A stretch of DNA of 64,000 nucleotides, from NCBI RefSeq assembly GCF_016595495.1, contig NZ_JAENIM010000041.1, forward strand, positions 216,513 to 280,512, read 5' to 3'. This DNA comes from Persicirhabdus sediminis (GTDB taxonomy: Bacteria > Verrucomicrobiota > Verrucomicrobiia > Verrucomicrobiales > Akkermansiaceae). Shown piece after piece: positions 1 through 64,000 of the stretch. The position numbers were made by a program, and so were the translations under genes. The notes beneath the pieces are model-generated. The model saw only the letters and a list, made by a program, of their open reading frames with translations, was not told the DNA's origin and did not search any database. Each line of letters starts with the position of its first letter. Position 1 is the stretch's first letter.

Positions 1-666
1 AAATACAAAGAGCGTTTTTGTAACTTAGAAAAATTCGTTAAAGAACTCAAAGAGCGCTACAGCCGATGGTATAACAAAACTCACGGTAGACGCGGCGCGC
101 TATGGATGGGCCGTTACAAAAGCGTACTGGTTGAGTCGACTAACAAAGCCGAAGAATACGAAACTGGTGAAGATTTCACCGCGCTGCACGCCATCTCTGC
201 CTACATCGATCTGAACCCAGTTAGAGCGTGCATCGTTAGCGATCCAAAAGACTACCGCTGGTGTGGTTACGCCGCCGCGCTAGCTGGCAGCAAACGCTGT
301 CGCTACGGGCTCTGCGAGGTGATGCGCGTAGCGCAAACTAGCTGGAAGAAAAACGCCCATCGATACCGACTCTGGCTGATAGGAGACGCAGCTGTCACTG
401 ATGAAAATGCCAAATCCCAGCTAGAAAATGAACGTGCTAGAGAGGGCAAAATCTCACCCGCCGAGCTGCTACGACACAAAATAAAATACTTCACCGACGG
501 CGTCGCCATCGGCGGCAAAGCCTTTATCAACAATCAATTCAGAACTCACCGCAAAAAATTTGGCAAGAAACGCAAGCAAGGCGCAAAGCCTATCACCTCA
601 GCTGGCCAGCCAGCTGAAAGTCCTAGCAAACTCTACAGTCTGCGCGGATTCCATGGCTCGAGTTAG
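1..666 (+). CDS. REP-associated tyrosine transposase (Y1_Tnp/RAYT), 5' end outside window
   Basis: The reading frame is open from base 1 and aligns with residues from about 187 onward of the intact gene at 55268-56467, so the start and the HxH metal site lie outside the window. The catalytic-tyrosine segment is seen as YIDLNPVRACIV; the intact copy has Gly where this one has Cys. Over about 165 shared residues the two proteins differ at about 13 positions, and many DNA differences are synonymous, so this is not a fresh duplicate and it looks selected. The C-terminal 25 or so residues are unrelated to those of the other copy. RAYTs are single-stranded DNA nickases linked to REP palindromes, and a nested hairpin follows at 707-745. 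The function is inferred from the family. Confidence 0.8.
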   Translation, partial: KYKERFCNLEKFVKELKERYSRWYNKTHGRRGALWMGRYKSVLVESTNKAEEYETGEDFTALHAISAYIDLNPVRACIVSDPKDYRWCGYAAALAGSKRCRYGLCEVMRVAQTSWKKNAHRYRLWLIGDAAVTDENAKSQLENERAREGKISPAELLRHKIKYFTDGVAIGGKAFINNQFRTHRKKFGKKRKQGAKPITSAGQPAESPSKLYSLRGFHGSS

Positions 667-706
667 ATATGAAAAAAGAACTAGCTTAAAGCTTCAAGAA
701 AATGAA

Positions 707-745
707 CTCGCTGGATAAGGCGAATGACGCCAATTTCCCAGCGAG
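707..745. repeat. Nested hairpin, REP-like
   Basis: Outer arms CTCGCTGG (707-714) and CCAGCGAG (738-745) enclose a second perfect stem, GGCG (719-722) with CGCC (728-731). It begins about 40 bp after the transposase stop codon. There is no T-run, so it is not a typical intrinsic terminator. RAYT genes usually lie beside such palindromes. No matching hairpin was found after the second transposase copy, so the REP assignment is tentative. Confidence 0.4.
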
Positions 746-806
746 CTAAATAGGATGGGGTTTCTCGCCCGCATTAATGTACGAGCGGGTTGCTTCAGCT
801 GATTGT

Positions 807-2786
807 TTATTTGCTCTGCGTAAACTTCACGCAGGCGCCGCCGCCAGGAGCAAGTTTGAGCTCTAGAGTATCCTCAGCGCTGACTTGTAAAGTTTTGCTT
901 TGGTAGGCCTCTTTGTTGGATTCAAAATGAGCGTCAGCTGCGTCTTGGAAGATGGTGGCTGTCCATTGGCCAGCTTTTAAGAATTTGAGATCAACATTGA
1001 GCTCGCGAGCTTGTTCGTTAGTTGTAGCAGCTAGCAGAATGTTATCTTTATTGCGGCGCATCATCACTGCGTATTCGCCGATTTCACCAGCTAGCGTGCG
1101 GCTCTCTAACCATGGTTGTGATTGGTTAGCGATGAAGTCAAACAGCTCTGGGTGCTCGGCGTAAGATTCAGGCGCATCGAGAATGATACTTTGTCCGCTG
1201 AATACGATCAATGTACGAGCGCATTCACCAACGATAGTTGATGGGATCGGCTGGAAAACGCGCGGTCTATCAGTATGTGCATCTGTGAGGCCAAACATGC
1301 CGTTGTTCATATCGATTGGCCCACCGAGCATGTTGACAAAGATTGAGGTGTGGAAAGTCGTTGGGCTAAATGAGCGCTTGCCGTCAGCCTGTGCGTGACA
1401 GTACTCGCGAGTGGTGCAGTTAGGCCAGGTGCGGTAATCGCCGCTAGGCATTACTGGGTTGTCGTGGAAGTTACACATCAGCTTGTACTTCGCACAAAGC
1501 TGGATGATTTGGTTAGTTTTGTTGACCTTGTCCTGACGGCCTTTGCCGCGCATGAATCCATATTTGATTCCAGCTGCGCCCCACTCTTGGTAGGTTTTCA
1601 GCGTATTTTCGAAGTCGTAGTTGATGCGAGCTTTGTCGTTAATGTAGAGGAAGATGCCGACGTTTTTCTCATTACCATATTTGATCAATGCTGGGATATC
1701 GATAGGGTCTTTCCAGTCAGCTGGGGCATCCTTGCGCTCGATGTGGCCATTGTCACTCTGGAAGACTAGGTGGTCACGGCTCGTTGTTGGATCTGATTTT
1801 GGGTCAAACTCTTTACCGTACCAGTTAGCGTCTAGCAGTAGGTAGGGGACGTTAGTGGCACTGGCGTAGTCGATGAATCTTTTCCATGATTTCATATCGA
1901 GCCCGTACTCGAAGCCGTCGTCAGTTTTGTACCCCCATGTCCTCCAGTCCCAGAAGGTGACGCCAGGTTTCACCCATTCGAACTCACCGTTAGGTGCGGG
2001 AGGGTTGAGGTTTTCTACCAGTGAGGCATCTATCAATCCACCTGGAGTATCGCTGGTGAGGAGGACTCGCCATGGTGTGCTAAATGGTAGAGTTACTGTG
2101 GAAGGCTCTATTTTACAGTAGAAATGCGTGCTGTTGGATTTGCTAAAGATGTCCATCCAGCTGAAATTTACCAGCTGTGCTTCAGTGATAGAAAAGTAAC
2201 CTTGCTCAGATTTGACGGTGGTGGGCAGCCGGCGGGTACCGTCGATTTCGCTAAATGTCTCAGGGCCTACATTTGGGCGCTCGCCATTATACGACCAGCT
2301 AGTGCCATCGATAGCAAAATGAAATTCGCTCAAGTCTTGGGTGATAGATAGTTCGCTATTTGGGTTTTCACCATCGATAGAGGTGAGGTGATAGCGGTAG
2401 GCTATGCCTTCATCGTAGACACGGAAAATAACTGTGAGATCTACTTTGCCGCCGTCAGCTGGGTTGAGGTTGATCTGCAGCTCCTGATAGTCGTCGACAA
2501 TATTTTCCCGTTTGCCAAACACTGGCTGCCAAGTGGCATTGTGGTGGCTGGTATTCATCGACTCGACTTTCCATACTGGCGCGATATCACCCCACTGGAG
2601 ACCAAGGGTACTTTTGGCTAGAATCGCTTTGCCATCGCGCTCCAGTTGATAGTAAATCTCGCCATTTTCCTCAAATACGCTCAGCGCATTGCGGCGGTCT
2701 GGGGAAAAGTGCTGGTTATCATCTGCTGAGATCAACGCGTTTGAACACAGGATAAGGAAGGCAGAAGTTTTGAGTGTTTTAGTCAT
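807..2786 (-). CDS. Glycoside hydrolase family 97 (alpha-glucosidase/alpha-galactosidase type)
   Basis: The protein has about 659 residues. I chose the ATG at 2786 and not the upstream one at 2825, because it starts a clean signal peptide (MTKTLKTSAFLILCSNALIS, then ADD). The enzyme should therefore be exported. An N-terminal beta domain (roughly 25-280) precedes a barrel that opens with TFWDWRTWGYKTDD, typical of GH97. The segment GIKYGFMRG followed by NFHDNPVMPSGDYRTWPN matches the family core. The retaining subgroup has an aspartate nucleophile in 'VDFM' at this point; here it reads YGFM, closer to the inverting SusB-like subgroup, but I cannot assign the catalytic glutamates with certainty. 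It releases alpha-linked galactose or glucose from glycans in the periplasm. It lies alone, with a perfect dyad upstream at 2870-2891. Confidence 0.88.
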   Translation of the reverse strand: MTKTLKTSAFLILCSNALISADDNQHFSPDRRNALSVFEENGEIYYQLERDGKAILAKSTLGLQWGDIAPVWKVESMNTSHHNATWQPVFGKRENIVDDYQELQINLNPADGGKVDLTVIFRVYDEGIAYRYHLTSIDGENPNSELSITQDLSEFHFAIDGTSWSYNGERPNVGPETFSEIDGTRRLPTTVKSEQGYFSITEAQLVNFSWMDIFSKSNSTHFYCKIEPSTVTLPFSTPWRVLLTSDTPGGLIDASLVENLNPPAPNGEFEWVKPGVTFWDWRTWGYKTDDGFEYGLDMKSWKRFIDYASATNVPYLLLDANWYGKEFDPKSDPTTSRDHLVFQSDNGHIERKDAPADWKDPIDIPALIKYGNEKNVGIFLYINDKARINYDFENTLKTYQEWGAAGIKYGFMRGKGRQDKVNKTNQIIQLCAKYKLMCNFHDNPVMPSGDYRTWPNCTTREYCHAQADGKRSFSPTTFHTSIFVNMLGGPIDMNNGMFGLTDAHTDRPRVFQPIPSTIVGECARTLIVFSGQSIILDAPESYAEHPELFDFIANQSQPWLESRTLAGEIGEYAVMMRRNKDNILLAATTNEQARELNVDLKFLKAGQWTATIFQDAADAHFESNKEAYQSKTLQVSAEDTLELKLAPGGGACVKFTQSK

Positions 2787-2869
2787 CAGAGAGCCAAAAG
2801 TAGTTCTTTTGGTGATGATGAACAAAATTTAGCCGCCTTGCAATGCACTCTTTTAGATTTGGTAGATAT

Positions 2870-2891
2870 ATTTTCTAACTCATTAGAAAAT
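2870..2891. promoter_or_regulatory. Perfect dyad upstream of GH97 gene, candidate operator
   Basis: Arms ATTTTCTAA and TTAGAAAAT (9 bp each) are separated by 4 nt, between the stop of the MOSC gene (2912) and the GH97 start (2786). It is too AT-rich and lacks a T-run for a terminator. A repressor operator for the glycosidase is the simplest reading. This is inference only. Confidence 0.4.
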
Positions 2892-2911
2892 GATAACTAT
2901 CTCACCCTGAT

Positions 2912-3400
2912 CTAGCTGGTGATTTGTAAACTAGCTGAGCCTAACTTAAACGATCCACTAGAGAGGATTTTACACCTCAGTCCACCATTACCTTTGAGGA
3001 TTTCCTCTGTGCCCTCGCAGCCAGTAGCGCTATCCATCCAGTAGCACGGTCGGCACTCCTCGGTGGCGAGGAAACGGATGCCGTTGATGGTAAACTCTTT
3101 ACTGATTAGGCAGTTAAGGTCGACGCCCGTGGTGATCACATTGCGGCGAAAGGTGCTGGCGGGTAGCTCTGGCTGCTTGGTAAAATCGCGAACTTGCGCA
3201 ACGATAGCTGAGTTGAAAAAGGTGATTTGTCCTTTGTAGTCGTCTTTCCAGTCAAAGAAACGATCGTCAACGATGCCGCGGCCAGCTATCAGTTCGATTT
3301 CATTTTGTTCGATGATAGGGCTGGTTCCAGCTGGTTTGCCGTGGTGGCCAAAGTAGTTGTGCGCTTTGGAAGTGAAAAGGTGATCGATATTAATGAGCAT
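2912..3400 (-). CDS. MOSC-domain protein
   Basis: This 162-residue protein matches the MOSC fold (the molybdenum cofactor sulfurase C-terminal domain family): GRGIVDDRFF early, RRNVITTGVDLN in the middle, and the cysteine motif ECRPCYWMD towards the end. MOSC proteins bind or sulfurate the molybdenum cofactor or act as molybdoenzyme components. The ATG at 3400 lies a few bases after the moaA stop, and this is the last gene of the nap-moa operon. The context suggests handling of the cofactor made with MoaA or used by NapA; the exact reaction cannot be read from the sequence. Confidence 0.85.
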   Translation of the reverse strand: MLINIDHLFTSKAHNYFGHHGKPAGTSPIIEQNEIELIAGRGIVDDRFFDWKDDYKGQITFFNSAIVAQVRDFTKQPELPASTFRRNVITTGVDLNCLISKEFTINGIRFLATEECRPCYWMDSATGCEGTEEILKGNGGLRCKILSSGSFKLGSASLQITS

Positions 3401-3404
3401 GATG

Positions 3405-4397
3405 TTAGCCTCCTAGATAGGACATCTCGGGTTTGGTGTGGGTTGCCGACGAGCGGATCTGTGAGTAGCGGTCGTTGCGGAAATGCCAGATTTCAGCCAG
3501 CCTAGCAGCTAGCTGCTTATCATCCATGTCTGAGCGCAGTAATGATTTGATGTCGTGACCGTTAGCAGCAAAGAGACAGGTGAATAAATGACCGTCAGCT
3601 GACAGGCGGGCTCGTGTGCAGTCACCGCAGAATGGCTTGGTGACAGAGGAAATAAAACCTAGCTCGGCGTCGCCAGCTTTGAACCTTAGAGCGGTTTCTC
3701 CCAGCTGGCTGGGTGGCAGTTCTTCCAGCTGGTAGTGTTTGGACAGTTCCTTTTGAATCTCGGCGGATGGCATGACTTGGTCTAACTTCCACCCGTTAGT
3801 GTTGCCGGTGTCCATGAATTCAATGAATCGCAGGGTAAGCCCGTGAGCCATAGCGTATTGGCTTAGGGGAATGATTTCCCTCTCGTTGACACCTTTTTGG
3901 ATTACCGCATTCACCTTGACGCCAAGTCCGGCGTCTTGCGCGGCTTCGATGCCCATCATGATGCTTTCCACGGATGATTTATCGCCATTCATTGAGCGGA
4001 AGATGCTAGCAGAAATGGCATCTAGCGAAACAGTAACGCGGTGCAAGCCTGCATCTTTGAGTAGCTGTGCTTTTTGCGCTAACATGGATCCGTTAGTGGT
4101 CATTGCAATGTCGCGGATTCCTTCTAGCTGGCTGAGCTGAGCGATGAGGATGTGGAGGTCTTTGCGCAGCATTGGTTCGCCGCCAGTGATGCGGATTTTT
4201 TCCACGCCGAGCTGGCTGGCTAGACGGGCGGTACGGGTGACTTCCTCGAAGCTGAGGATTTCAGCATGTGGTAGAAATTGATAGTTTTCCCCAAAGATCT
4301 CAGCAGGCATGCAGTAGCGGCAGCGAAAGTTGCAGCGATCCGTTACTGAAATTCGTAAGTCGCGCAATGGGCGCGTTAGTTGATCTAGGGTCTGCAT
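3405..4397 (-). CDS. moaA: GTP 3',8-cyclase MoaA (radical SAM)
   Basis: MoaA opens GTP to 3',8-cyclo-7,8-dihydro-GTP, the first step of molybdopterin synthesis. The protein has 330 residues from the ATG at 4397, which lies 2 nt after the preceding gene's stop; a longer in-frame extension to 4469 would overlap that gene and is not family-like. It shows the N-terminal radical-SAM cluster motif CNFRCRYC (residues 22-29), TGGEPMLR for SAM binding, the second cluster motif CGDCTRARLSADGHLFTC, and the C-terminal Gly-Gly essential in this family. It is co-transcribed with nap genes, which fits the molybdopterin demand of NapA. Other moa genes are not in the window. Confidence 0.96.
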   Translation of the reverse strand: MQTLDQLTRPLRDLRISVTDRCNFRCRYCMPAEIFGENYQFLPHAEILSFEEVTRTARLASQLGVEKIRITGGEPMLRKDLHILIAQLSQLEGIRDIAMTTNGSMLAQKAQLLKDAGLHRVTVSLDAISASIFRSMNGDKSSVESIMMGIEAAQDAGLGVKVNAVIQKGVNEREIIPLSQYAMAHGLTLRFIEFMDTGNTNGWKLDQVMPSAEIQKELSKHYQLEELPPSQLGETALRFKAGDAELGFISSVTKPFCGDCTRARLSADGHLFTCLFAANGHDIKSLLRSDMDDKQLAARLAEIWHFRNDRYSQIRSSATHTKPEMSYLGG

Positions 4398-4399
4398 GC

Positions 4400-4711
4400 T
4401 TAGAAGTTGTGCTGGATACGAGTGATACGAAATGCGCCCTGTGGTGCCTGCATGATGGTATCCCACCACTGGGATCCTTCGTGCTGGTAGCGTATTTGTA
4501 GCCCTCGCAGTTGCCCCGCAATAAGCATGGCGGCAGCCTCATGCAACTCCAGATTCTGCTGATCATTGACATATTCTTGAGCGGCAAACTTCGGCAAGAC
4601 CTCTATCAGCTCCGTACACTTGTTGATGTCGTCAATTAAGTTGTGGATGAATGAGGCGTCGATATCTGCTTGGTGTAGATCTTGGGTGATTGTAGGTGAT
4701 TCTTCAGACAT
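4400..4711 (-). CDS. Conserved-looking protein of unknown function in nap-moa operon
   Basis: I do not recognise the family. The protein has 103 residues, is mostly helical in its first two thirds, and ends in an aromatic-rich segment (GLQIRYQHEGSQWWDTIM, then FRITRIQHNF). It has no signal peptide, cysteine motif or membrane segment. The ATG at 4711 overlaps the stop of the ferredoxin gene by 8 nt, and its stop is 2 nt before moaA, so it is tightly coupled to both. A small cytoplasmic accessory role in molybdoenzyme maturation is a guess from context. Confidence 0.75.
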   Translation of the reverse strand: MSEESPTITQDLHQADIDASFIHNLIDDINKCTELIEVLPKFAAQEYVNDQQNLELHEAAAMLIAGQLRGLQIRYQHEGSQWWDTIMQAPQGAFRITRIQHNF

Positions 4712-5099
4712 GGTTAGGGTGATTTGCTAGTTGGATAGCATTTTGGGGAGCTGGGCAACGGTCGATACACTGGCCGCAGCCAGTGCAATGATCGGCGACG
4801 ATCGTGGGTTTACCATAAGTTCTAGCAATCGCACCTGGCTCAGGGCAATGCTCAACACAAGTAGAACAAAATGAACCCTGCCATGCGAGGCATTTAGCTG
4901 TATTGATAATGGCACACTGTGCGCCAGCTGGGTTTTCTATATCATCATCCAGCTGGTGGGATGTCTCTGTTGGAGCTTGGGTATAGGCGACTAGTTGGTC
5001 ATCATTAGCGGCATGTTCATCTGGCTCAGGGCGAATGATTTGGCGAAACCTGAGAAATAAATCACGGCGCGAGACGACTTTAGGGCGATGCTCAGACAT
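4704..5099 (-). CDS. napF: NapF-like 4Fe-4S ferredoxin
   Basis: The protein has about 131 residues starting at the ATG 5099; a TTG at 5111 is possible but less likely. The N-terminus carries VSRRDLFLRF, a basic RRDLF stretch seen in NapF/NapG-type proteins. The C-terminal half holds cysteine clusters: C..C..CSTCVEHCP, then CTGCGQCIDRCP, enough for two 4Fe-4S centres. NapF is a cytoplasmic protein that interacts with NapA during its maturation. Order and overlap (napA, cytochrome, this gene) support the nap assignment. The symbol is tentative because a general ferredoxin role cannot be excluded. Confidence 0.75.
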   Translation of the reverse strand: MSEHRPKVVSRRDLFLRFRQIIRPEPDEHAANDDQLVAYTQAPTETSHQLDDDIENPAGAQCAIINTAKCLAWQGSFCSTCVEHCPEPGAIARTYGKPTIVADHCTGCGQCIDRCPAPQNAIQLANHPNHV

Positions 5100-5120
5100 T
5101 TTAGCGATCAATGGAAACCA

Positions 5121-5945
5121 TTATTCTGATAGAGGTATGGGCGACAATGGCATGGAATGGTTTTCCCTATTATCAAACAGGTCGTTAGGCGCGTGGCATT
5201 GCAGACAGTTTTGGCGATATGGGTGCGGGGAAGAAATAGCATGCGGTTGCTCAGGTCCGTGGCAGGAGTTGCAGTTTTGTCTCATCCATACTGGGTGGGG
5301 GACTGTAGGTGGCGCTCCGGGATAGGCTCTAGAGCCAGCACCCGGACGCAGAGTGCCGACAAAGTCGCTAGAAATTTTGAGACCTGTCGGGCCTGCGTAT
5401 CTAGCAAATCCAGCGCGATCACCACTGACGTGGCATTGCGTGCAACTGCTCATGTATGGGTGGGAAATCTCAGGTGCTCTTCTGCCAGCTATAATCCAGT
5501 TAGAACCAATGGCGTGGCAAACGATACACGACTCATTGTCGCGCGAGTTGATAGCATGTGGAATCACTGGTGGCGCACCGTCAAAGGCACGGCGAGCAAA
5601 CCGTTCGATGAGGATTTGGTCGCGCTGAGCTGGAGTGAGAGCTACCGTTTCCGCCATGGATGGTGGTTTTTGTGGCAGTTTGGTAAGCACGTTATTCCAG
5701 TTATTGTTAGCCTGCCACGTGGCATCGGGAATGTCGATGTAGCGTGGCGCTACTGGATAGTGCACCTGATCGCTAGTGCTGGCTTGAGCACCAGCTAGCC
5801 ATGGTGACTCAGCCTCATCGTCTAGCTTGTTTTGGCGCAGTCCCATAAAAAATCCTGAGACAGAAATCATGCCCACAATCATAAGCACGACCATGAGGAT
5901 GTCTCGGTGTTTGGCAAAATACCCTTGGTTTTGGTCCGAATTCAT
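5121..5945 (-). CDS. napB: Membrane-anchored tetraheme NapB-like cytochrome c
   Basis: This 274-residue protein has one N-terminal membrane segment (about 16-35) and a periplasmic part with four CxxCH haem sites at residues 140, 168, 225 and 247. The haems come as two similar pairs: APPVIPH...CIVCH...SHPYMSSCTQCH (124-172) and APPTVPH...CNSCH...PHPYRQNCLQCH (211-251). Classical NapB is a soluble dihaem subunit with one such pair, so this looks like an internal duplication plus an anchor. Next to napA it should hand electrons to the NapA iron-sulfur centre. The 'napB' label rests on the APPxIPH/HPY pattern and position. Confidence 0.85.
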   Translation of the reverse strand: MNSDQNQGYFAKHRDILMVVLMIVGMISVSGFFMGLRQNKLDDEAESPWLAGAQASTSDQVHYPVAPRYIDIPDATWQANNNWNNVLTKLPQKPPSMAETVALTPAQRDQILIERFARRAFDGAPPVIPHAINSRDNESCIVCHAIGSNWIIAGRRAPEISHPYMSSCTQCHVSGDRAGFARYAGPTGLKISSDFVGTLRPGAGSRAYPGAPPTVPHPVWMRQNCNSCHGPEQPHAISSPHPYRQNCLQCHAPNDLFDNRENHSMPLSPIPLSE

Positions 5946-5973
5946 AAGTGAGCTGGATTTTCAGTTAGGATTT

Positions 5974-8400
5974 TTATGGTAGCGGTTGTTCTGGCTGAGC
6001 GTCTGGATGGAATTTCTCCACTCTAACGGCGCATTTTTTGTAATCCGGTTCTTTAGAAACTGGGCAATGGGCGTCGATGGTGACGTCATTGATGAGTTTG
6101 GTTTCATCAAAGAAAGGAACAAATACAGTGCCCTCTGGTGGGCTGGCGCGGCCGTTGATCCACACGGGAAGAATCATTTCTCCGCGGCGGGAAATCACGC
6201 GGGCTTGATCGCCATTGTTGAGTCCTTGTTTTTCTGCGTCCTGAGGGTTCATCTCCACGTAGGCTCCGGGCATGGCATTGCGCAGTTGTTCTACGCGCAT
6301 GGTCATTGAGCCACTGTGCCAGTGCTCGAGCACGCGACCGGTACACAGCCATGTTGGAAATTCTTCGTCGGGTGATTCTTCAGGATCTTCGTACGGGCAG
6401 AACCAAATGAGCGCTTTGTCGTCCTTGGTGACGGAGTGATAGAATTGAATACCTTTGCCTTTTTCGACAAATGGATCGTCAAATTCAGAGAAGCGGAAGC
6501 GGGTTTCACGGAAGGTGCCATCTTTCTGCTCAACCACAGGCCAGCGCAGTCCTTGTGATTTCACCAGCACATCGTATGGGGCCACGTGTTTGTGTTTCAT
6601 GTGGCTGAATGGGCGGTATTCTTCGTAGAGTGCTTTGTCGGTATTGATGTCGTGGTAATGATCGTAGTCCCAGATAGGCACGACTTCACCTTGTTCGTCT
6701 TTGACGGTGAATAGGAAGTCGCCGTTTTTGTCTTTCATGCCAGGGTGACCCATTTCGAAGAGTTTTCTAGCAATGGCAATGGTCATCCATGCGTCTTCGC
6801 GTGCTTGCCCTGGCGGTTCGACTTGTTTGAACCATTGCTGAGTTCTGCGCTCTGAGTTGCCGTAAATACCGCCTTTTTCTACCCAAAGAGCAGCTGGGAG
6901 AACGAGGTCAGCTAGCTTGGTTGTAGCTGTTGGATAGACTTCGGAAACGATGAGGAATTTGTCATCAAGACCTTCCTTGGCGGTGAAAAGTTTGGCTAAG
7001 TTAGGCAGCGTGTGGCCAGGGTTAGTGACCTGTACAAAGATGGTGGAAATGTCGCCACCTTTATCTGCTGGTGTGCAGAATTTTTCCCACATTTTCACTG
7101 TGTGGTAGCCAATCTGCGGGTTGATGCGCCCACGTTCCACGTTCCACCTATCTTCGCAGTCGCTTCTATCTGATTCTTTGGCGATGAGGCGGCCACCGGG
7201 CAAGGTGTGACATAAGGTGCCTACTTCGCGAGCTGTGCCGCATGCTGATGGTTGTCCTGTCAAGCTGGTTGGGGCATTGCCGGGAGTGCCAAAGTGGCCC
7301 GAGAGCAAATGAATGCCGTGGACGAGTCGGTTGATGGCGGTGCCGCGGAAATGCTGGTTCATGCCCATGCACCAGAGCGAGGTGATTTTCAGCTCTTTGT
7401 CGGCAAAGGTTTCAGCTAGGATTTTCAGCTGTTCTTCAGGGATGCCCGATAGCTCACTCGTATACTCAAATGTGTAGGTTTTGAGGTTTTCTTTGTATTC
7501 TTCAAAGGTGGACGGGCGGCCCATGAGGTCGCGAGTTTCGTCATCGACATCGATGCGGAAGTTGCAGTGTTTGGAAACAAACTCTTTGTCGTAGAGGTCG
7601 TTTTCTACCAGATAGTGAGCGATGCAGTTAGCAATGGCTAGGTCTGTCTGGGGTTTGAAATTCATGTAGTGATCGGCGAATTCGGTAGAGCGGGTTCTGC
7701 GCGTGCCGATGTCGATGATGGTGACTTTTTCGCCGCGTGACCTGCGGTCAACGATACGCGAGAATAATACGGGGTGCATTTCAGCTGGATTGTTACCCCA
7801 GAGGATAATCACATCGGCTTCGTCGAGGTCGTCATAACAGCCAGCTGGCTCATCAACGCCGTAGGTGGAGATGAAGCCGGTAACTGCTGAGGCCATGCAT
7901 AAGCGGGCATTGGGTTCGAGGTGGTTGTTTGATAGACCTGCTCGCATGAATTTCTGCGCTGCATATCCTTCTGGAATGGTCCACTGGCCTGAGCCGTAGA
8001 TGGCAAATTCTTTGGGTTTTTCGTAGATTCTTTTGGCAATGACTTCGATGGCTTCGTCCCAGCTGATGGGCTCGAGTTTGCCATTTTTCCGCAGCATTGG
8101 CTCCGTCAACCTGTCTTCGCCGTAGAGGATGCCGCCGACATGATAACCTTTCACACAGAGCAGCCCTTTGTTTACTTCTGCGTCTTCGTGGCCAGCGATG
8201 GCAACAACTTTACCGTCTTTGGTGCCTACTTTGACATGGCAGCCTGTACCGCAGAACCGGCAGGGAGCTTTGTCCCAGTGGATACCTTGGATGGTTTGGC
8301 CATGTTGTGTTGGCGCCACACCGGCCTTTGCTTTGGCAATGGAGGTGGCGGCTGCCATGGCCGATATTTTTAGGAAATCACGACGCTCGATGGATGACAT
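5974..8400 (-). CDS. napA: Periplasmic nitrate reductase catalytic subunit NapA
   Basis: This 808-residue bis-MGD molybdoenzyme reduces nitrate to nitrite in the periplasm. The start carries a twin-arginine signal (RRDFLK at 6-11), so it is exported folded through Tat. A 4Fe-4S cluster is bound by Cys47, Cys50, Cys54 and Cys82 (CRFCGTGC...LLCVKG), and the molybdenum ligand is Cys168 in NARLCMAS, as in Nap-type enzymes. The C-terminal MGD-binding domain runs to the end. Length fits NapA. It follows napD and precedes the tetraheme cytochrome, all minus strand. Formate dehydrogenase is disfavoured because no selenocysteine or Fdh context is seen. Confidence 0.95.
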   Translation of the reverse strand: MSSIERRDFLKISAMAAATSIAKAKAGVAPTQHGQTIQGIHWDKAPCRFCGTGCHVKVGTKDGKVVAIAGHEDAEVNKGLLCVKGYHVGGILYGEDRLTEPMLRKNGKLEPISWDEAIEVIAKRIYEKPKEFAIYGSGQWTIPEGYAAQKFMRAGLSNNHLEPNARLCMASAVTGFISTYGVDEPAGCYDDLDEADVIILWGNNPAEMHPVLFSRIVDRRSRGEKVTIIDIGTRRTRSTEFADHYMNFKPQTDLAIANCIAHYLVENDLYDKEFVSKHCNFRIDVDDETRDLMGRPSTFEEYKENLKTYTFEYTSELSGIPEEQLKILAETFADKELKITSLWCMGMNQHFRGTAINRLVHGIHLLSGHFGTPGNAPTSLTGQPSACGTAREVGTLCHTLPGGRLIAKESDRSDCEDRWNVERGRINPQIGYHTVKMWEKFCTPADKGGDISTIFVQVTNPGHTLPNLAKLFTAKEGLDDKFLIVSEVYPTATTKLADLVLPAALWVEKGGIYGNSERRTQQWFKQVEPPGQAREDAWMTIAIARKLFEMGHPGMKDKNGDFLFTVKDEQGEVVPIWDYDHYHDINTDKALYEEYRPFSHMKHKHVAPYDVLVKSQGLRWPVVEQKDGTFRETRFRFSEFDDPFVEKGKGIQFYHSVTKDDKALIWFCPYEDPEESPDEEFPTWLCTGRVLEHWHSGSMTMRVEQLRNAMPGAYVEMNPQDAEKQGLNNGDQARVISRRGEMILPVWINGRASPPEGTVFVPFFDETKLINDVTIDAHCPVSKEPDYKKCAVRVEKFHPDAQPEQPLP

Positions 8401-8434
8401 AAGGATAGATGGTTGGTTGATTGATTAGTGGGAG

Positions 8435-8665
8435 TTAGGAAACGCTAGCGAAAACGATATCGACAAAATTGACGCCTGGTAGTTGTTCAATCCACTCGTG
8501 GAGCTCGTGTGAATTTTTGGTATTGTTGCTCTCCGCGACTACTGGCAGCCAGCGATCTTCCAGCTGGCCAACTTCAATTTGGCTATGGTTAGAAAGCTGC
8601 TCTAGCGCAGACTTTCGTTGTTCTAACGAGTCGTTTAAAGTGAGCAATAGGGCATTAACAGGCAT
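8435..8665 (-). CDS. napD: NapD-like chaperone for NapA signal peptide
   Basis: The protein has about 76 residues from the ATG at 8665 (MPVNALLLTLNDS); upstream in-frame extension to 8752 is unlikely coding. Short ferredoxin-fold proteins of this size directly before napA are NapD, which binds the NapA Tat signal and holds back export until cofactor insertion. The pattern of a first beta strand, a middle helix and an ending such as GVNFVDIVFASVS fits. Similarity is weak by eye, so position carries much of the weight. It is the first gene of the operon. Confidence 0.7.
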   Translation of the reverse strand: MPVNALLLTLNDSLEQRKSALEQLSNHSQIEVGQLEDRWLPVVAESNNTKNSHELHEWIEQLPGVNFVDIVFASVS

Positions 8666-8816
8666 AGTTATGAAATTTACTGTATTAGGAATATTTAACC
8701 ATTGATTCAGGTAATGACAATCTCGAATAAAATATATTTCTTTGATAGCCAAAGAGATAGAAGTGAGTTAAATGTATGAATGAATTGCGTTTTTGTACGC
8801 ATCTTCCAACAAGTCT
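8666..8816. promoter_or_regulatory. Divergent promoter region between nap operon and cytochrome-NrfD operon
   Basis: The 151 bp between the two ATGs must hold promoters for both respiratory operons. It is AT-rich. A half-site TTGAT occurs near 8702, but no full FNR/Crp palindrome is seen. The Rrf2 gene at the end of the plus-strand operon is a candidate regulator of this region. Confidence 0.45.
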
Positions 8817-9479
8817 ATGGCCAATAAACAAAATGCAGGCAGGTTAGTTATCGCCATCGCGATCTTGATGATCGGAGGCATTATTACCGTCCTTTTCACC
8901 AGTTACATCATTGATGAACAGGAGCGGGAAGAATACGAAATTTACGAAGATGGGATTCAGACAACATGGACGCCAGGTGAAGCCCAATTTGAGGTAGAAA
9001 TTAACAGACCAACAGGCGTGCCTATGGTCGACTCGGGTAAGAAAAACTACGACGGTGAAGCGGTGATGGTGCGCTGCAATACCTGTCACGATAGCAAAGA
9101 GATGAATTTGTTAGTGACGAGCTCCAGCCAGCTTAAGGATTTCCACCAAGGTTTGGTATTTAATCACGGCGAGCTCAGCTGCTTGAGCTGCCACAATGCG
9201 GATAACTACGAAACATTGCGCCGTTCAGATGGCCAAGTGATCGCCTTCCAGAATGTGATGGAGCTGTGTGGCCAATGTCATGGTCCACGCATGCGAGATT
9301 ACAAGAGTGGATTGCACGGCGGCATGGTTGGCCACTGGGACCTGCAGCGTGGTGGCCGCAAGCGTAACAATTGCATCGATTGTCACGACCCGCACGCGCC
9401 AGCGTATCCGCAAGTTATGCCCGTATTCCCGCCAAAAGTTCGTGCGGGAAAAACCGTTAAAACTGAAACTAATCATTAA
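8817..9479 (+). CDS. Membrane-anchored tetraheme cytochrome c of quinol dehydrogenase module
   Basis: The protein has 220 residues from the ATG at 8817. One N-terminal membrane segment (about 10-31) is followed by a periplasmic domain with four haem sites: CNTCH, CLSCH, CGQCH and CIDCH. The final site is followed by DPHAP, common in multihaem cytochromes of Nrf/Qrc-type complexes. It lies directly before a four-cluster ferredoxin and a NrfD protein, and divergent from the nap operon. The likely role is to carry electrons from the NrfD/ferredoxin unit to the NapB-like cytochrome. It does not resemble NapC, which carries the N-terminal anchor and haems in a NapC/NirT fold. Confidence 0.88.
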   Translation: MANKQNAGRLVIAIAILMIGGIITVLFTSYIIDEQEREEYEIYEDGIQTTWTPGEAQFEVEINRPTGVPMVDSGKKNYDGEAVMVRCNTCHDSKEMNLLVTSSSQLKDFHQGLVFNHGELSCLSCHNADNYETLRRSDGQVIAFQNVMELCGQCHGPRMRDYKSGLHGGMVGHWDLQRGGRKRNNCIDCHDPHAPAYPQVMPVFPPKVRAGKTVKTETNH

Positions 9480-9490
9480 ACAGATCATAT

Positions 9491-10447
<957 letters not shown>

Positions 10448-10471
10448 GATAACGCCCAGCTACTACGATAT

Positions 10472-11740
10472 ATGAGTAATCACTCAGAGGATAATATGAA
10501 ACCTGATCAGCCGCATAGCGCGTCGTTTCACGCCACTAGTTATGGCAAGTTTCTGCGCATTGCCTTCAGGCTAGCTACTACTGGAAGTTGGACATTTTAC
10601 GTGTGGATGATTTTCCTAACCTGTGTGGCTCTTGTTGGAGCTAACGCATGGGCTATCCAAGTTAGGGATGGCATGATACGCACTGCGATGACTGACCACG
10701 TATCGTGGGGATTGTATATTGCCAACTTCACCTTTTTGGTAGGACTGGCGGCGGGGGGTGTGATGATGGTCATTCCCGCGTATATCTACAAAGATGAGGA
10801 TATGCATGATACGGTGATTATTGGTGAGCTGTTAGCTATCGCCTCCATTGTTATGTGTCTGATGTTTGTTATCGCTGACTTGGGCCGACCAGATCGATTC
10901 TGGCATATGTTGCCCTTAGTGGGGAAATTTAACTGGCCGATATCGATGCTTACCTGGGATGTGATTGTGCTTAACGGTTATCTGTTATTGAACCTGCATA
11001 TCTGTGGCTACCTGCTTTACAAAAGGTTCATCGGTGAGAAACCTAACCCAAAATGGTATGTGCCATTTGTTTTCATCAGTATTGCGTGGGCTATTTCTAT
11101 CCACACGGTGACTGCGTTTTTGTACTGTGGTTTGGGCGGTCGACCATTTTGGAATAGTGCCTTGTTAGCGCCGCGATTTTTAGCCACGGCATTTTGCGCA
11201 GGCCCAGCATTTATTATCTTGGTGCTGCAATTGATCCAGCGACTAACTTCAATGCACGTCGGCAAAGGCGCGGTGAAAACCTTAGTGAGCATCATGCGGA
11301 TCACGATTTTGATTAACCTGTTGATGTTAGTTTCCGAGCTATTTACTGAGTTCTACACGGGTGGCGCTCACGCTGAAGCCGCGATTTATATGTATTTTGG
11401 TCACAATGGCATGAATGCGTTAGTTCCATGGGTTTGGACCTCAGCCATCTTTGTTGTTATAGCTACAGTTTTGTTACTGCGGCCTAATGTTTACCAGCAT
11501 ACAAAGACGCTAACAGTCGCGTGTATTTTGATATTTATCGGTGTTTGGATAGAAAAAGGCATGGGTCTAATCATCCCTGGATTTATCCCTTCAACACTGC
11601 ACGAATGGGTTGAGTACGTGCCTAGTGCGATAGAGTGGAAGGTCTCCGCGGGCATCTGGGCAGCGGGTCTATTAGTTTACACTGTATTGTTAAAGGTTGC
11701 GATTCCTATATTTACAGATAGAGTCCGTGGCGACTCCTAA
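10472..11740 (+). CDS. nrfD: NrfD/PsrC-family integral membrane quinol oxidoreductase subunit
   Basis: The 422-residue protein is very hydrophobic, with about nine to ten membrane spans. HVSWGLYIANFTFLVGLAAGG near residues 75-100 is typical of the NrfD/DsrP/HmeC group, which binds menaquinol without haem. The third gene of the module, it starts 24 bp after the ferredoxin. It should oxidise menaquinol and pass electrons via the ferredoxin to the tetraheme cytochrome. The overlap with the following Rrf2 reading frame indicates co-transcription. The symbol is by family; the electron acceptor may be NapAB and not a nitrite reductase. Confidence 0.9.
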   Translation: MSNHSEDNMKPDQPHSASFHATSYGKFLRIAFRLATTGSWTFYVWMIFLTCVALVGANAWAIQVRDGMIRTAMTDHVSWGLYIANFTFLVGLAAGGVMMVIPAYIYKDEDMHDTVIIGELLAIASIVMCLMFVIADLGRPDRFWHMLPLVGKFNWPISMLTWDVIVLNGYLLLNLHICGYLLYKRFIGEKPNPKWYVPFVFISIAWAISIHTVTAFLYCGLGGRPFWNSALLAPRFLATAFCAGPAFIILVLQLIQRLTSMHVGKGAVKTLVSIMRITILINLLMLVSELFTEFYTGGAHAEAAIYMYFGHNGMNALVPWVWTSAIFVVIATVLLLRPNVYQHTKTLTVACILIFIGVWIEKGMGLIIPGFIPSTLHEWVEYVPSAIEWKVSAGIWAAGLLVYTVLLKVAIPIFTDRVRGDS

Positions 11741-11747
11741 TGAATGT

Positions 11748-12170
11748 ATGAATTGTGGATATGGAAAAATGTCTCGTTGTGCCGTTGCGGCGGTGAGTTA
11801 TCTAGCTGAATGTTATCCTAGTGGCCATAGAGCCAATTCTAGGGAAATAGCTGAGAATCGTAATTTGTCCCAAGCATTGGTGGCAAAGATTCTCACTGTG
11901 CTTTCGCGCGAGAAGATTGTTAATGGCACGCCTGGCCCAGGTGGTGGATATCTGCTGAACGTGGCTCCTGAGAAGTTGAGCCTAGCAGACATTGTACTTA
12001 TCTTTGAAGATCCAGAGAGCACAGACATGTGTCCTTACGGCCCTGATTGGTGCGGGTCTGAATCTCCTTGTCCTATGCATGACATGCTTGTGGAAATGCA
12101 GGAGTCTAGCGTGCAGAAAATGCGCGATACTCCATTTAGCATTTTCATCGGCAACTCGGCTAAAATTTAG
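11748..12170 (+). CDS. Rrf2-family transcriptional regulator with Fe-S cysteines
   Basis: The protein has about 140 residues from the ATG at 11748, 7 bp after the nrfD stop; an earlier in-frame start inside nrfD is possible. It shows the winged-helix pattern KMSRCAVAAVSYLAEC, NSREIAENRNLSQALVAKILTVLSREKIV and GPGGGYLL. Three cysteines (CPYGPDWCGSESPC, spacing C-x6-C-x5-C) lie where IscR/NsrR coordinate an iron-sulfur cluster. NsrR senses nitric oxide and IscR the cluster supply; the spacing matches neither exactly. The place at the end of the quinol dehydrogenase operon suggests it controls nitrate respiration genes, including itself. Confidence 0.88.
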   Translation: MNCGYGKMSRCAVAAVSYLAECYPSGHRANSREIAENRNLSQALVAKILTVLSREKIVNGTPGPGGGYLLNVAPEKLSLADIVLIFEDPESTDMCPYGPDWCGSESPCPMHDMLVEMQESSVQKMRDTPFSIFIGNSAKI

Positions 12171-12224
12171 TCGAAATCAAGAAATTTAGTTAGTTGTAAT
12201 TCAAGTTAGACAACTAAGGAGACA

Positions 12225-12269
12225 CAAAAAAAGCGGTATGAATTGCGAATGTCGCAATTCCCACCGCTT
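12225..12269 (-). terminator. Intrinsic terminator after phoU
   Basis: Arms of 18 bp with two mismatches (AAGCGGTATGAATTGCGA and its near complement) flank a 3-nt loop at 12231-12269. A run of A at 12225-12232 gives the U-tract on the minus strand, 20 bp after phoU. It may also stop the Rrf2 transcript coming from the other side. Confidence 0.85.
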
Positions 12270-12292
12270 GTGTTAGCTAGCAAGTCCTGCGA

Positions 12293-13015
12293 CTATGCTT
12301 GGTTTGTTTGATTAGCAGCCGCTTCTAATACGGAGCTAGGGATATCGTCGCTGTGACGGATATCTTCTGATGAAGCCGCAAAGACAACTTCTTCAGCGAT
12401 GTCGATTGCTAGCTCGCCAATACGCTCGAGCCATCGGCAGATGAATAGAATGTTGAGGTACTCGCGGTACTCTGGGCATTCGTTTTCTACTTCGCGTGAG
12501 AACTTGCGAGAGATCTTTTTGTGCATTTTGTGCACTTCCTCTTCTTGGTTGATGAGGGCGATGGCTTGGTTGAGATCAAGGTCGCTGTAGGCAGTAACCG
12601 CATTTTTGAGCATGGTGCTGACTAGCTCATAGAGTGGCTCGATGGCAGTAACACGTGGGATCTCTTGGCCTTTGATGATTTTGCGTGAGCGCTTGGCAAT
12701 GCTTACAGCTAGGTCAGATGCGCTTTCAAAGTTAGAAGAAATCTTCATGGTGGCGATGACCAAGCGAAGGTCTGAGGCTACCGGACGGTATTTCAGCATG
12801 ATGGCCATGCCTTGGCGGTCGACTTCGAGCTCGAGTAGATCTTCGTCGTCATCAGCTGCGATGGCTTGGTTGCATAAGGTTTTATCGCGCTCGATCAATC
12901 CGCGAATGGAGTTGTCGAGGTTGCGCAGCGCTGCTGAGCCCATCATCAATGTTGTGGACTTGAACTCGGTGAGTGAGTCGTTGAATGAATCTAGAATGTG
13001 TCCTCCAGTGTGCAT
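12293..13015 (-). CDS. phoU: Phosphate signalling protein PhoU
   Basis: The 240-residue all-helical protein is made of two PhoU repeats; the first holds LMMGSAALRNLDNSIRGLIERD and DDEDLLELEVDRQGMAIMLKYRPVASDLR, the second LINQEEEVHKMHKKISRKF. PhoU links the Pst transporter to PhoR and silences the Pho regulon when phosphate is plentiful; the E/D-rich repeats bind metal clusters in structures. It lies about 40 bp after pstB and is the last gene of the pst operon, as in many bacteria. A strong terminator follows. Confidence 0.96.
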   Translation of the reverse strand: MHTGGHILDSFNDSLTEFKSTTLMMGSAALRNLDNSIRGLIERDKTLCNQAIAADDDEDLLELEVDRQGMAIMLKYRPVASDLRLVIATMKISSNFESASDLAVSIAKRSRKIIKGQEIPRVTAIEPLYELVSTMLKNAVTAYSDLDLNQAIALINQEEEVHKMHKKISRKFSREVENECPEYREYLNILFICRWLERIGELAIDIAEEVVFAASSEDIRHSDDIPSSVLEAAANQTNQA

Positions 13016-13057
13016 ATAAATTGTTTCTAGTTAAAGTTAGTAATCGGGGTGTGATTC

Positions 13058-13984
13058 TTAGCCGAAACGGCCACTGATGTAGGCCTCTGTACGTTGCTCA
13101 GCTGGGTTGGTGAAGATTTTGTTAGTTTCATCGTATTCGATGAGTTCGCCAAGGTAGAAGAAGGCGGTTCTATCTGAAACACGGCTAGCTTGCTGCATGC
13201 TGTGCGTAACGATGACGATGGTGAAGTCTTGGCGCAGATCCATGATCAGCTGCTCAACTTTAGCGGTGGCGATAGGATCGAGTGCGGAGCACGGTTCATC
13301 CATGAGGATGACCTTTGGCTGAACGGCAATCGTTCTGGCGATGCAGAGACGTTGCTGCTGACCACCGGAGAGCCCGAGCGCGCTGGTTTTGAGACGGTCT
13401 TTGACCTCGTCCCAGAGAGCGGCTCCACGCAGGCTTTTCTCCACAGCTTCATCGAGCTTGGATTTATTTTTGATGCCTTGAATGCGAAGTCCGTAGGCGA
13501 CGTTATCGTAGATGCTTTTTGGGAATGGATTGTATTTCTGGAATACCATGCCGACTTGCTTGCGCAGCTCGATGGCTGATACATCCTTGGCGTGAATGTC
13601 TTGGCCCATGATGCGGATTTCACCGTGGCTGATCATGGATGTTTCCACCAGATCGTTCATGCGGTTGAGACAGCGAAGAAGGGTCGATTTACCACAGCCT
13701 GATGGGCCAATAAATGCGGTCACCTGCTTAGGCGCAATATCGAGTGAAATGTCTCTGAGTGTATTGGTTTTGCCATTATCGTAGCTGAAAGAAACATTAT
13801 CGATTTCAATCACTGGTTTGGTCTCAGTGGCTGATGGTGTTGATGCGGCGGAAGATGGCTGTGTGTGCTGGTCCATGGTCTTAGGCGTGGTAGACGGCGT
13901 GTCAGAAATTGTTGCCTTGGCGGCGGGCTCTTTGACGAGAGTATCCATATTAAATAATTTGTCGATTGTGGAGGGGGTTACCAT
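13058..13984 (-). CDS. pstB: Phosphate ABC transporter ATPase PstB
   Basis: This 308-residue cytoplasmic ATPase powers phosphate import. Walker [10 protein letters not shown] is at 93-101, with the PstB-typical RCLNRMND next to it, signature [13 protein letters not shown], and Walker [14 protein letters not shown]. The first 55 or so residues (Ser/Thr/Pro-rich) are longer than in typical PstB (about 260 residues). The ATG at 13984 overlaps the pstA stop by 7 nt, pointing to translational coupling; an ATG at 13948 would remove only 12 of the extra residues. Confidence 0.96.
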
Positions 13985-16131
13985 TTGATCTTGTTACGAA
14001 TGCGAATGCGCAGGTAAACTGAGACGCCAGCCAATGACATGACGAGCATGAGGAATACGAGTACGGATCCGTACTGCATAGGCTCAGTGTATTGTGATTG
14101 TGGGATACGTCCGGCGACGGTGTAAATGTGGTAGGGCATGGCCTGCACTGATTGCTGGAGGAATTCTAAGAAGGCACCAAATCCATGTGATTGAAGTCCT
14201 TCCCAAGGCAGCAGCGAGCGCTCGGCGACGGCGGCTGTGAACATGATAGGGGCGGTCTCACCGGCGACTCGAGTAATGCCGAGCACCGAGGCTGTGAGAA
14301 TACCAGGGAATGCGTATGGCAATACCGCAGTGCGGATGGATTGCCACTTGCTGGCTCCCAGCGCGAGTGAGGCTTCGCGGAAGCCCATCGGCACCGCTTG
14401 CAGTGATTCCTCACAGGCGGTAATGATGACGGGGAGAACCATGATCGCGAGAGTGAATCCACCAGCGAGCATACATGTTCCCCAGCCTTGGAAGCTGAGA
14501 TATGTCCAGCCATTGTAGAAGCGAGCCTTGCCATTGGCTGAGGCGGCGGCAACTACGTCTGATGTCTTATGATGGCTTTCGGCCATGAAGATGCTGTTAT
14601 TTTCAATGTCGCGCAGGTTTGGTTCGCTGGCGATTTTGGCTAGAGGCACACGCAGAACAACGTTGTTACTAGATGATGGTGTATCTGTGATCTGTGGGGC
14701 GATGAGCACAAAGAGGCCCAGGCCAAAGAGACCAAATACGATGGATGGCACACCAGCTAGGTTGAGCATGGCAAGGCGAACGGTTTTGAGAAATCTTCCT
14801 TTGCGAGCGTACTCGTTGAGGTAGATAGCGCTGGCAATACCTGTGATCAGAGCAACAGTCATGCAGATGATGACGAGCAGGGCGGTACCAATGATTGGGC
14901 CAAGAATACCACCACCTGAGTAGGAGTGTGAGTGTTCGTCGAGAATGTTCAGCGCTCCAGAACCTGCATTTTCACCTTTGAGTTCTAGCTGAACTTCATT
15001 TGGCGCGAGAATTTGAGCGTCTTTGCTGAGGTCAAATCGCACAAATGGCTTTTTCACTTCGTAGTTGCTCACATTGCTGATTTTGAAATCAGGGTTGTCG
15101 CGTACGACTTGCTCAAAGGCGGCTGTAGGCAAGCTAAGAGTAACAGCTTCTTTGAGGTCTAGCTCGACGGCTCCACGCTCAGTATTGTGCAGACTGACAA
15201 AGCTGGCATTTGGGTTGGCTAATTTGAGAATATCCAGGACTTTTGAAGCCAGTTCGTATTGGCCAGCTGGCATGGAGAATTGCAGGAAGTCTTGCACACT
15301 TACTTGCGGTTCTACTTTGCTGAATGGCAGACCACCTTCTTCAGCGAGACAGGCTGCGTACTGAGCTTGGCTAAGTGTGACGACTTGGCTGTTGGGGATC
15401 TTGGTGGACCTGATTTGATTGCGTTCGTCATCGTTGAATGACTGCAGCATGATGTAAATCAGAGTCGTTGGGTTGAGCGCGTCGTAGGTGGCTTTGTTAA
15501 TCTCATAGTCGCCTTTTTCTACGCGGACGCGGAAGTAGTTGGTCTCTTCTGAAACAGGAGTCAGCTCACCAGCTACGATTTCAGGGTCGACTTTTTTGAT
15601 TTCTTCCAGCTGCTCGCTGGTGACGCGGAACTCGGAGTCAGCGCTGAGATTGAAGCCAACTTGGGCATCTCTAGAGCGTGACAAGAAACCAACGCGGAAG
15701 TCGTGGTTATTGTTTTCGATTAGCTGCAGGTAGCCGTCACCGATGATGGTACCTGGCTGCAGATCGAAGCGAGTGTGCGGGTAGCTTTTTTCAAACTCCT
15801 CACTGTTTTCAACAGGAAGCTTCTTGTTGTCACCTACGATTCTTTCAAATCCATCAGCTGAGATTTCTAGGCCTTCCGTGGCGGCAACATCAAGTACAGT
15901 GAGTGTTTGAGGTTTCTCCGTGAGGAAGCTGAATCCTTTGTCCCAGAGAACTGGTGCGCCATTTTTGATGATGGTGCCAAAGACGACTAAGGCACTGATG
16001 AGGATGGAATAAGTGGCAATGAGAAGAACTGAGCGCTGGATGCGTTCGATGGTTCTCAAACGGCTTTTGCCTTGCTTAAATGGGTTCAAGCTAGTGGCAA
16101 TAGCGTCTTTTTTATCAGGTAAAGAGCTCAT
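13978..16131 (-). CDS. pstA: Phosphate ABC transporter permease PstA, with large extra periplasmic domain
   Basis: The C-terminal 300 residues are a normal PstA permease, with the EAA-loop [22 protein letters not shown] and membrane spans from about 410 on. At 717 residues it is more than twice the usual length. Between the first span (about 32-54) and the second lies about 350 residues of mixed alpha/beta sequence, expected in the periplasm, with repeated 'F...L..D' phrases ([38 protein letters not shown]). A further insertion of about 65 residues lies in a later loop. The partner PstC is enlarged too, so the two additions may pack together. Phosphate import is secure from context; the role of the insert is unknown. 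Confidence 0.93.
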
Positions 16132-16152
16132 GATAAGAAGTGTGTAAAGTGA

Positions 16153-18123
16153 TTAACGATCGCTGTAACGACGCAGAATGGTCTGAGCGGTAAAGTTGAG
16201 ACTGAGAGAAACAATAAAGAGAACGAGGCCGACCATAAACAGGGCTCCCCAGTGGAGTGAGCCTTGTACGACTTCGCCAATTTCTTGCGCGAGAATACCG
16301 GTCATCGAGTGAGCTGGATCAGTGAAAGCCGTTGGGATTTTAATCCGTCCACCCATGACGAGTAGAACGACCATGGTTTCACCGACGATGCGGCCAAAAC
16401 CAAGCAGAACAGCGGCGATGATGCCTGATAGGCAGCTAGGAAGAATAACCTTGAGCACCGTCTGCAGATTAGTTGCGCCGAGTGCAAGTGAGGCTTCCTT
16501 GTAGGATTTTGGCACGTTATTCAGCGCATCTTCGGCGAGAGTGAAGATGGTTGGGGTAGCCATAAATGCGAGCAGGATGCCGGCGTTGAGCATGGTGAGG
16601 CGACCTTCAATAGGGAAACCAGGAATCCAGGAAAGCGCTGGGTTTTGGCCAATATCAAAGAGGAACTGACCGAGCACAACCACACCAAAGAAGGCGAGTA
16701 CGATTGACGGAATGGCCTGAATAAACTCGATGACAGGTTTGACGATGTTTTGCTCAACTGGTGAGGCAAGGCGGTTGACGTAAATGGCTCCGCCTACGGC
16801 AAATGGTACGGCGAGTACAACCGCAATGATAGCGGCTCCGAGTGAACCGGTGAACAGTGGGAGAATCCCGTAGAAATCTTGCCAGCTGGAGTTAGTGATC
16901 CACTCCGTGCCAAAGAAGAAGCCGGTAACTGCTTGGCTCATTGGGTAGGCTTTGGTGTGGTCCCAAACTTCCATTTTCGCGCGGTTCTCGGCGAAGAGGT
17001 CGTAAATGCCACTCTTGATAGATGCGATCTCCTTCAAGCGCTTTTTCGCAGCTCCTGATTCAAATCCATCAGCTGATGGGATTTTTTCTAATGCCGCACG
17101 TGTGCTTGCTTCTAGCTGGGCCTGTAGCTCAGCGTGTTTGTCGAGCGAGTTGTAGAGCGGCTGGTTGAGTTTGGTGTAGTCTGGCTGGATTGTTAGGATG
17201 CGCTTGGCCTCAATGGCAAGTCGCTCTTTATCTTCATCAGAGCTGGCCAGTGCCGCACCTGACTCCAGAGCTAGACGTCTAGCTGACGAACTTTGATATT
17301 GCTGAGCTTGTTGTTTGGTAGAGATGGTTATTTTACGCAACTTGCTAACAAACTGGTCAAAATCTCTCTGCGGCTCACGCAGTAATGTATTGGCTTCAGC
17401 AAGGTCGAGCAGGTTTTGGTCCTTACTGATTTCGATAGATTTTTCAGCTAGAGATTTTTCGATTCTCTCGATGAATGCTGATTTTTCTCCAGTGACCAGA
17501 CGGGTGACAGCTGCCTGTCTGAGGTCGTCGAGATATTTAGGAGATGTCTCTAGCGTCTTGTCGGAAAGGTCGTTGTAGTTGATCGTTAGGGAGGCTTCTT
17601 CGGCTGCTTTTTTCAGCTGCTCTTGGGCTGTAGCTACACGCTGATGGCGGGCTTGTTTTTCAGACTCCTCAAGGTTCGGGTAGAAATCAATTTCTTCTAC
17701 TTGTTCCTCAGCGCGCTTCAGTTCTGTGATCTCGCTGTTCACTTTATTGCGCAGCATGTTGCGGATGGCACTATTGAGGCTTGGGATGTCGCCTTCTACG
17801 CCTTGGCGGTATTTGATTTCATAGCTGCGTGCCTCGGTAGCTAGTGAGGCGAGACGCTTCTGGGCAACAATCTGCGCCATTGGGTAGTCGGCAAATTCTT
17901 GTCCTGAAAGTCGGTATAACGAGAGGTTCTTGCGATAGTCAGGGAAGAAGAAAAAGGCTTCTTTTACCAAGAATAGGCAGATCAAAAAAATGACAATAAT
18001 GGCGATAATGGCGTTGCCTCCAAAGAAGTATTTTATCGCTTCTTGTTTACCAATGCCCATGATGCGGAAGCCTCCTTTTTTGGTTAGAAGGTGCTCATTA
18101 GTTGATGATTTTTTTGCTCTCAT
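16153..18123 (-). CDS. pstC: Phosphate ABC transporter permease PstC, with coiled-coil periplasmic insert
   Basis: The protein has 656 residues; standard PstC has about 300-320. The last 250 residues form the permease core, with [24 protein letters not shown] as EAA loop. After the first span (about 37-55) about 350 residues of charged, heptad-rich helix follow (for example ITELKRAEEQVEEIDFYPN and KKAAEEASLT), a likely periplasmic coiled coil. Start at 18123 (MRAKKSS); a second ATG 21 residues on is equally possible. The gene sits between pstS and pstA on the same strand, 22 bp before pstA. The coiled coil could be a scaffold reaching towards the outer membrane or PstS; that is inference. Confidence 0.92.
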   Translation of the reverse strand: MRAKKSSTNEHLLTKKGGFRIMGIGKQEAIKYFFGGNAIIAIIVIFLICLFLVKEAFFFFPDYRKNLSLYRLSGQEFADYPMAQIVAQKRLASLATEARSYEIKYRQGVEGDIPSLNSAIRNMLRNKVNSEITELKRAEEQVEEIDFYPNLEESEKQARHQRVATAQEQLKKAAEEASLTINYNDLSDKTLETSPKYLDDLRQAAVTRLVTGEKSAFIERIEKSLAEKSIEISKDQNLLDLAEANTLLREPQRDFDQFVSKLRKITISTKQQAQQYQSSSARRLALESGAALASSDEDKERLAIEAKRILTIQPDYTKLNQPLYNSLDKHAELQAQLEASTRAALEKIPSADGFESGAAKKRLKEIASIKSGIYDLFAENRAKMEVWDHTKAYPMSQAVTGFFFGTEWITNSSWQDFYGILPLFTGSLGAAIIAVVLAVPFAVGGAIYVNRLASPVEQNIVKPVIEFIQAIPSIVLAFFGVVVLGQFLFDIGQNPALSWIPGFPIEGRLTMLNAGILLAFMATPTIFTLAEDALNNVPKSYKEASLALGATNLQTVLKVILPSCLSGIIAAVLLGFGRIVGETMVVLLVMGGRIKIPTAFTDPAHSMTGILAQEIGEVVQGSLHWGALFMVGLVLFIVSLSLNFTAQTILRRYSDR

Positions 18124-18171
18124 TTTTTAGGCTACTGCGTTGAGTTCGAGTTGGTAGCTAAAGGGGGGAAA

Positions 18172-18204
18172 AGCCGTACTCGATGATGGGACTCGAGTAC
18201 GGCT
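18172..18204 (-). terminator. Hairpin between pstS and pstC, partial terminator/attenuator
   Basis: Perfect 12-bp arms, AGCCGTACTCGA at 18172-18183 and TCGAGTACGGCT at 18193-18204. On the minus strand the stem is followed by four U and then C-rich sequence, so termination is probably partial. Such hairpins often keep pstS mRNA more abundant than the permease mRNA. Confidence 0.6.
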
Positions 18205-18230
18205 ATATGTGAATTAGTTCAATTTAAATT

Positions 18231-18251
18231 CTTAATTATTCGCGAATTAAG
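18231..18251 (-). other. AT-rich hairpin downstream of pstS
   Basis: Arms CTTAATT and AATTAAG around a 7-nt centre, 58 bp after the pstS stop and before the stronger hairpin at 18172-18204. Probably part of the pstS 3' mRNA end structure; weak on its own. Confidence 0.35.
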
Positions 18252-18308
18252 CATATGATCGGCATTATTAGCCAGTCTAATTAGCTCAATTGTAGTTTGT
18301 TAAGGAAA

Positions 18309-19121
18309 TTATTTTTTAGGGGCGATGAAGCCAACCTTTTGGATAACTTTACCAGCGATTGGGTTTGTAGTTGCCCAGTCGATGAACTTTTTAGCTTCGC
18401 CTGTTGGCTGGCCGTCTGAGTAGTAGTAAAGGTTACGCGCGTATGCGTACTTGTCAGCATTTTCAGCAGTTGGAGCAACGCCGTCGATAGTTACAGGAAT
18501 GAGGCCGTCACGGTCTGAGTATGCGAGACCAACATAACCGATGCCGCGAACGTTTTTAGCAACTTCAGCTGCGATTTGCTCGTTACCAGCCATTTTCTGA
18601 GTGTCTGTACCGTAGTCTTTTTTGTTCAGCGCGAGCTTCTGGAAAGTAGCGTATGTGCCTGATGATGTATTACGTGTGAATACAGCGATTTTACCTGGAG
18701 TACCACCAACTTCAGCCCAGTCAGTGATGGCGCCTGTGAAGATGCCTTCGATCTGCTCTTTGTTGAGTTCTTTAACTGGGTTTGCTTCGTTAGCAACCAC
18801 AGCAATCATGTCTACGCCAGCTACGATTTCTACCAGCTCTTTGCCAGCAGCAGTGAAGTTGTTCTTCTCTTGGTCTTTAGCTGCACGTGATGACATGCCG
18901 AAATCAGCTGTGCCAGCGAGCAGGTTAGTGAAGCAAGTTGAAGAACCTTCAGCTGCGATTTCAAAGTTAACGTTGTTGCCTTGTGCTTTGTACACCTCAG
19001 CAAGTTGAGGAACCATCTTCGCGCCGAGGGTGTCAGATCCCTTAACAACGAGGTTAGTCTGAGCTGAAAGGCTAACTGTTGCAGCTGCGAAGATACCGGC
19101 TAGTGTGTGTGTCAGTTTCAT
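18309..19121 (-). CDS. pstS: Periplasmic phosphate-binding protein PstS
   Basis: The protein has 270 residues from the ATG at 19121, chosen because it begins a signal peptide (MKLTHTLAGIFAAATVSLSAQ). The mature protein opens with NLVVKGSDTLGAKMVPQLAE. The phosphate-ligand segments are GSDT, AEGSSTCF with GTADFGMSSRAAK, and FTRNTSSGTYATF. It captures phosphate in the periplasm for PstCAB. Upstream in-frame residues to 19232 contain no signal and are rejected. The gene is the first of the pst operon, divergent from phoB, with a dyad at 19214-19231 between them. Confidence 0.95.
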   Translation of the reverse strand: MKLTHTLAGIFAAATVSLSAQTNLVVKGSDTLGAKMVPQLAEVYKAQGNNVNFEIAAEGSSTCFTNLLAGTADFGMSSRAAKDQEKNNFTAAGKELVEIVAGVDMIAVVANEANPVKELNKEQIEGIFTGAITDWAEVGGTPGKIAVFTRNTSSGTYATFQKLALNKKDYGTDTQKMAGNEQIAAEVAKNVRGIGYVGLAYSDRDGLIPVTIDGVAPTAENADKYAYARNLYYYSDGQPTGEAKKFIDWATTNPIAGKVIQKVGFIAPKK

Positions 19122-19213
19122 GATATGAATTGAATATAGATTTGCTCGTAACCCGTGATGGGCTCGACACCGCAGTATTTCGCACTTTGACATGAAATCG
19201 GCAAAAGCTTCTT

Positions 19214-19231
19214 TGTCACAAAAGTGTGACA
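19214..19231. promoter_or_regulatory. Dyad in pstS-phoB intergenic region, candidate PhoB site
   Basis: Arms TGTCACA and TGTGACA flank 4 nt, 93 bp upstream of pstS and 68 bp upstream of phoB. PhoB boxes are direct repeats of CTGTCAT-like heptamers. Here TGTCA-like heptamers recur (also TTTGACATG near 19187) but in mixed orientation, so the match is only partial. Position between pstS and phoB makes a Pho-regulon site likely. Confidence 0.4.
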
Positions 19232-19298
19232 TTCACATTGTTCTGGTCGGAATTTCCCATGGTATATAGGGTGCGGGTGACCGAAACCCGTTTAATTA

Positions 19299-19973
19299 AT
19301 GAAAGTTTTAATAGTAGAAGACGAAGTGGATATTGCAGATTTGATTAGCTTCAATCTCAAGCGGAAGGACTATGAAACCTTCATGGCCCACGACGGCATT
19401 AGGGGCTTGGAAATGGCTCAAGAGATACAGCCTGATATTGTTATCTTAGATCTTATGATGCCGGGAATGGATGGGCGCGATGTATTCAAGCAAATGAAAC
19501 GTGATGCGCGGACAATGAATATCCCGGTGATTATGCTTACCGCTCTCGGCCAGACTGAAGATAGAATTAAGGGATTGGAACTTGGCGCGGATGACTATTT
19601 AACAAAGCCGTTTAGTACTAAAGAATTGGTCTTGCGGGTGGAAGCAATACTCAAACGTACCACTCAAAAAACGGGTTCCACTAAGTTTAAGTTAGGGCCA
19701 TTCAACTTCGATAAAAACACACTGTCATTCTATATTCACAGCGAAAGAGTGGATCTAACGTCTACTGAGTTTAAGCTCATGCTTTACTTGTGTGAGCGTG
19801 GTAGCGCCGTGCAAGACAGACACCAAATCCTGCGTGAAGTGTGGGGCTACAGTGACGATGTGCATACACGTACCTTAGATACGCACATGAAGCGCTTGCG
19901 CAACAAGCTAGGCGAACATGCTCATCTGTTGGAAACCGTGCGAGGCAAAGGTTACCGTATTAACGCTGAGTGA
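19299..19973 (+). CDS. phoB: Phosphate regulon response regulator PhoB (OmpR family)
   Basis: This 224-residue protein has a receiver domain (acidic pocket EDE at 7-9, phosphoacceptor Asp51 in ILDLMMPGMDG, Lys in LTKPF) and a C-terminal winged helix (LTSTEFKLMLYLCERG, HTRTLDTHMKRLRNKLGE, TVRGKGYRI). Once phosphorylated by PhoR it activates phosphate-starvation genes. It is followed 24 bp later by the kinase gene and is divergent from pstSCAB-phoU, which makes the PhoB assignment stronger than for an isolated OmpR-type regulator. Confidence 0.92.
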   Translation: MKVLIVEDEVDIADLISFNLKRKDYETFMAHDGIRGLEMAQEIQPDIVILDLMMPGMDGRDVFKQMKRDARTMNIPVIMLTALGQTEDRIKGLELGADDYLTKPFSTKELVLRVEAILKRTTQKTGSTKFKLGPFNFDKNTLSFYIHSERVDLTSTEFKLMLYLCERGSAVQDRHQILREVWGYSDDVHTRTLDTHMKRLRNKLGEHAHLLETVRGKGYRINAE

Positions 19974-19997
19974 TAGTTAATTTCGCCAATTAATTCA

Positions 19998-21224
19998 ATG
20001 GATGCTTTTTTCATAATCTTGTTCGCCTTCACCACGATCATCGTATCTTGGAGGTGGTTTCTGGCTCATCAGCAAAGCCTTCATTTGGAGACTAGGTTGA
20101 GTCAGTTAGGGGCAGCTAATCCCGCCCGAAAAGGGGTGGTTCTTAGCCGAGATCAATTAATAGACGACTTAGATGATGCCATTCTAATCATCACGAAAGA
20201 TGGATTGATAGAGTTTGCCAATAAACAGGCGAGCCGTCTTTGTGGCGATCGCCAGCTGAATGGCAGAACATTGATAGAAGCATTTATCGATGACCGCCTA
20301 GCCCAATCAATCTTGGATTGTGTTGCAAAAGGTGGCGAGCAGAGTGATTCGATTGTTCTTCCTGGTTTTTCTAGCCCATTAAACCGCGACCTTGGACGCA
20401 GTGATAGTGCGTGGTCGCTTTGTGTTTCCCCATATAAAGATTCCAGTGGTGTGGAGCACGGCTGGTATAGGGTAATTATGCGAGATGCCACAGAGAGTTA
20501 TAATACTGACCAAGTGAGAAGAGATTTTGTGGCTAACGCATCGCACGAACTGAGAACTCCTTTGGCTATCATCAGCGGTTATTTAGAAAACTTGCTAGAC
20601 GATGACCTTGTCGAAGATACTGAGCTGGCTCGCCGCTTCATGGGAAAGATGCGCAAGCACAGCGATCGTATGGCGCGGCTAGTTGATGAAATGCTCATGC
20701 TCTCACGCATGGAATCTGGCATTGCGCAAAACATCAGTGCTGAAGAGTTTTATTTGATAGAGTGCATCGATGATGTCCGCGAACGGCTTTCTTCGATTAT
20801 CGTCGAGCAGAAAGCTAAACTCAAAGTTGAGGTGGCTGATGACTTGTTAATTATAGCTGATAGATTTTATCTAACTCAGGTGCTGTTCAACCTTATTGAA
20901 AATGCTCTCAAACAAAACCGCAATGAAAAGGTGCGTGTTGTAGTTAGCGCCGGATATGATAACGGCTCAGTAGCGATTAAAGTAACTGATAATGGTATAG
21001 GAATTCCAGCTAACGATATTCCATTTATTTTCCGCCGATTCTATCGTGTTGAGAAACATCACAACAGAGATCAGGTAGCTGGCACTGGGCTGGGCCTATC
21101 AATTGTGAAACGAGCTGTGGAAGCTCACGGTGGCGAAATCTCTGTGAACTCTCAACCTGGCTTGGAGACCTGCTTCACGATGCGCCTGCCATGGGTGCAG
21201 AAATCTGCTGAAAAATCAGACTAG
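19998..21224 (+). CDS. phoR: Phosphate sensor histidine kinase PhoR
   Basis: The 408-residue kinase has one short membrane span at its very start (about 3-20), a PAS-like region around 55-165, the HisKA box FVANASHELRTPLAIISGYL with phosphoacceptor His183, and an ATPase domain with N box (LIENALKQN), G1 (DNGIGIP), F box and G2 (GTGLGLSIVK). PhoR has no large periplasmic sensor; it reads phosphate through PstSCAB-PhoU, all present here. A terminator at 21260-21290 ends the operon. Confidence 0.92.
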   Translation: MDAFFIILFAFTTIIVSWRWFLAHQQSLHLETRLSQLGAANPARKGVVLSRDQLIDDLDDAILIITKDGLIEFANKQASRLCGDRQLNGRTLIEAFIDDRLAQSILDCVAKGGEQSDSIVLPGFSSPLNRDLGRSDSAWSLCVSPYKDSSGVEHGWYRVIMRDATESYNTDQVRRDFVANASHELRTPLAIISGYLENLLDDDLVEDTELARRFMGKMRKHSDRMARLVDEMLMLSRMESGIAQNISAEEFYLIECIDDVRERLSSIIVEQKAKLKVEVADDLLIIADRFYLTQVLFNLIENALKQNRNEKVRVVVSAGYDNGSVAIKVTDNGIGIPANDIPFIFRRFYRVEKHHNRDQVAGTGLGLSIVKRAVEAHGGEISVNSQPGLETCFTMRLPWVQKSAEKSD

Positions 21225-21259
21225 CTGAGCCATCGCCTGAGCTGACGATCATACAATAA

Positions 21260-21290
21260 AAAACGAGAGAGGTGAGTCCTCTCTCGTTTT
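21260..21290. terminator. Bidirectional terminator between phoR and the H1-like gene
   Basis: Perfect 13-bp arms (AAAACGAGAGAGG and complement) around a 5-nt loop, with A and T runs outside, between convergent genes. It works in both directions. Confidence 0.9.
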
Positions 21291-21327
21291 TGATGAAATT
21301 GTTAGTTCGGCTATTCAACAGGTGTAG

Positions 21328-21942
21328 TTAGGACTTAGTCTCCGCGTTCTCTTGAACTGGAGCATTTACCTCAGCTACCTTTTTAGTGGCTCTTTTTTTA
21401 GCGACTTTCTTTTTGGCGGTCTTCTTACTCACCTTTTTTACAGCCGCTTTCTTAGTCACCTTCTTTGTTGAAGTCTTCTTCGCGGTCTTCTTGGTGACCT
21501 TTTTCTTTGCCGCTTTTTTAGCGACCTTCTTTTTAACCACCTTCTTAGCTACCTTTTTCTTGGCAGCTTTTTTAGTGACCTTCTTTTTGACTGCCTTCTT
21601 AGCTACCTTTTTCTTGGCAGCTTTTTTAGTGACCTTCTTTTTGACCGCCTTCTTAGCTACCTTTTTCTTAGCAGCTTTTTTAGTGACCTTCTTTTTGACC
21701 GCCTTCTTAGCTACCTTTTTCTTAGCCGCTTTTTTTGCGACCTTCTTCGTCACCTTTTTGCTAGAGGTTTTCTTAACCGTCTTTTTAGCCACTTTTTTAC
21801 TCAGCTTCTTTTTAGCTACTTTCTTGCTAGGTTTCTTTGCAGCAGGTTTTTTTGCTAGCTTTTCAGCGGCCTTGTTGGAGGATTTTTTTGCAGCCTTCCG
21901 GCCAGCTTTCTTCTTGAGCGTTGACTTTTTCTTTGCTGCCAT
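21328..21942 (-). CDS. Lysine-rich histone H1-like DNA-binding protein
   Basis: The 204-residue protein is nearly all Lys, Ala, Val and Thr (motifs such as AAKKKVAKKAVKKKVTKK repeated in the centre), with a short acidic end (VAEVNAPVQENAETKS). This matches the histone H1 C-terminal-like family (chlamydial Hc2 and bacterial AlgP/HctB-like proteins), which bind and compact DNA non-specifically. There is no signal peptide, so it acts in the cytoplasm on the nucleoid. The DNA has a 54-bp tandem repeat, so length is likely variable between strains. The reading frame is open on both strands because of the repeat; only this direction gives a sensible protein. Confidence 0.85.
   Translation of the reverse strand: MAAKKKSTLKKKAGRKAAKKSSNKAAEKLAKKPAAKKPSKKVAKKKLSKKVAKKTVKKTSSKKVTKKVAKKAAKKKVAKKAVKKKVTKKAAKKKVAKKAVKKKVTKKAAKKKVAKKAVKKKVTKKAAKKKVAKKVVKKKVAKKAAKKKVTKKTAKKTSTKKVTKKAAVKKVSKKTAKKKVAKKRATKKVAEVNAPVQENAETKS
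21521..21736 (-). repeat. 54-bp tandem repeat inside the H1-like gene
   Basis: Units begin at 21521, 21575, 21629 and 21683, exactly 54 bp apart; the last three are nearly identical and the first is diverged. Each codes for 18 residues (AAKKKVAKKAVKKKVTKK). Copy number should be prone to slippage. Confidence 0.85.
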
Positions 21943-22119
21943 AATCTAGTTAGTTAGGTGATCTAGCTTAAATATAGATGCTATAAGTTAGGTATGGGGG
22001 AAATGAACATGTGAGTCAAGAGCCTAATTTATAGCTGTCTGGGTATTTGGCAGCAGGCCAAAAATATGATTAGAGGTTAATGGTGTTAGCTTTTGAGGAG
22101 ATTGCTTTCTATTAGCTTG

Positions 22120-23085
22120 TTAGTGATTGTGGCCTTGATGAGGCTGGGCATTGGGTCTTTGCAACTCAGGAGCTATGAGTTTGACCGTATTCCAAAAATT
22201 AGGATCGCTAGGAGCGCCATTGAAGAGAACTTTGCCTTCGGGTGTTAGTAAGCATACTGTTGGAGTATCTCTTACCCGCAATGTTCCGGAGAGAGAATTG
22301 TTCTTGGTATCCTGCAGCCAGAAGTAGGGAAGGTCTTTATTGTGTAATTTGTAGATGTACTGGCCCTCGCCTCTGCCCTCGATCGTGATGTCTATCAGGG
22401 TGTGAAGAATCGCGATGTTGTGTTTATTGAGTTCTCTAGCAGTGAGGATAAAATCAGCCATGCTAGCTTCACTTGCTTCACTCCACGGAGACCAGAAATG
22501 GATTAGAGCTGCGGATTTACCTTTTAGAGTTTCTTTAAGGGCAATGCCATCATCGACATTGAGTTGCAGAACTCGTTGCTCAAGGTCTAGCGTGAGCTGC
22601 TTCATGGCTTCGGCGGTTTTGGTTTTCTCTATGATAGGCGTATAGGCTGAAGCTTGTTGAGGGCTTAACCAAAAGGCTTCGGTGATGTTCTTTTTGAAGC
22701 CCTCGATATTGCCTTGTTCTAACTCCGCTAGAGATTTGGTGAATGAGATGATTGCTAACCAGTCATCTTCGAGGCTGAAGATTTCCGAGTCATTAAGGCT
22801 GAACGTATCTTTCTTGGCTTCCAGTTCATCTGCCATTGCCGCTAATGCGCGGTGATCTTGTTTGTCGATTAAGAATAGAAATCTGGCTTCAGTTAGAGAT
22901 TGTTCACTAAATCCAGCTTTGCGCGCTTCGTCGATTGCTTGCTGCAGCGCCGCTTCGCTTCGAGCGCTGAACAATCGCTCAAGAGTTTCTTGGCGGCTGT
23001 CGTAGCGAGGAATCTCCTGAGCATTGCTAGGTAGGGCAAATGCGGTGAGTAAGGCGATACTAAGAGATAGTTTGATGCGTTTCAT
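22120..23085 (-). CDS. Secreted thioredoxin-fold protein lacking the CxxC motif
   Basis: The protein has about 321 residues from the ATG at 23085, which starts a signal peptide (MKRIKLSLSIALLTAFALPSNAQ). The N-terminal half is helical, TPR-like. The C-terminal half reads as a thioredoxin/TlpA fold: ALIHFWSPWSEASEASMADF, LRVRDTPTVCLLTPEGKVLFNGAPS with the cis-Pro. The usual CxxC (WCxxC) is replaced by SPWS, so thiol chemistry is not expected. The His-rich tail (QPHQGHNH) might bind metal. I do not know a function; a periplasmic binding or scaffold role is possible. Confidence 0.8.
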   Translation of the reverse strand: MKRIKLSLSIALLTAFALPSNAQEIPRYDSRQETLERLFSARSEAALQQAIDEARKAGFSEQSLTEARFLFLIDKQDHRALAAMADELEAKKDTFSLNDSEIFSLEDDWLAIISFTKSLAELEQGNIEGFKKNITEAFWLSPQQASAYTPIIEKTKTAEAMKQLTLDLEQRVLQLNVDDGIALKETLKGKSAALIHFWSPWSEASEASMADFILTARELNKHNIAILHTLIDITIEGRGEGQYIYKLHNKDLPYFWLQDTKNNSLSGTLRVRDTPTVCLLTPEGKVLFNGAPSDPNFWNTVKLIAPELQRPNAQPHQGHNH

Positions 23086-23212
23086 AATAGCGGATACAAC
23101 TGTAGCTGGGCTGCGGTGGAAATATGCCATTGCTATGAGCAGCCGTCAATCTCGCTAGCACCCCTTATCGGGCTAATGATATATGCTAGCTGGCATTGAT
23201 GATGAGGCAAAA

Positions 23213-23245
23213 AAAGCGCCCAGTCGAGGTCGACTTGAGCGCTTT
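23213..23245 (-). terminator. Intrinsic terminator after the LysM lipoprotein gene
   Basis: Imperfect stem beginning AAAGCGC and ending GCGCTTT with an inner AGTCGA/TCGACT pairing; the A-run at 23209-23215 supplies the U-tract on the minus strand, 34 bp after the stop. Confidence 0.75.
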
Positions 23246-23278
23246 GTTAGTTTGTTTGAAATTTTTCGATTCAGCTAC

Positions 23279-23659
23279 TTATGGAGCAGGAATGCGAAGT
23301 GTTTCGCCTACTCTGATAGTTGTTGTTGTAAGGTTGTTAGCTGATTGGATAGCTTCTACTGTTGTGTTGTATTTTCTGGAGAGAGCCCAAAGACTATCAC
23401 CTGGAACCACTGAGTGAGTGCTTGCGATAGCTGCTGGTTCAGGGCTCGGCGCTGGAGCACTGGTTTGTGGCGCTGAGTCCGCTACACCTGGTAGAGATTG
23501 GTAAGGTGCCTGTGAAGCATCGTCAGGAACTCCGTATGGGTTGCCGCCTGCGTCAGCTGCTGGAGCTCCGTACGGGTTATCGTCGTAGTTGTCTGTTGGA
23601 GTACAGGAAGTGAAGGCTGCAAAGGCAATAATAGATGGAAAAATTAATAATGATTTCAT
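23279..23659 (-). CDS. LysM-domain lipoprotein
   Basis: The protein has about 126 residues from the ATG at 23659 (MKSLLIFPSIIAFAAFTSC). The lipobox AFTSC gives lipidation at Cys19. A low-complexity Pro/Ala/Gly/Tyr linker contains a repeated NPYG.P phrase. One C-terminal LysM domain follows (THSVVPGDSLWALSRKYNTT to RVGETLRIPAP), which binds peptidoglycan sugars. It is probably a small envelope protein bridging outer membrane and cell wall. It follows tatD on the same strand. Confidence 0.85.
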   Translation of the reverse strand: MKSLLIFPSIIAFAAFTSCTPTDNYDDNPYGAPAADAGGNPYGVPDDASQAPYQSLPGVADSAPQTSAPAPSPEPAAIASTHSVVPGDSLWALSRKYNTTVEAIQSANNLTTTTIRVGETLRIPAP

Positions 23660-23740
23660 TTGAATAGAAGATATCACTTTGGATTTGATAAGTAAAATGG
23701 ATCTTTGGCAAATTTATGCACTAGGGTTTTGTTATATTCA

Positions 23741-24544
23741 TTACGCTAACTTAAAGAACTCTTTAGCACATTTTTCGCTATGTTCTGCAAATGATTCTAA
23801 TGACTCACCTCGAGCTTTGGCGATGTGTTCAGCTGTATGTTGGGTGTAGCTAGGTTCATTGCGTTTGCCGCGGTGTGGCACTGGCGCTAAGTATGGCGCG
23901 TCGGTTTCTACCATGATGGCTCCAGCTGGTGTTTGCACCGCTGCATCTAGCACGTCGGTGGATTTTTTGAAGGTTGCAATCCCTGTGTAGGATAAGACTC
24001 CGCCGAGCTCAACGACCGCTTCGCCGCGCTGCCATGGGCCTAGGAAGCAATGGAAGACAGCTCTAACTTTGTGGGCATAGAGCCGATAGATGGCCAGCGC
24101 ATCTCTGAATGATTGGTCTCCTGATTTGTCACGAGTGTGGATGACGATGTTTAATCCGAGCTCTGCGGCGAGTTCAAAATGTGATGTTAGGAAGTCACGC
24201 TGGCGTTGGTGATAGTCGGCTTCTGTCCAGCCATCTGGAGCTGGGTGGAAATAGTCGAGGCCTGTTTCACCAATGGCAACACACTTGGCATGTTGCGCAT
24301 GGACTTTCAGTTCTGCTAGGTAACTGTCGGGAGTTTCATGAACGTCACACGGGTGAATGCCGAGGCAGCAGTAGATAGAATCGTATTGTTCAGCCAGCTG
24401 GAGGTTAGATGGAAAATCTTCTAAGCTGGTAGCTAGGGTGATCATACGGTGGACGCCGGCTTCTTGGGCGCGATCTATCAGCTGGGGGATTTCGTCAGCT
24501 GGAAATTTATGAGATGCTAGATGGCAGTGAGTATCGGTGATCAT
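23741..24544 (-). CDS. tatD: TatD-family metal-dependent hydrolase/DNase
   Basis: The 267-residue TIM-barrel hydrolase has all metal-site segments: DTHCHL near the start, IGETGLDYF, VIHTRDK, VFHCFLG and VETDAPYLAP. TatD-family proteins are 3'-5' exonucleases or deoxyribonucleases that act in DNA repair and turnover. The ATG lies 4 nt from the stop of the upstream transporter gene, so the two are co-transcribed. YcfH/YjjV-type paralogues cannot be told apart here. Confidence 0.93.
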   Translation of the reverse strand: MITDTHCHLASHKFPADEIPQLIDRAQEAGVHRMITLATSLEDFPSNLQLAEQYDSIYCCLGIHPCDVHETPDSYLAELKVHAQHAKCVAIGETGLDYFHPAPDGWTEADYHQRQRDFLTSHFELAAELGLNIVIHTRDKSGDQSFRDALAIYRLYAHKVRAVFHCFLGPWQRGEAVVELGGVLSYTGIATFKKSTDVLDAAVQTPAGAIMVETDAPYLAPVPHRGKRNEPSYTQHTAEHIAKARGESLESFAEHSEKCAKEFFKLA

Positions 24545-24547
24545 ATC

Positions 24548-26389
24548 CTATTTTTGGAGAATCGTCTTTTCTGGGTAGAGTCTAGCTACGGGTACGTAAA
24601 GAATGGCTGTAGCTAGCATGATGCCTGTGAAAAACCAAAAGTAGTCGGCTCCTTCAAGCTTATCTTGGCCACCGGCATAAAAGTTCAAATGTTTACCGCC
24701 CAGTTGTTCGGGCGCAATGTAGTTGAGCTCAAGGCTGCGTCTCTCCAGCCAGCTAGGTTTATTTTCACTTAGAGTGTCATCAGTGGTTGTGAAATCGACG
24801 CTTTCTATGAGGCCGACGTCCCACTGAGTGGTCGGCAATTTATCAGGTCCATTAGATTGTATTCTGTAGGTGAGCTTGTTGAGGCGTTGGTAACTAATTG
24901 GCTCAGACCATGAATCTAGCATTCCAGCTATGAGTTCATTGCCTTGCTCGGTGGTTGGCAGTGATTGATTGTCCTGGCTCCAGTCGCTAATGATTGTGTT
25001 AGCTAGGGTGAGTTGTTGCTGTGATGGTACTTCTAGCTGGCTGATTTGATCATCATTGAAATGTACGATGATGTCGTCAGCGGTATTCAATTTTTGGTCA
25101 AAACCAGCATAGCTGATAGAATCAGTAGGTGTTGGCAATTTTCGGAAATCGTCGAGCGCAGAAGCAATTGGGCTAGGGGTTTGGATGAACCTATTGACTT
25201 GAGCGGTGATAAAGTTGCCCATGGCCACACTGAGGAAAAACAATGCCATGATGATAGACTTCATTGCCTTGGGTGCTTGGGTGTAGGCGAACTCAATACA
25301 TACAACCGAAACCATCACTTCTGAAGCGGTGAGCAATAGATAGGCAAATAGCTGCCAGAGAATTGTTGGGCTTTTACCGGAGTCGATAGCAGCCTGCACG
25401 AGAGCTACGGTTGAAAAGGCGGCGACCATTAAGAAGAGCCCTGCGCCGATTTTTCTGAGTGGCGTTAGAGGGATGATTTTATTGACTGTTGGATAGATGA
25501 AGAAGGTGAACAACGGGATGAGGAGCAGAATGAGAAACGGGTTCGCTGCTTGAATCTGCGAGGGGAGAATTTCAATGCCAAAGAGCTGCCTATCCATATC
25601 GACAGCTTGAAAAACCATAGACGAGCCGGTTTGCTCAAACAGCGCCCAGAAGAAGGGGATGAAAAGAAAGATGATGCAGGGTTTTAAGGCTGATAGAAAT
25701 TCTAGCGGAGATTTCATTTCGCGCAGAAAGCCTAGGCCGGCTGCTGGCACGTGGATGAATTTGTTGCGGCCAAACCAGAATGCTAGAGTAGCCAGCGCCA
25801 TGAGCACGCCGGGGATGCCAAATGCCCAGTGAGGGCCATACCATTTTAGAATCCATGGAATGCAGAGGTTGGAAATGACTGCACCAAAGTTGATAGAAAG
25901 GTAGAAATAGTTATAGGCAATGCTGAGCCTGTGTTGGTTATTTTTCCCAAACTGGTCACCAAGGTGAGCTGAGACGCAGGGTTTGATGCCACCCGAACCT
26001 ATGGCAATTAGTCCTAATCCAGCCAATAGCCAGAGCGCTGGTGGCCCACTAATACCCACCATTGCTAGAGCTGCGTGGCCAAAGCAATAAACCACTGAGA
26101 GCACAATGATGGTTTTGTATTTTCCCCAGCAAACATCTGAGATGATAGCACCTAATAATGGTGTGAGGTACACACACATGACAAAGTAGTGGACGTATTC
26201 GTTAGCCTTGCTGTTGGAGACGGGCATGTCCACCTGTGGCCCCATGAGGTGGAGGTATTGGGTGATGAAAATCGCCAAGGCGGCTTTCATGCCATAGAAG
26301 CTAAAGCGCTCGGCAGCTTCGTTGAAGATGATGTAGGGCAGACCGGATGGGTAGTCCGAGCTGTTGGATGGTTGGGTGCGGTAGCTCAT
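24548..26389 (-). CDS. POT/PTR-family proton-coupled peptide transporter with extra domain
   Basis: The 613-residue transporter opens with the POT signature NEAAERFSFYGMKAALAIF and has about 12-14 membrane spans. GSGGIKPCVSAHLGDQFG is the family's second hallmark. POT proteins import di- and tripeptides with protons. Between about 410 and 575 lies a hydrophilic stretch (LNTADDIIVHFNDDQISQLEV and more) before the last span, which ordinary bacterial POTs of about 500 residues lack; similar additions occur in some Bacteroidota and Verrucomicrobiota members and in mammalian PepT. Function of the insert is unknown. It is flanked by gph and tatD in one operon. Confidence 0.92.
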   Translation of the reverse strand: MSYRTQPSNSSDYPSGLPYIIFNEAAERFSFYGMKAALAIFITQYLHLMGPQVDMPVSNSKANEYVHYFVMCVYLTPLLGAIISDVCWGKYKTIIVLSVVYCFGHAALAMVGISGPPALWLLAGLGLIAIGSGGIKPCVSAHLGDQFGKNNQHRLSIAYNYFYLSINFGAVISNLCIPWILKWYGPHWAFGIPGVLMALATLAFWFGRNKFIHVPAAGLGFLREMKSPLEFLSALKPCIIFLFIPFFWALFEQTGSSMVFQAVDMDRQLFGIEILPSQIQAANPFLILLLIPLFTFFIYPTVNKIIPLTPLRKIGAGLFLMVAAFSTVALVQAAIDSGKSPTILWQLFAYLLLTASEVMVSVVCIEFAYTQAPKAMKSIIMALFFLSVAMGNFITAQVNRFIQTPSPIASALDDFRKLPTPTDSISYAGFDQKLNTADDIIVHFNDDQISQLEVPSQQQLTLANTIISDWSQDNQSLPTTEQGNELIAGMLDSWSEPISYQRLNKLTYRIQSNGPDKLPTTQWDVGLIESVDFTTTDDTLSENKPSWLERRSLELNYIAPEQLGGKHLNFYAGGQDKLEGADYFWFFTGIMLATAILYVPVARLYPEKTILQK

Positions 26390-26396
26390 AGGGAAT

Positions 26397-27056
26397 TTAT
26401 AGTCCCAGATACTGAGCTAGCTGGGCCACTGAATCAACGAGATTATCTGGTTGTTCATCGATAAGGCGCTGACGGTCATGGTATCCCCAGGTTACAGCTA
26501 GATTTGCCATGCCGGCATTTTTAGCCGTTTGGATATCGATGGTAGAATCGCCGATGAACAAGCATTCCGCTGGATCGATGTCTAGCTGGTCTGCCACTAA
26601 CTGGGCAAGTTCAGCTGAAGGTTTGATTGCTAAGTGCTCTAGAGCTCCAGTGTAGGCGGCAAATGTACCAGCTGGAAAAAGCGTCTCAATGATAGCTGAA
26701 GTAAAGGCGTGAGGTTTGTTGGAGACGACGGCGAGTTGCAGATCAGTTGCTTGAAGTTTTTTTAGTAATTCAGCAATGCCCGCATACATCGGGCTGCCAT
26801 CTTGCCAACATGAGGCGTAGTGAGTTTGGAAAGCGGTGACGCCAGCTGTAGTTAGGTCGACTGGAGCACGGTGGGCAATGAGAGCTCTCTCAACTAACAT
26901 TCTAGCTCCGTCGCCAATGAACGATCTCACCGAAGTGTCTGAATGAGCTGGCAGGCCAAGGTCTGCTAGAGCGAGATTGAGCGCTTTGCCAATGCCTGGC
27001 AGCGAGTCGATGAGAGTTCCGTCGAGATCAAATAAGAGAGCCGTGTTCACGCCCAT
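26397..27056 (-). CDS. gph: HAD-family phosphatase, phosphoglycolate phosphatase type
   Basis: The protein has 219 residues from the ATG at 27056. Motif I is FDLDGTLIDS (nucleophile Asp10, acid Asp12); motif II VVSNKPH; motif III Lys near HLAIKPSAE; motif IV FIGDSTIDIQTAKNAGM. A helical cap of the Gph/PGP subclass lies between motifs I and II. It probably clears 2-phosphoglycolate from DNA repair, but HAD substrate specificity cannot be read from sequence. Its stop is 8 bp before the POT gene. Confidence 0.85.
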   Translation of the reverse strand: MGVNTALLFDLDGTLIDSLPGIGKALNLALADLGLPAHSDTSVRSFIGDGARMLVERALIAHRAPVDLTTAGVTAFQTHYASCWQDGSPMYAGIAELLKKLQATDLQLAVVSNKPHAFTSAIIETLFPAGTFAAYTGALEHLAIKPSAELAQLVADQLDIDPAECLFIGDSTIDIQTAKNAGMANLAVTWGYHDRQRLIDEQPDNLVDSVAQLAQYLGL

Positions 27057-27091
27057 GTAGTGACTGGGAACATGCTTTTCGCCAAGTGGAA

Positions 27092-27304
27092 TTATTTCAG
27101 CCAATAGCAAATCATGATGGTAGCGGCGCTGAAGAAACATGTGGTGATGAGGAAGACCGGGATCATGAAGTCGGCCTTAGTTGGGTCACTGAAGGGCGCT
27201 AGCCACGCTGGAATTTCTTTTGCTAGCCAGCTGACTTTGTTTGCCTTAAGCTCTCTTCGCGTTGCTTGGATGTATTCTATCTCGTGTTTAATATAGCTGT
27301 TCAC
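27092..27304 (-). CDS. Small single-span membrane protein, unknown
   Basis: A 70-residue open frame with a charged N-terminus (HEIEYIQATRRELKANKVSW) and one C-terminal span (MIPVFLITTCFFSAATIMICYW). The only start is a GTG at 27304 with no obvious ribosome binding site. It is in line with gph, 35 bp upstream. The tail-anchored design is plausible, but I cannot exclude a chance frame. Confidence 0.45.
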   Translation of the reverse strand: MNSYIKHEIEYIQATRRELKANKVSWLAKEIPAWLAPFSDPTKADFMIPVFLITTCFFSAATIMICYWLK

Positions 27305-27390
27305 GTGAACTACTATACCGCTTAGGGTGGGACAAATTTGGGGGGAGGGCTAAATTTGTTATTTTTTTTCAATATTTTTCAGCTTAACTG

Positions 27391-28407
27391 ATGGTAATGA
27401 GCGATGAACGTAGGAAATCTGGTGGGCGACAAACGATGGCACGGGTGTATTATATTCATGAAGCTGTTCGCTCAGGAGGCTATCCCAATTGTTCACAAAT
27501 CGCTGAGCATTTTGCAGTGTCGCGTAAGACGATTCAACGGGATGTCGACTTCATGCGCGATGAGTTGAGGTTGCCGCTAGAATATGAATCTAGCCAGCAC
27601 GGTTACTATTATGGATCGCCGGTTGATGACTTTCCGATCTTTGATTTTACCTCATCAGATCTAGCGGCTCTGTTTTTGACCAAGCAGGCACTGAGTCAAG
27701 TTAGGGGAACGTCATTGGCCAAATCATTAGGTGAATCGATGAACAAGTTGAGCCAGGTGCTAGACGGCAAGGTCTCCCTATCTTGGTCTGAGCTGGATGA
27801 GGCATTTTCTGTCAAACAGAGTGGTGTGGTGGATGCCGACCTCAAACTGTTTGGCATGATTGCTGAGGCGGTTTTGCAGCAGCGCGAGATTAGATTTAGC
27901 TACCGAAAAATGGGAGCCAAACAATTAGAGAAGCGCCAGCTTCACCCCTATCATGTGGGCGAGATTGAAGGTGGCTGGTATGTGATTGGTTATGATCCGA
28001 TGCGTGAGGGGATACGTACTTTTGCCCTTCAGCGTATGGTTGGCGCTCGGGCATTGAAGAAATCCTTTGAGCGACCTGCTGATTTTCATATTGGTGAATA
28101 CCTGAGCGGCAGCTTGGGAATTTGGTCGACTCAAAATCAACAACCTCAGTTAGGCGCAGAGGAAGTTGTCATCCACTGCCGCGATTGGGTGGCTAGAGTG
28201 GTGCAAGAACGCCGCTGGCATCCGACGCAAAAAACAAAAGTGCTAGATGATCATGGAGATTTGGTGGAGCTGCGAATGCGTCTGGATTCGCTGCAAGATG
28301 TGATGCGCTTAGTTTTGAGCTGGGGGAGAAATGCGAAGGTGAAGGCGCCGAGAAAGCTGCAGATGATGGTGACGCGTGAGCTGAAGGCGATGCAGCAAAA
28401 ATGGTAG
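27391..28407 (+). CDS. WYL-domain transcriptional regulator (DeoR-like HTH)
   Basis: The 338-residue protein has an N-terminal helix-turn-helix (CSQIAEHFAVSRKTIQRDVDFMRDEL, about 35-60) and a WYL domain in the middle (REIRFSYRKMGAKQLEKRQLHPYHVGEIEGGWYVIGYD), then a WCX-like C-terminal extension. WYL domains sense ligands, often nucleic acids or nucleotides, and these regulators often control DNA repair or defence genes. None is adjacent; the divergent neighbours are gph and a small membrane protein. Target unknown. Confidence 0.9.
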   Translation: MVMSDERRKSGGRQTMARVYYIHEAVRSGGYPNCSQIAEHFAVSRKTIQRDVDFMRDELRLPLEYESSQHGYYYGSPVDDFPIFDFTSSDLAALFLTKQALSQVRGTSLAKSLGESMNKLSQVLDGKVSLSWSELDEAFSVKQSGVVDADLKLFGMIAEAVLQQREIRFSYRKMGAKQLEKRQLHPYHVGEIEGGWYVIGYDPMREGIRTFALQRMVGARALKKSFERPADFHIGEYLSGSLGIWSTQNQQPQLGAEEVVIHCRDWVARVVQERRWHPTQKTKVLDDHGDLVELRMRLDSLQDVMRLVLSWGRNAKVKAPRKLQMMVTRELKAMQQKW

Positions 28408-28806
28408 TTAGTTTGGCAGGTCTGTCTTCTAGCTGGGAGTCATTTTGCTAGAAATCTTGGGCAATGAAGTTGACTTAACTATCTCATTGGTGGTCAATAA
28501 GTAGTGAATTGTTGGTTTTGTTGTCCGACTACTCGGATGTGTAGAAAAAAATATTTATGTTAGTCATTTACCCTCAAAGCCGCATGGTTGTTGAGTTGAA
28601 ATTGTTTGCATAAAGTGAAATGACTAAACCGAGAAAATTAAACGGTTGTTTTTCCTTGTCCATAACACTTTCTGATGCTAATTTCATTTCAGTGTTAGTG
28701 TGTGATAATAAAGACACCCCTTCTAGCTGGTAGGCCTGAGGGGGTGTTTTATTTTTGTCCTGAAATTGATATAATTTTCGCGCTATCGTTAGCCAATCAT
28801 TAGACC
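28408..28806. other. Intergenic region with an orphan terminator
   Basis: About 400 bp between the WYL gene and hpt (convergent). It contains no convincing gene. A clear plus-strand terminator lies 306 bp after the WYL stop, too far for that gene's normal 3' end, so a small RNA ending at 28747 is conceivable. An ATG frame of 37 codons from 28620 runs into the terminator and is not credible. Confidence 0.4.
28713..28751 (+). terminator. Intrinsic terminator, plus strand
   Basis: Stem ACACCCC (about 28714-28720) with GGGGTGT (28741-28747), a long loop of about 20 nt, then a T-rich tail (TTTTATTTTTG). Confidence 0.75.
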
Positions 28807-29349
28807 TTAGTCTTGGTAAACACTTTGCTTGAGCACGCCAATAAACGGCAGATTTCTGTAGCGGCCGTTGTAGTCTAACCCGTAGCCAACAACAAATTCA
28901 TTAGCGATATCAAATCCGCTGTAGTTAGCCTCTTTAAAATCTTCACGCGGGATGTCCTTGGTGAGCAGGACACAAGTTTTAATCATCGAGGCGCCATTGT
29001 CGGATAACTTCTCGGCGACAGCTTCGAGTGTTCTGCCTGTGTCTAGAATGTCGTCGATGATGAGCACATTCTTGTTGGCGACATCGGGTAATTTTTTATC
29101 CAGGAAGGAAACGATGCCGGTGCTGGAGGTTCCTTTATAGCTAGCTACATTGAGGCATTCAATTTCTAGATGAATTGGCAGCCGGCGCAGTAGGTCTGCG
29201 GTGAAAACCATGGCGCCCTTTAATAAGACGATGGCGACGAGTGGTTTTCCTTCAAAGTCGGCGCGGATCTTTTCTGCTATATGATCTAATCTCTTGAGGA
29301 TGATATCTTCGTCAATGAGAACGCGGTCGATGTCTTTGTGCATGGGCAT
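28807..29349 (-). CDS. hpt: Hypoxanthine phosphoribosyltransferase
   Basis: The 180-residue protein has the PRPP-binding loop VLIIDDILDTGRTLEAV, the PPi loop LLKGAMVF, and the end GYGLDYNGRYRNLPFIGVL typical of Hpt. It salvages hypoxanthine and guanine to IMP and GMP in the cytoplasm. The gene stands alone; the divergent neighbour is the first vWA gene. Confidence 0.95.
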   Translation of the reverse strand: MPMHKDIDRVLIDEDIILKRLDHIAEKIRADFEGKPLVAIVLLKGAMVFTADLLRRLPIHLEIECLNVASYKGTSSTGIVSFLDKKLPDVANKNVLIIDDILDTGRTLEAVAEKLSDNGASMIKTCVLLTKDIPREDFKEANYSGFDIANEFVVGYGLDYNGRYRNLPFIGVLKQSVYQD

Positions 29350-29668
29350 TCCTCAGAATATCATGATTTGCTGAATCATCAATTCGCGAAAGTGAGCGTG
29401 CTAGCTGGTTTCTTATCGGTGAGAAATGGGCAAATAATTCACTGGCTGACAGGTGATTTAGCTCTAGCTAGATTTTTTTTAATGGCGAAGTTTGTTTATG
29501 GAATACGTTGATAGTGAGTGGGCACAATGCTTTTAGTGTTAATGTTGGCCTGTTTTATGCAAAAATTTATCTTAAAGGTACTGTAAATTAGCGATTTATA
29601 GTCGATTGGTCCTAATGGAATGATACGCTTGTATGTTAAATATAAGAGAACACACAAATTAAGAAATT
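29350..29668. promoter_or_regulatory. Divergent promoter region of hpt and the first vWA gene
   Basis: A 319-bp AT-rich stretch without a gene. Both flanking genes start here. No sharp dyad or known operator was seen. Confidence 0.4.
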
Positions 29669-30814
29669 ATGGCCTTACATGCAAATCTTACACCTGAAGC
29701 CCAGCAAGCTTTATTAAAGCAGCGGCGCAATACAGCGATCAGTAGTACTTTGATTGCTGTTTTGACGATCGTTTTAGCCTCCGTTGTCCTAGCTATCTTT
29801 TTTGTGGCGAACATAGAAAAGGATAACGTGCAGATTGTATCCTACCAGGGACGCCCTGAGGCCCCTATTGACCAGATGCAAAAGCGCAAGGTTACTAGGC
29901 AGGTTGAGCGCACACCGAGTTCACCATCATCCAGCATGGCGCGAGTGATTGCGGCGAATACGGTATCTAATGTGGCAGTACCTGTGCCCGAGCAGGTCAG
30001 TTTGGAAATCTCGGAGGATTTTGGTGACGGCAATGACTTTGGCGACGGCTGGGGTGATGGCGGTGGCATCGGTGGCGGTGGTGGACCAACATTCTTTGGT
30101 CAAAAGGTGAGCGGTGGCAATATTGTGTTTGTCATTGATTACTCAAAATCAATGGGCGGTCGCCGCGAAGAGCTGATGCGTAAGGAGCTGTCAAAATCTA
30201 TTGGCGAGCTGGCTCCAGAAACTAATTACCAGCTGATCTTTTTTGCCGGGCCAGCATGGGTAGCTGGTGATGAAGTTATTGGCAAATGCTCTGGCACCTC
30301 AAAAGGCTGTGAGGTGAAACATGAGCGCAAGACCTATGAATATACCAACTCAGGTGGCTTTCACGGTTGGGAATTCAAGGACAAGATTATCAAACCGGAC
30401 TGGATTAAAGTCAGTGACCGCAATCTGAAGAAGAGCATCGAAATCGTCAATACACAGAAGCTTGTTACAGGCACGGTATGGAAGCTGCCGCTACATCTTG
30501 CGATTGAGGAAATGGATCCTAAGCCAGATACCGTTATTTTCATGACTGATGGTGTGGCTGGGCATGATTCTTTAGAAGTAGCTGAGGAGTTTGCTGACAT
30601 TGCGCGGAAGAAAAAGATCACAGTAAATGCCATCGCATTGATGGAACCAAAAGCTTACGAGGCGATGAAGGCTCTAGCTGAGGGAACTGGCGGAACCTTT
30701 GCTCTAATTAATTCTGAAGGAGAGAAAGAAGAGCTCAACGACCGTGATATCCGCAAGAAAGAGAAAGAGAAGAAAAAGGAGAAAGAAAAGAACAAAGACA
30801 AAGATGATGAATAG
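29669..30814 (+). CDS. Membrane-anchored von Willebrand factor A protein, copy 1
   Basis: The 381-residue protein has one span at about 25-48, then a linker, a Gly/Asp-rich stretch (DFGDGNDFGDGWGDGGGIGG) and a vWA domain starting NIVFVIDYSKSMGG, with a MIDAS motif DxSxS (DYSKS) and FMTDG later. The tail is a charged repeat of Lys and Glu (KEKEKKKEKEKNKDKDDE). vWA domains bind metal-dependent protein partners. The span near the start and domain outside imply an envelope protein with the N-terminus in the cytoplasm. A close paralogue follows at 31214. Function unknown. Confidence 0.88.
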   Translation: MALHANLTPEAQQALLKQRRNTAISSTLIAVLTIVLASVVLAIFFVANIEKDNVQIVSYQGRPEAPIDQMQKRKVTRQVERTPSSPSSSMARVIAANTVSNVAVPVPEQVSLEISEDFGDGNDFGDGWGDGGGIGGGGGPTFFGQKVSGGNIVFVIDYSKSMGGRREELMRKELSKSIGELAPETNYQLIFFAGPAWVAGDEVIGKCSGTSKGCEVKHERKTYEYTNSGGFHGWEFKDKIIKPDWIKVSDRNLKKSIEIVNTQKLVTGTVWKLPLHLAIEEMDPKPDTVIFMTDGVAGHDSLEVAEEFADIARKKKITVNAIALMEPKAYEAMKALAEGTGGTFALINSEGEKEELNDRDIRKKEKEKKKEKEKNKDKDDE

Positions 30815-31213
30815 CTAGAATGCTGGCCACGGTCTGGCTAGCAGTTCAGTAAGGTCTTAATTTACAATCAATGGCTCGCTCCCACCAGTTTGGGGTGAGG
30901 CCATTGATTTTTTTTGTGCATTCAGCTCGGGCTTGAACTCTGTGGCAGCGAGATTGTGGTAGCTTATAGAGTTTTAACAGTGGGCAGGGTGTTGCGCTGG
31001 TGAATTTGCTTCAAAGTCCATGTATAGCCAGCTGACAACTGTGGGGATAACAGCGGCGCGGTTAAATTAATGGGTTTAATGTTAAATTGCTACGGCCAAA
31101 TAGTCGGTTTTGTAGCCCTTTGGTGGGGAATTTGTGGCTAGAGGTCTAAATGGGCTAATAAAACCGTATCTATAGGTGTTAATAGGGCGAAACCTTACAA
31201 TTAGAAAAACACT
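30815..31213. other. Intergenic region between the vWA genes
   Basis: About 400 bp. It holds the terminator of the first gene (30867-30910) and then about 300 bp of AT-rich sequence in which I see no gene or repeat; it should carry the second gene's own promoter. Confidence 0.4.
30867..30917 (+). terminator. Intrinsic terminator after vWA copy 1
   Basis: Outer stem AATCAATGGC paired with GCCATTGATT, inner CCCACC/GGGGTG pairing, followed by a run of T up to 30915. Confidence 0.88.
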
Positions 31214-32416
31214 ATGGCACTTCACGCAACACTTACACCCGAAGCTAAGCAGGCTTTAGAAAAACAGCGTCGCAATACAGCGATCAGTAGTACTCTCATC
31301 GCTATTCTCGCGGTGGTTTTGGCAGCCGTTCTGTTGGCGATCTTCTTTGTCGCTAATATTGAAAAAGAAAATGTGCAGATTGTTTCTTATCAAGGCAGCC
31401 CTGATGCGGCGCAAGAAACGACACAAAAGCGCAAGATTAACCGTCAAGTTGAGCGTACCCCGAGTTCACCTTCCTCAAATATGTCACGCGTGATTGCGGC
31501 GAATACAGTATCTAACGTAGCTGTTCCAGTGCCTGATCAAGTAAGCTTGGAGATTGCCGAGGACTTTGGTGACGGCAACGACTTCGGTGACGGCTGGGGC
31601 GAAGGTGGCGGATTTGGCGGCGGTGGCGGCCCAACTTTCTTTGGTCAAAAAGTGAGCGGTGGCAACATTGTGTTTGTGATCGATTACTCAAAATCAATGA
31701 GCGGTCGTCGTGAAGAGCTGATGCGCAAAGAACTTTCCAAGTCTGTGGGTGAGCTTCCTCCTGAGACAAACTACCAGCTGATCTTCTTCGCTGGCCCAGC
31801 TTGGGTTGCTGGTGACGAGGTGATTGGTAGTACATCCGGCAGCTCAAAAGGATGCGAAGTGAAACACGGAACTCGCAAATATGATTACGTTAACTCAGGT
31901 GGCTTTAACGGCTGGGATTTCGAAGATTATGATAAGATCATTAAACCTGAGTGGATTAAAGTGAGTGATCGTAATTTGAAGAATAGTATCAAAATTATCA
32001 ACGAGCAAAAGCTCGTGCTTGGTACTGTATGGAAAATTCCACTTCATATGGCCATCGAAGGAATGGATCCTAAGCCGGAGACCATTATTTTCATGACTGA
32101 TGGTTCTGCTGGTAATGATTCCGTAGAAGTTGCTACGGAGTATGCTAAACGTGCTAAGAAAAATAACATCACCATCAATGCCATCGCCCTGATGGAGCCA
32201 AAGGCATACGAGGGCATGAAAGCTCTGGCTGAAGGAACTGGCGGTACATTTGCCTTGATCAACGAGCAGGGTGAAAAAGAAGAGCTTAAAGATCGCGATA
32301 TGCGCAAGAGCCAGAAAGAAAAAGCCAAGAATAAGGGCAAAGACAAAGATAAGGACAAAGATAAGGAAGAGACCAAAGACAAGGAAGAGACCAAAGACAA
32401 GGAAGAGACCAAATAG
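31214..32416 (+). CDS. Membrane-anchored von Willebrand factor A protein, copy 2
   Basis: This 400-residue protein is a close paralogue of the product at 29669, alike from the first residue (MALHATLTPEAKQAL) through the span, the Gly/Asp linker (DFGDGWGEGGGFGGGGG) and the vWA domain (VIDYSKSMSGRREELMRKEL; MIDAS DYSKS). The tail is longer and carries three exact copies of a KEETKD unit. Its terminator differs from that of copy 1, so the two genes form separate transcription units. Selective retention of both copies suggests a hetero-oligomer or different conditions of use; this is inference. Confidence 0.88.
   Translation: MALHATLTPEAKQALEKQRRNTAISSTLIAILAVVLAAVLLAIFFVANIEKENVQIVSYQGSPDAAQETTQKRKINRQVERTPSSPSSNMSRVIAANTVSNVAVPVPDQVSLEIAEDFGDGNDFGDGWGEGGGFGGGGGPTFFGQKVSGGNIVFVIDYSKSMSGRREELMRKELSKSVGELPPETNYQLIFFAGPAWVAGDEVIGSTSGSSKGCEVKHGTRKYDYVNSGGFNGWDFEDYDKIIKPEWIKVSDRNLKNSIKIINEQKLVLGTVWKIPLHMAIEGMDPKPETIIFMTDGSAGNDSVEVATEYAKRAKKNNITINAIALMEPKAYEGMKALAEGTGGTFALINEQGEKEELKDRDMRKSQKEKAKNKGKDKDKDKDKEETKDKEETKDKEETK
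32363..32413 (+). repeat. 18-bp tandem repeat in vWA copy 2 tail
   Basis: Three near-identical 18-bp units coding for KEETKD at the C-terminal end. Prone to length variation. Confidence 0.75.
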
Positions 32417-32501
32417 ACCTTCTCTGATACTTAGCTTATAGCGGCAGGCGATTGCCAATGCTCGCTAGCTATCGGTCCTTCTTAGACCTGATGAATTTAT
32501 A

Positions 32502-32542
32502 AAATGGCTGCCACCTTTGATGAGGTGAGCAGCCATTTTTTT
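32502..32542 (+). terminator. Intrinsic terminator after vWA copy 2
   Basis: Stem AAATGGCTG with CAGCCATTT plus inner CACCT/AGGTG pairing (32502-32538), then T-run. The A-run on the far side may serve cstA on the minus strand. Confidence 0.85.
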
Positions 32543-32684
32543 GTGATGCGATGAATTTCACGGTCGCCAGCTGGAGAGGGAGTCAGCCGAGCGGCTGGTT
32601 AACTTGCAGCGCTGGCGGTTTCTCTGATACCAGAATAGGGGACCAGCTGGGGTGAGTTTGGTCAGCTTGAGCGAATGAGAGCGA

Positions 32685-34550
32685 TTAACTTTGCTCTACC
32701 GTTTGTGGAGTGATGGGATCAGCTGCACGCTGAGATTTCCAGCCAAGTACGGCTTCGGCGATCATCCACAGCTCGAGGGCGATGGCAGATAGGCCAATAG
32801 AAACGAGCAGCCATTGTTGTTTGTCGATCCAGCTCTGGTTTGAGCCAATGGCGGCGACAAAGATTTGGTAGCCCATTGCCCAGATAGGTAAAATCAGCAT
32901 GAAAATGGCGGGTGGAACGACAAACCAGATCGGCATCTTCTGCTGGCGCATCCAGAATAGGATCACCAAAAAGGCTAAGCCACCGAGCAGCTGGTTGGTG
33001 GCGCCAAAAAGTGGCCAAAGAATGAGCCCGCCGGTGCCAGCTGGTTTTCCCGGAGCAGCGGGTAGCGAGGCCATCCACCAGGCGATGGCGATGGCAAAAA
33101 GCGTGGCGCCATGTTTGTGGCACAGCCAGCTGATGGGATTGGCGGTGATTTTGATGCCGGTATGTGGCGCTGTAGTTGGCTGGTGGCGTACCATGGTGGC
33201 TGCAATTTCCTGGATCACATAGCGCTGGAGTCGGCAGGCACTATCCAGTGTGGTGGCAGCAAATGAGGCGACAAACACGCCCATCAAAGTAGTGGCAAAT
33301 GTGGCGCTGATGCCGAGCGCTTTGAGAAAGTTGGCGGATCCATCAACAAAGGCGGAAACTTTGGCCGCCAGCCCTTGCGTGCTTCCCCAGTCGGCGTAGC
33401 GCGTCTGCCATGCCTCAGCTCCCAATAAGGTGCCTCCTTGGCTGGAAACTCCGAGCCCAAGGCCAGCGACACAGGCGAGGATGACTAAAACCGCGAGGAA
33501 TCCTTCGGTGAGCATGGAGCCAAACCCCACCATCTTGGCGTCAGTTTCGCAGCGCAGTTGCTTGGATGAGGTGCCTGAGGAGACTAAACAATGGAAACCA
33601 GAGACCGCTCCGCAGGCGATGGTGACAAAGAGAAATGGGAAGATCAGTGGCAGGTTTTTGGCGGTGAAGTTGCTCTCCACTGCAGGAGCGGCAATTTCCA
33701 GCGGCGGGCGGATGCCGGACACTGGCGCGCCACCAAAAAATCCAGCTACCACGAGGCCGACGAGTAGTAGCGCCAATGCGCTGAGCAGTTGCAGTGAATT
33801 AATGTAATCGCGTGGCTGCAGCAATGTCCACACGGGCAAGACCGAGGCGACGTAGGAATAAACCAGTAGGGCTGAGACCCAAGTCATGATGCTCTGGCTA
33901 GCCAGTGTGGTATTAAATTGATGCAAAAATGGGGTATCGGCAAAGGTAACGGACAAGTACATCAGCCCCAGCGCGATTAATGAAGGGATGAGAATTTTCC
34001 CGCCCTTGCGGTGGATGAGTAGGCCAATCACGGCGGCTAGAGGAATTTGGATCAGGCATGGAGTGACCGCTTGTGGGTATTGCTTGAAAACGGCGGCGAT
34101 GACGAGGCCAAAGATGGCGAGTACAATCGTCAGCGCGAGCGCGAGAATGAGCAAAAATAACATGCGCACACGCGGCGTGATCACGCGTCCGGCGATGTCG
34201 CCGACTGTTTGTCCGCGGTTGCGCATCGAGATGATCAGTGAGCCAAAGTCGTGCAAGGCGCCAATGAAGATAGAACCAAACAGCACCCAAAGCAGCGCAG
34301 GCAACCATCCCCACATCACCGCAAGCGCCGGACCAACGATGGGGCCAGTGCCTGCAATTGAGGTAAAGTGGTGACCAAAGACAATATTCTTGTGAGTGGG
34401 CACATAATCGCTGCCATCTTCCAGCTCAATGGAAGGAACACGGGCCTTGCTATCGAGGCGAAAAACTTTCTCACCCAGCCATTTTCCATAGGTATGGTAG
34501 GCCACAAAATAGAGGATAAATGAGCCAAGTGCGATGGCGAGCGTGATCAT
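32685..34550 (-). CDS. cstA: Carbon starvation protein A (peptide/pyruvate permease)
   Basis: The 621-residue protein has about 16 membrane spans and the CstA hallmarks: VPTHKNIVFGHHFTSIAGTGPIVGPALAV near the start, GALHDFGSLIISMRNRGQTVG, and HCLVSSGTSSKQL. The family includes peptide and pyruvate transporters induced by carbon starvation. The gene stands alone, divergent from nusA. Length is within the range of CstA/BtsT proteins (about 600-720). Confidence 0.95.
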   Translation of the reverse strand: MITLAIALGSFILYFVAYHTYGKWLGEKVFRLDSKARVPSIELEDGSDYVPTHKNIVFGHHFTSIAGTGPIVGPALAVMWGWLPALLWVLFGSIFIGALHDFGSLIISMRNRGQTVGDIAGRVITPRVRMLFLLILALALTIVLAIFGLVIAAVFKQYPQAVTPCLIQIPLAAVIGLLIHRKGGKILIPSLIALGLMYLSVTFADTPFLHQFNTTLASQSIMTWVSALLVYSYVASVLPVWTLLQPRDYINSLQLLSALALLLVGLVVAGFFGGAPVSGIRPPLEIAAPAVESNFTAKNLPLIFPFLFVTIACGAVSGFHCLVSSGTSSKQLRCETDAKMVGFGSMLTEGFLAVLVILACVAGLGLGVSSQGGTLLGAEAWQTRYADWGSTQGLAAKVSAFVDGSANFLKALGISATFATTLMGVFVASFAATTLDSACRLQRYVIQEIAATMVRHQPTTAPHTGIKITANPISWLCHKHGATLFAIAIAWWMASLPAAPGKPAGTGGLILWPLFGATNQLLGGLAFLVILFWMRQQKMPIWFVVPPAIFMLILPIWAMGYQIFVAAIGSNQSWIDKQQWLLVSIGLSAIALELWMIAEAVLGWKSQRAADPITPQTVEQS

Positions 34551-34866
34551 GACTATGGCATAGCCTGAGGATCATTACTGGGACAAGTGTTTAATTTTTG
34601 TAAAGTCGCTGTGCTAGCTGCCGATCTACGGCTGATGAATTTGCTCGGAAATAGCCTGCTAGCTAGCTAATTTGCCTGCATTTGTAGTTTTTTGATATTG
34701 AGCGTAAATTTGCTATCTAGTGCCATTTTCCTAGCGTAGATTGTGCTTGCTAATAGGCAATAAGTACATTAAGGCCTCTTGCACAACTCTTCGACACTGC
34801 GTGGGGTGGGTTCTAAAGACCCACTCTTTTGTGTCTAAGGATCGAACAATTTAACAACGCCAGCAC
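34551..34866. promoter_or_regulatory. Divergent region between cstA and nusA
   Basis: 316 bp with promoters for both genes. A small hairpin GTGGGT (34806-34811)/ACCCAC (34819-34824) followed by TCTTTT lies 40 bp before nusA and may be a leader attenuator of the nusA operon. No rimP gene is found here, although it usually precedes nusA. Confidence 0.45.
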
Positions 34867-36126
34867 ATGACAAACGATATCGTAGCCCTGATCGATTATT
34901 ACGAAAGAGAGAAAGGAATTGACCGTGAGAAGGTTGTGGCCTCTCTCCAGTACGCCTTTATCTCGGCTTATCGCAAAATGGTGCCAGGAGCGGATGCCAT
35001 TGAAACCCTACGCGCAGAAGTAAACCCAAAGAAGGGCATTACTAATGTATACGCAACTTTGGAAGTGGTAGAGGACGAAGAACTTACTGATAAGTACAAC
35101 CAAGTGCCTCTCAGCCTCGCTCAGAAGAAGACTCCTGAAATCACTCCGGGTGAAACGATCGAGTTCAATGTGACTCCAGCCAACTTTGGCCGCATTGCTA
35201 CGCAAACAGCGAAGCAAACCATGATGCAGCGTCTGCGTATGGCGGAGAAAGAAATGCTCTACGAAGAGTTCAAGGACCGCGCTGGTGACATCGTCAGCGG
35301 TACCGTTCGTCGTTTTGAAAAGAGTGACGTGCTGGTTGATCTCGGCAAATTTGAAGGCCGCATGCCATCACGTGAGCGCGTGGTGACTGAAGATTACAAT
35401 ATCGGCGACCAGATTCGTGTTTACGTTGTCGCTGTAGAAAATGACCAACGTGGACCAGAAATTATCCTTTCTCGTAGCCATCCAAACTTCGTGCGTCGTC
35501 TCTTCGAATCAGAAGTGACTGAAATCGCCGACGGTACTGTGCAACTGCGCGGCATCGCTCGTGAAGCTGGCTACCGTACTAAAGTAGCTGTTGATTCTCA
35601 GGACGAAAATGTCGACCCTGTAGGAGCCTGTGTTGGCCTCCGCGGTGCTCGTGTGAAAAACATCGTTCGCGAACTCAATAACGAAAAAGTCGACATCATC
35701 CCATGGGATGACGATCCTAAGGAATTCATCGTTGAAGCACTTAAGCCTGCTACTTTGAATACCATTAAACTTGATGAAGAGAACAAAGTCGTTCATGTCA
35801 GCGTCGATGAGTCCGAGCTTAGCAAAGCAATCGGTCGCCGCGGACAAAACGCACGCCTAAGCGCCAAGCTTCTCGGCTGGGAAGTCAAAGTAAGCAAAGA
35901 CGATACTGAGCACGAACAATTCGAAGCAAAAGTATCTGACGCTGCAGGTGGACTGGCTGATACTCTGGGTCTCGACCCTGAGCAGGCTGATAAACTTTTC
36001 AGAGCTGGTGGCATGACCATCGAGCTCGTCCAACAAATGCCAGCAGACTACATTGCTGCGGCATTAGGGGTATCTGAAGAAGACGCGCAAAGCGTTCTGG
36101 ACAAGGCAAATCAAGCATCTGCCTAA
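34867..36126 (+). CDS. nusA: Transcription termination/antitermination factor NusA
   Basis: The 419-residue protein has an N-terminal RNA polymerase-binding domain (1-130), an S1 domain (GDIVSGTVRRFEKSDVLVDLGKFEGRMPSRE), two KH domains (VGACVGLRGARVKNIVRELNNEKVDIIPW; KAIGRRGQNARLSAKLLGWEV), then a C-terminal tail with one helix-hairpin-like unit. It is shorter than the 495 residues of E. coli and lacks the two acidic repeats in full. NusA modulates pausing and termination. It is the first gene of the nusA-infB-rbfA operon. Confidence 0.97.
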   Translation: MTNDIVALIDYYEREKGIDREKVVASLQYAFISAYRKMVPGADAIETLRAEVNPKKGITNVYATLEVVEDEELTDKYNQVPLSLAQKKTPEITPGETIEFNVTPANFGRIATQTAKQTMMQRLRMAEKEMLYEEFKDRAGDIVSGTVRRFEKSDVLVDLGKFEGRMPSRERVVTEDYNIGDQIRVYVVAVENDQRGPEIILSRSHPNFVRRLFESEVTEIADGTVQLRGIAREAGYRTKVAVDSQDENVDPVGACVGLRGARVKNIVRELNNEKVDIIPWDDDPKEFIVEALKPATLNTIKLDEENKVVHVSVDESELSKAIGRRGQNARLSAKLLGWEVKVSKDDTEHEQFEAKVSDAAGGLADTLGLDPEQADKLFRAGGMTIELVQQMPADYIAAALGVSEEDAQSVLDKANQASA

Positions 36127-36200
36127 ACCAAAATTCTCATTCTAGATCCCGAAGCAAAATCCCCAAAATCATAACTACTTAATTATTAAGCTGAATACAG

Positions 36201-38333
36201 ATGGCCGACAATAGCGATAGCAACGAAAAAAAGAAAAAGGTCCTCGATCTGCTCTCAGACGAAGCACCGAAGAAAAAACTGTCGCGTCGCGAACGCCAGC
36301 GTGAAGAAGCTGAAGCGGTCAAGTCACTCGATGACCAAAAGCGCGAAGCTTTGGACATTTTTGAGGAAGACGGCAAGAAGAAAAACTCTGGTATTCGCAA
36401 GACCGTACGTTCTGGCAAGAACGTCGTGCAGAAGATTTCTCGTGGCAATGAAGGCACTGATGGTGCCGACATCGACATGCAAGCCAAAGATGGATCCCCA
36501 TCAGCAAGCGTCTCTGCCGCTGAAGCCGCTAAAGAAGCAGCTGTGGCTGAAGGCAAACTCATTAGCTTGAAACCACCAATCGTCGTCAGCACACTGGCTG
36601 AGATGATGGACCTCAAGCCATTCCAGCTGATGGCTGACCTCATCAAATTGGAAGTATTTGTCGCGCCACATCAAGCCATCGAGCCTGAAATCGCCGAGAA
36701 ACTTTGCCAACAGCACGGTTTCCAGTTTGAGCGCGAAAAACGCGAAAAAGGTGGTGGTGTTCACAATCCTAAGAAAAAAGTCAAAGAGCCAAAAGCTAAG
36801 CACAAAGAGCCAGCTGACAAGCTTGAGCTGCGTGCACCAATCGTGACCATCATGGGCCACGTTGATCACGGCAAAACAACTCTTCTCGACTGCGTTCGTA
36901 ATGCTCGTGTAGCTGCAAGTGAAGCTGGTGGAATTACCCAGCACATCGGCGCCTACCGCGTTGAGCACAACGGCCGCCCAATTACTTTCATCGATACTCC
37001 AGGTCACGCCATCTTCACAGACATGCGTGCTCGCGGAGCTGATGTCACAGACATCGTGGTTATCGTCGTTGCCGCCAATGACGGCCTGATGCCACAAACC
37101 AAAGAAGCCATCGAGCACGCTCGTAAGGCTGGTAAAACCATGATCGTTGCTGTCAATAAGTGCGACGTTGAAGGTGCTGATCCAGTTCGCGTTCGTACCC
37201 AGCTGATGGAATTCGGTGTCAACCCAGTTGACTTTGGTGGTGATGTTGAATGTTGTGACGTTTCCGCTCTCACTGGTGACGGTATGGACGACCTGCTTGA
37301 GCTCATCGCTCTGCAAGCTGAAGTTCTCGAACTCAAAGCCAATCCAAATGCCAATGCGCGCGCTCACATCATTGAAGCTCGTGTACAGGCTGGTAAAGGT
37401 GCTACCGCTTCCGTCATCGTTGAAGCAGGTACTCTGAAAGCCGGCATGCCATTCATCTGTGGCCCATACTCTGGTAAGGTGAAATCCATGCTCGACGAAT
37501 GGGGCAAGCCGCTCAAAGTTGCTGGCCCAGCCACACCTGTTGAAGTTATCGGATTCTGCGAACTGCCAAACGTTGGTGACGAAATGGTGGAAATGAAAAA
37601 TGAACGCGCCGCTAAGAAGCTCTCTGAAGAGCGTCAGCTGGAGCTTCGTCAATCACGCCTCGCTCGTCCTAAGCGTAGCCGCATGGAAGACATGCTCAGC
37701 TTCGTAAGTGAAGGTGACGCGGTACCATGTCTCAACATCGTTCTTAAGACTGACGTGCAAGGATCTGTGCAAGCGATCCAGCAGGCGATTGGTCAAATCG
37801 AATCAAACAAAGTAGACGCTAAGTTCATCCACGCTGCGGCGGGGGCGATCACTGAGTCTGACATCCAACGCGCTAGCTCATCTGACGGTGTAGTCATCGG
37901 TTTCAATACGAAAGTAGAAGCCAATGCCGTACGCGCTGCCAAATCAGAAGGTGTACAGATCAAGCTGTTCTCAGTCATCTACGAACTCATCGACACCGTT
38001 CGCGAATCTCTGCTCGGTCTGCTCGAGCCAGAAACTCGTGAAGCGATCATGGGGCACGCTGAAGTTAAGCAAGTATTCAAAGTACGTCGCGGACGTGCAG
38101 CTGGTTGCATAATCACAGATGGTAAGGTGAACCGCAAAGCCCACGCTCGTGTGCTGCGTAAGGGAACACCAGTGTTTGATGGTAAGATGTCTACACTTCG
38201 CCGTCACCTCGACGAAGTTGAAGAAGTTAAGGTTGGTATCGAATGTGGTATCCGTCTTGGTGACTTTGACGAGTACGAAGAAGGCGATGTGATCGAGTGT
38301 TACAACTTGGAAAAAGTTGACCAAACTCTCTAA
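36201..38333 (+). CDS. infB: Translation initiation factor IF-2
   Basis: The 710-residue GTPase has a charged, low-complexity N-terminus (1-200), the IF2-N-like domain around 110-160, and the G domain with [12 protein letters not shown] (G1), [10 protein letters not shown] (G2), DTPGHAIF (G3), NKCD (G4) and a conserved C-terminal IF-2 region ([34 protein letters not shown]). It places fMet-tRNA on the ribosome. A long open frame on the opposite strand (36501-37652) is an artefact of this gene's codon usage. Confidence 0.97.
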
Positions 38334-38354
38334 TCTACAACTGAATTTACCGCT

Positions 38355-38738
38355 ATGTCTTCACAGAGAATTGATAGAGTAAATGCTCTTTTGTTACGCG
38401 AAATCAGCACGATTTTGCAGCGTGACTTTGAGTTTAAAGGATCACTTGTGACCGTTAGTGAGGTGGAAACCACACCGGATATGCGTGAAGCCAAAGTCTT
38501 CATCTCTGTACTCGGTGGAAACTATAAAATTGCTCTCGAGAAGATCCGCAATAAGCGTGCCTTCATTCAGAGCAAAATTGCCAAGCGTGTAGTTCTGCGC
38601 AATACACCAATTCTCGACTTCCGTTACGACGGCAGCGCGAGCCGCGGTGTTTCTATGGTTAACTTGCTAGACGAAGTCGAAGAGTTACCAAAGGCTCCTG
38701 TCGAAGATATCGACGATAGCAAAAGCAGCGAAGACTAA
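38355..38738 (+). CDS. rbfA: Ribosome-binding factor A
   Basis: This 127-residue KH-fold protein matures 16S rRNA in the 30S subunit. It shows RIDRVNALLLREISTILQRDFEFKGSLVTVSEVETTPDMREAKVFISVLG, then IAKRVVLRNTPILDFRYDGSASRG. It follows infB by 21 bp, the usual order. A strong terminator follows at 38768. Confidence 0.96.
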   Translation: MSSQRIDRVNALLLREISTILQRDFEFKGSLVTVSEVETTPDMREAKVFISVLGGNYKIALEKIRNKRAFIQSKIAKRVVLRNTPILDFRYDGSASRGVSMVNLLDEVEELPKAPVEDIDDSKSSED

Positions 38739-38767
38739 AGCTCGACCATCATCATTAGATTATTTCT

Positions 38768-38804
38768 AGCTGGCGCTCCATCATGGGGCGCCAGCTTTTT
38801 TTTA
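38768..38804 (+). terminator. Intrinsic terminator after rbfA
   Basis: Stem AGCTGGCGC/GCGCCAGCT (38768-38795) then nine T. It ends the nusA-infB-rbfA operon. Confidence 0.93.
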
Positions 38805-38859
38805 ATCATCATCATTCTTTTTGTTGATGTTGTTAGTTGGCTATATTAATTTAGTTCGC

Positions 38860-39603
38860 GTGAGTATTTTAGGATTAAGAGCCTGTATTTTTATGCTATT
38901 GGCTAATGGCAGTCTATCAGCTTTGGCTGGAGATTTTGTTAAGCTTGATGATTTCCAGCAAAAGGACACATCTAAGCTGCCCGATGGTTGGCGATTTACC
39001 CGAGGCACAGAGCAGAACGCGGCAAAGCTTATGCTCACCGGCAATGAGGACGACATGGCATTTGGCTGGGGGGTACAACAAAAAGGAAGTATTGCCGGTG
39101 TCTATCGTCCCGTTCCAGAGCTCAACAAAGGGTCAACTTATACCTATTATTTTGAATTCAAGCTAGCTGAAGGTGGAGCTAATCATAGCCTTGGTTTTTC
39201 GCCTAAGTCAGATCCTAAAAGATTTGATGATTATTCCATCCAGCTGATTCTATCTTCCGGACTCACAGGAGAAACTGACTTGTTAGTTCGTAACAGTTCT
39301 GAATTTGACGTGCAAGTGCGTGGTCTATCACATCAGCCTACCTATAGTGTGTGGTTAGTAGCTGATTATTCAGCCAAGACATTTGATGTCTATCTAGCTG
39401 AGCAACGCAAGCTAGCGAGTGCTGATTACATGGTGGCTAAGTCAGTGAATTTTCGCGACACAGCTAGTCATGATGTAGTGAAAAGCTTGATGTTAGTTAC
39501 TCCAAAGAAGAGATACAGCGGTGACTATGCCGTGCGCATTAATAACATTTATTATGCCGATGGGGTGAACTTGAATTGCCCTGTGGTTCAGCCCGCTCGC
39601 TGA
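38860..39603 (+). CDS. Secreted protein of unknown function, beta-rich
   Basis: The GTG at 38860 gives a good signal peptide (SILGLRACIFMLLANGSLSALAG); an in-frame ATG at 38827 is an alternative, giving about 258 residues. The mature part is beta-rich, with GWRFTRGTEQ, YFEFKLAEGG, YSVWLVADYSAKTFDVYL and MVTPKKRYSG-like phrases, and looks like a jelly-roll/LamG-like fold. I do not recognise a named family. It may be a cell-surface or carbohydrate-related protein. There is no obvious partner. Confidence 0.7.
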   Translation: MSILGLRACIFMLLANGSLSALAGDFVKLDDFQQKDTSKLPDGWRFTRGTEQNAAKLMLTGNEDDMAFGWGVQQKGSIAGVYRPVPELNKGSTYTYYFEFKLAEGGANHSLGFSPKSDPKRFDDYSIQLILSSGLTGETDLLVRNSSEFDVQVRGLSHQPTYSVWLVADYSAKTFDVYLAEQRKLASADYMVAKSVNFRDTASHDVVKSLMLVTPKKRYSGDYAVRINNIYYADGVNLNCPVVQPAR

Positions 39604-39798
39604 GTAGTTATTTCATTCTTCCTGTCAGTTAGCTAGATGGCTTTTGCTTAGCGATCTAGCTAGATTTTTATCCATGTTCGAGTAGCCAGCTATACGAATG
39701 CCTCAGCCTCGGGCTAGAAGAAAATCCAGTTGGCCATGGCGACGGTTTCGCCGCTCAAATGGCATTAGCTGGTTTAGGCGTGATCGTCGGTGCAAAAA

Positions 39799-39828
39799 AT
39801 GCCCACTCCAGCTGGCTGGAGTGGGCAT
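39799..39828 (-). terminator. Intrinsic terminator after membrane pyrophosphatase
   Basis: Perfect 13-bp arms (ATGCCCACTCCAG and complement) around a 4-nt centre; the A-run at 39794-39799 is the U-tract on the minus strand. The palindrome CCAGCTGG is part of the stem. Confidence 0.9.
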
Positions 39829-39851
39829 GCTAAAAGTTGATCTAACTCGAG

Positions 39852-41906
39852 CTAGAGCAGTGGTGCAATCACCAAGCTAACAATAGCCATGACATTGATG
39901 AGAATGTTCATGGATGGTCCTGAGGTGTCTTTGAATGGATCACCAACGGTATCTCCAACAACACAGCCTTTGTGAATCTCGGAATTCTTGCCACCGTGGT
40001 GACCTTCTTCAACGTACTTCTTCGCGTTGTCCCAAGCTCCGCCTGCATTCGACATCATTAGCGCGAGTAGAATACAGCCGAGTAGTGCGCCACACAGTGT
40101 GCCTGTGAGAGCGATCGCTCCTGCTCCGGTAGCCTTGAAACCAAAGCCAACGGCAATAGGTGTACCAACCGCAAGGATAGCTGGCATCATCATGCGCTTG
40201 GTAGCTGCTGCAGTAGCAATGTCGACACACTTATCAGAATCTGGCTCAGCCTTACCTTCTAGCAGTCCTGGGATTTCGCGGAACTGACGGCGGATTTCAT
40301 TGATCATGTCAAAGGCTGCTTTGCCCACGGCATCCATGGTGATAGCACCATTGAGGAAGGGAACCACGCCGCCAATGAATAATCCAACAAAGAAGGTTCG
40401 CAGGGTAGATTGATCGGTGAAATCAAAGCTATCAATATGCGCTTTTTGAATGAATGCGGTAATCAGAGCAAGTGCTGCTAGACCAGCGGCGCCAATTGCA
40501 AAACCTTTACCAATAGCAGCGGTGGTATTGCCAACGGCGTCGAGCCCGTCAGTGATTTTACGGGTTTCTTCACCCATGTGGGACATCTCAGCGATGCCGC
40601 CAGCGTTGTCGGCAATAGGGCCATAAGCATCAATCGCCATGGTGATACCAACTGTTCCAAGCATGCCTACGGCAGCTAGACCAACTCCATATAAGTTAGC
40701 AAATTCAAATGAGATGTAGACGGTAGCTGCAATTGTTAGCAGCGGAATGGCTACTGATTTTAGACCCAGTGATAGACCTGAGATCATGATGGTTGCCACT
40801 CCTGTTTCCCCTTGAGCCGCTAGATCGCGGATGGGTTTGCCGCCAGTGTAGTACTCGGTAACGGTACCGATGATGATACCACTAACGGCACCGCAGAGGA
40901 TGCAGTATGCTATGTTGAAGCTAAGTGAAAGCATGGAGCAAACACCAAAGGCTGCAATGATATAGAGGATAGCTGAGCCCATCGTGCCGTAGCGCAGGGC
41001 TTTGGCTGGCTCTTTCGCTGCCATCATGTTGACCAACAAAATTCCGAGGATAGAGCAAACGATGCCAACCGTTGTTAGCAGCAGCGGCAAGTACATCAAT
41101 GTTGGGATGGCCTCTGGGCCGCTAACACCAAATTTCTCAAAAACTTCAGCGCCAGCTCTGGTAGCTAGAGATGCGGCAATGGCGATGGTGGCGATCTGTG
41201 CACCGCAGTATGACTCAAAGATATCTGAGCCCATTCCTGCAACGTCTCCAACATTGTCACCAACGTTATCGGCAATTACGCCAGGGTTGCGGGGATCATC
41301 TTCGGGAATGCCAGCTTCTACCTTGCCGACTAAGTCTGCTCCAACGTCAGCTGCTTTCGTGAAAATCCCGCCACCTACACGATAGAACAAGGCGACAACG
41401 GATGCGCCCATGGCAAAACCTTCCATGATTTCGGCTACGTGGATGTTTTTGTTGAAGGCGTAGAATAGGCCACCGAGACCTATTAGGCCCATGGCGGCAA
41501 CGGTTAGTCCCATCACAGAGCCACCTGAGAAGGCGATTTTCAGCGCAGCTGCTGTGCCCGAATCTCTTGCGGCAATCGTCGTGCGGATGTTAGCTCGAGT
41601 GGCCGTATACATGCCAATGAAGCCAGCGACACTTGAGGCGATGCAACCTAAGAAAAAGGCGATGGTTTGCTGGCCGGCGTATTCAGGCTTTTGGAAAAAG
41701 TAAATCAACGCGCCAATGATAACCGAGACTAATGAGATTAACATGAACTCTCGCCTCATGAAAACCATCGCGCCTCGTTGGATCTTTTCGGAGATGCTAA
41801 CAGGCACGCCCTCTCCCTTGGATTTTTTCAAAATGCCCGCTAGGATTATACCTGCTACGCCAAGGCCTAGGATTCCTATGATTGGGGTAATCGCTGGTGA
41901 TACCAT
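39852..41906 (-). CDS. hppA: Membrane-bound ion-translocating pyrophosphatase
   Basis: The 684-residue protein has about 16 spans. The catalytic core is seen as DVGADLVGKVEAGIPEDDPRNPGVIADNVGDNVGDVAGMG and GPIADNAGGIAEM, and the GNTTAAIGKG segment carries Ala where K+-independent enzymes have Lys, so this is the K+-dependent class. It uses PPi hydrolysis to pump Na+ or H+; which ion cannot be told from what I see. It stands alone, with a dyad 24 nt upstream at 41930-41949. Confidence 0.96.
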   Translation of the reverse strand: MVSPAITPIIGILGLGVAGIILAGILKKSKGEGVPVSISEKIQRGAMVFMRREFMLISLVSVIIGALIYFFQKPEYAGQQTIAFFLGCIASSVAGFIGMYTATRANIRTTIAARDSGTAAALKIAFSGGSVMGLTVAAMGLIGLGGLFYAFNKNIHVAEIMEGFAMGASVVALFYRVGGGIFTKAADVGADLVGKVEAGIPEDDPRNPGVIADNVGDNVGDVAGMGSDIFESYCGAQIATIAIAASLATRAGAEVFEKFGVSGPEAIPTLMYLPLLLTTVGIVCSILGILLVNMMAAKEPAKALRYGTMGSAILYIIAAFGVCSMLSLSFNIAYCILCGAVSGIIIGTVTEYYTGGKPIRDLAAQGETGVATIMISGLSLGLKSVAIPLLTIAATVYISFEFANLYGVGLAAVGMLGTVGITMAIDAYGPIADNAGGIAEMSHMGEETRKITDGLDAVGNTTAAIGKGFAIGAAGLAALALITAFIQKAHIDSFDFTDQSTLRTFFVGLFIGGVVPFLNGAITMDAVGKAAFDMINEIRRQFREIPGLLEGKAEPDSDKCVDIATAAATKRMMMPAILAVGTPIAVGFGFKATGAGAIALTGTLCGALLGCILLALMMSNAGGAWDNAKKYVEEGHHGGKNSEIHKGCVVGDTVGDPFKDTSGPSMNILINVMAIVSLVIAPLL

Positions 41907-41929
41907 GTCTTTTTATGTTTGTTTTGAGT

Positions 41930-41949
41930 ATATGTACGAATGTACATAT
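41930..41949. promoter_or_regulatory. Perfect dyad upstream of the pyrophosphatase gene
   Basis: Arms ATATGTAC and GTACATAT around 4 nt, 24-43 nt before the start codon. It could be an operator or a leader structure. Nothing in the sequence says which factor binds. Confidence 0.4.
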
Positions 41950-42249
41950 TTAAGCATTAAACACTAGATAGACTTGTGATTGAGGCAATGAAAAAGAGCC
42001 ATTAGAGGTAAATTATAAATGTAATATATTGAGGTGATCTGTATGATTTAATAGGTAGCGTACGACAGTGGCATGCTGAGTGACGACAGAATTCCGAAAT
42101 TATCGGTATCGTATTAGCATCTCTAGCTAGCTGTTATGCGACATATTTCTAGCTAGTAGTTAGCTGAGGGGCTTGATTTGCCTCGTCAATTTATCGCCAA
42201 GCATGCTTTGCGATTTCATGCAATTCAGCCCAGTCGTGGGCAAAAAAAA
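41950..42249. other. Intergenic region between pyrophosphatase gene and tRNA
   Basis: About 300 bp, AT-rich in its first half, with two CTAGCTAG palindromes near 42123 and 42150. I see no gene. Confidence 0.35.
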
Positions 42250-42270
42250 TCCACTTCATGATGAAGTGGA
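42250..42270 (-). terminator. Intrinsic terminator after tRNA-Gly
   Basis: Perfect 10-bp stem TCCACTTCAT/ATGAAGTGGA around one base, followed on the minus strand by a long U-tract (A-run at 42242-42249). Confidence 0.9.
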
Positions 42271-42274
42271 AAAA

Positions 42275-42348
42275 TGGAGCGGGTAGCGGGAATCGAACCC
42301 GCATGATCAGCTTGGAAGGCTGGAGCTTTACCACTAAGCTATACCCGC
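42275..42348 (-). tRNA. tRNA-Gly(TCC)
   Basis: The 74-nt cloverleaf includes the encoded CCA (42275-42277). Acceptor stem GCGGGTA/TACCCGC, D loop AGTGGTAA, anticodon loop CTTCCAA with anticodon TCC (Gly, GGA codon), and T loop GGTTCGATTCC. The terminator follows closely, so it is transcribed as a single tRNA. Confidence 0.97.
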
Positions 42349-42578
42349 TTTTGGCGCTTGCGCGACAGAGAAATGCATTAAATCGGTCCCATTGTCAAGA
42401 ATTCAGCATTACTTTTTTGTAATAATTTCCAGCTAGTGCTCACATAGAAATCCATTTCTTTAGCTAAGTGATTTGCCGCCAATTTGTAAGGTGAATTCAA
42501 TGAGCTGTTTTGGCTAGCTGTAATCATCTTAGCCAACGAGCATAAGCGGCAATTGATGACTCCTTTGCGAGTTCAGAA

Positions 42579-43562
42579 TTAAAAATTCGCCGGGAATGGG
42601 TTGGCGCTGAGCCTCAGTTGAATCTCCTCTGCAGTGTATTCACTAGTCCCAGGGGCATCATAATTTGCTGCCTGCTGGAGACTGTTCAGCGCTACGGCAC
42701 TGGTGAATAGGCAAAGGCTGAATAGAGCGGTCAGAAACTTGCGTGGTGGTTTGCTAGAGCCAATTGATAGAGCTCGCTGCTGAAGTGATGCGTGACCACT
42801 CATCGCAGCTACGAGCTCAGAGTTAGTTTTCTGTTTGGCTAGGGTTAAGTCGCAAAGGGCATTGAGGTAATCGCGCCTGTTGATGCCTTGTTGGATGGCG
42901 ATCTGATCACAGGCGTACTCACAGGTCTCGTTGTAGAGAGCTTTGATTTTCCAGACAAATGGGTTGAACCAAAGTAGCGCGCACAGCCAGTGGCTGAGTT
43001 CTTTCACCCATAGGTCTCGCCTCTGAAAATGCGCGAGTTCATGAAGTAAACAAGCCTCCAGCTGAGAGCTTGACCATTGGCTTGCCTGCGCCGGCAGATA
43101 AATAGCTGGCTTAAGCAGACCCGCAATCAGCGGTGCTTGTAGATGTGGGTGGGTGAAACAGGGCACACTTTTGTTGATTTCTAACTTACCGTGGCATTGG
43201 ACCAATGTTTCATGAATTGCTGAGCTAGGAGATATCGGATTGGAAATTGTCCGCCAGTTAGCTAGTTTGCGGTGGGCTAGCAGGTGCCTAGTGGCGAGCA
43301 ATACGGTGAGTATTATCCAGCAGACTGCGAGCCATGGTTTGTCTGCTGGTAGGGTGGCATTTGCCGACCAGCTGGAAAGAGGCGAATCTAGCTGGCTAAC
43401 TGTTAATGGAAGACTCTCAGCTGGCAGCCAATGGAAAAGTGGCAGTAGAGCTAGAATGATTAGACTGCATAGGCTCATCTGACTGCGATGCTGAAACGGG
43501 AGCAACAGGCATAAAGAATATGCCAAGCCAGCGAGGAAGATAGATGTGATGGCCAAGATCAT
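42579..43562 (-). CDS. M56-family metallopeptidase sensor (BlaR1/MecR1-like)
   Basis: The 327-residue membrane protein has about four spans and a zinc site, LLHELAHFQRRDLWVKEL, in a cytoplasmic loop. That is the BlaR1/MecR1 protease module without a penicillin-binding sensor domain. On receiving a signal these proteins trigger cleavage of the BlaI repressor. The ATG overlaps the stop of the blaI-like gene by 4 nt. Signal unknown; cell-wall or antimicrobial stress is the usual theme. No beta-lactamase is nearby. Confidence 0.9.
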   Translation of the reverse strand: MILAITSIFLAGLAYSLCLLLPFQHRSQMSLCSLIILALLPLFHWLPAESLPLTVSQLDSPLSSWSANATLPADKPWLAVCWIILTVLLATRHLLAHRKLANWRTISNPISPSSAIHETLVQCHGKLEINKSVPCFTHPHLQAPLIAGLLKPAIYLPAQASQWSSSQLEACLLHELAHFQRRDLWVKELSHWLCALLWFNPFVWKIKALYNETCEYACDQIAIQQGINRRDYLNALCDLTLAKQKTNSELVAAMSGHASLQQRALSIGSSKPPRKFLTALFSLCLFTSAVALNSLQQAANYDAPGTSEYTAEEIQLRLSANPFPANF

Positions 43563-43975
43563 GATTCGTCTAATGATTTACGGATCTTTTCGATTTCTTC
43601 TTCAGTCAATTGTTGATCTTTTGGGTCTAGCAGCATGGCTACTAGTTGGTCAGCCTTGCCGTCAAAGAATGTGCTCAGTAGGTTTTTGACCGCGCTTTTA
43701 CGAGCGATTTTTTGCTCCTGAGCTGGTTTATAGATGTATTGTTTGCCCTGCTTTTTGTGGGTAACTTTCTGTTTGTTCAGCAGCGTTGTTAGTAGGGCGC
43801 GAACGGCCGAGTACGATGGAGCGTCATCCATTTCTTCCATTACCTGCTTGGCTGATGCTTCGCCTAGCCGGTATAGGATGTCGATGATTTGGCGCTCACG
43901 GCGAGATAGTTTACTGGTATCGATTTCGCTCACAACAAATTCATAGTGGCTTAGATCTGTGTGGCAATCAATCAT
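43559..43975 (-). CDS. BlaI/MecI/CopY-family repressor
   Basis: The 138-residue protein has a winged helix (LSRRERQIIDILYRLGEASAKQVMEEM, YSAVRALLTTLLNKQKVTHKKQGKQYIY) and a C-terminal helical dimer part ending with QLTEEEIEKIRKSL. Start at the ATG 43975 is drawn; a GTG at 43933 would fit the family length better, since the first 14 residues are atypical. It would be cleaved on signalling by the M56 protein. A large cruciform sits at 43977-44038, directly upstream, and is the natural operator candidate. Confidence 0.92.
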   Translation of the reverse strand: MIDCHTDLSHYEFVVSEIDTSKLSRRERQIIDILYRLGEASAKQVMEEMDDAPSYSAVRALLTTLLNKQKVTHKKQGKQYIYKPAQEQKIARKSAVKNLLSTFFDGKADQLVAMLLDPKDQQLTEEEIEKIRKSLDES

Positions 43976-43976
43976 G

Positions 43977-44038
43977 AAGTGCTAAAAAAACTGCATTTAA
44001 ACTTGCGTTATTCGGCAAGTGCTGTTTTTTTAGCACTT
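43977..44038. promoter_or_regulatory. 62-nt near-perfect cruciform between blaI-like and lipoprotein genes
   Basis: Outer arms of 18 bp at 43977-43994 and 44021-44038 match at 17 positions (AAGTGCTAAAAAAA plus C.GC). Inside lies a second perfect stem ACTTGC (44001-44006)/GCAAGT (44015-44020). It lies 2 nt before the drawn blaI start and 24 nt before the lipoprotein start, so it can control both. The AT-rich centre of the arms makes a rho-independent terminator unlikely. No TACA/TGTA-type Bla box is seen. Confidence 0.6.
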
Positions 44039-44062
44039 GTTATGCAGATGCCATTCACAAAA

Positions 44063-44887
44063 ATGAAGAAACCAATCCACTGGCCTGTGGCTGCAGTGAG
44101 CTTGCTGAGTCTATTTATATTTAATGCCTGCGCACCACCATCGCCAATGTCGGCACCCTATATAGGTGCTCCTGACGATTCTGATGGGAAAAGTTTTGGA
44201 TCTCTAGCTGAAAGGCAGCGTCCGGGATTGGGCACTGGCTTTGGCGATGAAATTTCGGCTGAGATGAGCTATGCCTCATTTAGTAGAGCTAGCAAAAATC
44301 CAGCTGGCTTAGAGTCTATCTATTACAATGACAAAGAGGGCGTCGATGCGATGAAACAAGCGCTCCATGCTTCAGCTGGCATGCAAAAGGCTGCTAACGG
44401 GCTGGTAGAGTGGGGCATTAAAAATGACTGGCGTTATGCCAAAAACTACAATGATTACCGCTTTAATGGTGGTGATAGGAAGTTGTTGAACCGCTATGTA
44501 GTTGGCAAAAAAGGCGGTAAATATTCCATCGTTGTTAGGAATCTTTGTAAGTCTCGATTAGAACTTGTTCTGAGTGTTGACGGTTTAGACGTGGTTGATG
44601 GTAAAGCGGCGAGTTTGAGCAAGCGTGGATACATCGTAGCTCCAGGCAAGACATTAGAAGTGAAGGGATTCCGCACCAGTGAAGAAGCGGTGGCCGCTTT
44701 TGAGTATTCGTCAATGAACCGGTCTTATAGCAATTTGAAGCATGAAACGACACGTAATGTTGGCGTGATAGGAATGGCAGTTTTTACGGAAAAGGGAGTG
44801 GATCCGTGGAAATGGACTAGCCAGCGCGTGGAAGCTAGGAAATCAGCTAGAGCATTTGCAGAAGCCCCGCAGGAATTAGCGAACTAA
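44063..44887 (+). CDS. Lipoprotein of unknown function
   Basis: About 274 residues from the ATG at 44063, chosen because it begins a lipoprotein signal (MKKPIHWPVAAVSLLSLFIFNAC). Lipidation is at Cys22; the following CAPPSPMSAPYIG matches the start of the next gene's product (SCSSHEVMPAPYIP). The middle has basic, aromatic-rich segments (KYSIVVRNLCKSRLELVLSVDGLDV, PGKTLEVKGFRTSEEAVAAFEY) resembling a beta domain. I do not recognise the family. It lies beyond the BlaI cruciform, so it may be under BlaI/M56 control. Confidence 0.8.
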   Translation: MKKPIHWPVAAVSLLSLFIFNACAPPSPMSAPYIGAPDDSDGKSFGSLAERQRPGLGTGFGDEISAEMSYASFSRASKNPAGLESIYYNDKEGVDAMKQALHASAGMQKAANGLVEWGIKNDWRYAKNYNDYRFNGGDRKLLNRYVVGKKGGKYSIVVRNLCKSRLELVLSVDGLDVVDGKAASLSKRGYIVAPGKTLEVKGFRTSEEAVAAFEYSSMNRSYSNLKHETTRNVGVIGMAVFTEKGVDPWKWTSQRVEARKSARAFAEAPQELAN

Positions 44888-44894
44888 CAAAAAA

Positions 44895-45551
44895 ATGAAG
44901 TTACATAACATTTTGATATTCGCAGTCACGGCGAGTTTGTCGATTTCCTGTTCTTCACATGAAGTGATGCCAGCTCCTTATATACCAGCTGGACTAGGTG
45001 CGAGTTCTCATTCAGCTAGAGTCAAAACTCATTCAGCAAAAATGGCAGTGGAGGTTGATGATACCAATCAGCGAGCGAAAGAGGTCGAGTCAATGGTTAG
45101 AAAAAGCTCTGGTATCCTTGTATCAGTTGACCTCAATGATAAGTCATCGAGTTTTGTGAATATGAAAGTTCCAGAGGAGAAGTTAGAACTCATGCTCGAT
45201 GAAATCGGAACCTTAGGCAAAGTGACTTCTCGGCGAGTTAAAAGTAAAGACATCACCGAGCAGGTCGCGGATGCAGCGGTGAAGTTAGAAAACTTGCGCC
45301 AGCTCAGAAGCCGTTACCGAAAGTTATTAGACCGCGCTGAGAAAGTGGATGAAATGCTCAAAATTGAACGTGAGCTCGCACGGGTGCAAACTGAGATTGA
45401 ACAACTCGAAGCTAGAAATAGAAGCTTATCCCAACAGGTGGCAATGGCTGATGTGGAATTAAAGCTGTCGCAGAAAATAGTCCCTGGCCCAGTGACTCTA
45501 GCAGGCAAAGGTGCTTATTGGACATTGAGCAAATTATTTGTACTCAATTAA
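44895..45551 (+). CDS. DUF4349-like lipoprotein
   Basis: A 218-residue lipoprotein (lipobox SISC, Cys19) with SGILVSVDLNDKSSSFVNMKVPEEKLELMLDEIGTLGKVTSRRVKSKDITEQ, then a long coiled coil (LDRAEKVDEMLKIERELARVQTEIEQLEARNRSL) and a C-terminal hydrophobic tail. This is the DUF4349 arrangement, usually a membrane protein facing the cell surface. It starts 8 bp after the preceding lipoprotein, so both form an operon divergent from the repressor. Function unknown. Confidence 0.82.
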   Translation: MKLHNILIFAVTASLSISCSSHEVMPAPYIPAGLGASSHSARVKTHSAKMAVEVDDTNQRAKEVESMVRKSSGILVSVDLNDKSSSFVNMKVPEEKLELMLDEIGTLGKVTSRRVKSKDITEQVADAAVKLENLRQLRSRYRKLLDRAEKVDEMLKIERELARVQTEIEQLEARNRSLSQQVAMADVELKLSQKIVPGPVTLAGKGAYWTLSKLFVLN

Positions 45552-45557
45552 ACGAAA

Positions 45558-45596
45558 AAATGCGGCTAGTTAGCTCTGAGCTAGCTGGCCGCATTT
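45558..45596. terminator. Bidirectional terminator between lipoprotein operon and PEP-CTERM gene
   Basis: Outer stem AAATGCGGC/GCCGCATTT with inner AGCT pairing (45558-45596), 7 bp after the lipoprotein stop; the A-run on its left serves the minus strand gene, which ends at 45619. Confidence 0.85.
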
Positions 45597-45618
45597 GGTG
45601 ATTATAGATGATAGTTAT

Positions 45619-46527
45619 CTACCTGCGACGTCTTAGAAGTGTGCTGATTCCAGCTAGAGCTATCAGGCTGATAGAGCTTGGTTCAGGCACGGGAGTGAAC
45701 GATGTCTCAAAGGTGAAACTTCCCTCTGCTGCGACTGCGTGGTTAGGTGTATTATTTGTTGGAGTTAGGTCTGAGTGGTCAAAAAAGTACAGGTTGATGC
45801 GCTCAACTGGGCTAGCAAAGTAGAGCGTTGCAGTAGCATCAGCAGCCTCTGCAGTTGAGCTGCCTTCGTTATCCCAGCCGTGTGTATCGATATCTCGGTA
45901 GACGGTATCTAGGTTGTAGGTGCTAGTATCTAGCATGAGTTCGCTGCCTCCTAAGTTCCAGTTTGCTAGAACATCGCCAGTGCCCAATGTGGGATTAAGC
46001 GATTGAGAACTCCAGCCTTCGGCTGCAAGTGTGTCGATCCAGTTTTTTGCGGATCCCTCATCGGAGGAATCAATGTCTAAGATGCTCCACGAAAAGTTGT
46101 CGACCGCCTCGCTAAAAGTAATGGTCCAAACTTGATAGTTTTCGATTTGTTTGACTCCTTCAATGGTAGTTGTCTGATGATCAACTGACACGGAGCTGTT
46201 ACCCATGATAAACCCGTCGCCAGCGTTGTCAGCTGAAGTTGATAGGTTTTTGTCAAGATTGTGGGTGGTAGCTGTACCCGCATAGGTACTGGAGAAGCTT
46301 ACTGATACTCCGGCGACCGAGCTGGTCCCTGAGCTGTAATTACCATCATAACCATTGCTGTTAGCTGAGCCACCTTCTTGTGAGTGGTCCCATTCGCTAG
46401 TTGCTGGTGATCCTGGATATTGGTCTTGGGCGTCGGGGAGGAAGCTGACGTATGCTGTGCCAGCTAGAGCGTGGGGGCTGGCTGCTACTAAGCTAATGAG
46501 TAGAGCCAACGGGGATATGTTTTTCAT
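45619..46527 (-). CDS. Secreted PEP-CTERM sorting-signal protein
   Basis: The 302-residue protein starts with a signal peptide (MKNISPLALLISLVAASPHALAG) and ends in the PEP-CTERM tripartite signal VPEPSS-hydrophobic-RRRR (VPEPSSISLIALAGISTLLRRRR). An exosortase should process it, so that enzyme is expected elsewhere in the genome. The body is Ser/Thr/Asp-rich with beta-like repeats. It is exported to the cell surface; its role may be in biofilm or sheath matter. Confidence 0.93.
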   Translation of the reverse strand: MKNISPLALLISLVAASPHALAGTAYVSFLPDAQDQYPGSPATSEWDHSQEGGSANSNGYDGNYSSGTSSVAGVSVSFSSTYAGTATTHNLDKNLSTSADNAGDGFIMGNSSVSVDHQTTTIEGVKQIENYQVWTITFSEAVDNFSWSILDIDSSDEGSAKNWIDTLAAEGWSSQSLNPTLGTGDVLANWNLGGSELMLDTSTYNLDTVYRDIDTHGWDNEGSSTAEAADATATLYFASPVERINLYFFDHSDLTPTNNTPNHAVAAEGSFTFETSFTPVPEPSSISLIALAGISTLLRRRR

Positions 46528-46903
46528 TGGGATATTAGGGCAAGGGGAATTGTTATCTAATAGAGTGTCTATCAGATGTCGGCTAGTTACTAATTGGTTT
46601 TAGCTTTGTCGACTTAATATCCAAATATATGTAAGCGTATCTTGCTAGAGTGTATGTAGATGAATTACTTAGAGTGGGCCTGTCTGACGGGTTTTGATCA
46701 GAGCGCTAAAGGTGTTGGTGATTCTCTCTGCTGGAGAATTTTTTGCCGATTGATAGCTAGCTAATACTAGCGACGCATACTGGATGCAAAAATGTGAGCC
46801 AGCTGGGATCTTGATGCACGAAAATGCTGCACCAACGACACGCTGGCGAGATGGTAGGTGATTTTGCTAGTTAGTTAGGTCTAACTAGCCGTGGACATTC
46901 AGC
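46528..46903. other. Intergenic region
   Basis: 376 bp without a gene. A perfect 9-bp hairpin (GCTAGTTAG/CTAACTAGC, loop of 6) at 46866-46889 lies 15 bp after the stop of the next gene. It has no U-tract, so it is at most a weak terminator. Confidence 0.4.
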
Positions 46904-47737
46904 TTATTTCCTTCTAGCGAGTCCTAGCTCTACGAGCTTTCCAGCATCTTTGGTCATGGCTGCGATGAGCTCAGGTGTTGGATCTTGGCCTTCGACGAGG
47001 GTCATTTTTACTCGCAGGCTGGAGATGAGAGCGCGCATGGCTTGCATATTTTCTTGTTCAGATATGCGTGGAGCGAGCGTGCCGATAGACGCTTCATAAT
47101 ATTCGGCGATGTCTTCGCGCATGAGGTGTTGGGCTCGGCTGATAGTGAAGCGCTCGTTGACGGCGACTGTGCCAACTTCAAGCGCGCGGATCCAGCCGCC
47201 TAGAGAAATGAGGTGGGCTAGGTCTGCGTCGCGCAGGTGAACGAGTTCTACTTCGACATCGCGTTGAGTGGCGGCGAGCTCTTTTTTGAGTTCGTCGATG
47301 TTGCCAGCTCTGGCATTTTCTAGCAGGCTAGCGGCGTGGCGGTTGACACGTTCGCCAGCACCGAGTGCGCGTCCGTAGCGGTTGAGGTCGCGCGCTAGCG
47401 GTTCGATGTCGTCCATCTGGCCAGTATGCACGGCGAGGAATCCATTGGCGATAAGGAAGCCAATTTCCAGCGCGAGGTCTGTGCGGTCGAGCGGCATTCT
47501 CAGCGGGATTTCATGTTTCACCTTATGAAGTGGCAGCGGGCTGACTTCTGCGAGGTCATCGAAGATGCGCTCGATGGATGGCGCGGTGAATTCGTTGATG
47601 CCGAGTTCTTCTCTGACGTGTGGGTCGTCGATCAAATCCGCTGGGATTTCAGGTGGAGCTGGCAGGTCGTACCCGTCGTCTTCGGCATGAGCTAGGGATA
47701 AACTCAAACAAGTGACAAAGATGATACGTTTTTTCAT
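46904..47737 (-). CDS. Secreted helical protein of unknown function
   Basis: About 277 residues from the ATG at 47737 (alternative ATG at 47743), which starts the signal peptide MKKRIIFVTCLSLSLAHA. The upstream in-frame part is not signal-like and is dropped. The mature protein is acidic at first (EDDGYDLPAPPEIPADLIDDPHVREELGINEF), then all-helical with many Glu/Arg pairs and no cysteine. A possible coiled-coil or TPR-like fold. It is divergent from a glycosyltransferase gene and shares its promoter region. I do not recognise a family. Confidence 0.75.
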   Translation of the reverse strand: MKKRIIFVTCLSLSLAHAEDDGYDLPAPPEIPADLIDDPHVREELGINEFTAPSIERIFDDLAEVSPLPLHKVKHEIPLRMPLDRTDLALEIGFLIANGFLAVHTGQMDDIEPLARDLNRYGRALGAGERVNRHAASLLENARAGNIDELKKELAATQRDVEVELVHLRDADLAHLISLGGWIRALEVGTVAVNERFTISRAQHLMREDIAEYYEASIGTLAPRISEQENMQAMRALISSLRVKMTLVEGQDPTPELIAAMTKDAGKLVELGLARRK

Positions 47738-47927
47738 GAGCATATTTTGACTAGTGGGTGGTAATTTGAAAGTCTGAAATGACCTGATGAGTAGCAAATT
47801 AACAGCTTTTACTGATAATGACACAGAAAACTGCTGTCTTGACAATGGTTTCATTTCCTGACACTTCGGGGCAGGCTGAAGCCCAAAATTTCCCCCCAAA
47901 AACAATTATTATTTAAACACAAAGATT

Positions 47928-49433
47928 ATGGAAGTTATCTGGTATGTCTCTTACTTTCTCGTTCTGATAGGCTTATCAGGATATGGGTTTCACCGCCTTA
48001 TGATCTGGTTCCTATACTGGAAGCATTCCCGCCAGCGTCCGGAGCCGAAAAAGCACTTTGATGAGCTACCAGTTGTTACTGTTCAGCTGCCAATGTTCAA
48101 CGAGATGCACGTGGTGAAGCGCTTGCTGAAGGCTGTTTCTGAGATCGACTATCCGAAGGAGAAGATGCAAATCCAGGTGCTGGATGATTCTACCGACGAG
48201 ACCATTGAGATCTGTAAAGAGGAAGTGGCTAAGCTAGTTGAGCGTGGCTACGATGCTGAGTACATTCACCGTACTGACCGTACTGGCTTCAAAGCTGGCG
48301 CGCTGGAAGAAGGCACTAAGGTGGCTAAAGGTGAGTACCTGTTCATTCTCGATGCTGACTTTGTTCCAAATCCTGATGTTCTGCAGAAGACGATTCATTA
48401 CTTCTCAGATGATAACATTGGCATGATCCAGACTCGCTGGGGGCACATCAACCGCGAATACAACTTGCTGACTCGCGTTCAGGCGATGTTCTTGGACGGT
48501 CACCTTGAGCTCGAGCAAACTGCGCGTAACCGCAGTGGTCGCTTTTTCACTTTCAATGGTACTGCCGGTATGTGGCGTAAGTCATGCATCATTGATGCTG
48601 GTGGCTGGGATCACGATACTCTGACTGAAGACATGGACCTGAGCTACCGCGCTCAGCTGAAAGGTTGGAAGTTTATTTTCCTCAACGACGTGGAAACTCC
48701 AGCTGAACTTCCAGTGGACATGGATGGCTTTAAAAACCAGCAACACCGCTGGACAAAAGGATCTATTCAGGTTTGTAAGAAAATCTTGGTTCCTATCTGG
48801 CGCAGTGATGCTCCGCTTGTTTGTAAGCTGGAAGCGACTGCTCACCTGACATCGAACTTTGCATACTTGCTCTTGTTCCTGCTCTTGTTCCTCATTTCTC
48901 CAAAACAATACTTCCGTCCAGATTGGGCGTGGCTGCAGACCCATCCGTGGGCTGAGCATTTGCTTAACGTGCCAATTTTCTTCTTTGGTAGTGTTTCTGT
49001 AGCTCTGTTCTACGCGGCTAGCCAGAAGGCGCTTCGTCCTGGTACTTGGAAAAAAGACATCCTCTACCTACCGCTACTACTGGCGCTCGGCATCGGCATG
49101 TCTATCAACAATGCTAAGGCAGTGCTCGAGGCTGTGTTTGGTCACGAGACTGGATTTGTTCGCACTCCTAAGTATGGCATCGATAAAGATGAAGAGAAGA
49201 AGTCCAACAGCTGGAAATCTAGCCGTTATAAAGGCATCAAATCTCTAATGCCATTCTTTGAGCTGGCCTTCGGTATCTTCTTCCTTGTAATTGTAGTAGA
49301 GAACCTGATCACGATGAACTGGGTAACTGCAATTCTGCTGATGCCATTCCCTGTCGGATTCTTCTATACTTCTCTATCCTCAATAGCGCGCGTCATGCCG
49401 GAATTATTTGCTTCTAAAGAGCAGAAAAACTAG
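47928..49433 (+). CDS. Processive family-2 glycosyltransferase (cellulose synthase-like)
   Basis: The 501-residue protein has one N-terminal span, a cytoplasmic GT2 domain and four or five C-terminal spans. Catalytic residues are visible: VLDDSTDET (first Asp), FILDADFVPNP (DxD), TEDMDLSYRAQLKG (TED, catalytic base) and QQHRWTKGSIQ (QxxRW). This set marks membrane-bound processive enzymes that polymerise and extrude a polysaccharide. Which sugar is unknown. An L,D-transpeptidase lipoprotein gene follows. Confidence 0.92.
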   Translation: MEVIWYVSYFLVLIGLSGYGFHRLMIWFLYWKHSRQRPEPKKHFDELPVVTVQLPMFNEMHVVKRLLKAVSEIDYPKEKMQIQVLDDSTDETIEICKEEVAKLVERGYDAEYIHRTDRTGFKAGALEEGTKVAKGEYLFILDADFVPNPDVLQKTIHYFSDDNIGMIQTRWGHINREYNLLTRVQAMFLDGHLELEQTARNRSGRFFTFNGTAGMWRKSCIIDAGGWDHDTLTEDMDLSYRAQLKGWKFIFLNDVETPAELPVDMDGFKNQQHRWTKGSIQVCKKILVPIWRSDAPLVCKLEATAHLTSNFAYLLLFLLLFLISPKQYFRPDWAWLQTHPWAEHLLNVPIFFFGSVSVALFYAASQKALRPGTWKKDILYLPLLLALGIGMSINNAKAVLEAVFGHETGFVRTPKYGIDKDEEKKSNSWKSSRYKGIKSLMPFFELAFGIFFLVIVVENLITMNWVTAILLMPFPVGFFYTSLSSIARVMPELFASKEQKN

Positions 49434-49457
49434 TGCATGATACGCATCGAATAAACG

Positions 49458-50099
49458 ATGCCTGATTTAAAAACTCTCGATTGTAAAAAAGTCAAACTCC
49501 CGCGATGCTTCCAGCTAGCGGGGGCGATGCTGATTACCTTGCTGGCTGTAGCCTGTGGCCCCAGCCATCCCAACAATGTGATCGTTTCTGTGCAGGACCA
49601 GCAGCTACTACTTGTTTCTGAGGGCCAGCCAGTCAAAGCATACCCGATCTCGACATCGAAGTTTGGTCTAGGCGACCAGCAGGGGAGCATGCGCACTCCT
49701 GTAGGTAAGATGGAAGTGGCCAAAAAAATTGGCAACGGCGCGCCAGCTGGAGCGGTCTTCAAAGGCCGCAGACGTACTGGTGAAGTACTGCGACCAAATG
49801 CACCTGGCCGCGATCCTATAGTCACTCGTATTTTGTGGCTGAAAGGGAAGTCAGGAGGCACTCGCAATGCCTACGAGCGCTACATCTACATTCACGGCAC
49901 ACCAGAAGAGCGCACCATCGGCCAGCCAGCTAGTTACGGCTGTATTCGGATGCGCTCCAGTGACATCATCGACCTTTACAAATACCTCGGTGTCGGCTCA
50001 GAAGTACGTGTTATTCGCGGCTCACTGGGGAGAACTCACCAAGGTCAGGCGCATATCGCCAATTCAGCTGCTTTAACTCCTGTGGGCAGCGATTCCTAA
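49458..50099 (+). CDS. L,D-transpeptidase (YkuD) lipoprotein
   Basis: This 213-residue protein has a lipoprotein signal (LAGAMLITLLAVAC). The YkuD domain carries the active-site segment HGTPEERTIGQPASYGCIRMR, with catalytic Cys in SYGCIRM and His at the start. Such enzymes make 3-3 crosslinks in peptidoglycan or attach proteins to it. It lies 24 bp after the glycosyltransferase, on the same strand, perhaps co-expressed. Confidence 0.9.
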   Translation: MPDLKTLDCKKVKLPRCFQLAGAMLITLLAVACGPSHPNNVIVSVQDQQLLLVSEGQPVKAYPISTSKFGLGDQQGSMRTPVGKMEVAKKIGNGAPAGAVFKGRRRTGEVLRPNAPGRDPIVTRILWLKGKSGGTRNAYERYIYIHGTPEERTIGQPASYGCIRMRSSDIIDLYKYLGVGSEVRVIRGSLGRTHQGQAHIANSAALTPVGSDS

Positions 50100-50266
50100 T
50101 CATCTAGCCTAGCTAGTTGATATTCAATAAGTCAAAACACTCACGCGGTAACTTGTTACGAATAATTTTCAAATTTGCTAAGCCAATGCTTGACATGATG
50201 CGAATTCTGACTAGTTTGCCCGTCCCAAGCAGCAATCTGCAATCCAATTTTCTATTTTAATTCATT

Positions 50267-50524
50267 ATGGCTAACTCAAAATCAGCTCTCAAGCGCGTTC
50301 GTCAGATCGCAGTTCGCACTGAACGCAACAAGTCTCTCAAGACTCGTGTAAAAACTCTTCATAACAAGACCGTCGCAGCTGTTGAAGCTGGCGATAAAGA
50401 GGCTGCTCAGGCATCACTTAGCGACTACTCATCAGCAGTAGACATTTGCGCCAAGAAAGGCATTTTCCACGCCAACAAGGCTGCAAACCTTAAGAGCAAA
50501 GCTGCTAAGCAAGTTAAGGGTTAA
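50267..50524 (+). CDS. rpsT: Ribosomal protein S20
   Basis: This 85-residue basic protein is a three-helix bundle: MANSKSALKRVRQIAVRTERNKSLKTRVKT opens it, as in S20, and HANKAANLKSKAAKQVKG closes it. It binds 16S rRNA early in 30S assembly. The 167-bp leader upstream is gene-free and may hold its promoter. Confidence 0.96.
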   Translation: MANSKSALKRVRQIAVRTERNKSLKTRVKTLHNKTVAAVEAGDKEAAQASLSDYSSAVDICAKKGIFHANKAANLKSKAAKQVKG

Positions 50525-50591
50525 TTCCTTCTGCCGCAGATTGATCTAATTTTTGAGCGGCTCCGCCATGCGGTGCCGCTTATTTTGTAGA

Positions 50592-50831
50592 GTGAAAAAT
50601 AAATCTACAGCTATTGACTCCGCACGCCTAGAGAAGGCTAAGGAAATCGCCAACAACCCCGCAGAATATAAAGTCTGCGAAGGATGCGACTCCATTGTCG
50701 GCTCTGCCACGGTCATCTGCCCAAACTGTCACGGCTACCGCTTTGACGGCTCAGCGGATCGCGTCGTCGATCAGGCTGTTTACCTTGGTGTACGTGAGCA
50801 AACATCCGTCACTGCCGAGGACATGGTCTAA
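50592..50831 (+). CDS. Small zinc-ribbon protein
   Basis: The GTG at 50592 gives 79 residues; further upstream in-frame ATGs (50553) would add a Cys-rich stretch that looks unnatural. Two CxxC pairs, CEGCDSIVG and CPNCHGYRF, are spaced as in a treble-clef zinc ribbon. The rest is charged helix. It follows rpsT at 67 bp, ahead of a strong terminator, so they are probably in one transcript. Function unknown; a small ribosome-linked or RNA-linked zinc protein is a guess. Confidence 0.8.
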   Translation: MKNKSTAIDSARLEKAKEIANNPAEYKVCEGCDSIVGSATVICPNCHGYRFDGSADRVVDQAVYLGVREQTSVTAEDMV

Positions 50832-50859
50832 GTCACATCGGCTCAGAGACAAATTTATT

Positions 50860-50889
50860 ATGCGAGGCCGCTGCCTCGCATTTTTTTTG
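50860..50889 (+). terminator. Intrinsic terminator after the zinc-ribbon gene
   Basis: Perfect stem ATGCGAGGC/GCCTCGCAT around CGCT (50860-50881), then eight T. Confidence 0.93.
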
Positions 50890-50951
50890 CCTGGAAATCA
50901 GCAAGCGTCCAGCTGGCTGATGATTTCTATTGGTGTTCAAGCCGCTGAAGA

Positions 50952-51875
50952 TCAATCTAGAATCTCCACATCCTTGAACATCTGCGCCATCGTCGATTTC
51001 ATCATCTGGACAAAATCCACCATGTACGGCTGGCTGGTACTCTCTCGGCGCACCGCGGCGTATAGCTCGCTTGTCAGCCCCGAGCTAGTGATCTTCTTTT
51101 CATTGATGTAGCCGGAGTCTAGGTATGTGGCCACCGCCCAGCGCGGCAGCACGCTCACTCCACGCCGGCTAGCTACTAGCTGGAGAATGGCCACAGTGAG
51201 CTCAGTACGACGTTGTGAGCGGGGCTGCACACCAGCTGGGCGCAGTACTTTGCGGAAAATATCCATGCGCTCCTCAGGGATTGGATAGGTGATCAGATTC
51301 TCCATTTCAAAATCCCGCGCGGTGACATAATCTTTATCATTAAGCGGGTGGTCGTGCGCCAGCAGGAGTGGCATCTCAAATTGGAACAAAGGAAAGTAGT
51401 CGGTCATCTTGCGCCGTGATTTCTGCGAAATAATCACCAAATCAGCGCGCCCCTCATCAAGCAAACCACCTGGATCAGCGTGGAAGCCAGAGATCAAATC
51501 CATCTCAACCTCAGGCCACGCTTCACGGAATAAATCCATGCTCGGCATCAGCCAGTCGAAACACGAATGACACTCCACCGCAATCCTCAGCTGGCCAGCT
51601 ACACCTTGTTGAATCTTGCTCATCTCGCGCTCCGCGTCATTTACAGATCTGCGAACGTCATAGGCCAAACCAAGCAGACGCTCGCCTAAGCGTGTCCACT
51701 GGATGGGCGAAGTTTTGCGCACAAAAAGCTCACCTCCATAATGGTCTTCTAAGGCCTTCAGCTGGTGCGATAAAGCACTCTGACTCAAGTGAACACGCTT
51801 TGATGCGCGGGTAAGGCTGCCCGTTTCAGCTAAAGCAATCATGGTGTCGAGGTGACGCATTTCTAGCAAACTCAT
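50952..51875 (-). CDS. metR: LysR-family regulator, MetR-like
   Basis: The 307-residue LysR regulator has an N-terminal helix-turn-helix (MRHLDTMIALAETGSLTRASKRVHLSQSALSHQLKALEDHYG) and a periplasmic-binding-like effector domain. It is divergent from metE with 100 bp between the true starts, the arrangement of metR-metE in enterobacteria. MetR activates metE with homocysteine as co-inducer. The symbol rests mostly on this context. Confidence 0.85.
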   Translation of the reverse strand: MSLLEMRHLDTMIALAETGSLTRASKRVHLSQSALSHQLKALEDHYGGELFVRKTSPIQWTRLGERLLGLAYDVRRSVNDAEREMSKIQQGVAGQLRIAVECHSCFDWLMPSMDLFREAWPEVEMDLISGFHADPGGLLDEGRADLVIISQKSRRKMTDYFPLFQFEMPLLLAHDHPLNDKDYVTARDFEMENLITYPIPEERMDIFRKVLRPAGVQPRSQRRTELTVAILQLVASRRGVSVLPRWAVATYLDSGYINEKKITSSGLTSELYAAVRRESTSQPYMVDFVQMMKSTMAQMFKDVEILD

Positions 51876-51975
51876 ACATGTTGGTTAAATCATGAGTTCA
51901 TTAGTTTCAATAATAATGATTCGCAATAACTTTCAGCAGATTCATGTGGCCATTTGGTTCATAGTCACTGCGTTT
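51876..51975. promoter_or_regulatory. metR-metE divergent promoter region
   Basis: 100 bp between the regulator start and the chosen metE ATG. I did not find a convincing TGAAnnnnnTTCA box, so the binding site remains undefined. Confidence 0.5.
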
Positions 51976-54267
51976 ATGATTAACTATCAAACACATATCC
52001 TCGGCTACCCAAGAATCGGCGCACAACGTGAACTCAAGTGGGCATTAGAAAAATTCTGGCGCGGCGAAATTGACGCCAGCCAGCTAGAACAACAGGGACG
52101 TGAGCTGCGTAAGACGCATTGGCGTGAACAAGCGGACGCTGGGCTCGACTTTGTTAGCGTCGGAGATTTCTCATTTTACGATCAGGTGCTAGATACCGCC
52201 TGCCAGTTTGGCATCGTGCCCGCACGCTATGGCGTTAACTCAGCTAATCTCAGCCTAACTGAGTATTTCACTCTAGCTAGAGGAAACCAACAGCACGCAC
52301 CGCTAGCGTTGACCAAGTGGCTAGATACTAACTACCATTACCTCGTTCCCGAGCTAGCTGACGATTGTGAATTTAAGCTGAATACTAACCGGCTGTTAGC
52401 TGAGATCAAAGAAGCTCTCAACGAAGGTCACTGTGTTAAGCCCGTGATTCTTGGGCCAGTCACCTTACTCAGCCTCTGCCAGCTGGAGGGAAAATCGACA
52501 ACCACTCCACTATCTAGGCTCAATGAACTACTGCCTATTTATGTTGAGCTGCTAGAAAATATCCAGCGCCTCGGTGTTAGCTGGGTGCAAATCGATGAAC
52601 CTATTTTTTGCACAGACCTCGCGCCCGACCAACAACTCGCTCTCAGTAGAGCCTACGAAAATTTGTCAGGCGTGGAGGGAATCAACATCTTGTTAGCTAC
52701 TTATTTTGGCGAAGTGCGTAACCATCTGAACTTACTTCTCACCTTGCCAGTGGCTGGCATTCATATTGACGCCAGTCAGTGTGATGAAGATGCCATCAGA
52801 GCTGCCAAATATTTAGGTAGCCAGAAAGTTCTATCTCTAGGCATTGTTGATGGACGTAATGTTTGGCTTAACGATCTACAGGTTAGCCACCAGCTGGTGG
52901 AGAAAATCCGCCACCACGTGGATGATTCACAAATCTGGCTGGCGAGTTCTTGCTCGCTACAGTACGTGCCGCACACCGTGGCTAACGAGTCCAACCTAGA
53001 GCCTCAGTTGCGGAGCTGGCTTAGCTTCGCGCGTCAGAAGCTAGACGAAATCGTCCAGCTTGCCCAGCCGCTAGAATCGCTGCTTCCAGCAATTGAAGCC
53101 AACCAGTTAGTATTAGCTGAAAAACTACTCACAGCAGGAGTGATAGATTCTGCCGTGAGAGAGAGGTTAGCTGAGGAGTTGCCGAATATTGATAGAAACC
53201 GAACTAGCTACCAGCAACGTAAACACAAGCAACAAGCTGCACTCCAGTTGCCATTATTGCCATCCACAACGATTGGTTCATTTCCCCAAACCAAAGAAAT
53301 CCGCAAGGCAAGGGCGCAATACCTCAGCGGCCAGATCAGCGCAGCGGATTATCAACAATTTCTGCAAGCCGAAACCCGTGAGTGTATTCACAAACAGGAA
53401 GAAGCTGGCATTGATGTTCTTGTCCATGGCGAGTTTGAGCGTAACGACATGGTAGAATATTTTGCCAGCCAACTCGCTGGATTTGCCTCAACTTCAGCTG
53501 GCTGGGTGCAAAGTTATGGTTCTCGCTGTACCAAACCACCATTGATCTGGGGCGATGTTTCGCGCCTTCAGTCAATGACATTAGATTGGGTGAAGTTTGC
53601 TCAGAGTATCACTAACAAACCCGTGAAAGGCATGCTCACGGGAACGACCACCATCCTGCAGTGGAGTTTCCTGCGCAACGATATTCCTCGCCGACATGTA
53701 TCTCAGCAAATTGCCCTAGCCTTGCGCGATGAGGTGCTAGAACTAGAAGCTAACGGTGTGCAGATCATCCAAGTTGATGAGGCTGCTTTGCGTGAAGGAC
53801 TACCATTAAGAAATGATAAACAGGCTGACTATTTAGATGAGTCTGTAGATTCATTTTTAATTACAACTTCGGGCGTGCGCGAGGAAACACAAATTCACAC
53901 GCATATGTGTTATAGCCAGTTTAATGCAATCTACGAATCTATCATCGCGCTGGATGCTGATGTTATCTCAATCGAGGCGACACGAAACCAGATGAAGTTG
54001 CTCGATGTATTTAGCCAAAGCGCCTATCCTAATCAGATTGGACCAGGTGTGTGGGATATTCATTCGCCTCGAGTTCCAAGCGTGGCTGAAATCAAATCTC
54101 TAATCAAAAAAGCACTATACTACATTCCAGCTGAGCAGCTGTGGATCAATCCTGACTGCGGGCTCAAAACTCGCGGCTGGCTTGAAACCGAGGCGTCGAT
54201 GAAAAATCTCGTTAGTGCGTGCCGAGAAATCCGAGCTGAGCTGTGTGAATCGGCTATCACTCACTAA
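51976..54267 (+). CDS. metE: Cobalamin-independent methionine synthase MetE
   Basis: About 763 residues from the ATG at 51976 (MINYQTHILGYPRIGAQRELK); upstream in-frame codons do not belong to the family. MetE transfers a methyl group from 5-methyl-tetrahydrofolate-Glu3 to homocysteine. Zinc-ligand residues are seen in IHTHMCYSQF (His, Cys) and NPDCGLKTRGW (Cys). Two barrel halves cover the length, as in other MetE. Terminator/hairpin follows at 54285. Confidence 0.97.
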   Translation: MINYQTHILGYPRIGAQRELKWALEKFWRGEIDASQLEQQGRELRKTHWREQADAGLDFVSVGDFSFYDQVLDTACQFGIVPARYGVNSANLSLTEYFTLARGNQQHAPLALTKWLDTNYHYLVPELADDCEFKLNTNRLLAEIKEALNEGHCVKPVILGPVTLLSLCQLEGKSTTTPLSRLNELLPIYVELLENIQRLGVSWVQIDEPIFCTDLAPDQQLALSRAYENLSGVEGINILLATYFGEVRNHLNLLLTLPVAGIHIDASQCDEDAIRAAKYLGSQKVLSLGIVDGRNVWLNDLQVSHQLVEKIRHHVDDSQIWLASSCSLQYVPHTVANESNLEPQLRSWLSFARQKLDEIVQLAQPLESLLPAIEANQLVLAEKLLTAGVIDSAVRERLAEELPNIDRNRTSYQQRKHKQQAALQLPLLPSTTIGSFPQTKEIRKARAQYLSGQISAADYQQFLQAETRECIHKQEEAGIDVLVHGEFERNDMVEYFASQLAGFASTSAGWVQSYGSRCTKPPLIWGDVSRLQSMTLDWVKFAQSITNKPVKGMLTGTTTILQWSFLRNDIPRRHVSQQIALALRDEVLELEANGVQIIQVDEAALREGLPLRNDKQADYLDESVDSFLITTSGVREETQIHTHMCYSQFNAIYESIIALDADVISIEATRNQMKLLDVFSQSAYPNQIGPGVWDIHSPRVPSVAEIKSLIKKALYYIPAEQLWINPDCGLKTRGWLETEASMKNLVSACREIRAELCESAITH

Positions 54268-54284
54268 TAATTGTAGCTACTAAT

Positions 54285-54318
54285 TCCAGCTGGCGCAGAA
54301 CGTCAGCTGGAGATTATT
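54285..54318. terminator. Hairpin between convergent metE and mscS-like genes
   Basis: Arms TCCAGCTGGCG/CGTCAGCTGGA with one mismatch (54285-54311), followed by T-rich sequence (ATTATTTTTG). It likely ends metE; the mscS-like stop (54314) is just beyond. Confidence 0.75.
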
Positions 54319-54778
54319 TTTGATGAATCGTCACTTTGTTGCTAAGTAATAGTGAGTTAGGGATGAGGTGGGTGAGACCATCTGATTCTAGTGTTAGGTA
54401 GCGCAAGTTGAGGTCAACTACCTTACCCTTGGTATTGGCTACTTCGATTTGATTGCCCAGCTCGACGGGCTGGTAGATAACAATCATGATTCCTGCAACT
54501 AAGTTAGATATGGCGTCTTTGAGAGCAAACCCCAAAGCAAAACCAGTGAGACCAAGGCCGGCGACCAGAGCGGATACGTTGAATCCAAGCTTCGACAGCG
54601 CTAGAATGAGACCAATGAAAATCAATACCGTACGCTGTGAATTCGCCAGTAAACGAAAGGCTTCATTGGCGTTAGCATCGTAGTGACGGGCGATTCGTTT
54701 CAGTGTGAGATCAATAGCTGTGGATCCTAGCAGAAATAGAATGAAGATCCCCGCCGCTAGCCAGATGTTCGTTTGCAT
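54314..54778 (-). CDS. Minimal MscS-family mechanosensitive channel
   Basis: The 154-residue protein has three predicted spans, the last a Gly/Ala-rich pore helix (SALVAGLGLTGFALGFALKDAISNLVAGIMI), then a short beta domain (VELGNQIEVANTKGKVVDLNLRYLTLES). It stops after the beta domain; most MscS (about 280 residues) continue with an alpha/beta domain, so this is a shortened form. It releases osmolytes when membrane tension rises. Confidence 0.88.
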   Translation of the reverse strand: MQTNIWLAAGIFILFLLGSTAIDLTLKRIARHYDANANEAFRLLANSQRTVLIFIGLILALSKLGFNVSALVAGLGLTGFALGFALKDAISNLVAGIMIVIYQPVELGNQIEVANTKGKVVDLNLRYLTLESDGLTHLIPNSLLLSNKVTIHQK

Positions 54779-54925
54779 GCACTGTTGATTTCAGAAAACT
54801 GGCTGATTTGTCAATCATTCAGTTAGGAAATCATCCGACTCCTAGCACCGAGTAGAGCTAATAAACTACCTAGGGGATTTTATATCCCTCGTACTGCGGC
54901 GCTCTTAATTAACGTTTAGCTATGA

Positions 54926-55153
54926 TCACTCCTGCGAACCGAAAAATGCCTCAGCTTCAGCCAGCTTAGTGTCATGGGCGTAATTCCAAACTATTTTAAA
55001 TATAGCCTCATCCCTCATCCAGTCTTGTTCTTCTATCCTGCCCAAATGGTAGTCGAACAGCTGATTTGCTAATTTTTCTAAGAGCTTCTTTTGATTTGGG
55101 TTTAAGTCACCGAGCTGATCAAATTTCAGCTCTGATATAATATCTAAATCCAT
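54926..55153 (-). CDS. Small acidic protein of unknown function
   Basis: A 75-residue frame (MDLDIISELKFDQLGDLNPNQKKLLEKLANQLFDYHLG...) with a clear ATG at 55153. It is helical, acidic, without cysteines or signal. It looks real in composition, but I do not recognise it. It lies between mscS and the transposase gene, possibly accessory sequence. Confidence 0.5.
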   Translation of the reverse strand: MDLDIISELKFDQLGDLNPNQKKLLEKLANQLFDYHLGRIEEQDWMRDEAIFKIVWNYAHDTKLAEAEAFFGSQE

Positions 55154-55267
55154 GAGTCATAGCCTAGCTTATTATAGTGAGCATAGCAACATAGAAGGGG
55201 GCGGGGATTATCAGCTAAAGATGCACGGCATTTTTCAAATGCATGTTTCTAATTCTGTGCGATATTA

Positions 55268-56467
55268 GTGATTATGAAATCTCCAGAACCATTGCAGAAT
55301 CAACAAAAATCAGCGGAAACGAAGCCGCTGACGCCGCTGCAGCTGGCGGATTGTAAAACGGGTTTTTCTGGTGGCGCGGCGGGCATGATTTGTGCGCCGC
55401 CGTCTGGCGGGCATGTGCGCATTGTTGGCGATCATCAGCACTCGTATTGCTACCACGTGATGAGTCGCACGGCGGGCGGCGATTACCTGTTTGGCGACCA
55501 AGAAAAAGAAGCGTTTTTGCGCATCATGTGGCGCATGGCGCGCTTCTCAGGCATAAAGATACTGACTTATTGTTTGATGGATAACCATTTTCACTTGCTC
55601 GTTCGCGTGCCTAGCAGGGTGAAATTCAATGCCAAATTTGAAGCCTATGAGTCACAAGGTCGGCCAGATGAAAGACCGTCGCAAACCAAGCAGCAAGGGG
55701 AAGAGCGGCTGATCGACCACCTGCGAACGCTGTATAGCAAAGCGTACATCCGCCAGCTGCGAGCCGAGTTGGCGCACATGCGCGCCAATGGCATGGAGCG
55801 CTATGCTGATGAGCAACTAACTAAATACAAAGAGCGGTTTTGTAATTTAGAAAAATTTGTTAAAGAACTCAAAGAGCGCTACAGCCGGTGGTATAACAAA
55901 ACTCACGGTAGACGCGGCGCGCTGTGGATGGGCCGTTACAAAAGCGTGTTGATAGAATCTACTAACAAACCAGCCGAATACGAAACTGGTGAAGATTTCA
56001 CCGCGCTGCATGCCATCGCCGCCTACATCGATCTTAATCCAGTTAGAGCGGGCATCGTTAGCGATCCAAAAGACTACCGATGGTGTGGTTACGCCGCCGC
56101 GCTAGCTGGCAGCAAACGCTGTCGCTACGGGCTCTGCGAGGTGATGCGCGTAGCGCAAACCAGCTGGCTCAAAAACGCCCATCGCTACCGACTCTGGCTG
56201 ATAGAAGACGCTGCCATCACTAATGAAAATGCCAAACCCCAGCTAGAAAATGAACGTGCTAGAGAGGGCAAAATCTCTCCCGCTGAGCTACTGCGGCACA
56301 AAATAAAATACTTCACCGACGGCGTCGCCATCGGCGGCAAAGCCTTCATCAACAATCAATTCAGAATTCACCGCAAAAAATTTGGCAAGAAGCGCAAGCA
56401 AGGCGCCAAAGCTATGACCTCGGAGAACTCAACCTGTGTAATCTACTCGCTTAGGCGGTTTTCATGA
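55268..56467 (+). CDS. REP-associated tyrosine transposase (Y1_Tnp/RAYT), intact
   Basis: This 399-residue protein has a 60-residue Gln/Pro-rich start with an odd GGAAGMICAPPSGG segment, then the Y1 transposase fold: NHFHLLVRVPS (HxH metal site, about residue 109) and YIDLNPVRAGIV, the catalytic Tyr segment. It ends in a basic tail (HRKKFGKKRKQ). RAYTs cleave single-stranded DNA at REP palindromes. The copy at 1-666 is about 92 percent identical over the shared part, with many silent differences. No target-site duplication was identified, and the copies do not share flanking DNA. Confidence 0.92.
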   Translation: MIMKSPEPLQNQQKSAETKPLTPLQLADCKTGFSGGAAGMICAPPSGGHVRIVGDHQHSYCYHVMSRTAGGDYLFGDQEKEAFLRIMWRMARFSGIKILTYCLMDNHFHLLVRVPSRVKFNAKFEAYESQGRPDERPSQTKQQGEERLIDHLRTLYSKAYIRQLRAELAHMRANGMERYADEQLTKYKERFCNLEKFVKELKERYSRWYNKTHGRRGALWMGRYKSVLIESTNKPAEYETGEDFTALHAIAAYIDLNPVRAGIVSDPKDYRWCGYAAALAGSKRCRYGLCEVMRVAQTSWLKNAHRYRLWLIEDAAITNENAKPQLENERAREGKISPAELLRHKIKYFTDGVAIGGKAFINNQFRIHRKKFGKKRKQGAKAMTSENSTCVIYSLRRFS

Positions 56468-56604
56468 TGTGTTGCTCGTAGCTAGATGAGTACCCCTAGT
56501 GGGAGAATTGCGAACTCTGATTGATTGTTAGCTCACAGCGCTTTGTTGAGCAGCTTAATTCCTTCACTTGCTAGGTCGACAAATGTGAATGCTTCGTCCA
56601 GCTT

Positions 56605-59121
56605 ATGGCTATGGAATTTCCTGCAACGCACGCTAGTTTACATGAATTGTCGAATGGCATGAAAGTCATCTTGGATGTGGATCATTCGGCGCCAGTTATA
56701 AGCACCCAGCTGTGGGTGGAGACGGGGAGTATTCATGAAGGAGAGTTTGCTGGCGGTGGAATTTCCCATTTGCTAGAGCACATGGTGTTCAAGGGAACCA
56801 AGTCATTTTCCGGCAGTGAACTTTCCGAGGTGGTGCAGGCCGCTGGTGGTGAGTGGAATGCTTACACCACTTTTGCGCGCACGGTTTATTATATCGATGG
56901 TCCATGTGAGAGCGCTGAGGTATTTTTGCAATGCCTCACAGAAATGGTCTTTCACCCAGCATTTCCCGAGGATGAATTTGAGAAGGAGAAAGATGTCATT
57001 CGTCGCGAGATTGAAATGGGCGAAGACGACCCTGACGATCAAACATCGCGTTTGCTCTACAGCACTGTATTTGGCAATGACCCGCGGAAATATCCAGTGA
57101 TTGGTTTTGTTGAGCTTTTCAATGAGCTCACCCACGCTGACATGTGTCAATACCACGCCGACCGATATACTCCTGAAAATGCCTTTTTAAGTATTTCGGG
57201 GAGTTTTGAAATCGCAGCAATGATCGAGTTGCTAGAAAGCTTGTTAGCTGATGTGCCGCGCCGGTTTACAAAGGCAGCCGAAGTTGTTGGGGAACCCAAA
57301 CAGCTAGGGGCTCGTGTACGTCGTAAACAGTTTGCGGTACCTAGCAGTAAATTTGCACTGGCATGGCAAACGCCATCTATTGACCATGATGATGCACCTG
57401 CACTCGACCTGCTAGCTACGATCTTCGGCGCAGGAAGATCGTCACGACTATATCAAAATCTACGCGAAAAACTGGGACTCTGCCACCACATTGGTGCGTG
57501 GTGCTCACAGCCGCCTAAGCTTCCTGGGATGTTTGCCATGAGTGCAGTGGTTGATCACTCCAAACGCGAGCAATTGCGTGAAGCTGTGTTGGATCAAGTG
57601 CAGCTGTTATTGAGCGAAAATCTTAGTGGCGAGATTGAAAAGGCTGTGCGCATGGCGTTGTCTAGCCAATTTAGCACACTAACCACAGCTTCGGGTCGCT
57701 CTTCAGATCTAGCATCTAACTGGCATGAGGCTCGCAGCCTAGATTTCACTCGTGATTATGTAAAATCTCTATCCGAGGTGACGGCTGGTGACCTGCGCAG
57801 AGTCGCTGAGAAATATTTAGTAGCTAGCAATTGCACAGAGGTTTCATTGGATCCACTTGGAGCAGAAGAAAACCTAGGTGCTGATAAAAAAGTGGTCGAA
57901 CGAGGAGCTATTGAGACAGTTAGCTTAGACAATGGTTTACGTCTCATTTTGTGTCAGGATGCTAGAGTGCCACAAGTTTACATGACCTATGCATGCCAGG
58001 CTGGTTTGCTTACCGAGATAGAAGCAAATGCAGGGATCAATGCATTGTTAGCTACAGTGATGACTAAGGGAACGGTAAGCCGATCTGCTGAAGAAATCGC
58101 CCTAACGATGGATTCTATGGGAGCGAGCTACAGCATTAGTGCGGGTAATAATACGACAATGGCCTCGGCAAAGTGTCTCAGCCCGGACCTAGGTAAAACT
58201 CTAGGTTTGTTAGCTGATATGATAATCAATCCAGCCTTGCCTAGTGCGGCAATCGAGCGGGAAAAAGAAACTCAGTTAGCAGCGCTACGTGAGCAGGCTA
58301 ACGATCCTATGAGCTCAGCTTTCCGCGAGGCCAGAGCGAAGCTCTTTGGGGCAACTGGTTACGGACTACATAGTTTGGGCACTGAATCATCAATTATTGA
58401 TTTGGATCGTATGTCTTTAAGCGCTCATCACAGCCTTTATTTCCGCGCAGAGAATTCAGTGATCTCTATTTTTGGAGATATTGATAGAGATGAGGCGATT
58501 GCTCAGGTGGTAGAGCATTTTGCAGCGATGCCTAGCGGGAAAATGCCAGAACTCGACCTGCAACCTGTACGCGAAGGTGGCGAAGTTGGTATTACGCTAG
58601 ATAAACAGCAAGCTGTGTTAGTGATCGCTTATCCTGGCGTAGGCGTAGGCTCTACGCATGCTGATGCTCTTGAGCTGATTCATGAATATTGCAGTGATAT
58701 GGCTGGGCCATTGTTCACTCGTATTCGTGAGGAGTTAGGTTTGGCCTATTACGTTTCTGCTACTCAATTTCATGGTGTTCACGCTGGTATGTTTGCATTC
58801 TATATGGGCACGTCACCAGATCAAATCGAGCTGGCTAGGACTGAGCTTTGTGAGCAAATCAACTTGATTGCAGAGCAGGGGATTCCTGACGATGAGTTGG
58901 AAAATGTGAAGACAACATGGTTGGCTTCTAACGCTCTAGCAAATCAGAAAAACTCTAGCATTGGCAGAGGCTGTGCGATTGATTCACTGCTCGGGCTCGG
59001 TGTGGATTACCACCAAGAAAAGCCAGCTAGAATCAAGGCGATCACTGCTGAACAAATTCGTCAAACGGCGCAGCATATCTTTGCTGAAACAACTCCAGTA
59101 AGTGTCACTGTAATGCCGTAA
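56605..59121 (+). CDS. M16-family zinc peptidase, fused two-domain (pitrilysin-like)
   Basis: The 838-residue protein has two similar halves. The first contains the inverted zinc motif HLLEH (residues 55-59, in GGISHLLEHMVFKG) with a downstream glutamate region (EKEKDVIRREIEMGEDDPDD). The second half (about 430-838) lacks the HxxEH motif and is probably the non-catalytic partner domain. Most bacterial M16 enzymes occur as two genes or as PqqL-like fusions. There is no clear signal peptide. Substrate unknown; start at 56605 or the ATG two codons on. Confidence 0.9.
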   Translation: MAMEFPATHASLHELSNGMKVILDVDHSAPVISTQLWVETGSIHEGEFAGGGISHLLEHMVFKGTKSFSGSELSEVVQAAGGEWNAYTTFARTVYYIDGPCESAEVFLQCLTEMVFHPAFPEDEFEKEKDVIRREIEMGEDDPDDQTSRLLYSTVFGNDPRKYPVIGFVELFNELTHADMCQYHADRYTPENAFLSISGSFEIAAMIELLESLLADVPRRFTKAAEVVGEPKQLGARVRRKQFAVPSSKFALAWQTPSIDHDDAPALDLLATIFGAGRSSRLYQNLREKLGLCHHIGAWCSQPPKLPGMFAMSAVVDHSKREQLREAVLDQVQLLLSENLSGEIEKAVRMALSSQFSTLTTASGRSSDLASNWHEARSLDFTRDYVKSLSEVTAGDLRRVAEKYLVASNCTEVSLDPLGAEENLGADKKVVERGAIETVSLDNGLRLILCQDARVPQVYMTYACQAGLLTEIEANAGINALLATVMTKGTVSRSAEEIALTMDSMGASYSISAGNNTTMASAKCLSPDLGKTLGLLADMIINPALPSAAIEREKETQLAALREQANDPMSSAFREARAKLFGATGYGLHSLGTESSIIDLDRMSLSAHHSLYFRAENSVISIFGDIDRDEAIAQVVEHFAAMPSGKMPELDLQPVREGGEVGITLDKQQAVLVIAYPGVGVGSTHADALELIHEYCSDMAGPLFTRIREELGLAYYVSATQFHGVHAGMFAFYMGTSPDQIELARTELCEQINLIAEQGIPDDELENVKTTWLASNALANQKNSSIGRGCAIDSLLGLGVDYHQEKPARIKAITAEQIRQTAQHIFAETTPVSVTVMP

Positions 59122-59136
59122 TCACACTTTAATCAT

Positions 59137-59159
59137 CGGCTCCTGCCTGTCGGGAGCCG
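59137..59159 (+). terminator. Weak intrinsic terminator after the M16 gene
   Basis: Stem CGGCTCC/GGAGCCG (59137-59159, loop of about 8 nt), then GTTGGGTTTCTT. The T-tract is broken, so it is only a moderate terminator. Confidence 0.6.
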
Positions 59160-59229
59160 GTTGGGTTTCTTACTTTTCTAAGGTAAGTGTCTAGCTGGTG
59201 CAGCTCTTCTGCGTCAGCTGGAAAACTTC

Positions 59230-59856
59230 TTACTCAGTTGTTGCTAGGGCAGTTTGAGTTTCAGTGTGATTTGTCAGCCAGCATTTTAAGTAAGCTGGAA
59301 TTTCACGTAAGATGGCAATGATGTCATTCCAGCCAAAGCAGTGAGCGTGGGCTGATGAAGGTGAATCTATACCGCCTTGTCTGAGAGCAAGTTTACAGCG
59401 CGGGACGTGGTAGTACTGGCTAATAACAAAGATGCCGTTGAGGCCAGTATCGTCTAGAATAGCGATAGCATTTTTAATACTAGTCTGGGTGTCTGCGCTA
59501 CTGTTATCCACGAGGATGACGTGGTTAGGGATACCATTGCTAATGAGGTAGTCCCGCATAATATCGCCTTGTAGCTCGTTATCACCTGTTGATGTCCCAC
59601 TAACTAGAATGTATTTATAGAGACGCTTTTCATAACCATCAATCGCGCGGTCCAGTCTAGCAGTTAGCCTTTTCTGAGGATGCCCCTCGGTGAAGTGTTT
59701 GCTACCAATGACAAGGGCCACATCAGCTGGTTTGAGCTGATCTTTAAGTCCGGAGCGGATGAGAATGACGGAGCCAACAGTTAAAAGTACTAGGCTGATA
59801 GCAGTTAATATTAACATGTATCTGATTCCTAGTTTGAGATGTTTACTGGTTGGCAT
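59230..59856 (-). CDS. DUF218/YdcF-SanA-like membrane protein
   Basis: The 208-residue protein has one N-terminal span (about 12-32) and a DUF218 domain: ALVIGSKHFTEGHPQKRLTARLDRAID, YILVSGTSTGDNELQGDIMRDYLISNGIPNHVILVDNSSADTQTS, and FVISQYYHVPRCKLALRQGG. The family includes SanA and ElyC, linked to envelope integrity and cell-wall or vancomycin tolerance, with a DALR/nucleotidyl-like fold. The biochemical reaction is unknown. Confidence 0.85.
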   Translation of the reverse strand: MPTSKHLKLGIRYMLILTAISLVLLTVGSVILIRSGLKDQLKPADVALVIGSKHFTEGHPQKRLTARLDRAIDGYEKRLYKYILVSGTSTGDNELQGDIMRDYLISNGIPNHVILVDNSSADTQTSIKNAIAILDDTGLNGIFVISQYYHVPRCKLALRQGGIDSPSSAHAHCFGWNDIIAILREIPAYLKCWLTNHTETQTALATTE

Positions 59857-60327
59857 GGATTGTATGGGCGTCGCTGGTAGCGAGTGATAGATGATAGGTG
59901 TCGGTTCTGATGAATGATTTTGCAGCTGAGCGATTACAGTTCAGCAGCTATTACCTGAGCTTGAATCAGGTATTCACCATGCTAGCGATCTCAGTGTGAG
60001 GTTTTATTCACAAATCGAGAGCATTGGGGAATCACCAGTGTTTATAGAACCCTGACACTAATTACATACGCTTCTGAAGGGGGAAAATATGATGCTGCAG
60101 CAATAGTTCGTGGACTTAGAGATGAACGATTGTGCCAGCTAGGATATTTTTCCAATGAGTCGTTTGGTTGATAACTTGTTTATAATCAGTGATCGTGATT
60201 CGGTGGAGAATTTTCCAGCTTGTGAAGTCATGGCGACGCAGCACGAAAATTTCTGAGTTATGCTAGCTGGCCAGAAATGCGCAACTGTACGTGTATTGAC
60301 TCTTGAATAAATCGCGACTTTCTGGGC
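59857..60327. other. Intergenic region upstream of ABC-F gene
   Basis: About 470 bp between divergent genes. It is AT-rich and shows no gene, repeat or strong dyad. It should hold the promoters of both. Confidence 0.4.
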
Positions 60328-62352
60328 ATGTTTCCGCGCATGCTGTCTGTGCAAAACCTGCGAGTTGAATTTGGCCCACGTGTTCTGTTTAAGGATCTAT
60401 CTTTTACGGTCCTAGAAAAGGAGCGCATTGCATTTGCTGGCCACAATGGCGCCGGCAAGTCTACGCTGATGAAATGTGTAGCTGGTATTATTGAGCAAAG
60501 CGCTGGTAACATCGTCAAACCTAAGCATTGTCAGGTTGGTTATCTGCCGCAGGAAGGAATCCATATCTCAGGCATCACATTGTGGGATGAAACTGAGGGG
60601 GCATTTGCCGAGGCCAAGGAGATGCAGAAGCAGATCGATGAATTGTCTGAATCCCTCTACGAGCTAGACCCTCGCTCGGCGCCATACTCTGATTGTTTAG
60701 ATAAAATTGGTGAGCTGGAATTGCAGATGGATCATTTTGACATTGGCCGCATCAAACCACGTATTGAGTCTGTGCTCACTGGTCTTGGTTTTAAACGCAG
60801 TGATTTCGAGCGTGATTGTAGTGAATTTTCAGGTGGCTGGCAGATGCGAATTGCGCTAGCGAAGTTGCTTCTCCAACAGCCAGACGTATTATTGCTCGAT
60901 GAGCCAACTAACCACCTAGATATCACCTCGCAGCGGTGGATGGAGCAGTATCTAATCAACTATCCAGGCGCGATCTTGATCATTTCCCACGATCTATCAT
61001 TACTTGATGTGCTGACGACTCGCACCATCGCCTTCCACCACGGACGCGCTGAAGAATACGCTGGAAACTACAGCTTCTACATGAAGGAATCTGTGCTGCG
61101 TAAGGAAATTCTAGCTAAGCAATACAAGGCGCAACAGCGTGAGATCGAAAAAGCCGAACAGTTTATTAACCGTTTCCGCGCCACCGCATCTAAGGCGACC
61201 CTCGTGCAGTCAAAGATCAAGCAGTTAGCTAAGATTGAGCGCATCGAGCTAGAAGAAGAAGACTCGGTGATGAATTTCAAATTCCCAGAACCTCCACTAT
61301 CCGGTCATATGGTAGCTCAACTAGAGAAAGTGGATAAATCGTACGGGAAGTTAGAAATTTTCAATGGCTTCGATTTTGAAGTTTGTCGCGGTGAACATAT
61401 CGCTATCGTTGGCCCTAACGGGGCAGGTAAATCAACTTTCTGTAGAATGATCACTGGGCAAGAAGAGCCAGATGCTGGTGTGCATCAGTTGGGGCATAAG
61501 GTCGCGGCGTCATTCTTCTCGCAAAACCACGCAGACGAGTTAGATCCAGATAAGACAGTTGAAGAGACTGTAGCTGAGGTGGCTTCTCGTGAGAATGCTC
61601 CTTTTGTCAGAAACCTGCTAGGTTGCTTCCTATTCCGTGGTGATGATGTTTTCAAGCGCGTTGGCGTGCTCTCTGGTGGTGAACGTTCACGAGTTGCTCT
61701 AGTGCGCATGTTAGTTCGCCCAGCTAACTTTCTTATTCTCGATGAGCCGACTAACCACTTGGACGTACAGAGTCAGGAAGTTCTGCAAAATGCGCTGAAA
61801 GACTATCCAGGAGCAGTATTGATTGTTTCGCACAACCGCGCATTCCTAGATCCTATTTGTAATAAAACACTGGAGTTCAGCCCTGGCCGTGAGCCGCGCT
61901 GGTATCCTGGTAATGTGTCTTATTACATCGAAAAGCTTGAGCTGGAAATGGCCCAAGCAAAAGCTGCCGCAGCGGGCGGAACGACGCAGCCAGTAGCCCA
62001 ACTCAGTGGCATAACAGCAAAAGCCAAAGCGGAGAAAACTGCTACAGCTGCCAATACTGGCTCACGCAAAGAGCAGCGACGCTTGGAAGCGGAGAAACGT
62101 CAGAAGCGCAATAAAGTGCTTAAGCCATTACAGAGTGAGTTAGAGTCAGTCGAAGCTAGCATTGCTGAGTTCGAGGCAGCTCAGGCAAAGCTCACTGAGC
62201 ATATGTCTAGCCCGCAGGTAGCTAATGATTCAGATAAAATGATGGAGGCAACACATGCCTACCAAAACCTTAGTGAGAAGTTAGAAAATGCATTTTCTAG
62301 CTGGGGTGAGCTCAGTGATAAGATCGAGCAGCTGGAAGCAGAATTGGATTAG
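60328..62352 (+). CDS. ABC-F family ATPase (ribosome-associated type)
   Basis: The 674-residue protein has two ABC domains without membrane spans: first Walker A GHNGAGKST, signature FSGGWQMR, Walker B LLLDEPTNHLD; second GPNGAGKST, LSGGERSR and LILDEPTNHLD. A linker with a helical stretch (QQREIEKAEQFINRFRATASKATLVQSKI) joins them, and a C-terminal coiled coil (about 600-674) ends it. ABC-F proteins act on stalled ribosomes. It resembles Uup/YheS more than EttA because of the C-terminal coil. Start at ATG 60328 or 60340. Confidence 0.93.
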   Translation: MFPRMLSVQNLRVEFGPRVLFKDLSFTVLEKERIAFAGHNGAGKSTLMKCVAGIIEQSAGNIVKPKHCQVGYLPQEGIHISGITLWDETEGAFAEAKEMQKQIDELSESLYELDPRSAPYSDCLDKIGELELQMDHFDIGRIKPRIESVLTGLGFKRSDFERDCSEFSGGWQMRIALAKLLLQQPDVLLLDEPTNHLDITSQRWMEQYLINYPGAILIISHDLSLLDVLTTRTIAFHHGRAEEYAGNYSFYMKESVLRKEILAKQYKAQQREIEKAEQFINRFRATASKATLVQSKIKQLAKIERIELEEEDSVMNFKFPEPPLSGHMVAQLEKVDKSYGKLEIFNGFDFEVCRGEHIAIVGPNGAGKSTFCRMITGQEEPDAGVHQLGHKVAASFFSQNHADELDPDKTVEETVAEVASRENAPFVRNLLGCFLFRGDDVFKRVGVLSGGERSRVALVRMLVRPANFLILDEPTNHLDVQSQEVLQNALKDYPGAVLIVSHNRAFLDPICNKTLEFSPGREPRWYPGNVSYYIEKLELEMAQAKAAAAGGTTQPVAQLSGITAKAKAEKTATAANTGSRKEQRRLEAEKRQKRNKVLKPLQSELESVEASIAEFEAAQAKLTEHMSSPQVANDSDKMMEATHAYQNLSEKLENAFSSWGELSDKIEQLEAELD

Positions 62353-62402
62353 CTAGCGGAATAGTTAGTTGACGCCTGTAAGCTTCTATCCATAATTTAG
62401 TT

Positions 62403-62720
62403 ATGGATGAATACCCTGTAAGCCCATTTGTTGATGCCCTTCAATCAGTATTTGGGCGGGTCTTCTTATTGTTTGTATTAGTAGCGGGAGGCTGCGGTAT
62501 TGGTTCTGCCTATGCTGATGCTAGCTGGGAGATGCTTGGTTACGGCGTGGCCAGTTTTCCATTTATTTTGCTAGGTTCAGTTTTCACCGCAGATGCTTTT
62601 TTTGCTCTGCCCGTGATTGTAGTTTTTAGTTTTTTCTTTGTCCGCTTTGAGTGGCATTTGCTCAGTTTGCTAGTGCCATTTTTCCTCGCTACGTATGCCG
62701 GTGCGGCGGTGCTGCTGTAG
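62403..62720 (+). CDS. Small membrane protein of unknown function
   Basis: The 105-residue protein has three predicted spans (VFLLFVLVAGGCGIGSAYA; MLGYGVASFPFILLGSVF; LPVIVVFSFFFVRFEWHLLSLLVPFFLATYAGAAVLL). It begins at a clear ATG 50 bp after the ABC-F stop. I do not recognise it. It may share a transcript with the ABC-F gene. Confidence 0.65.
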   Translation: MDEYPVSPFVDALQSVFGRVFLLFVLVAGGCGIGSAYADASWEMLGYGVASFPFILLGSVFTADAFFALPVIVVFSFFFVRFEWHLLSLLVPFFLATYAGAAVLL

Positions 62721-62732
62721 CTTTATTCTGAT

Positions 62733-62760
62733 AGTTCCTCAGCTTCTTGCTGAGGAAACT
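62733..62760 (+). other. Hairpin between small membrane protein and channel genes
   Basis: Stem AGTTCCTCAGC paired with GCTGAGGAAACT (one bulge) around a 5-nt loop, without a U-tract. Possibly a weak terminator or mRNA end structure. Confidence 0.45.
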
Positions 62761-62813
62761 TGCCAAATAGCCCAAATGGGTGTTAGCTGGTAGTTGGTTT
62801 CAATGTATTCATC

Positions 62814-63827
62814 ATGAAGAAATTACCAACTATTCATCGATTGTGGATCGGGCTGTTATTTCTAGCTGTAGCGGCTTCCTTGCCGGCAGCTGTGGAGAGT
62901 AATACTAGCCGACCTAACCCAGACGCTGGACCTACGGAGGTAGAAATGCAGTTCCTGTTGCTAGATATTGATAATGTTGATAGTGCCAACCAGACCTTCA
63001 CAATTAACTTTTTTTATGCCGCAAAGTGGCATGACCCTCGATTAGTTCACGATAACAAAGAGGCCTTGTTAGTCCAGCTGAAGGATATCTGGCATCCTTC
63101 ATTACAAATCACAAACCAACAGCGCTTGATTAGAACATTGCCTGAGATGGCAGAAGTTCATCCGGATGGCACTGTGAGCATGCGCCAGCGCGTATGGGGA
63201 AAGCTAGCTCAGCCATTTGATCTAGAGGACTTTCCTTTTGATCACCAGATTTTCACGATCACGATGATTGCGGTAGGTGAGAAAAAGGGCAGTGTGAAGT
63301 TAGTGAAAACCAAAGATGGAATAGCATCGATGTCGAATAAGTTTTCTCTGCCCGATTGGAAAATCATTTCATTAGATTCACAGGTTGAATACCGCTCTTT
63401 GTTTGAAGGATTTCCCGAGGCTGACCTGTTTGTCGTGCGCATCGAAGCAAGCCGCTATTATGAATACTATTTAGTGAAGGTGATTTTGCCACTAGTACTG
63501 ATTGTGATGATGTCGTGGATTGTTTTCTGGATAGACCCTTCTCAGGCTGGTCCACAGATTGGTGTGGCCACAACCTCGATGTTAACATTGATCGCCTATC
63601 GATTCGCCATAGCTAAAGATATGCCAGTGGTGCCCTACCTAACTAGAATTGATATTTTCATTCTGGGCTCAACTCTGGCAGTTTTTGTCACCCTTAATGA
63701 AGCGGTAATTACAGCCGCGTTGACACATAACAAAAAGTCTCAGCTGGCCCACCGGATTGACTATATTTTCCGCTTCATTATGCCGCCAGTGTTTGTCACT
63801 ATCATGTATATTGCTCTTGTTAGGTAG
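62814..63827 (+). CDS. Prokaryotic pentameric ligand-gated ion channel (Cys-loop superfamily)
   Basis: The 337-residue protein has a signal peptide (MKKLPTIHRLWIGLLFLAVAASLPAA), an extracellular beta-sandwich (about 27-210) with LWGK/QRVWGKLAQPFDLEDFPFDHQ, the counterpart of the Cys-loop segment FPFD, and four spans. M1 begins YYLVKVILPLVLIVMMSW with its proline, M2 is the pore (PQIGVATTSMLTLIAYRFAIAKD), then M3 and M4 near the end. Prokaryotic members (GLIC, ELIC) lack the disulfide, as here. GLIC opens with protons, ELIC with amines; the ligand here is unknown. Confidence 0.93.
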   Translation: MKKLPTIHRLWIGLLFLAVAASLPAAVESNTSRPNPDAGPTEVEMQFLLLDIDNVDSANQTFTINFFYAAKWHDPRLVHDNKEALLVQLKDIWHPSLQITNQQRLIRTLPEMAEVHPDGTVSMRQRVWGKLAQPFDLEDFPFDHQIFTITMIAVGEKKGSVKLVKTKDGIASMSNKFSLPDWKIISLDSQVEYRSLFEGFPEADLFVVRIEASRYYEYYLVKVILPLVLIVMMSWIVFWIDPSQAGPQIGVATTSMLTLIAYRFAIAKDMPVVPYLTRIDIFILGSTLAVFVTLNEAVITAALTHNKKSQLAHRIDYIFRFIMPPVFVTIMYIALVR

Positions 63828-63920
63828 TCATCTTGAGTTGACCGTAATCAGCCTCAGCTAGGAAAATAATATTTTTCTTATGTATTTTTAGAAGTTGGCG
63901 CGGCCTTTGCTGTAGTGGAG

Positions 63921-64000
63921 ATGATTACACGATCTGAGCAGCAATTGGCAATGTCCCAGCTGAACAATGAGTGGCATCTTGTTGATGGCGAATCTGTCAC
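63921..64000 (+). CDS. Start of a gene cut by window end; possibly pterin-4a-carbinolamine dehydratase
   Basis: The ATG at 63921 follows GTGGAG, a fair ribosome binding site. It gives MITRSEQQLAMSQLNNEWHL and continues to the end. The pattern of a short helix, then W.L..G, resembles the opening of phenylalanine-hydroxylase-associated dehydratase (phhB), but 26 residues are too few to be sure. Confidence 0.35.
   Translation, partial: MITRSEQQLAMSQLNNEWHLVDGESV

Follow-up and report, generated by a model that had tools for sequence, protein, structure and literature searches.

A gene for a BlaI-type repressor and a gene for an M56 metalloprotease of Persicirhabdus sediminis face two lipoprotein genes across a 62-nt inverted repeat, which raises the question of what such a pair controls here and what the repeat itself does. 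Many BlaI/M56 pairs occur in settings other than beta-lactamase control, where the sensed signals and the targets are mostly open. From comparison of this locus, analysed as part of a 64,000-nucleotide stretch of the genome (hereafter, the window), with those of relatives, we consider it highly probable that it is a bla-type divergon and that a BlaI/M56 derepression regulon has been rewired to envelope lipoproteins under an operator of its own. The host range of the regulon is best read as Akkermansiaceae-type Verrucomicrobiota.

Gene layout and protein families

The 4-nt overlap of the blaI (ORF 43559..43975) and M56 (ORF 42579..43562) genes, both on the minus strand, which an earlier note on this DNA had pointed out, is real, and the products match PF03965 and PF05569 with 87.7 and 105 bits, respectively. 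On the plus strand, divergent from blaI, lie the lipoprotein genes LP1 (44042..44887) and LP2 (44895..45551), separated by 7 nt; the two are co-directional with each other, not mutually divergent, and form one operon in the P. sediminis window. The similar stretches MSAPYIG and MPAPYIP, which had been taken for the protein starts, are located just after the lipobox cysteines. Downstream (3') of LP2, an inverted repeat (45558..45596) probably serves as terminator both for LP2 and for the convergent gene 45619-46527. None of the 10 neighbouring proteins scanned is a beta-lactamase, as had been claimed.

The start of the repressor is most likely GTG 43933 (43559..43933, minus strand), because residues 13-22 of the longer ORF, which is open to ATG 43975, are where most alignments with relatives start. 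The protein far exceeds the Pfam cut-off of Penicillinase_R (22.6 bits) and reaches the cut-off of none of the NCBIfam equivalog or exception models for BlaI, MecI and CopY, the best being CopY_TcrY (56.8 bits, cut-off 121.95), with BlaI_of_BCL at 43.3 bits (cut-off 180). It is a member of the BlaI/MecI/CopY family and none of these named proteins. In all 47 linked relatives, M56 comes after BlaI.

The M56 protein (327 aa) has a BlaR1-like core and lacks the C-terminal penicillin-binding sensor domain, ending 26 residues past the last long helix (301). The gluzincin motifs HExxH (174-178) and E215xxxD219, which correspond to the M56 signature HExxH plus ExxxD given in the available part of PMC9834060, are invariant in 34 sequences. 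The AlphaFold2 model (pLDDT 87.4) has six PDB matches at E <= 0.001, all of them BlaR1 (for 8exr_A, TM-score 0.58 of the target and rmsd 2.8 over 172 columns), i.e., the protein shares the membrane and protease fold of the BlaR1 cryo-EM structure described there; it scores 78 bits against NCBIfam blaR1_generic, the cut-off of which is 400.

LP1, which most likely starts at ATG 44042, is a lipoprotein with a recognizable lipobox, the Cys30 of which is invariant in 28 sequences (a set chosen for a visible lipobox), and belongs to a conserved protein family represented in 99 of the 195 GTDB-family genomes. There is no Pfam or NCBIfam model for this family: LP1 has no match in either collection, its best PDB profile hit has an E-value of 0.12 and a fold search retrieved nothing at E <= 0.001, so that no credible relative was found in the PDB. 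LP2 is a DUF4349 lipoprotein (PF14257, 134.4 bits, cut-off 27.7), a family mentioned, in the portion of the literature at hand, in connection with Tat export and a lipobox. Its position beside LP1 is peculiar to the window among the loci examined, given that tblastn detected no adjoining DUF4349 gene in 80 LP1 loci of relatives; DUF4349 genes elsewhere have the same candidate operator.

The inverted repeat as a pair of candidate operators

The arms of the repeat (43977-43998 and 44017-44038) are 91% complementary, and inspection confirms the near-perfect pairing described in the earlier note, in which 17 of 18 pairs of the outer stem form and the inner stem is 6 bp long. Within the 64 kb, it is the sole repeat with at least 20 of 22 matching arm positions and an inner gap of up to 40, and its exact 15-nt arm occurs only once in the genome, for which reason we reject a mobile-element or repeat reading. 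Each arm is itself a dyad, O2 (AAGTGCTAAAAAAACTGCATTT, 43977..43998, imperfect) and O1 (AAGTGCTGTTTTTTTAGCACTT, 44017..44038), and both have a footprint in relatives. The comparison indicates that the inverted repeat is two dyads in opposite orientation, probable BlaI-type repressor sites, and not a conserved cruciform. The canonical Bla box consensus is TACAnnTGTA. Neither TACA nor TGTA is found within 43933-44063, so the earlier statement that this is not a Bla-type box stands for the canonical motif, but each arm appears to behave as the box of its own system.

A de novo count of gapped dyads yielded exact TGCT-N8-AGCA in 77 of 81 LP1 upstream regions, compared to 4.7 expected from random windows of the same LP1 loci; the motif is also present in 32 of the 33 such regions without blaI in the fetched stretch. 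Dyad pairs are 39-45 bp apart in 69 of the 81 promoters, and TTGAC is found in 68 of these 69 O2-O1 spacers, 35-39 nt 5' of the ATG, the exception being the window, where TTGCG (44003..44007, plus strand) occupies the site of this -35-like element. The AGCA of O1 starts 6-9 nt before the LP1 ATG in 65 of 69 loci (relatives and window) and 10 nt before it in the window, the promoter of which is atypical also in that O2 is imperfect and there is no third dyad near blaI.

The dyads are not confined to LP1. Upstream of blaI genes without adjacent LP1, all 16 loci have a one-mismatch dyad at -33/-34, and 14 of them have a second one at -56/-57 (M56 is visible downstream in 15; the argument here is the fixed position, without control windows). 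Of 30 loci with unlinked DUF4349 genes, 27 have a dyad in the 320 nt upstream and 21 have a pair, compared to 165 (3.6%) and 14, respectively, of 4,622 control windows; just 4 of 24 DUF4349 promoters contain TTGAC. Thus, sequence comparison places dyads at three unlinked kinds of targets, LP1, blaI and DUF4349, that is, as characteristic of the BlaI family, at both the regulator's own promoter and those of its putative targets.

Two observations concern dyad counts outside these promoters. In the P. sediminis genome, AARTGCT-N8-AGCAYTT with up to two mismatches has at least 77 sites, and the reversed pattern at least 40; a stricter pattern yields one unrelated site, and so does its control. 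In one genus with no member among the genomes that have LP1 or a close BlaI, there is often one site per genome; the example that we inspected falls within a long ORF, presumably ftsK, and these sites were therefore taken as chance occurrences.

We infer that the dyad-binding protein is BlaI. Conceivably, another transcription factor binds the dyads and BlaI regulates something else: operators differ within the BlaI family (PMC8457756, as far as the available text goes), so that sequence by itself does not suffice to assign the site to a regulator. This alternative appears unlikely given that blaI itself has dyads in front of it at loci without an adjacent LP1, that their size and pairing resemble those of known BlaI operators, and that LP1 and a close BlaI (E <= 1e-30, a cut-off set by us) co-occur. 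Among the 195 genomes, 91 encode both and 13 only one (LP1 in 8, BlaI in 5), with neither in the remaining 91.

The earlier note had described a cruciform; in a rival reading, the inverted repeat would itself act as a cruciform or as an RNA hairpin (a terminator, an attenuator or a protein-bound cruciform). The strand does fold strongly (z = -5.8 relative to shuffled sequences, none of 200 of which folded as well), and 52 of 69 LP1 promoters combine an A-rich O2 with a T-rich O1, which makes the arms partly complementary. However, in LP1 promoters the centres of O2 and O1 are complementary at 5.16 of 8 positions, barely more than the permuted value of 4.99 (355 of 5000 permutations as high), and 17 of the 24 DUF4349 pairs consist of two T-rich dyads, which cannot pair. 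The complementarity of the latter is 2.33 of 8, with 4427 of 5000 permutations as high; these pairs were picked by having dyads, so that recurrence beyond chance rests on the 27 of 30 loci against 3.6% of the controls. The dyads of the lone blaI genes, 23 bp apart, have yet another layout. Because DUF4349 promoters of relatives keep the dyads while hairpin complementarity is mostly gone, we reject the hairpin as the functional unit and give this possibility very little credence. The neighbourhood and the operator proposed for a BlaI/M56 circuit with lipoprotein output are kept in relatives, which is the check that the earlier note had asked for, whereas the cruciform is not, and LP2 joins LP1 only here among the loci examined.

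A C-terminal peptide common to M56 and LP1

The newest point here is a tail common to M56 and LP1. In place of the sensor domain of BlaR1, M56 has about 26 residues with a tail of the form RxxA[ND]PFP (residues 311-327, ...EEIQLRLSANPFPANF; 42582..42632, minus strand), predicted to be extracytoplasmic. Such a tail ends M56 in 46 of 47 linked relatives; R317, A320, F323 and P324 are invariant in 34 sequences, and residues 317-324 rank third by conservation among the 8-residue segments of the protein. An M56-like tail is also found at the C-terminus of 73 of 75 LP1 proteins, and the top 50 of 5,770 non-M56 ORFs by M56 tail score are all LP1. The LP1 of P. sediminis itself carries a weak form, RKSARAFAEAP (44837..44869, plus strand): its tail (QRVEARKSARAFA) scores only 2.3 on the M56 tail matrix, with 22 ORFs other than M56 and LP1 scoring higher, and many LP1 proteins with the ARAFAEAP form score low as well.

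Tentatively, the M56 tail might be a peptide sensor that copies the LP1 C-terminus, with the tail and LP1 competing for one docking site, which may belong to M56, to LP1 or to a third protein of the envelope; our confidence, low from the start, was reduced slightly because the LP1 tail in the window is weak by the matrix. The earlier suggestion that the lipoprotein is part of the sensor thereby gains some weight at the level of the two families. With about the same, rather low, odds, the peptide may instead be a sorting or turnover tag that is read by a periplasmic factor, without any role in signalling. Most LP1 homologues in Myxococcota carry ExxxRxxANPFPGxFATPP, with no tailed M56 found in the genomes or flanks; in two of these genomes, the tail is missing in all four readable M56 proteins, and therefore it has some role apart from M56. 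Covariation of the M56 and LP1 tails across loci is not significant, 1011 of 5000 permutations reaching as high a value. Against the tag reading, it is M56 and LP1 that score high among the ORFs of the loci searched (LP1 up to 34.8, compared to 9.1-9.2 for the best other ORF) and, of the five places in the P. sediminis genome where the DNA matches A[ND]PF[PA], the only one that ends a long ORF is that of M56, both M56 paralogues being tailless. Two of two Roseibacillus M56 proteins have the tail where LP1 is unlinked, and in one locus (L280) M56 has it and LP1 does not.

The proposed circuit and known BlaI systems

In the circuit that we propose, a BlaI-type dimer would bind 22-bp dyads of approximately AAWTGCTG-N6-CAGCAWTT, pairs of which, about 40-44 bp apart, would bracket the -35-like element and end at the target start codon. 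Bound BlaI would block LP1 (and, here, the DUF4349 gene) together with the operon that encodes BlaI and M56. M56, a BlaR1-like membrane zinc protease without a penicillin sensor, would be activated by an extracytoplasmic signal and would then inactivate BlaI, presumably by cleavage, allowing expression of LP1, DUF4349 and blaI-M56. Even more tentatively, the M56 tail could act as the sensor, with the LP1 peptide feeding back by competition for the partner or site. The circuit may have a role in envelope stress.

The arrangement resembles the bla/mec divergons (BlaI-BlaR1 and MecI-MecR1 of Bacillus licheniformis and Staphylococcus aureus) in its divergent target, its operon of a PF03965 repressor and an M56 protease with HExxH and ExxxD, and the several dyads between; in B. 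licheniformis, the available part of PMC3305447 names three operators, OP1-OP3, and gives the OP1 oligonucleotide. Unlike those systems, it has no beta-lactamase or PBP2a output in the neighbourhood, no penicillin sensor and no TACAnnTGTA, and its putative targets are lipoproteins at several places in the genome. As in the BlaI_0696 and BlaI_1845 regulons of Clostridium thermocellum (PMC8457756), there are two inverted repeats per target, apparent autoregulation and a small regulon that includes proteins of unknown function, but the repeats there are GTCTAT/GACTAT, and neither LP1-family nor DUF4349 lipoproteins are named in the text at hand. Among the literature matches listed for BlaI, M56 and BlaR1 operators, regulons and Verrucomicrobia, mostly titles and abstract openings, no such regulon is described.

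The footprint provides a concrete candidate operator for what would be an autoregulated repressor-protease pair with unlinked targets, mostly envelope lipoproteins. LP1 and DUF4349, families without known function, gain a regulatory context, and the peptide common to the protease and lipoprotein families is a possible input; the question of the signal is testable in the cultured relatives Luteolibacter, Haloferula and Roseibacillus. If the peptide is indeed sensed, LP1 would serve as feedback ligand besides being the output, and the circuit would measure lipoprotein supply or the state of the envelope rather than an antibiotic.

A probable operator pair at LP1 promoters

The window, which lies on contig C41 of a 4.17 Mb genome, encodes on the minus strand a BlaI-type repressor (blaI, 43559–43933; PF03965) and a BlaR1-like metalloprotease (M56, 42579–43562; PF05569) and, on the plus strand, a lipoprotein without a Pfam family (LP1, 44042–44887), followed after 7 nt by a DUF4349 lipoprotein (LP2, 44895–45551). 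The 4-nt overlap of the blaI and M56 genes described in the earlier note is confirmed by the ORF calls and the Pfam matches, and inspection of the sequence shows a lipobox in both LP1 (...FNAC) and LP2 (...SISC). Nearby features include a tRNA-Gly (tcc) gene downstream of M56 (42275–42348, minus strand) and, about 4 kb away, a gene (49458–50099) for an L,D-transpeptidase (YkuD) that begins like a lipoprotein; hexamers of the CCAGCT, CAGCTG, AGCTGG and CTAGCT types are 1.9–2.8 times more common in the whole window than predicted by a trinucleotide model.

LP1 is present in 99 of the 195 genomes of the family set and in 11 of 16 genera. Upstream regions from 80 of the 98 loci of relatives and from the window (81 in total) were compared by a motif-free count of all gapped 4-bp dyads. 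The outstanding dyad, TGCT-N8-AGCA, occurs in 77 of the 81 regions versus 4.7 expected from random stretches of the same loci. With one mismatch allowed and an A/T centre required, dyad pairs 39–45 bp apart are found in 69 regions; in 67 of these, an ATG comes 3–10 nt past the AGCA of O1, the dyad closer to the gene, and in 68, the spacer between O1 and the distal dyad, O2, contains TTGAC 35–39 nt ahead of the ATG, the window (TTGCG) being the exception. The spacer TTGAC can be read as a putative −35 element, in a promoter that would be almost leaderless. Many linked loci contain a third dyad, mostly with one mismatch, 23–26 bp past O2 toward blaI; none is recognisable on the blaI side in the window.

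In the window, O2 (43977–43998) and O1 (44017–44038) form the left and right arms of a 62-nt inverted repeat (43977–44038), which is present as first described, well beyond chance expectation, and the exact arm of which occurs only once in this genome. The view of this repeat as a single cruciform did not hold up, each arm being a separate dyad (AAGTGC-N10-GCATTT and AAGTGCT-N8-AGCACTT). Selection for a hairpin would be expected to keep the O2 and O1 centres complementary across relatives. Compared with permuted pairs, complementarity at LP1 promoters is barely elevated (5.16 vs 4.99 of 8; 355 of 5000 permutations as high), and for the 24 pairs upstream of DUF4349 genes it is 2.33 of 8 (4427 of 5000 as high), 17 of these pairs being T-rich in both dyads and thus unable to pair. 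All these pairs were chosen for having dyads, and dyad recurrence at DUF4349 rests on a separate count of control windows. The hairpin was accordingly rejected as a conserved element; by sequence comparison, what the relatives keep is the dyads.

Dyads at separated genes and other candidate targets

LP1 is divergent to blaI-M56 in 47 of the 80 relatives, with M56 following blaI in all 47. Among the loci examined, DUF4349 adjoins LP1 only in the window. The exact dyad precedes LP1 in 32 of 33 relatives without blaI in the fetched stretch, some of these stretches ending at contig edges. Conversely, among 30 BlaI loci compared, 16 have no LP1 within their 3.4 kb (M56 is seen in 15 of these); all 16 carry a dyad (one mismatch) at −33/−34 from BlaI residue 15, and 14 a second one at −56/−57. 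DUF4349 is found in 30 of the 195 family genomes (29 above the cut-off), with a dyad no more than 320 nt upstream of the match in 27 of the 30 loci and a pair in 21, the respective numbers for 4,622 control windows from the same loci being 165 and 14. The three loci without a dyad are the window copy, located in the LP1 operon, a stop-split gene (L195) and a match below the family cut-off (L196). Dyads at separated genes are the pattern expected for one repressor with unlinked targets. Two loci (L109 and L120, in genomes G081 and G130) have two adjacent LP1 copies beside blaI, the second being 35–37% identical to the window LP1.

Among 20 further dyad-site regions, a non-random sample chosen among the matches listed, 8 have a dyad that overlaps the start codon (ATG) of a gene for a small proline-rich lipoprotein, the sequence of which ends in [YF]F[RK]VP (L197, L198, L200, L201, L203, L207, L213 and L216, all from the Luteolibacter/Haloferula-type genus g7). 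This family has the conserved end VADPxxPxxxxK[YF]F[RK]VP and is encoded directly behind an LP1-type operator; no Pfam match was obtained for the one member scanned. Other sites precede a YfbK-like von Willebrand lipoprotein (L212) and a DUF3160 protein (L215), and the site in L214 lies inside a gene and was considered a chance match. The composition of the regulon seems to vary between genera, and our unscored impression is that many of the target proteins read begin with a signal or lipobox-like sequence.

The M56 protease and a tail common to M56 and LP1

The HExxH and ExxxD motifs of M56 are invariant in 34 sequences, though these are only 25–33% identical to the window protein. The AlphaFold2 model (pLDDT 87.4) matches six PDB chains at E ≤ 0.001, all BlaR1 cryo-EM structures, and a penicillin-binding domain is absent. 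Because in BlaR1, as described in PMC9834060, both termini are outside and the protease site is directed toward the cytosol, the 26 residues past the last long helix of M56 should be extracytoplasmic. This tail ends in [DE][IV]xLRxxA[ND]PFP or a near variant, R-x-x-A-x-x-F-P being found near the M56 end in 46 of 47 linked relatives (the exception is L073); residues 317–324 rank third in conservation among 8-residue windows of M56, and the mean pLDDT of the two tail blocks is 88 and 82. Both Roseibacillus M56 from genomes with unlinked LP1 carry the tail (2/2), and it is absent from the two paralogous M56 of the window's own genome (0/2) and from the four with readable ends in two Myxococcota genomes (0/4; a fifth M56 was unread). 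The two paralogous domains (L326, C37:24667–25683, and L327, C8:128167–128715, of G000) belong to very large ORFs, of 1647 and 1638 codons, each adjoining its own BlaI gene.

LP1 itself ends approximately in RxxAx(P)FAEAP, the loose form being matched by 73 of 75 relatives (5 of the 80 loci, without a recognised lipobox or motif, were left out, and both relatives that fail to match have truncated ORFs). In most of the more distant homologues of LP1 (36–44% identical), which come from Myxococcota and further Verrucomicrobiota, the C-terminal sequence is ExxxRxxANPFPGxFATPP. Homologues from Myxococcota/Polyangia and other deltaproteobacterial records (L271, L273, L275, L278, L281, L282, L284–L287, L289–L291, L294 and L295) mostly have an A[ND]PFP-type tail, and blaI-M56 was not found in their fetched flanks; Minicystis rosea has two homologues. 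In three verrucomicrobial loci (L277, L280 and L288; LP1 40–44% identical), LP1 is divergent to blaI-M56 and M56 has the tail; dyads are seen at L277 and L288 and none at L280, where LP1 is without the tail.

A score matrix built from 57 distinct M56 tails, picked for carrying the tail, was applied to 5,770 non-M56 ORFs. LP1 occupies all of the first 50 places and 92 of the first 100, with matches near the C-terminus, in a ranking to which some genomes contribute loci twice and where some "other" ORFs are LP1 that escaped the label. For many LP1 of the ARAFAEAP form the score is low, the lowest being −17, and the window LP1 reaches only 2.3, under 22 "other" ORFs, so that in this genome alone the resemblance is unremarkable. 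The residues of the M56 and LP1 tails covary no more than expected by chance (a value as high in 1011 of 5000 permutations).

Proposed mechanism and relation to known systems

The system resembles the bla divergon in working layout, and Pfam places its regulator in the BlaI family. The M56 protease is related to BlaR1 but lacks the defining sensor domain and is therefore not named BlaR1. We propose that BlaI dimers at O1 and O2 would cover the LP1 promoter, the further dyad of relatives extending this cover to the blaI-M56 promoter. M56 would be activated by a signal from outside the membrane and would inactivate BlaI by cleaving it directly, as PMC9834060 shows for BlaR1, allowing expression of the lipoproteins and of the circuit's own genes. 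This BlaI/operator/M56 derepression is well supported by the sequence comparison. Given that the penicillin sensor is missing and an LP1-like tail stands in its place, the leading candidate for an input element is this tail, and we hypothesize that LP1 could be a ligand or competitor closing the loop.

Since other BlaI proteins have operators unlike TACAnnTGTA (PMC8457756), a new box alone is unsurprising. No prior description of the system was found in literature searches covering BlaI, BlaR1, M56 and Verrucomicrobia; its surprising features are the lipoprotein regulon and the tail common to M56 and LP1.
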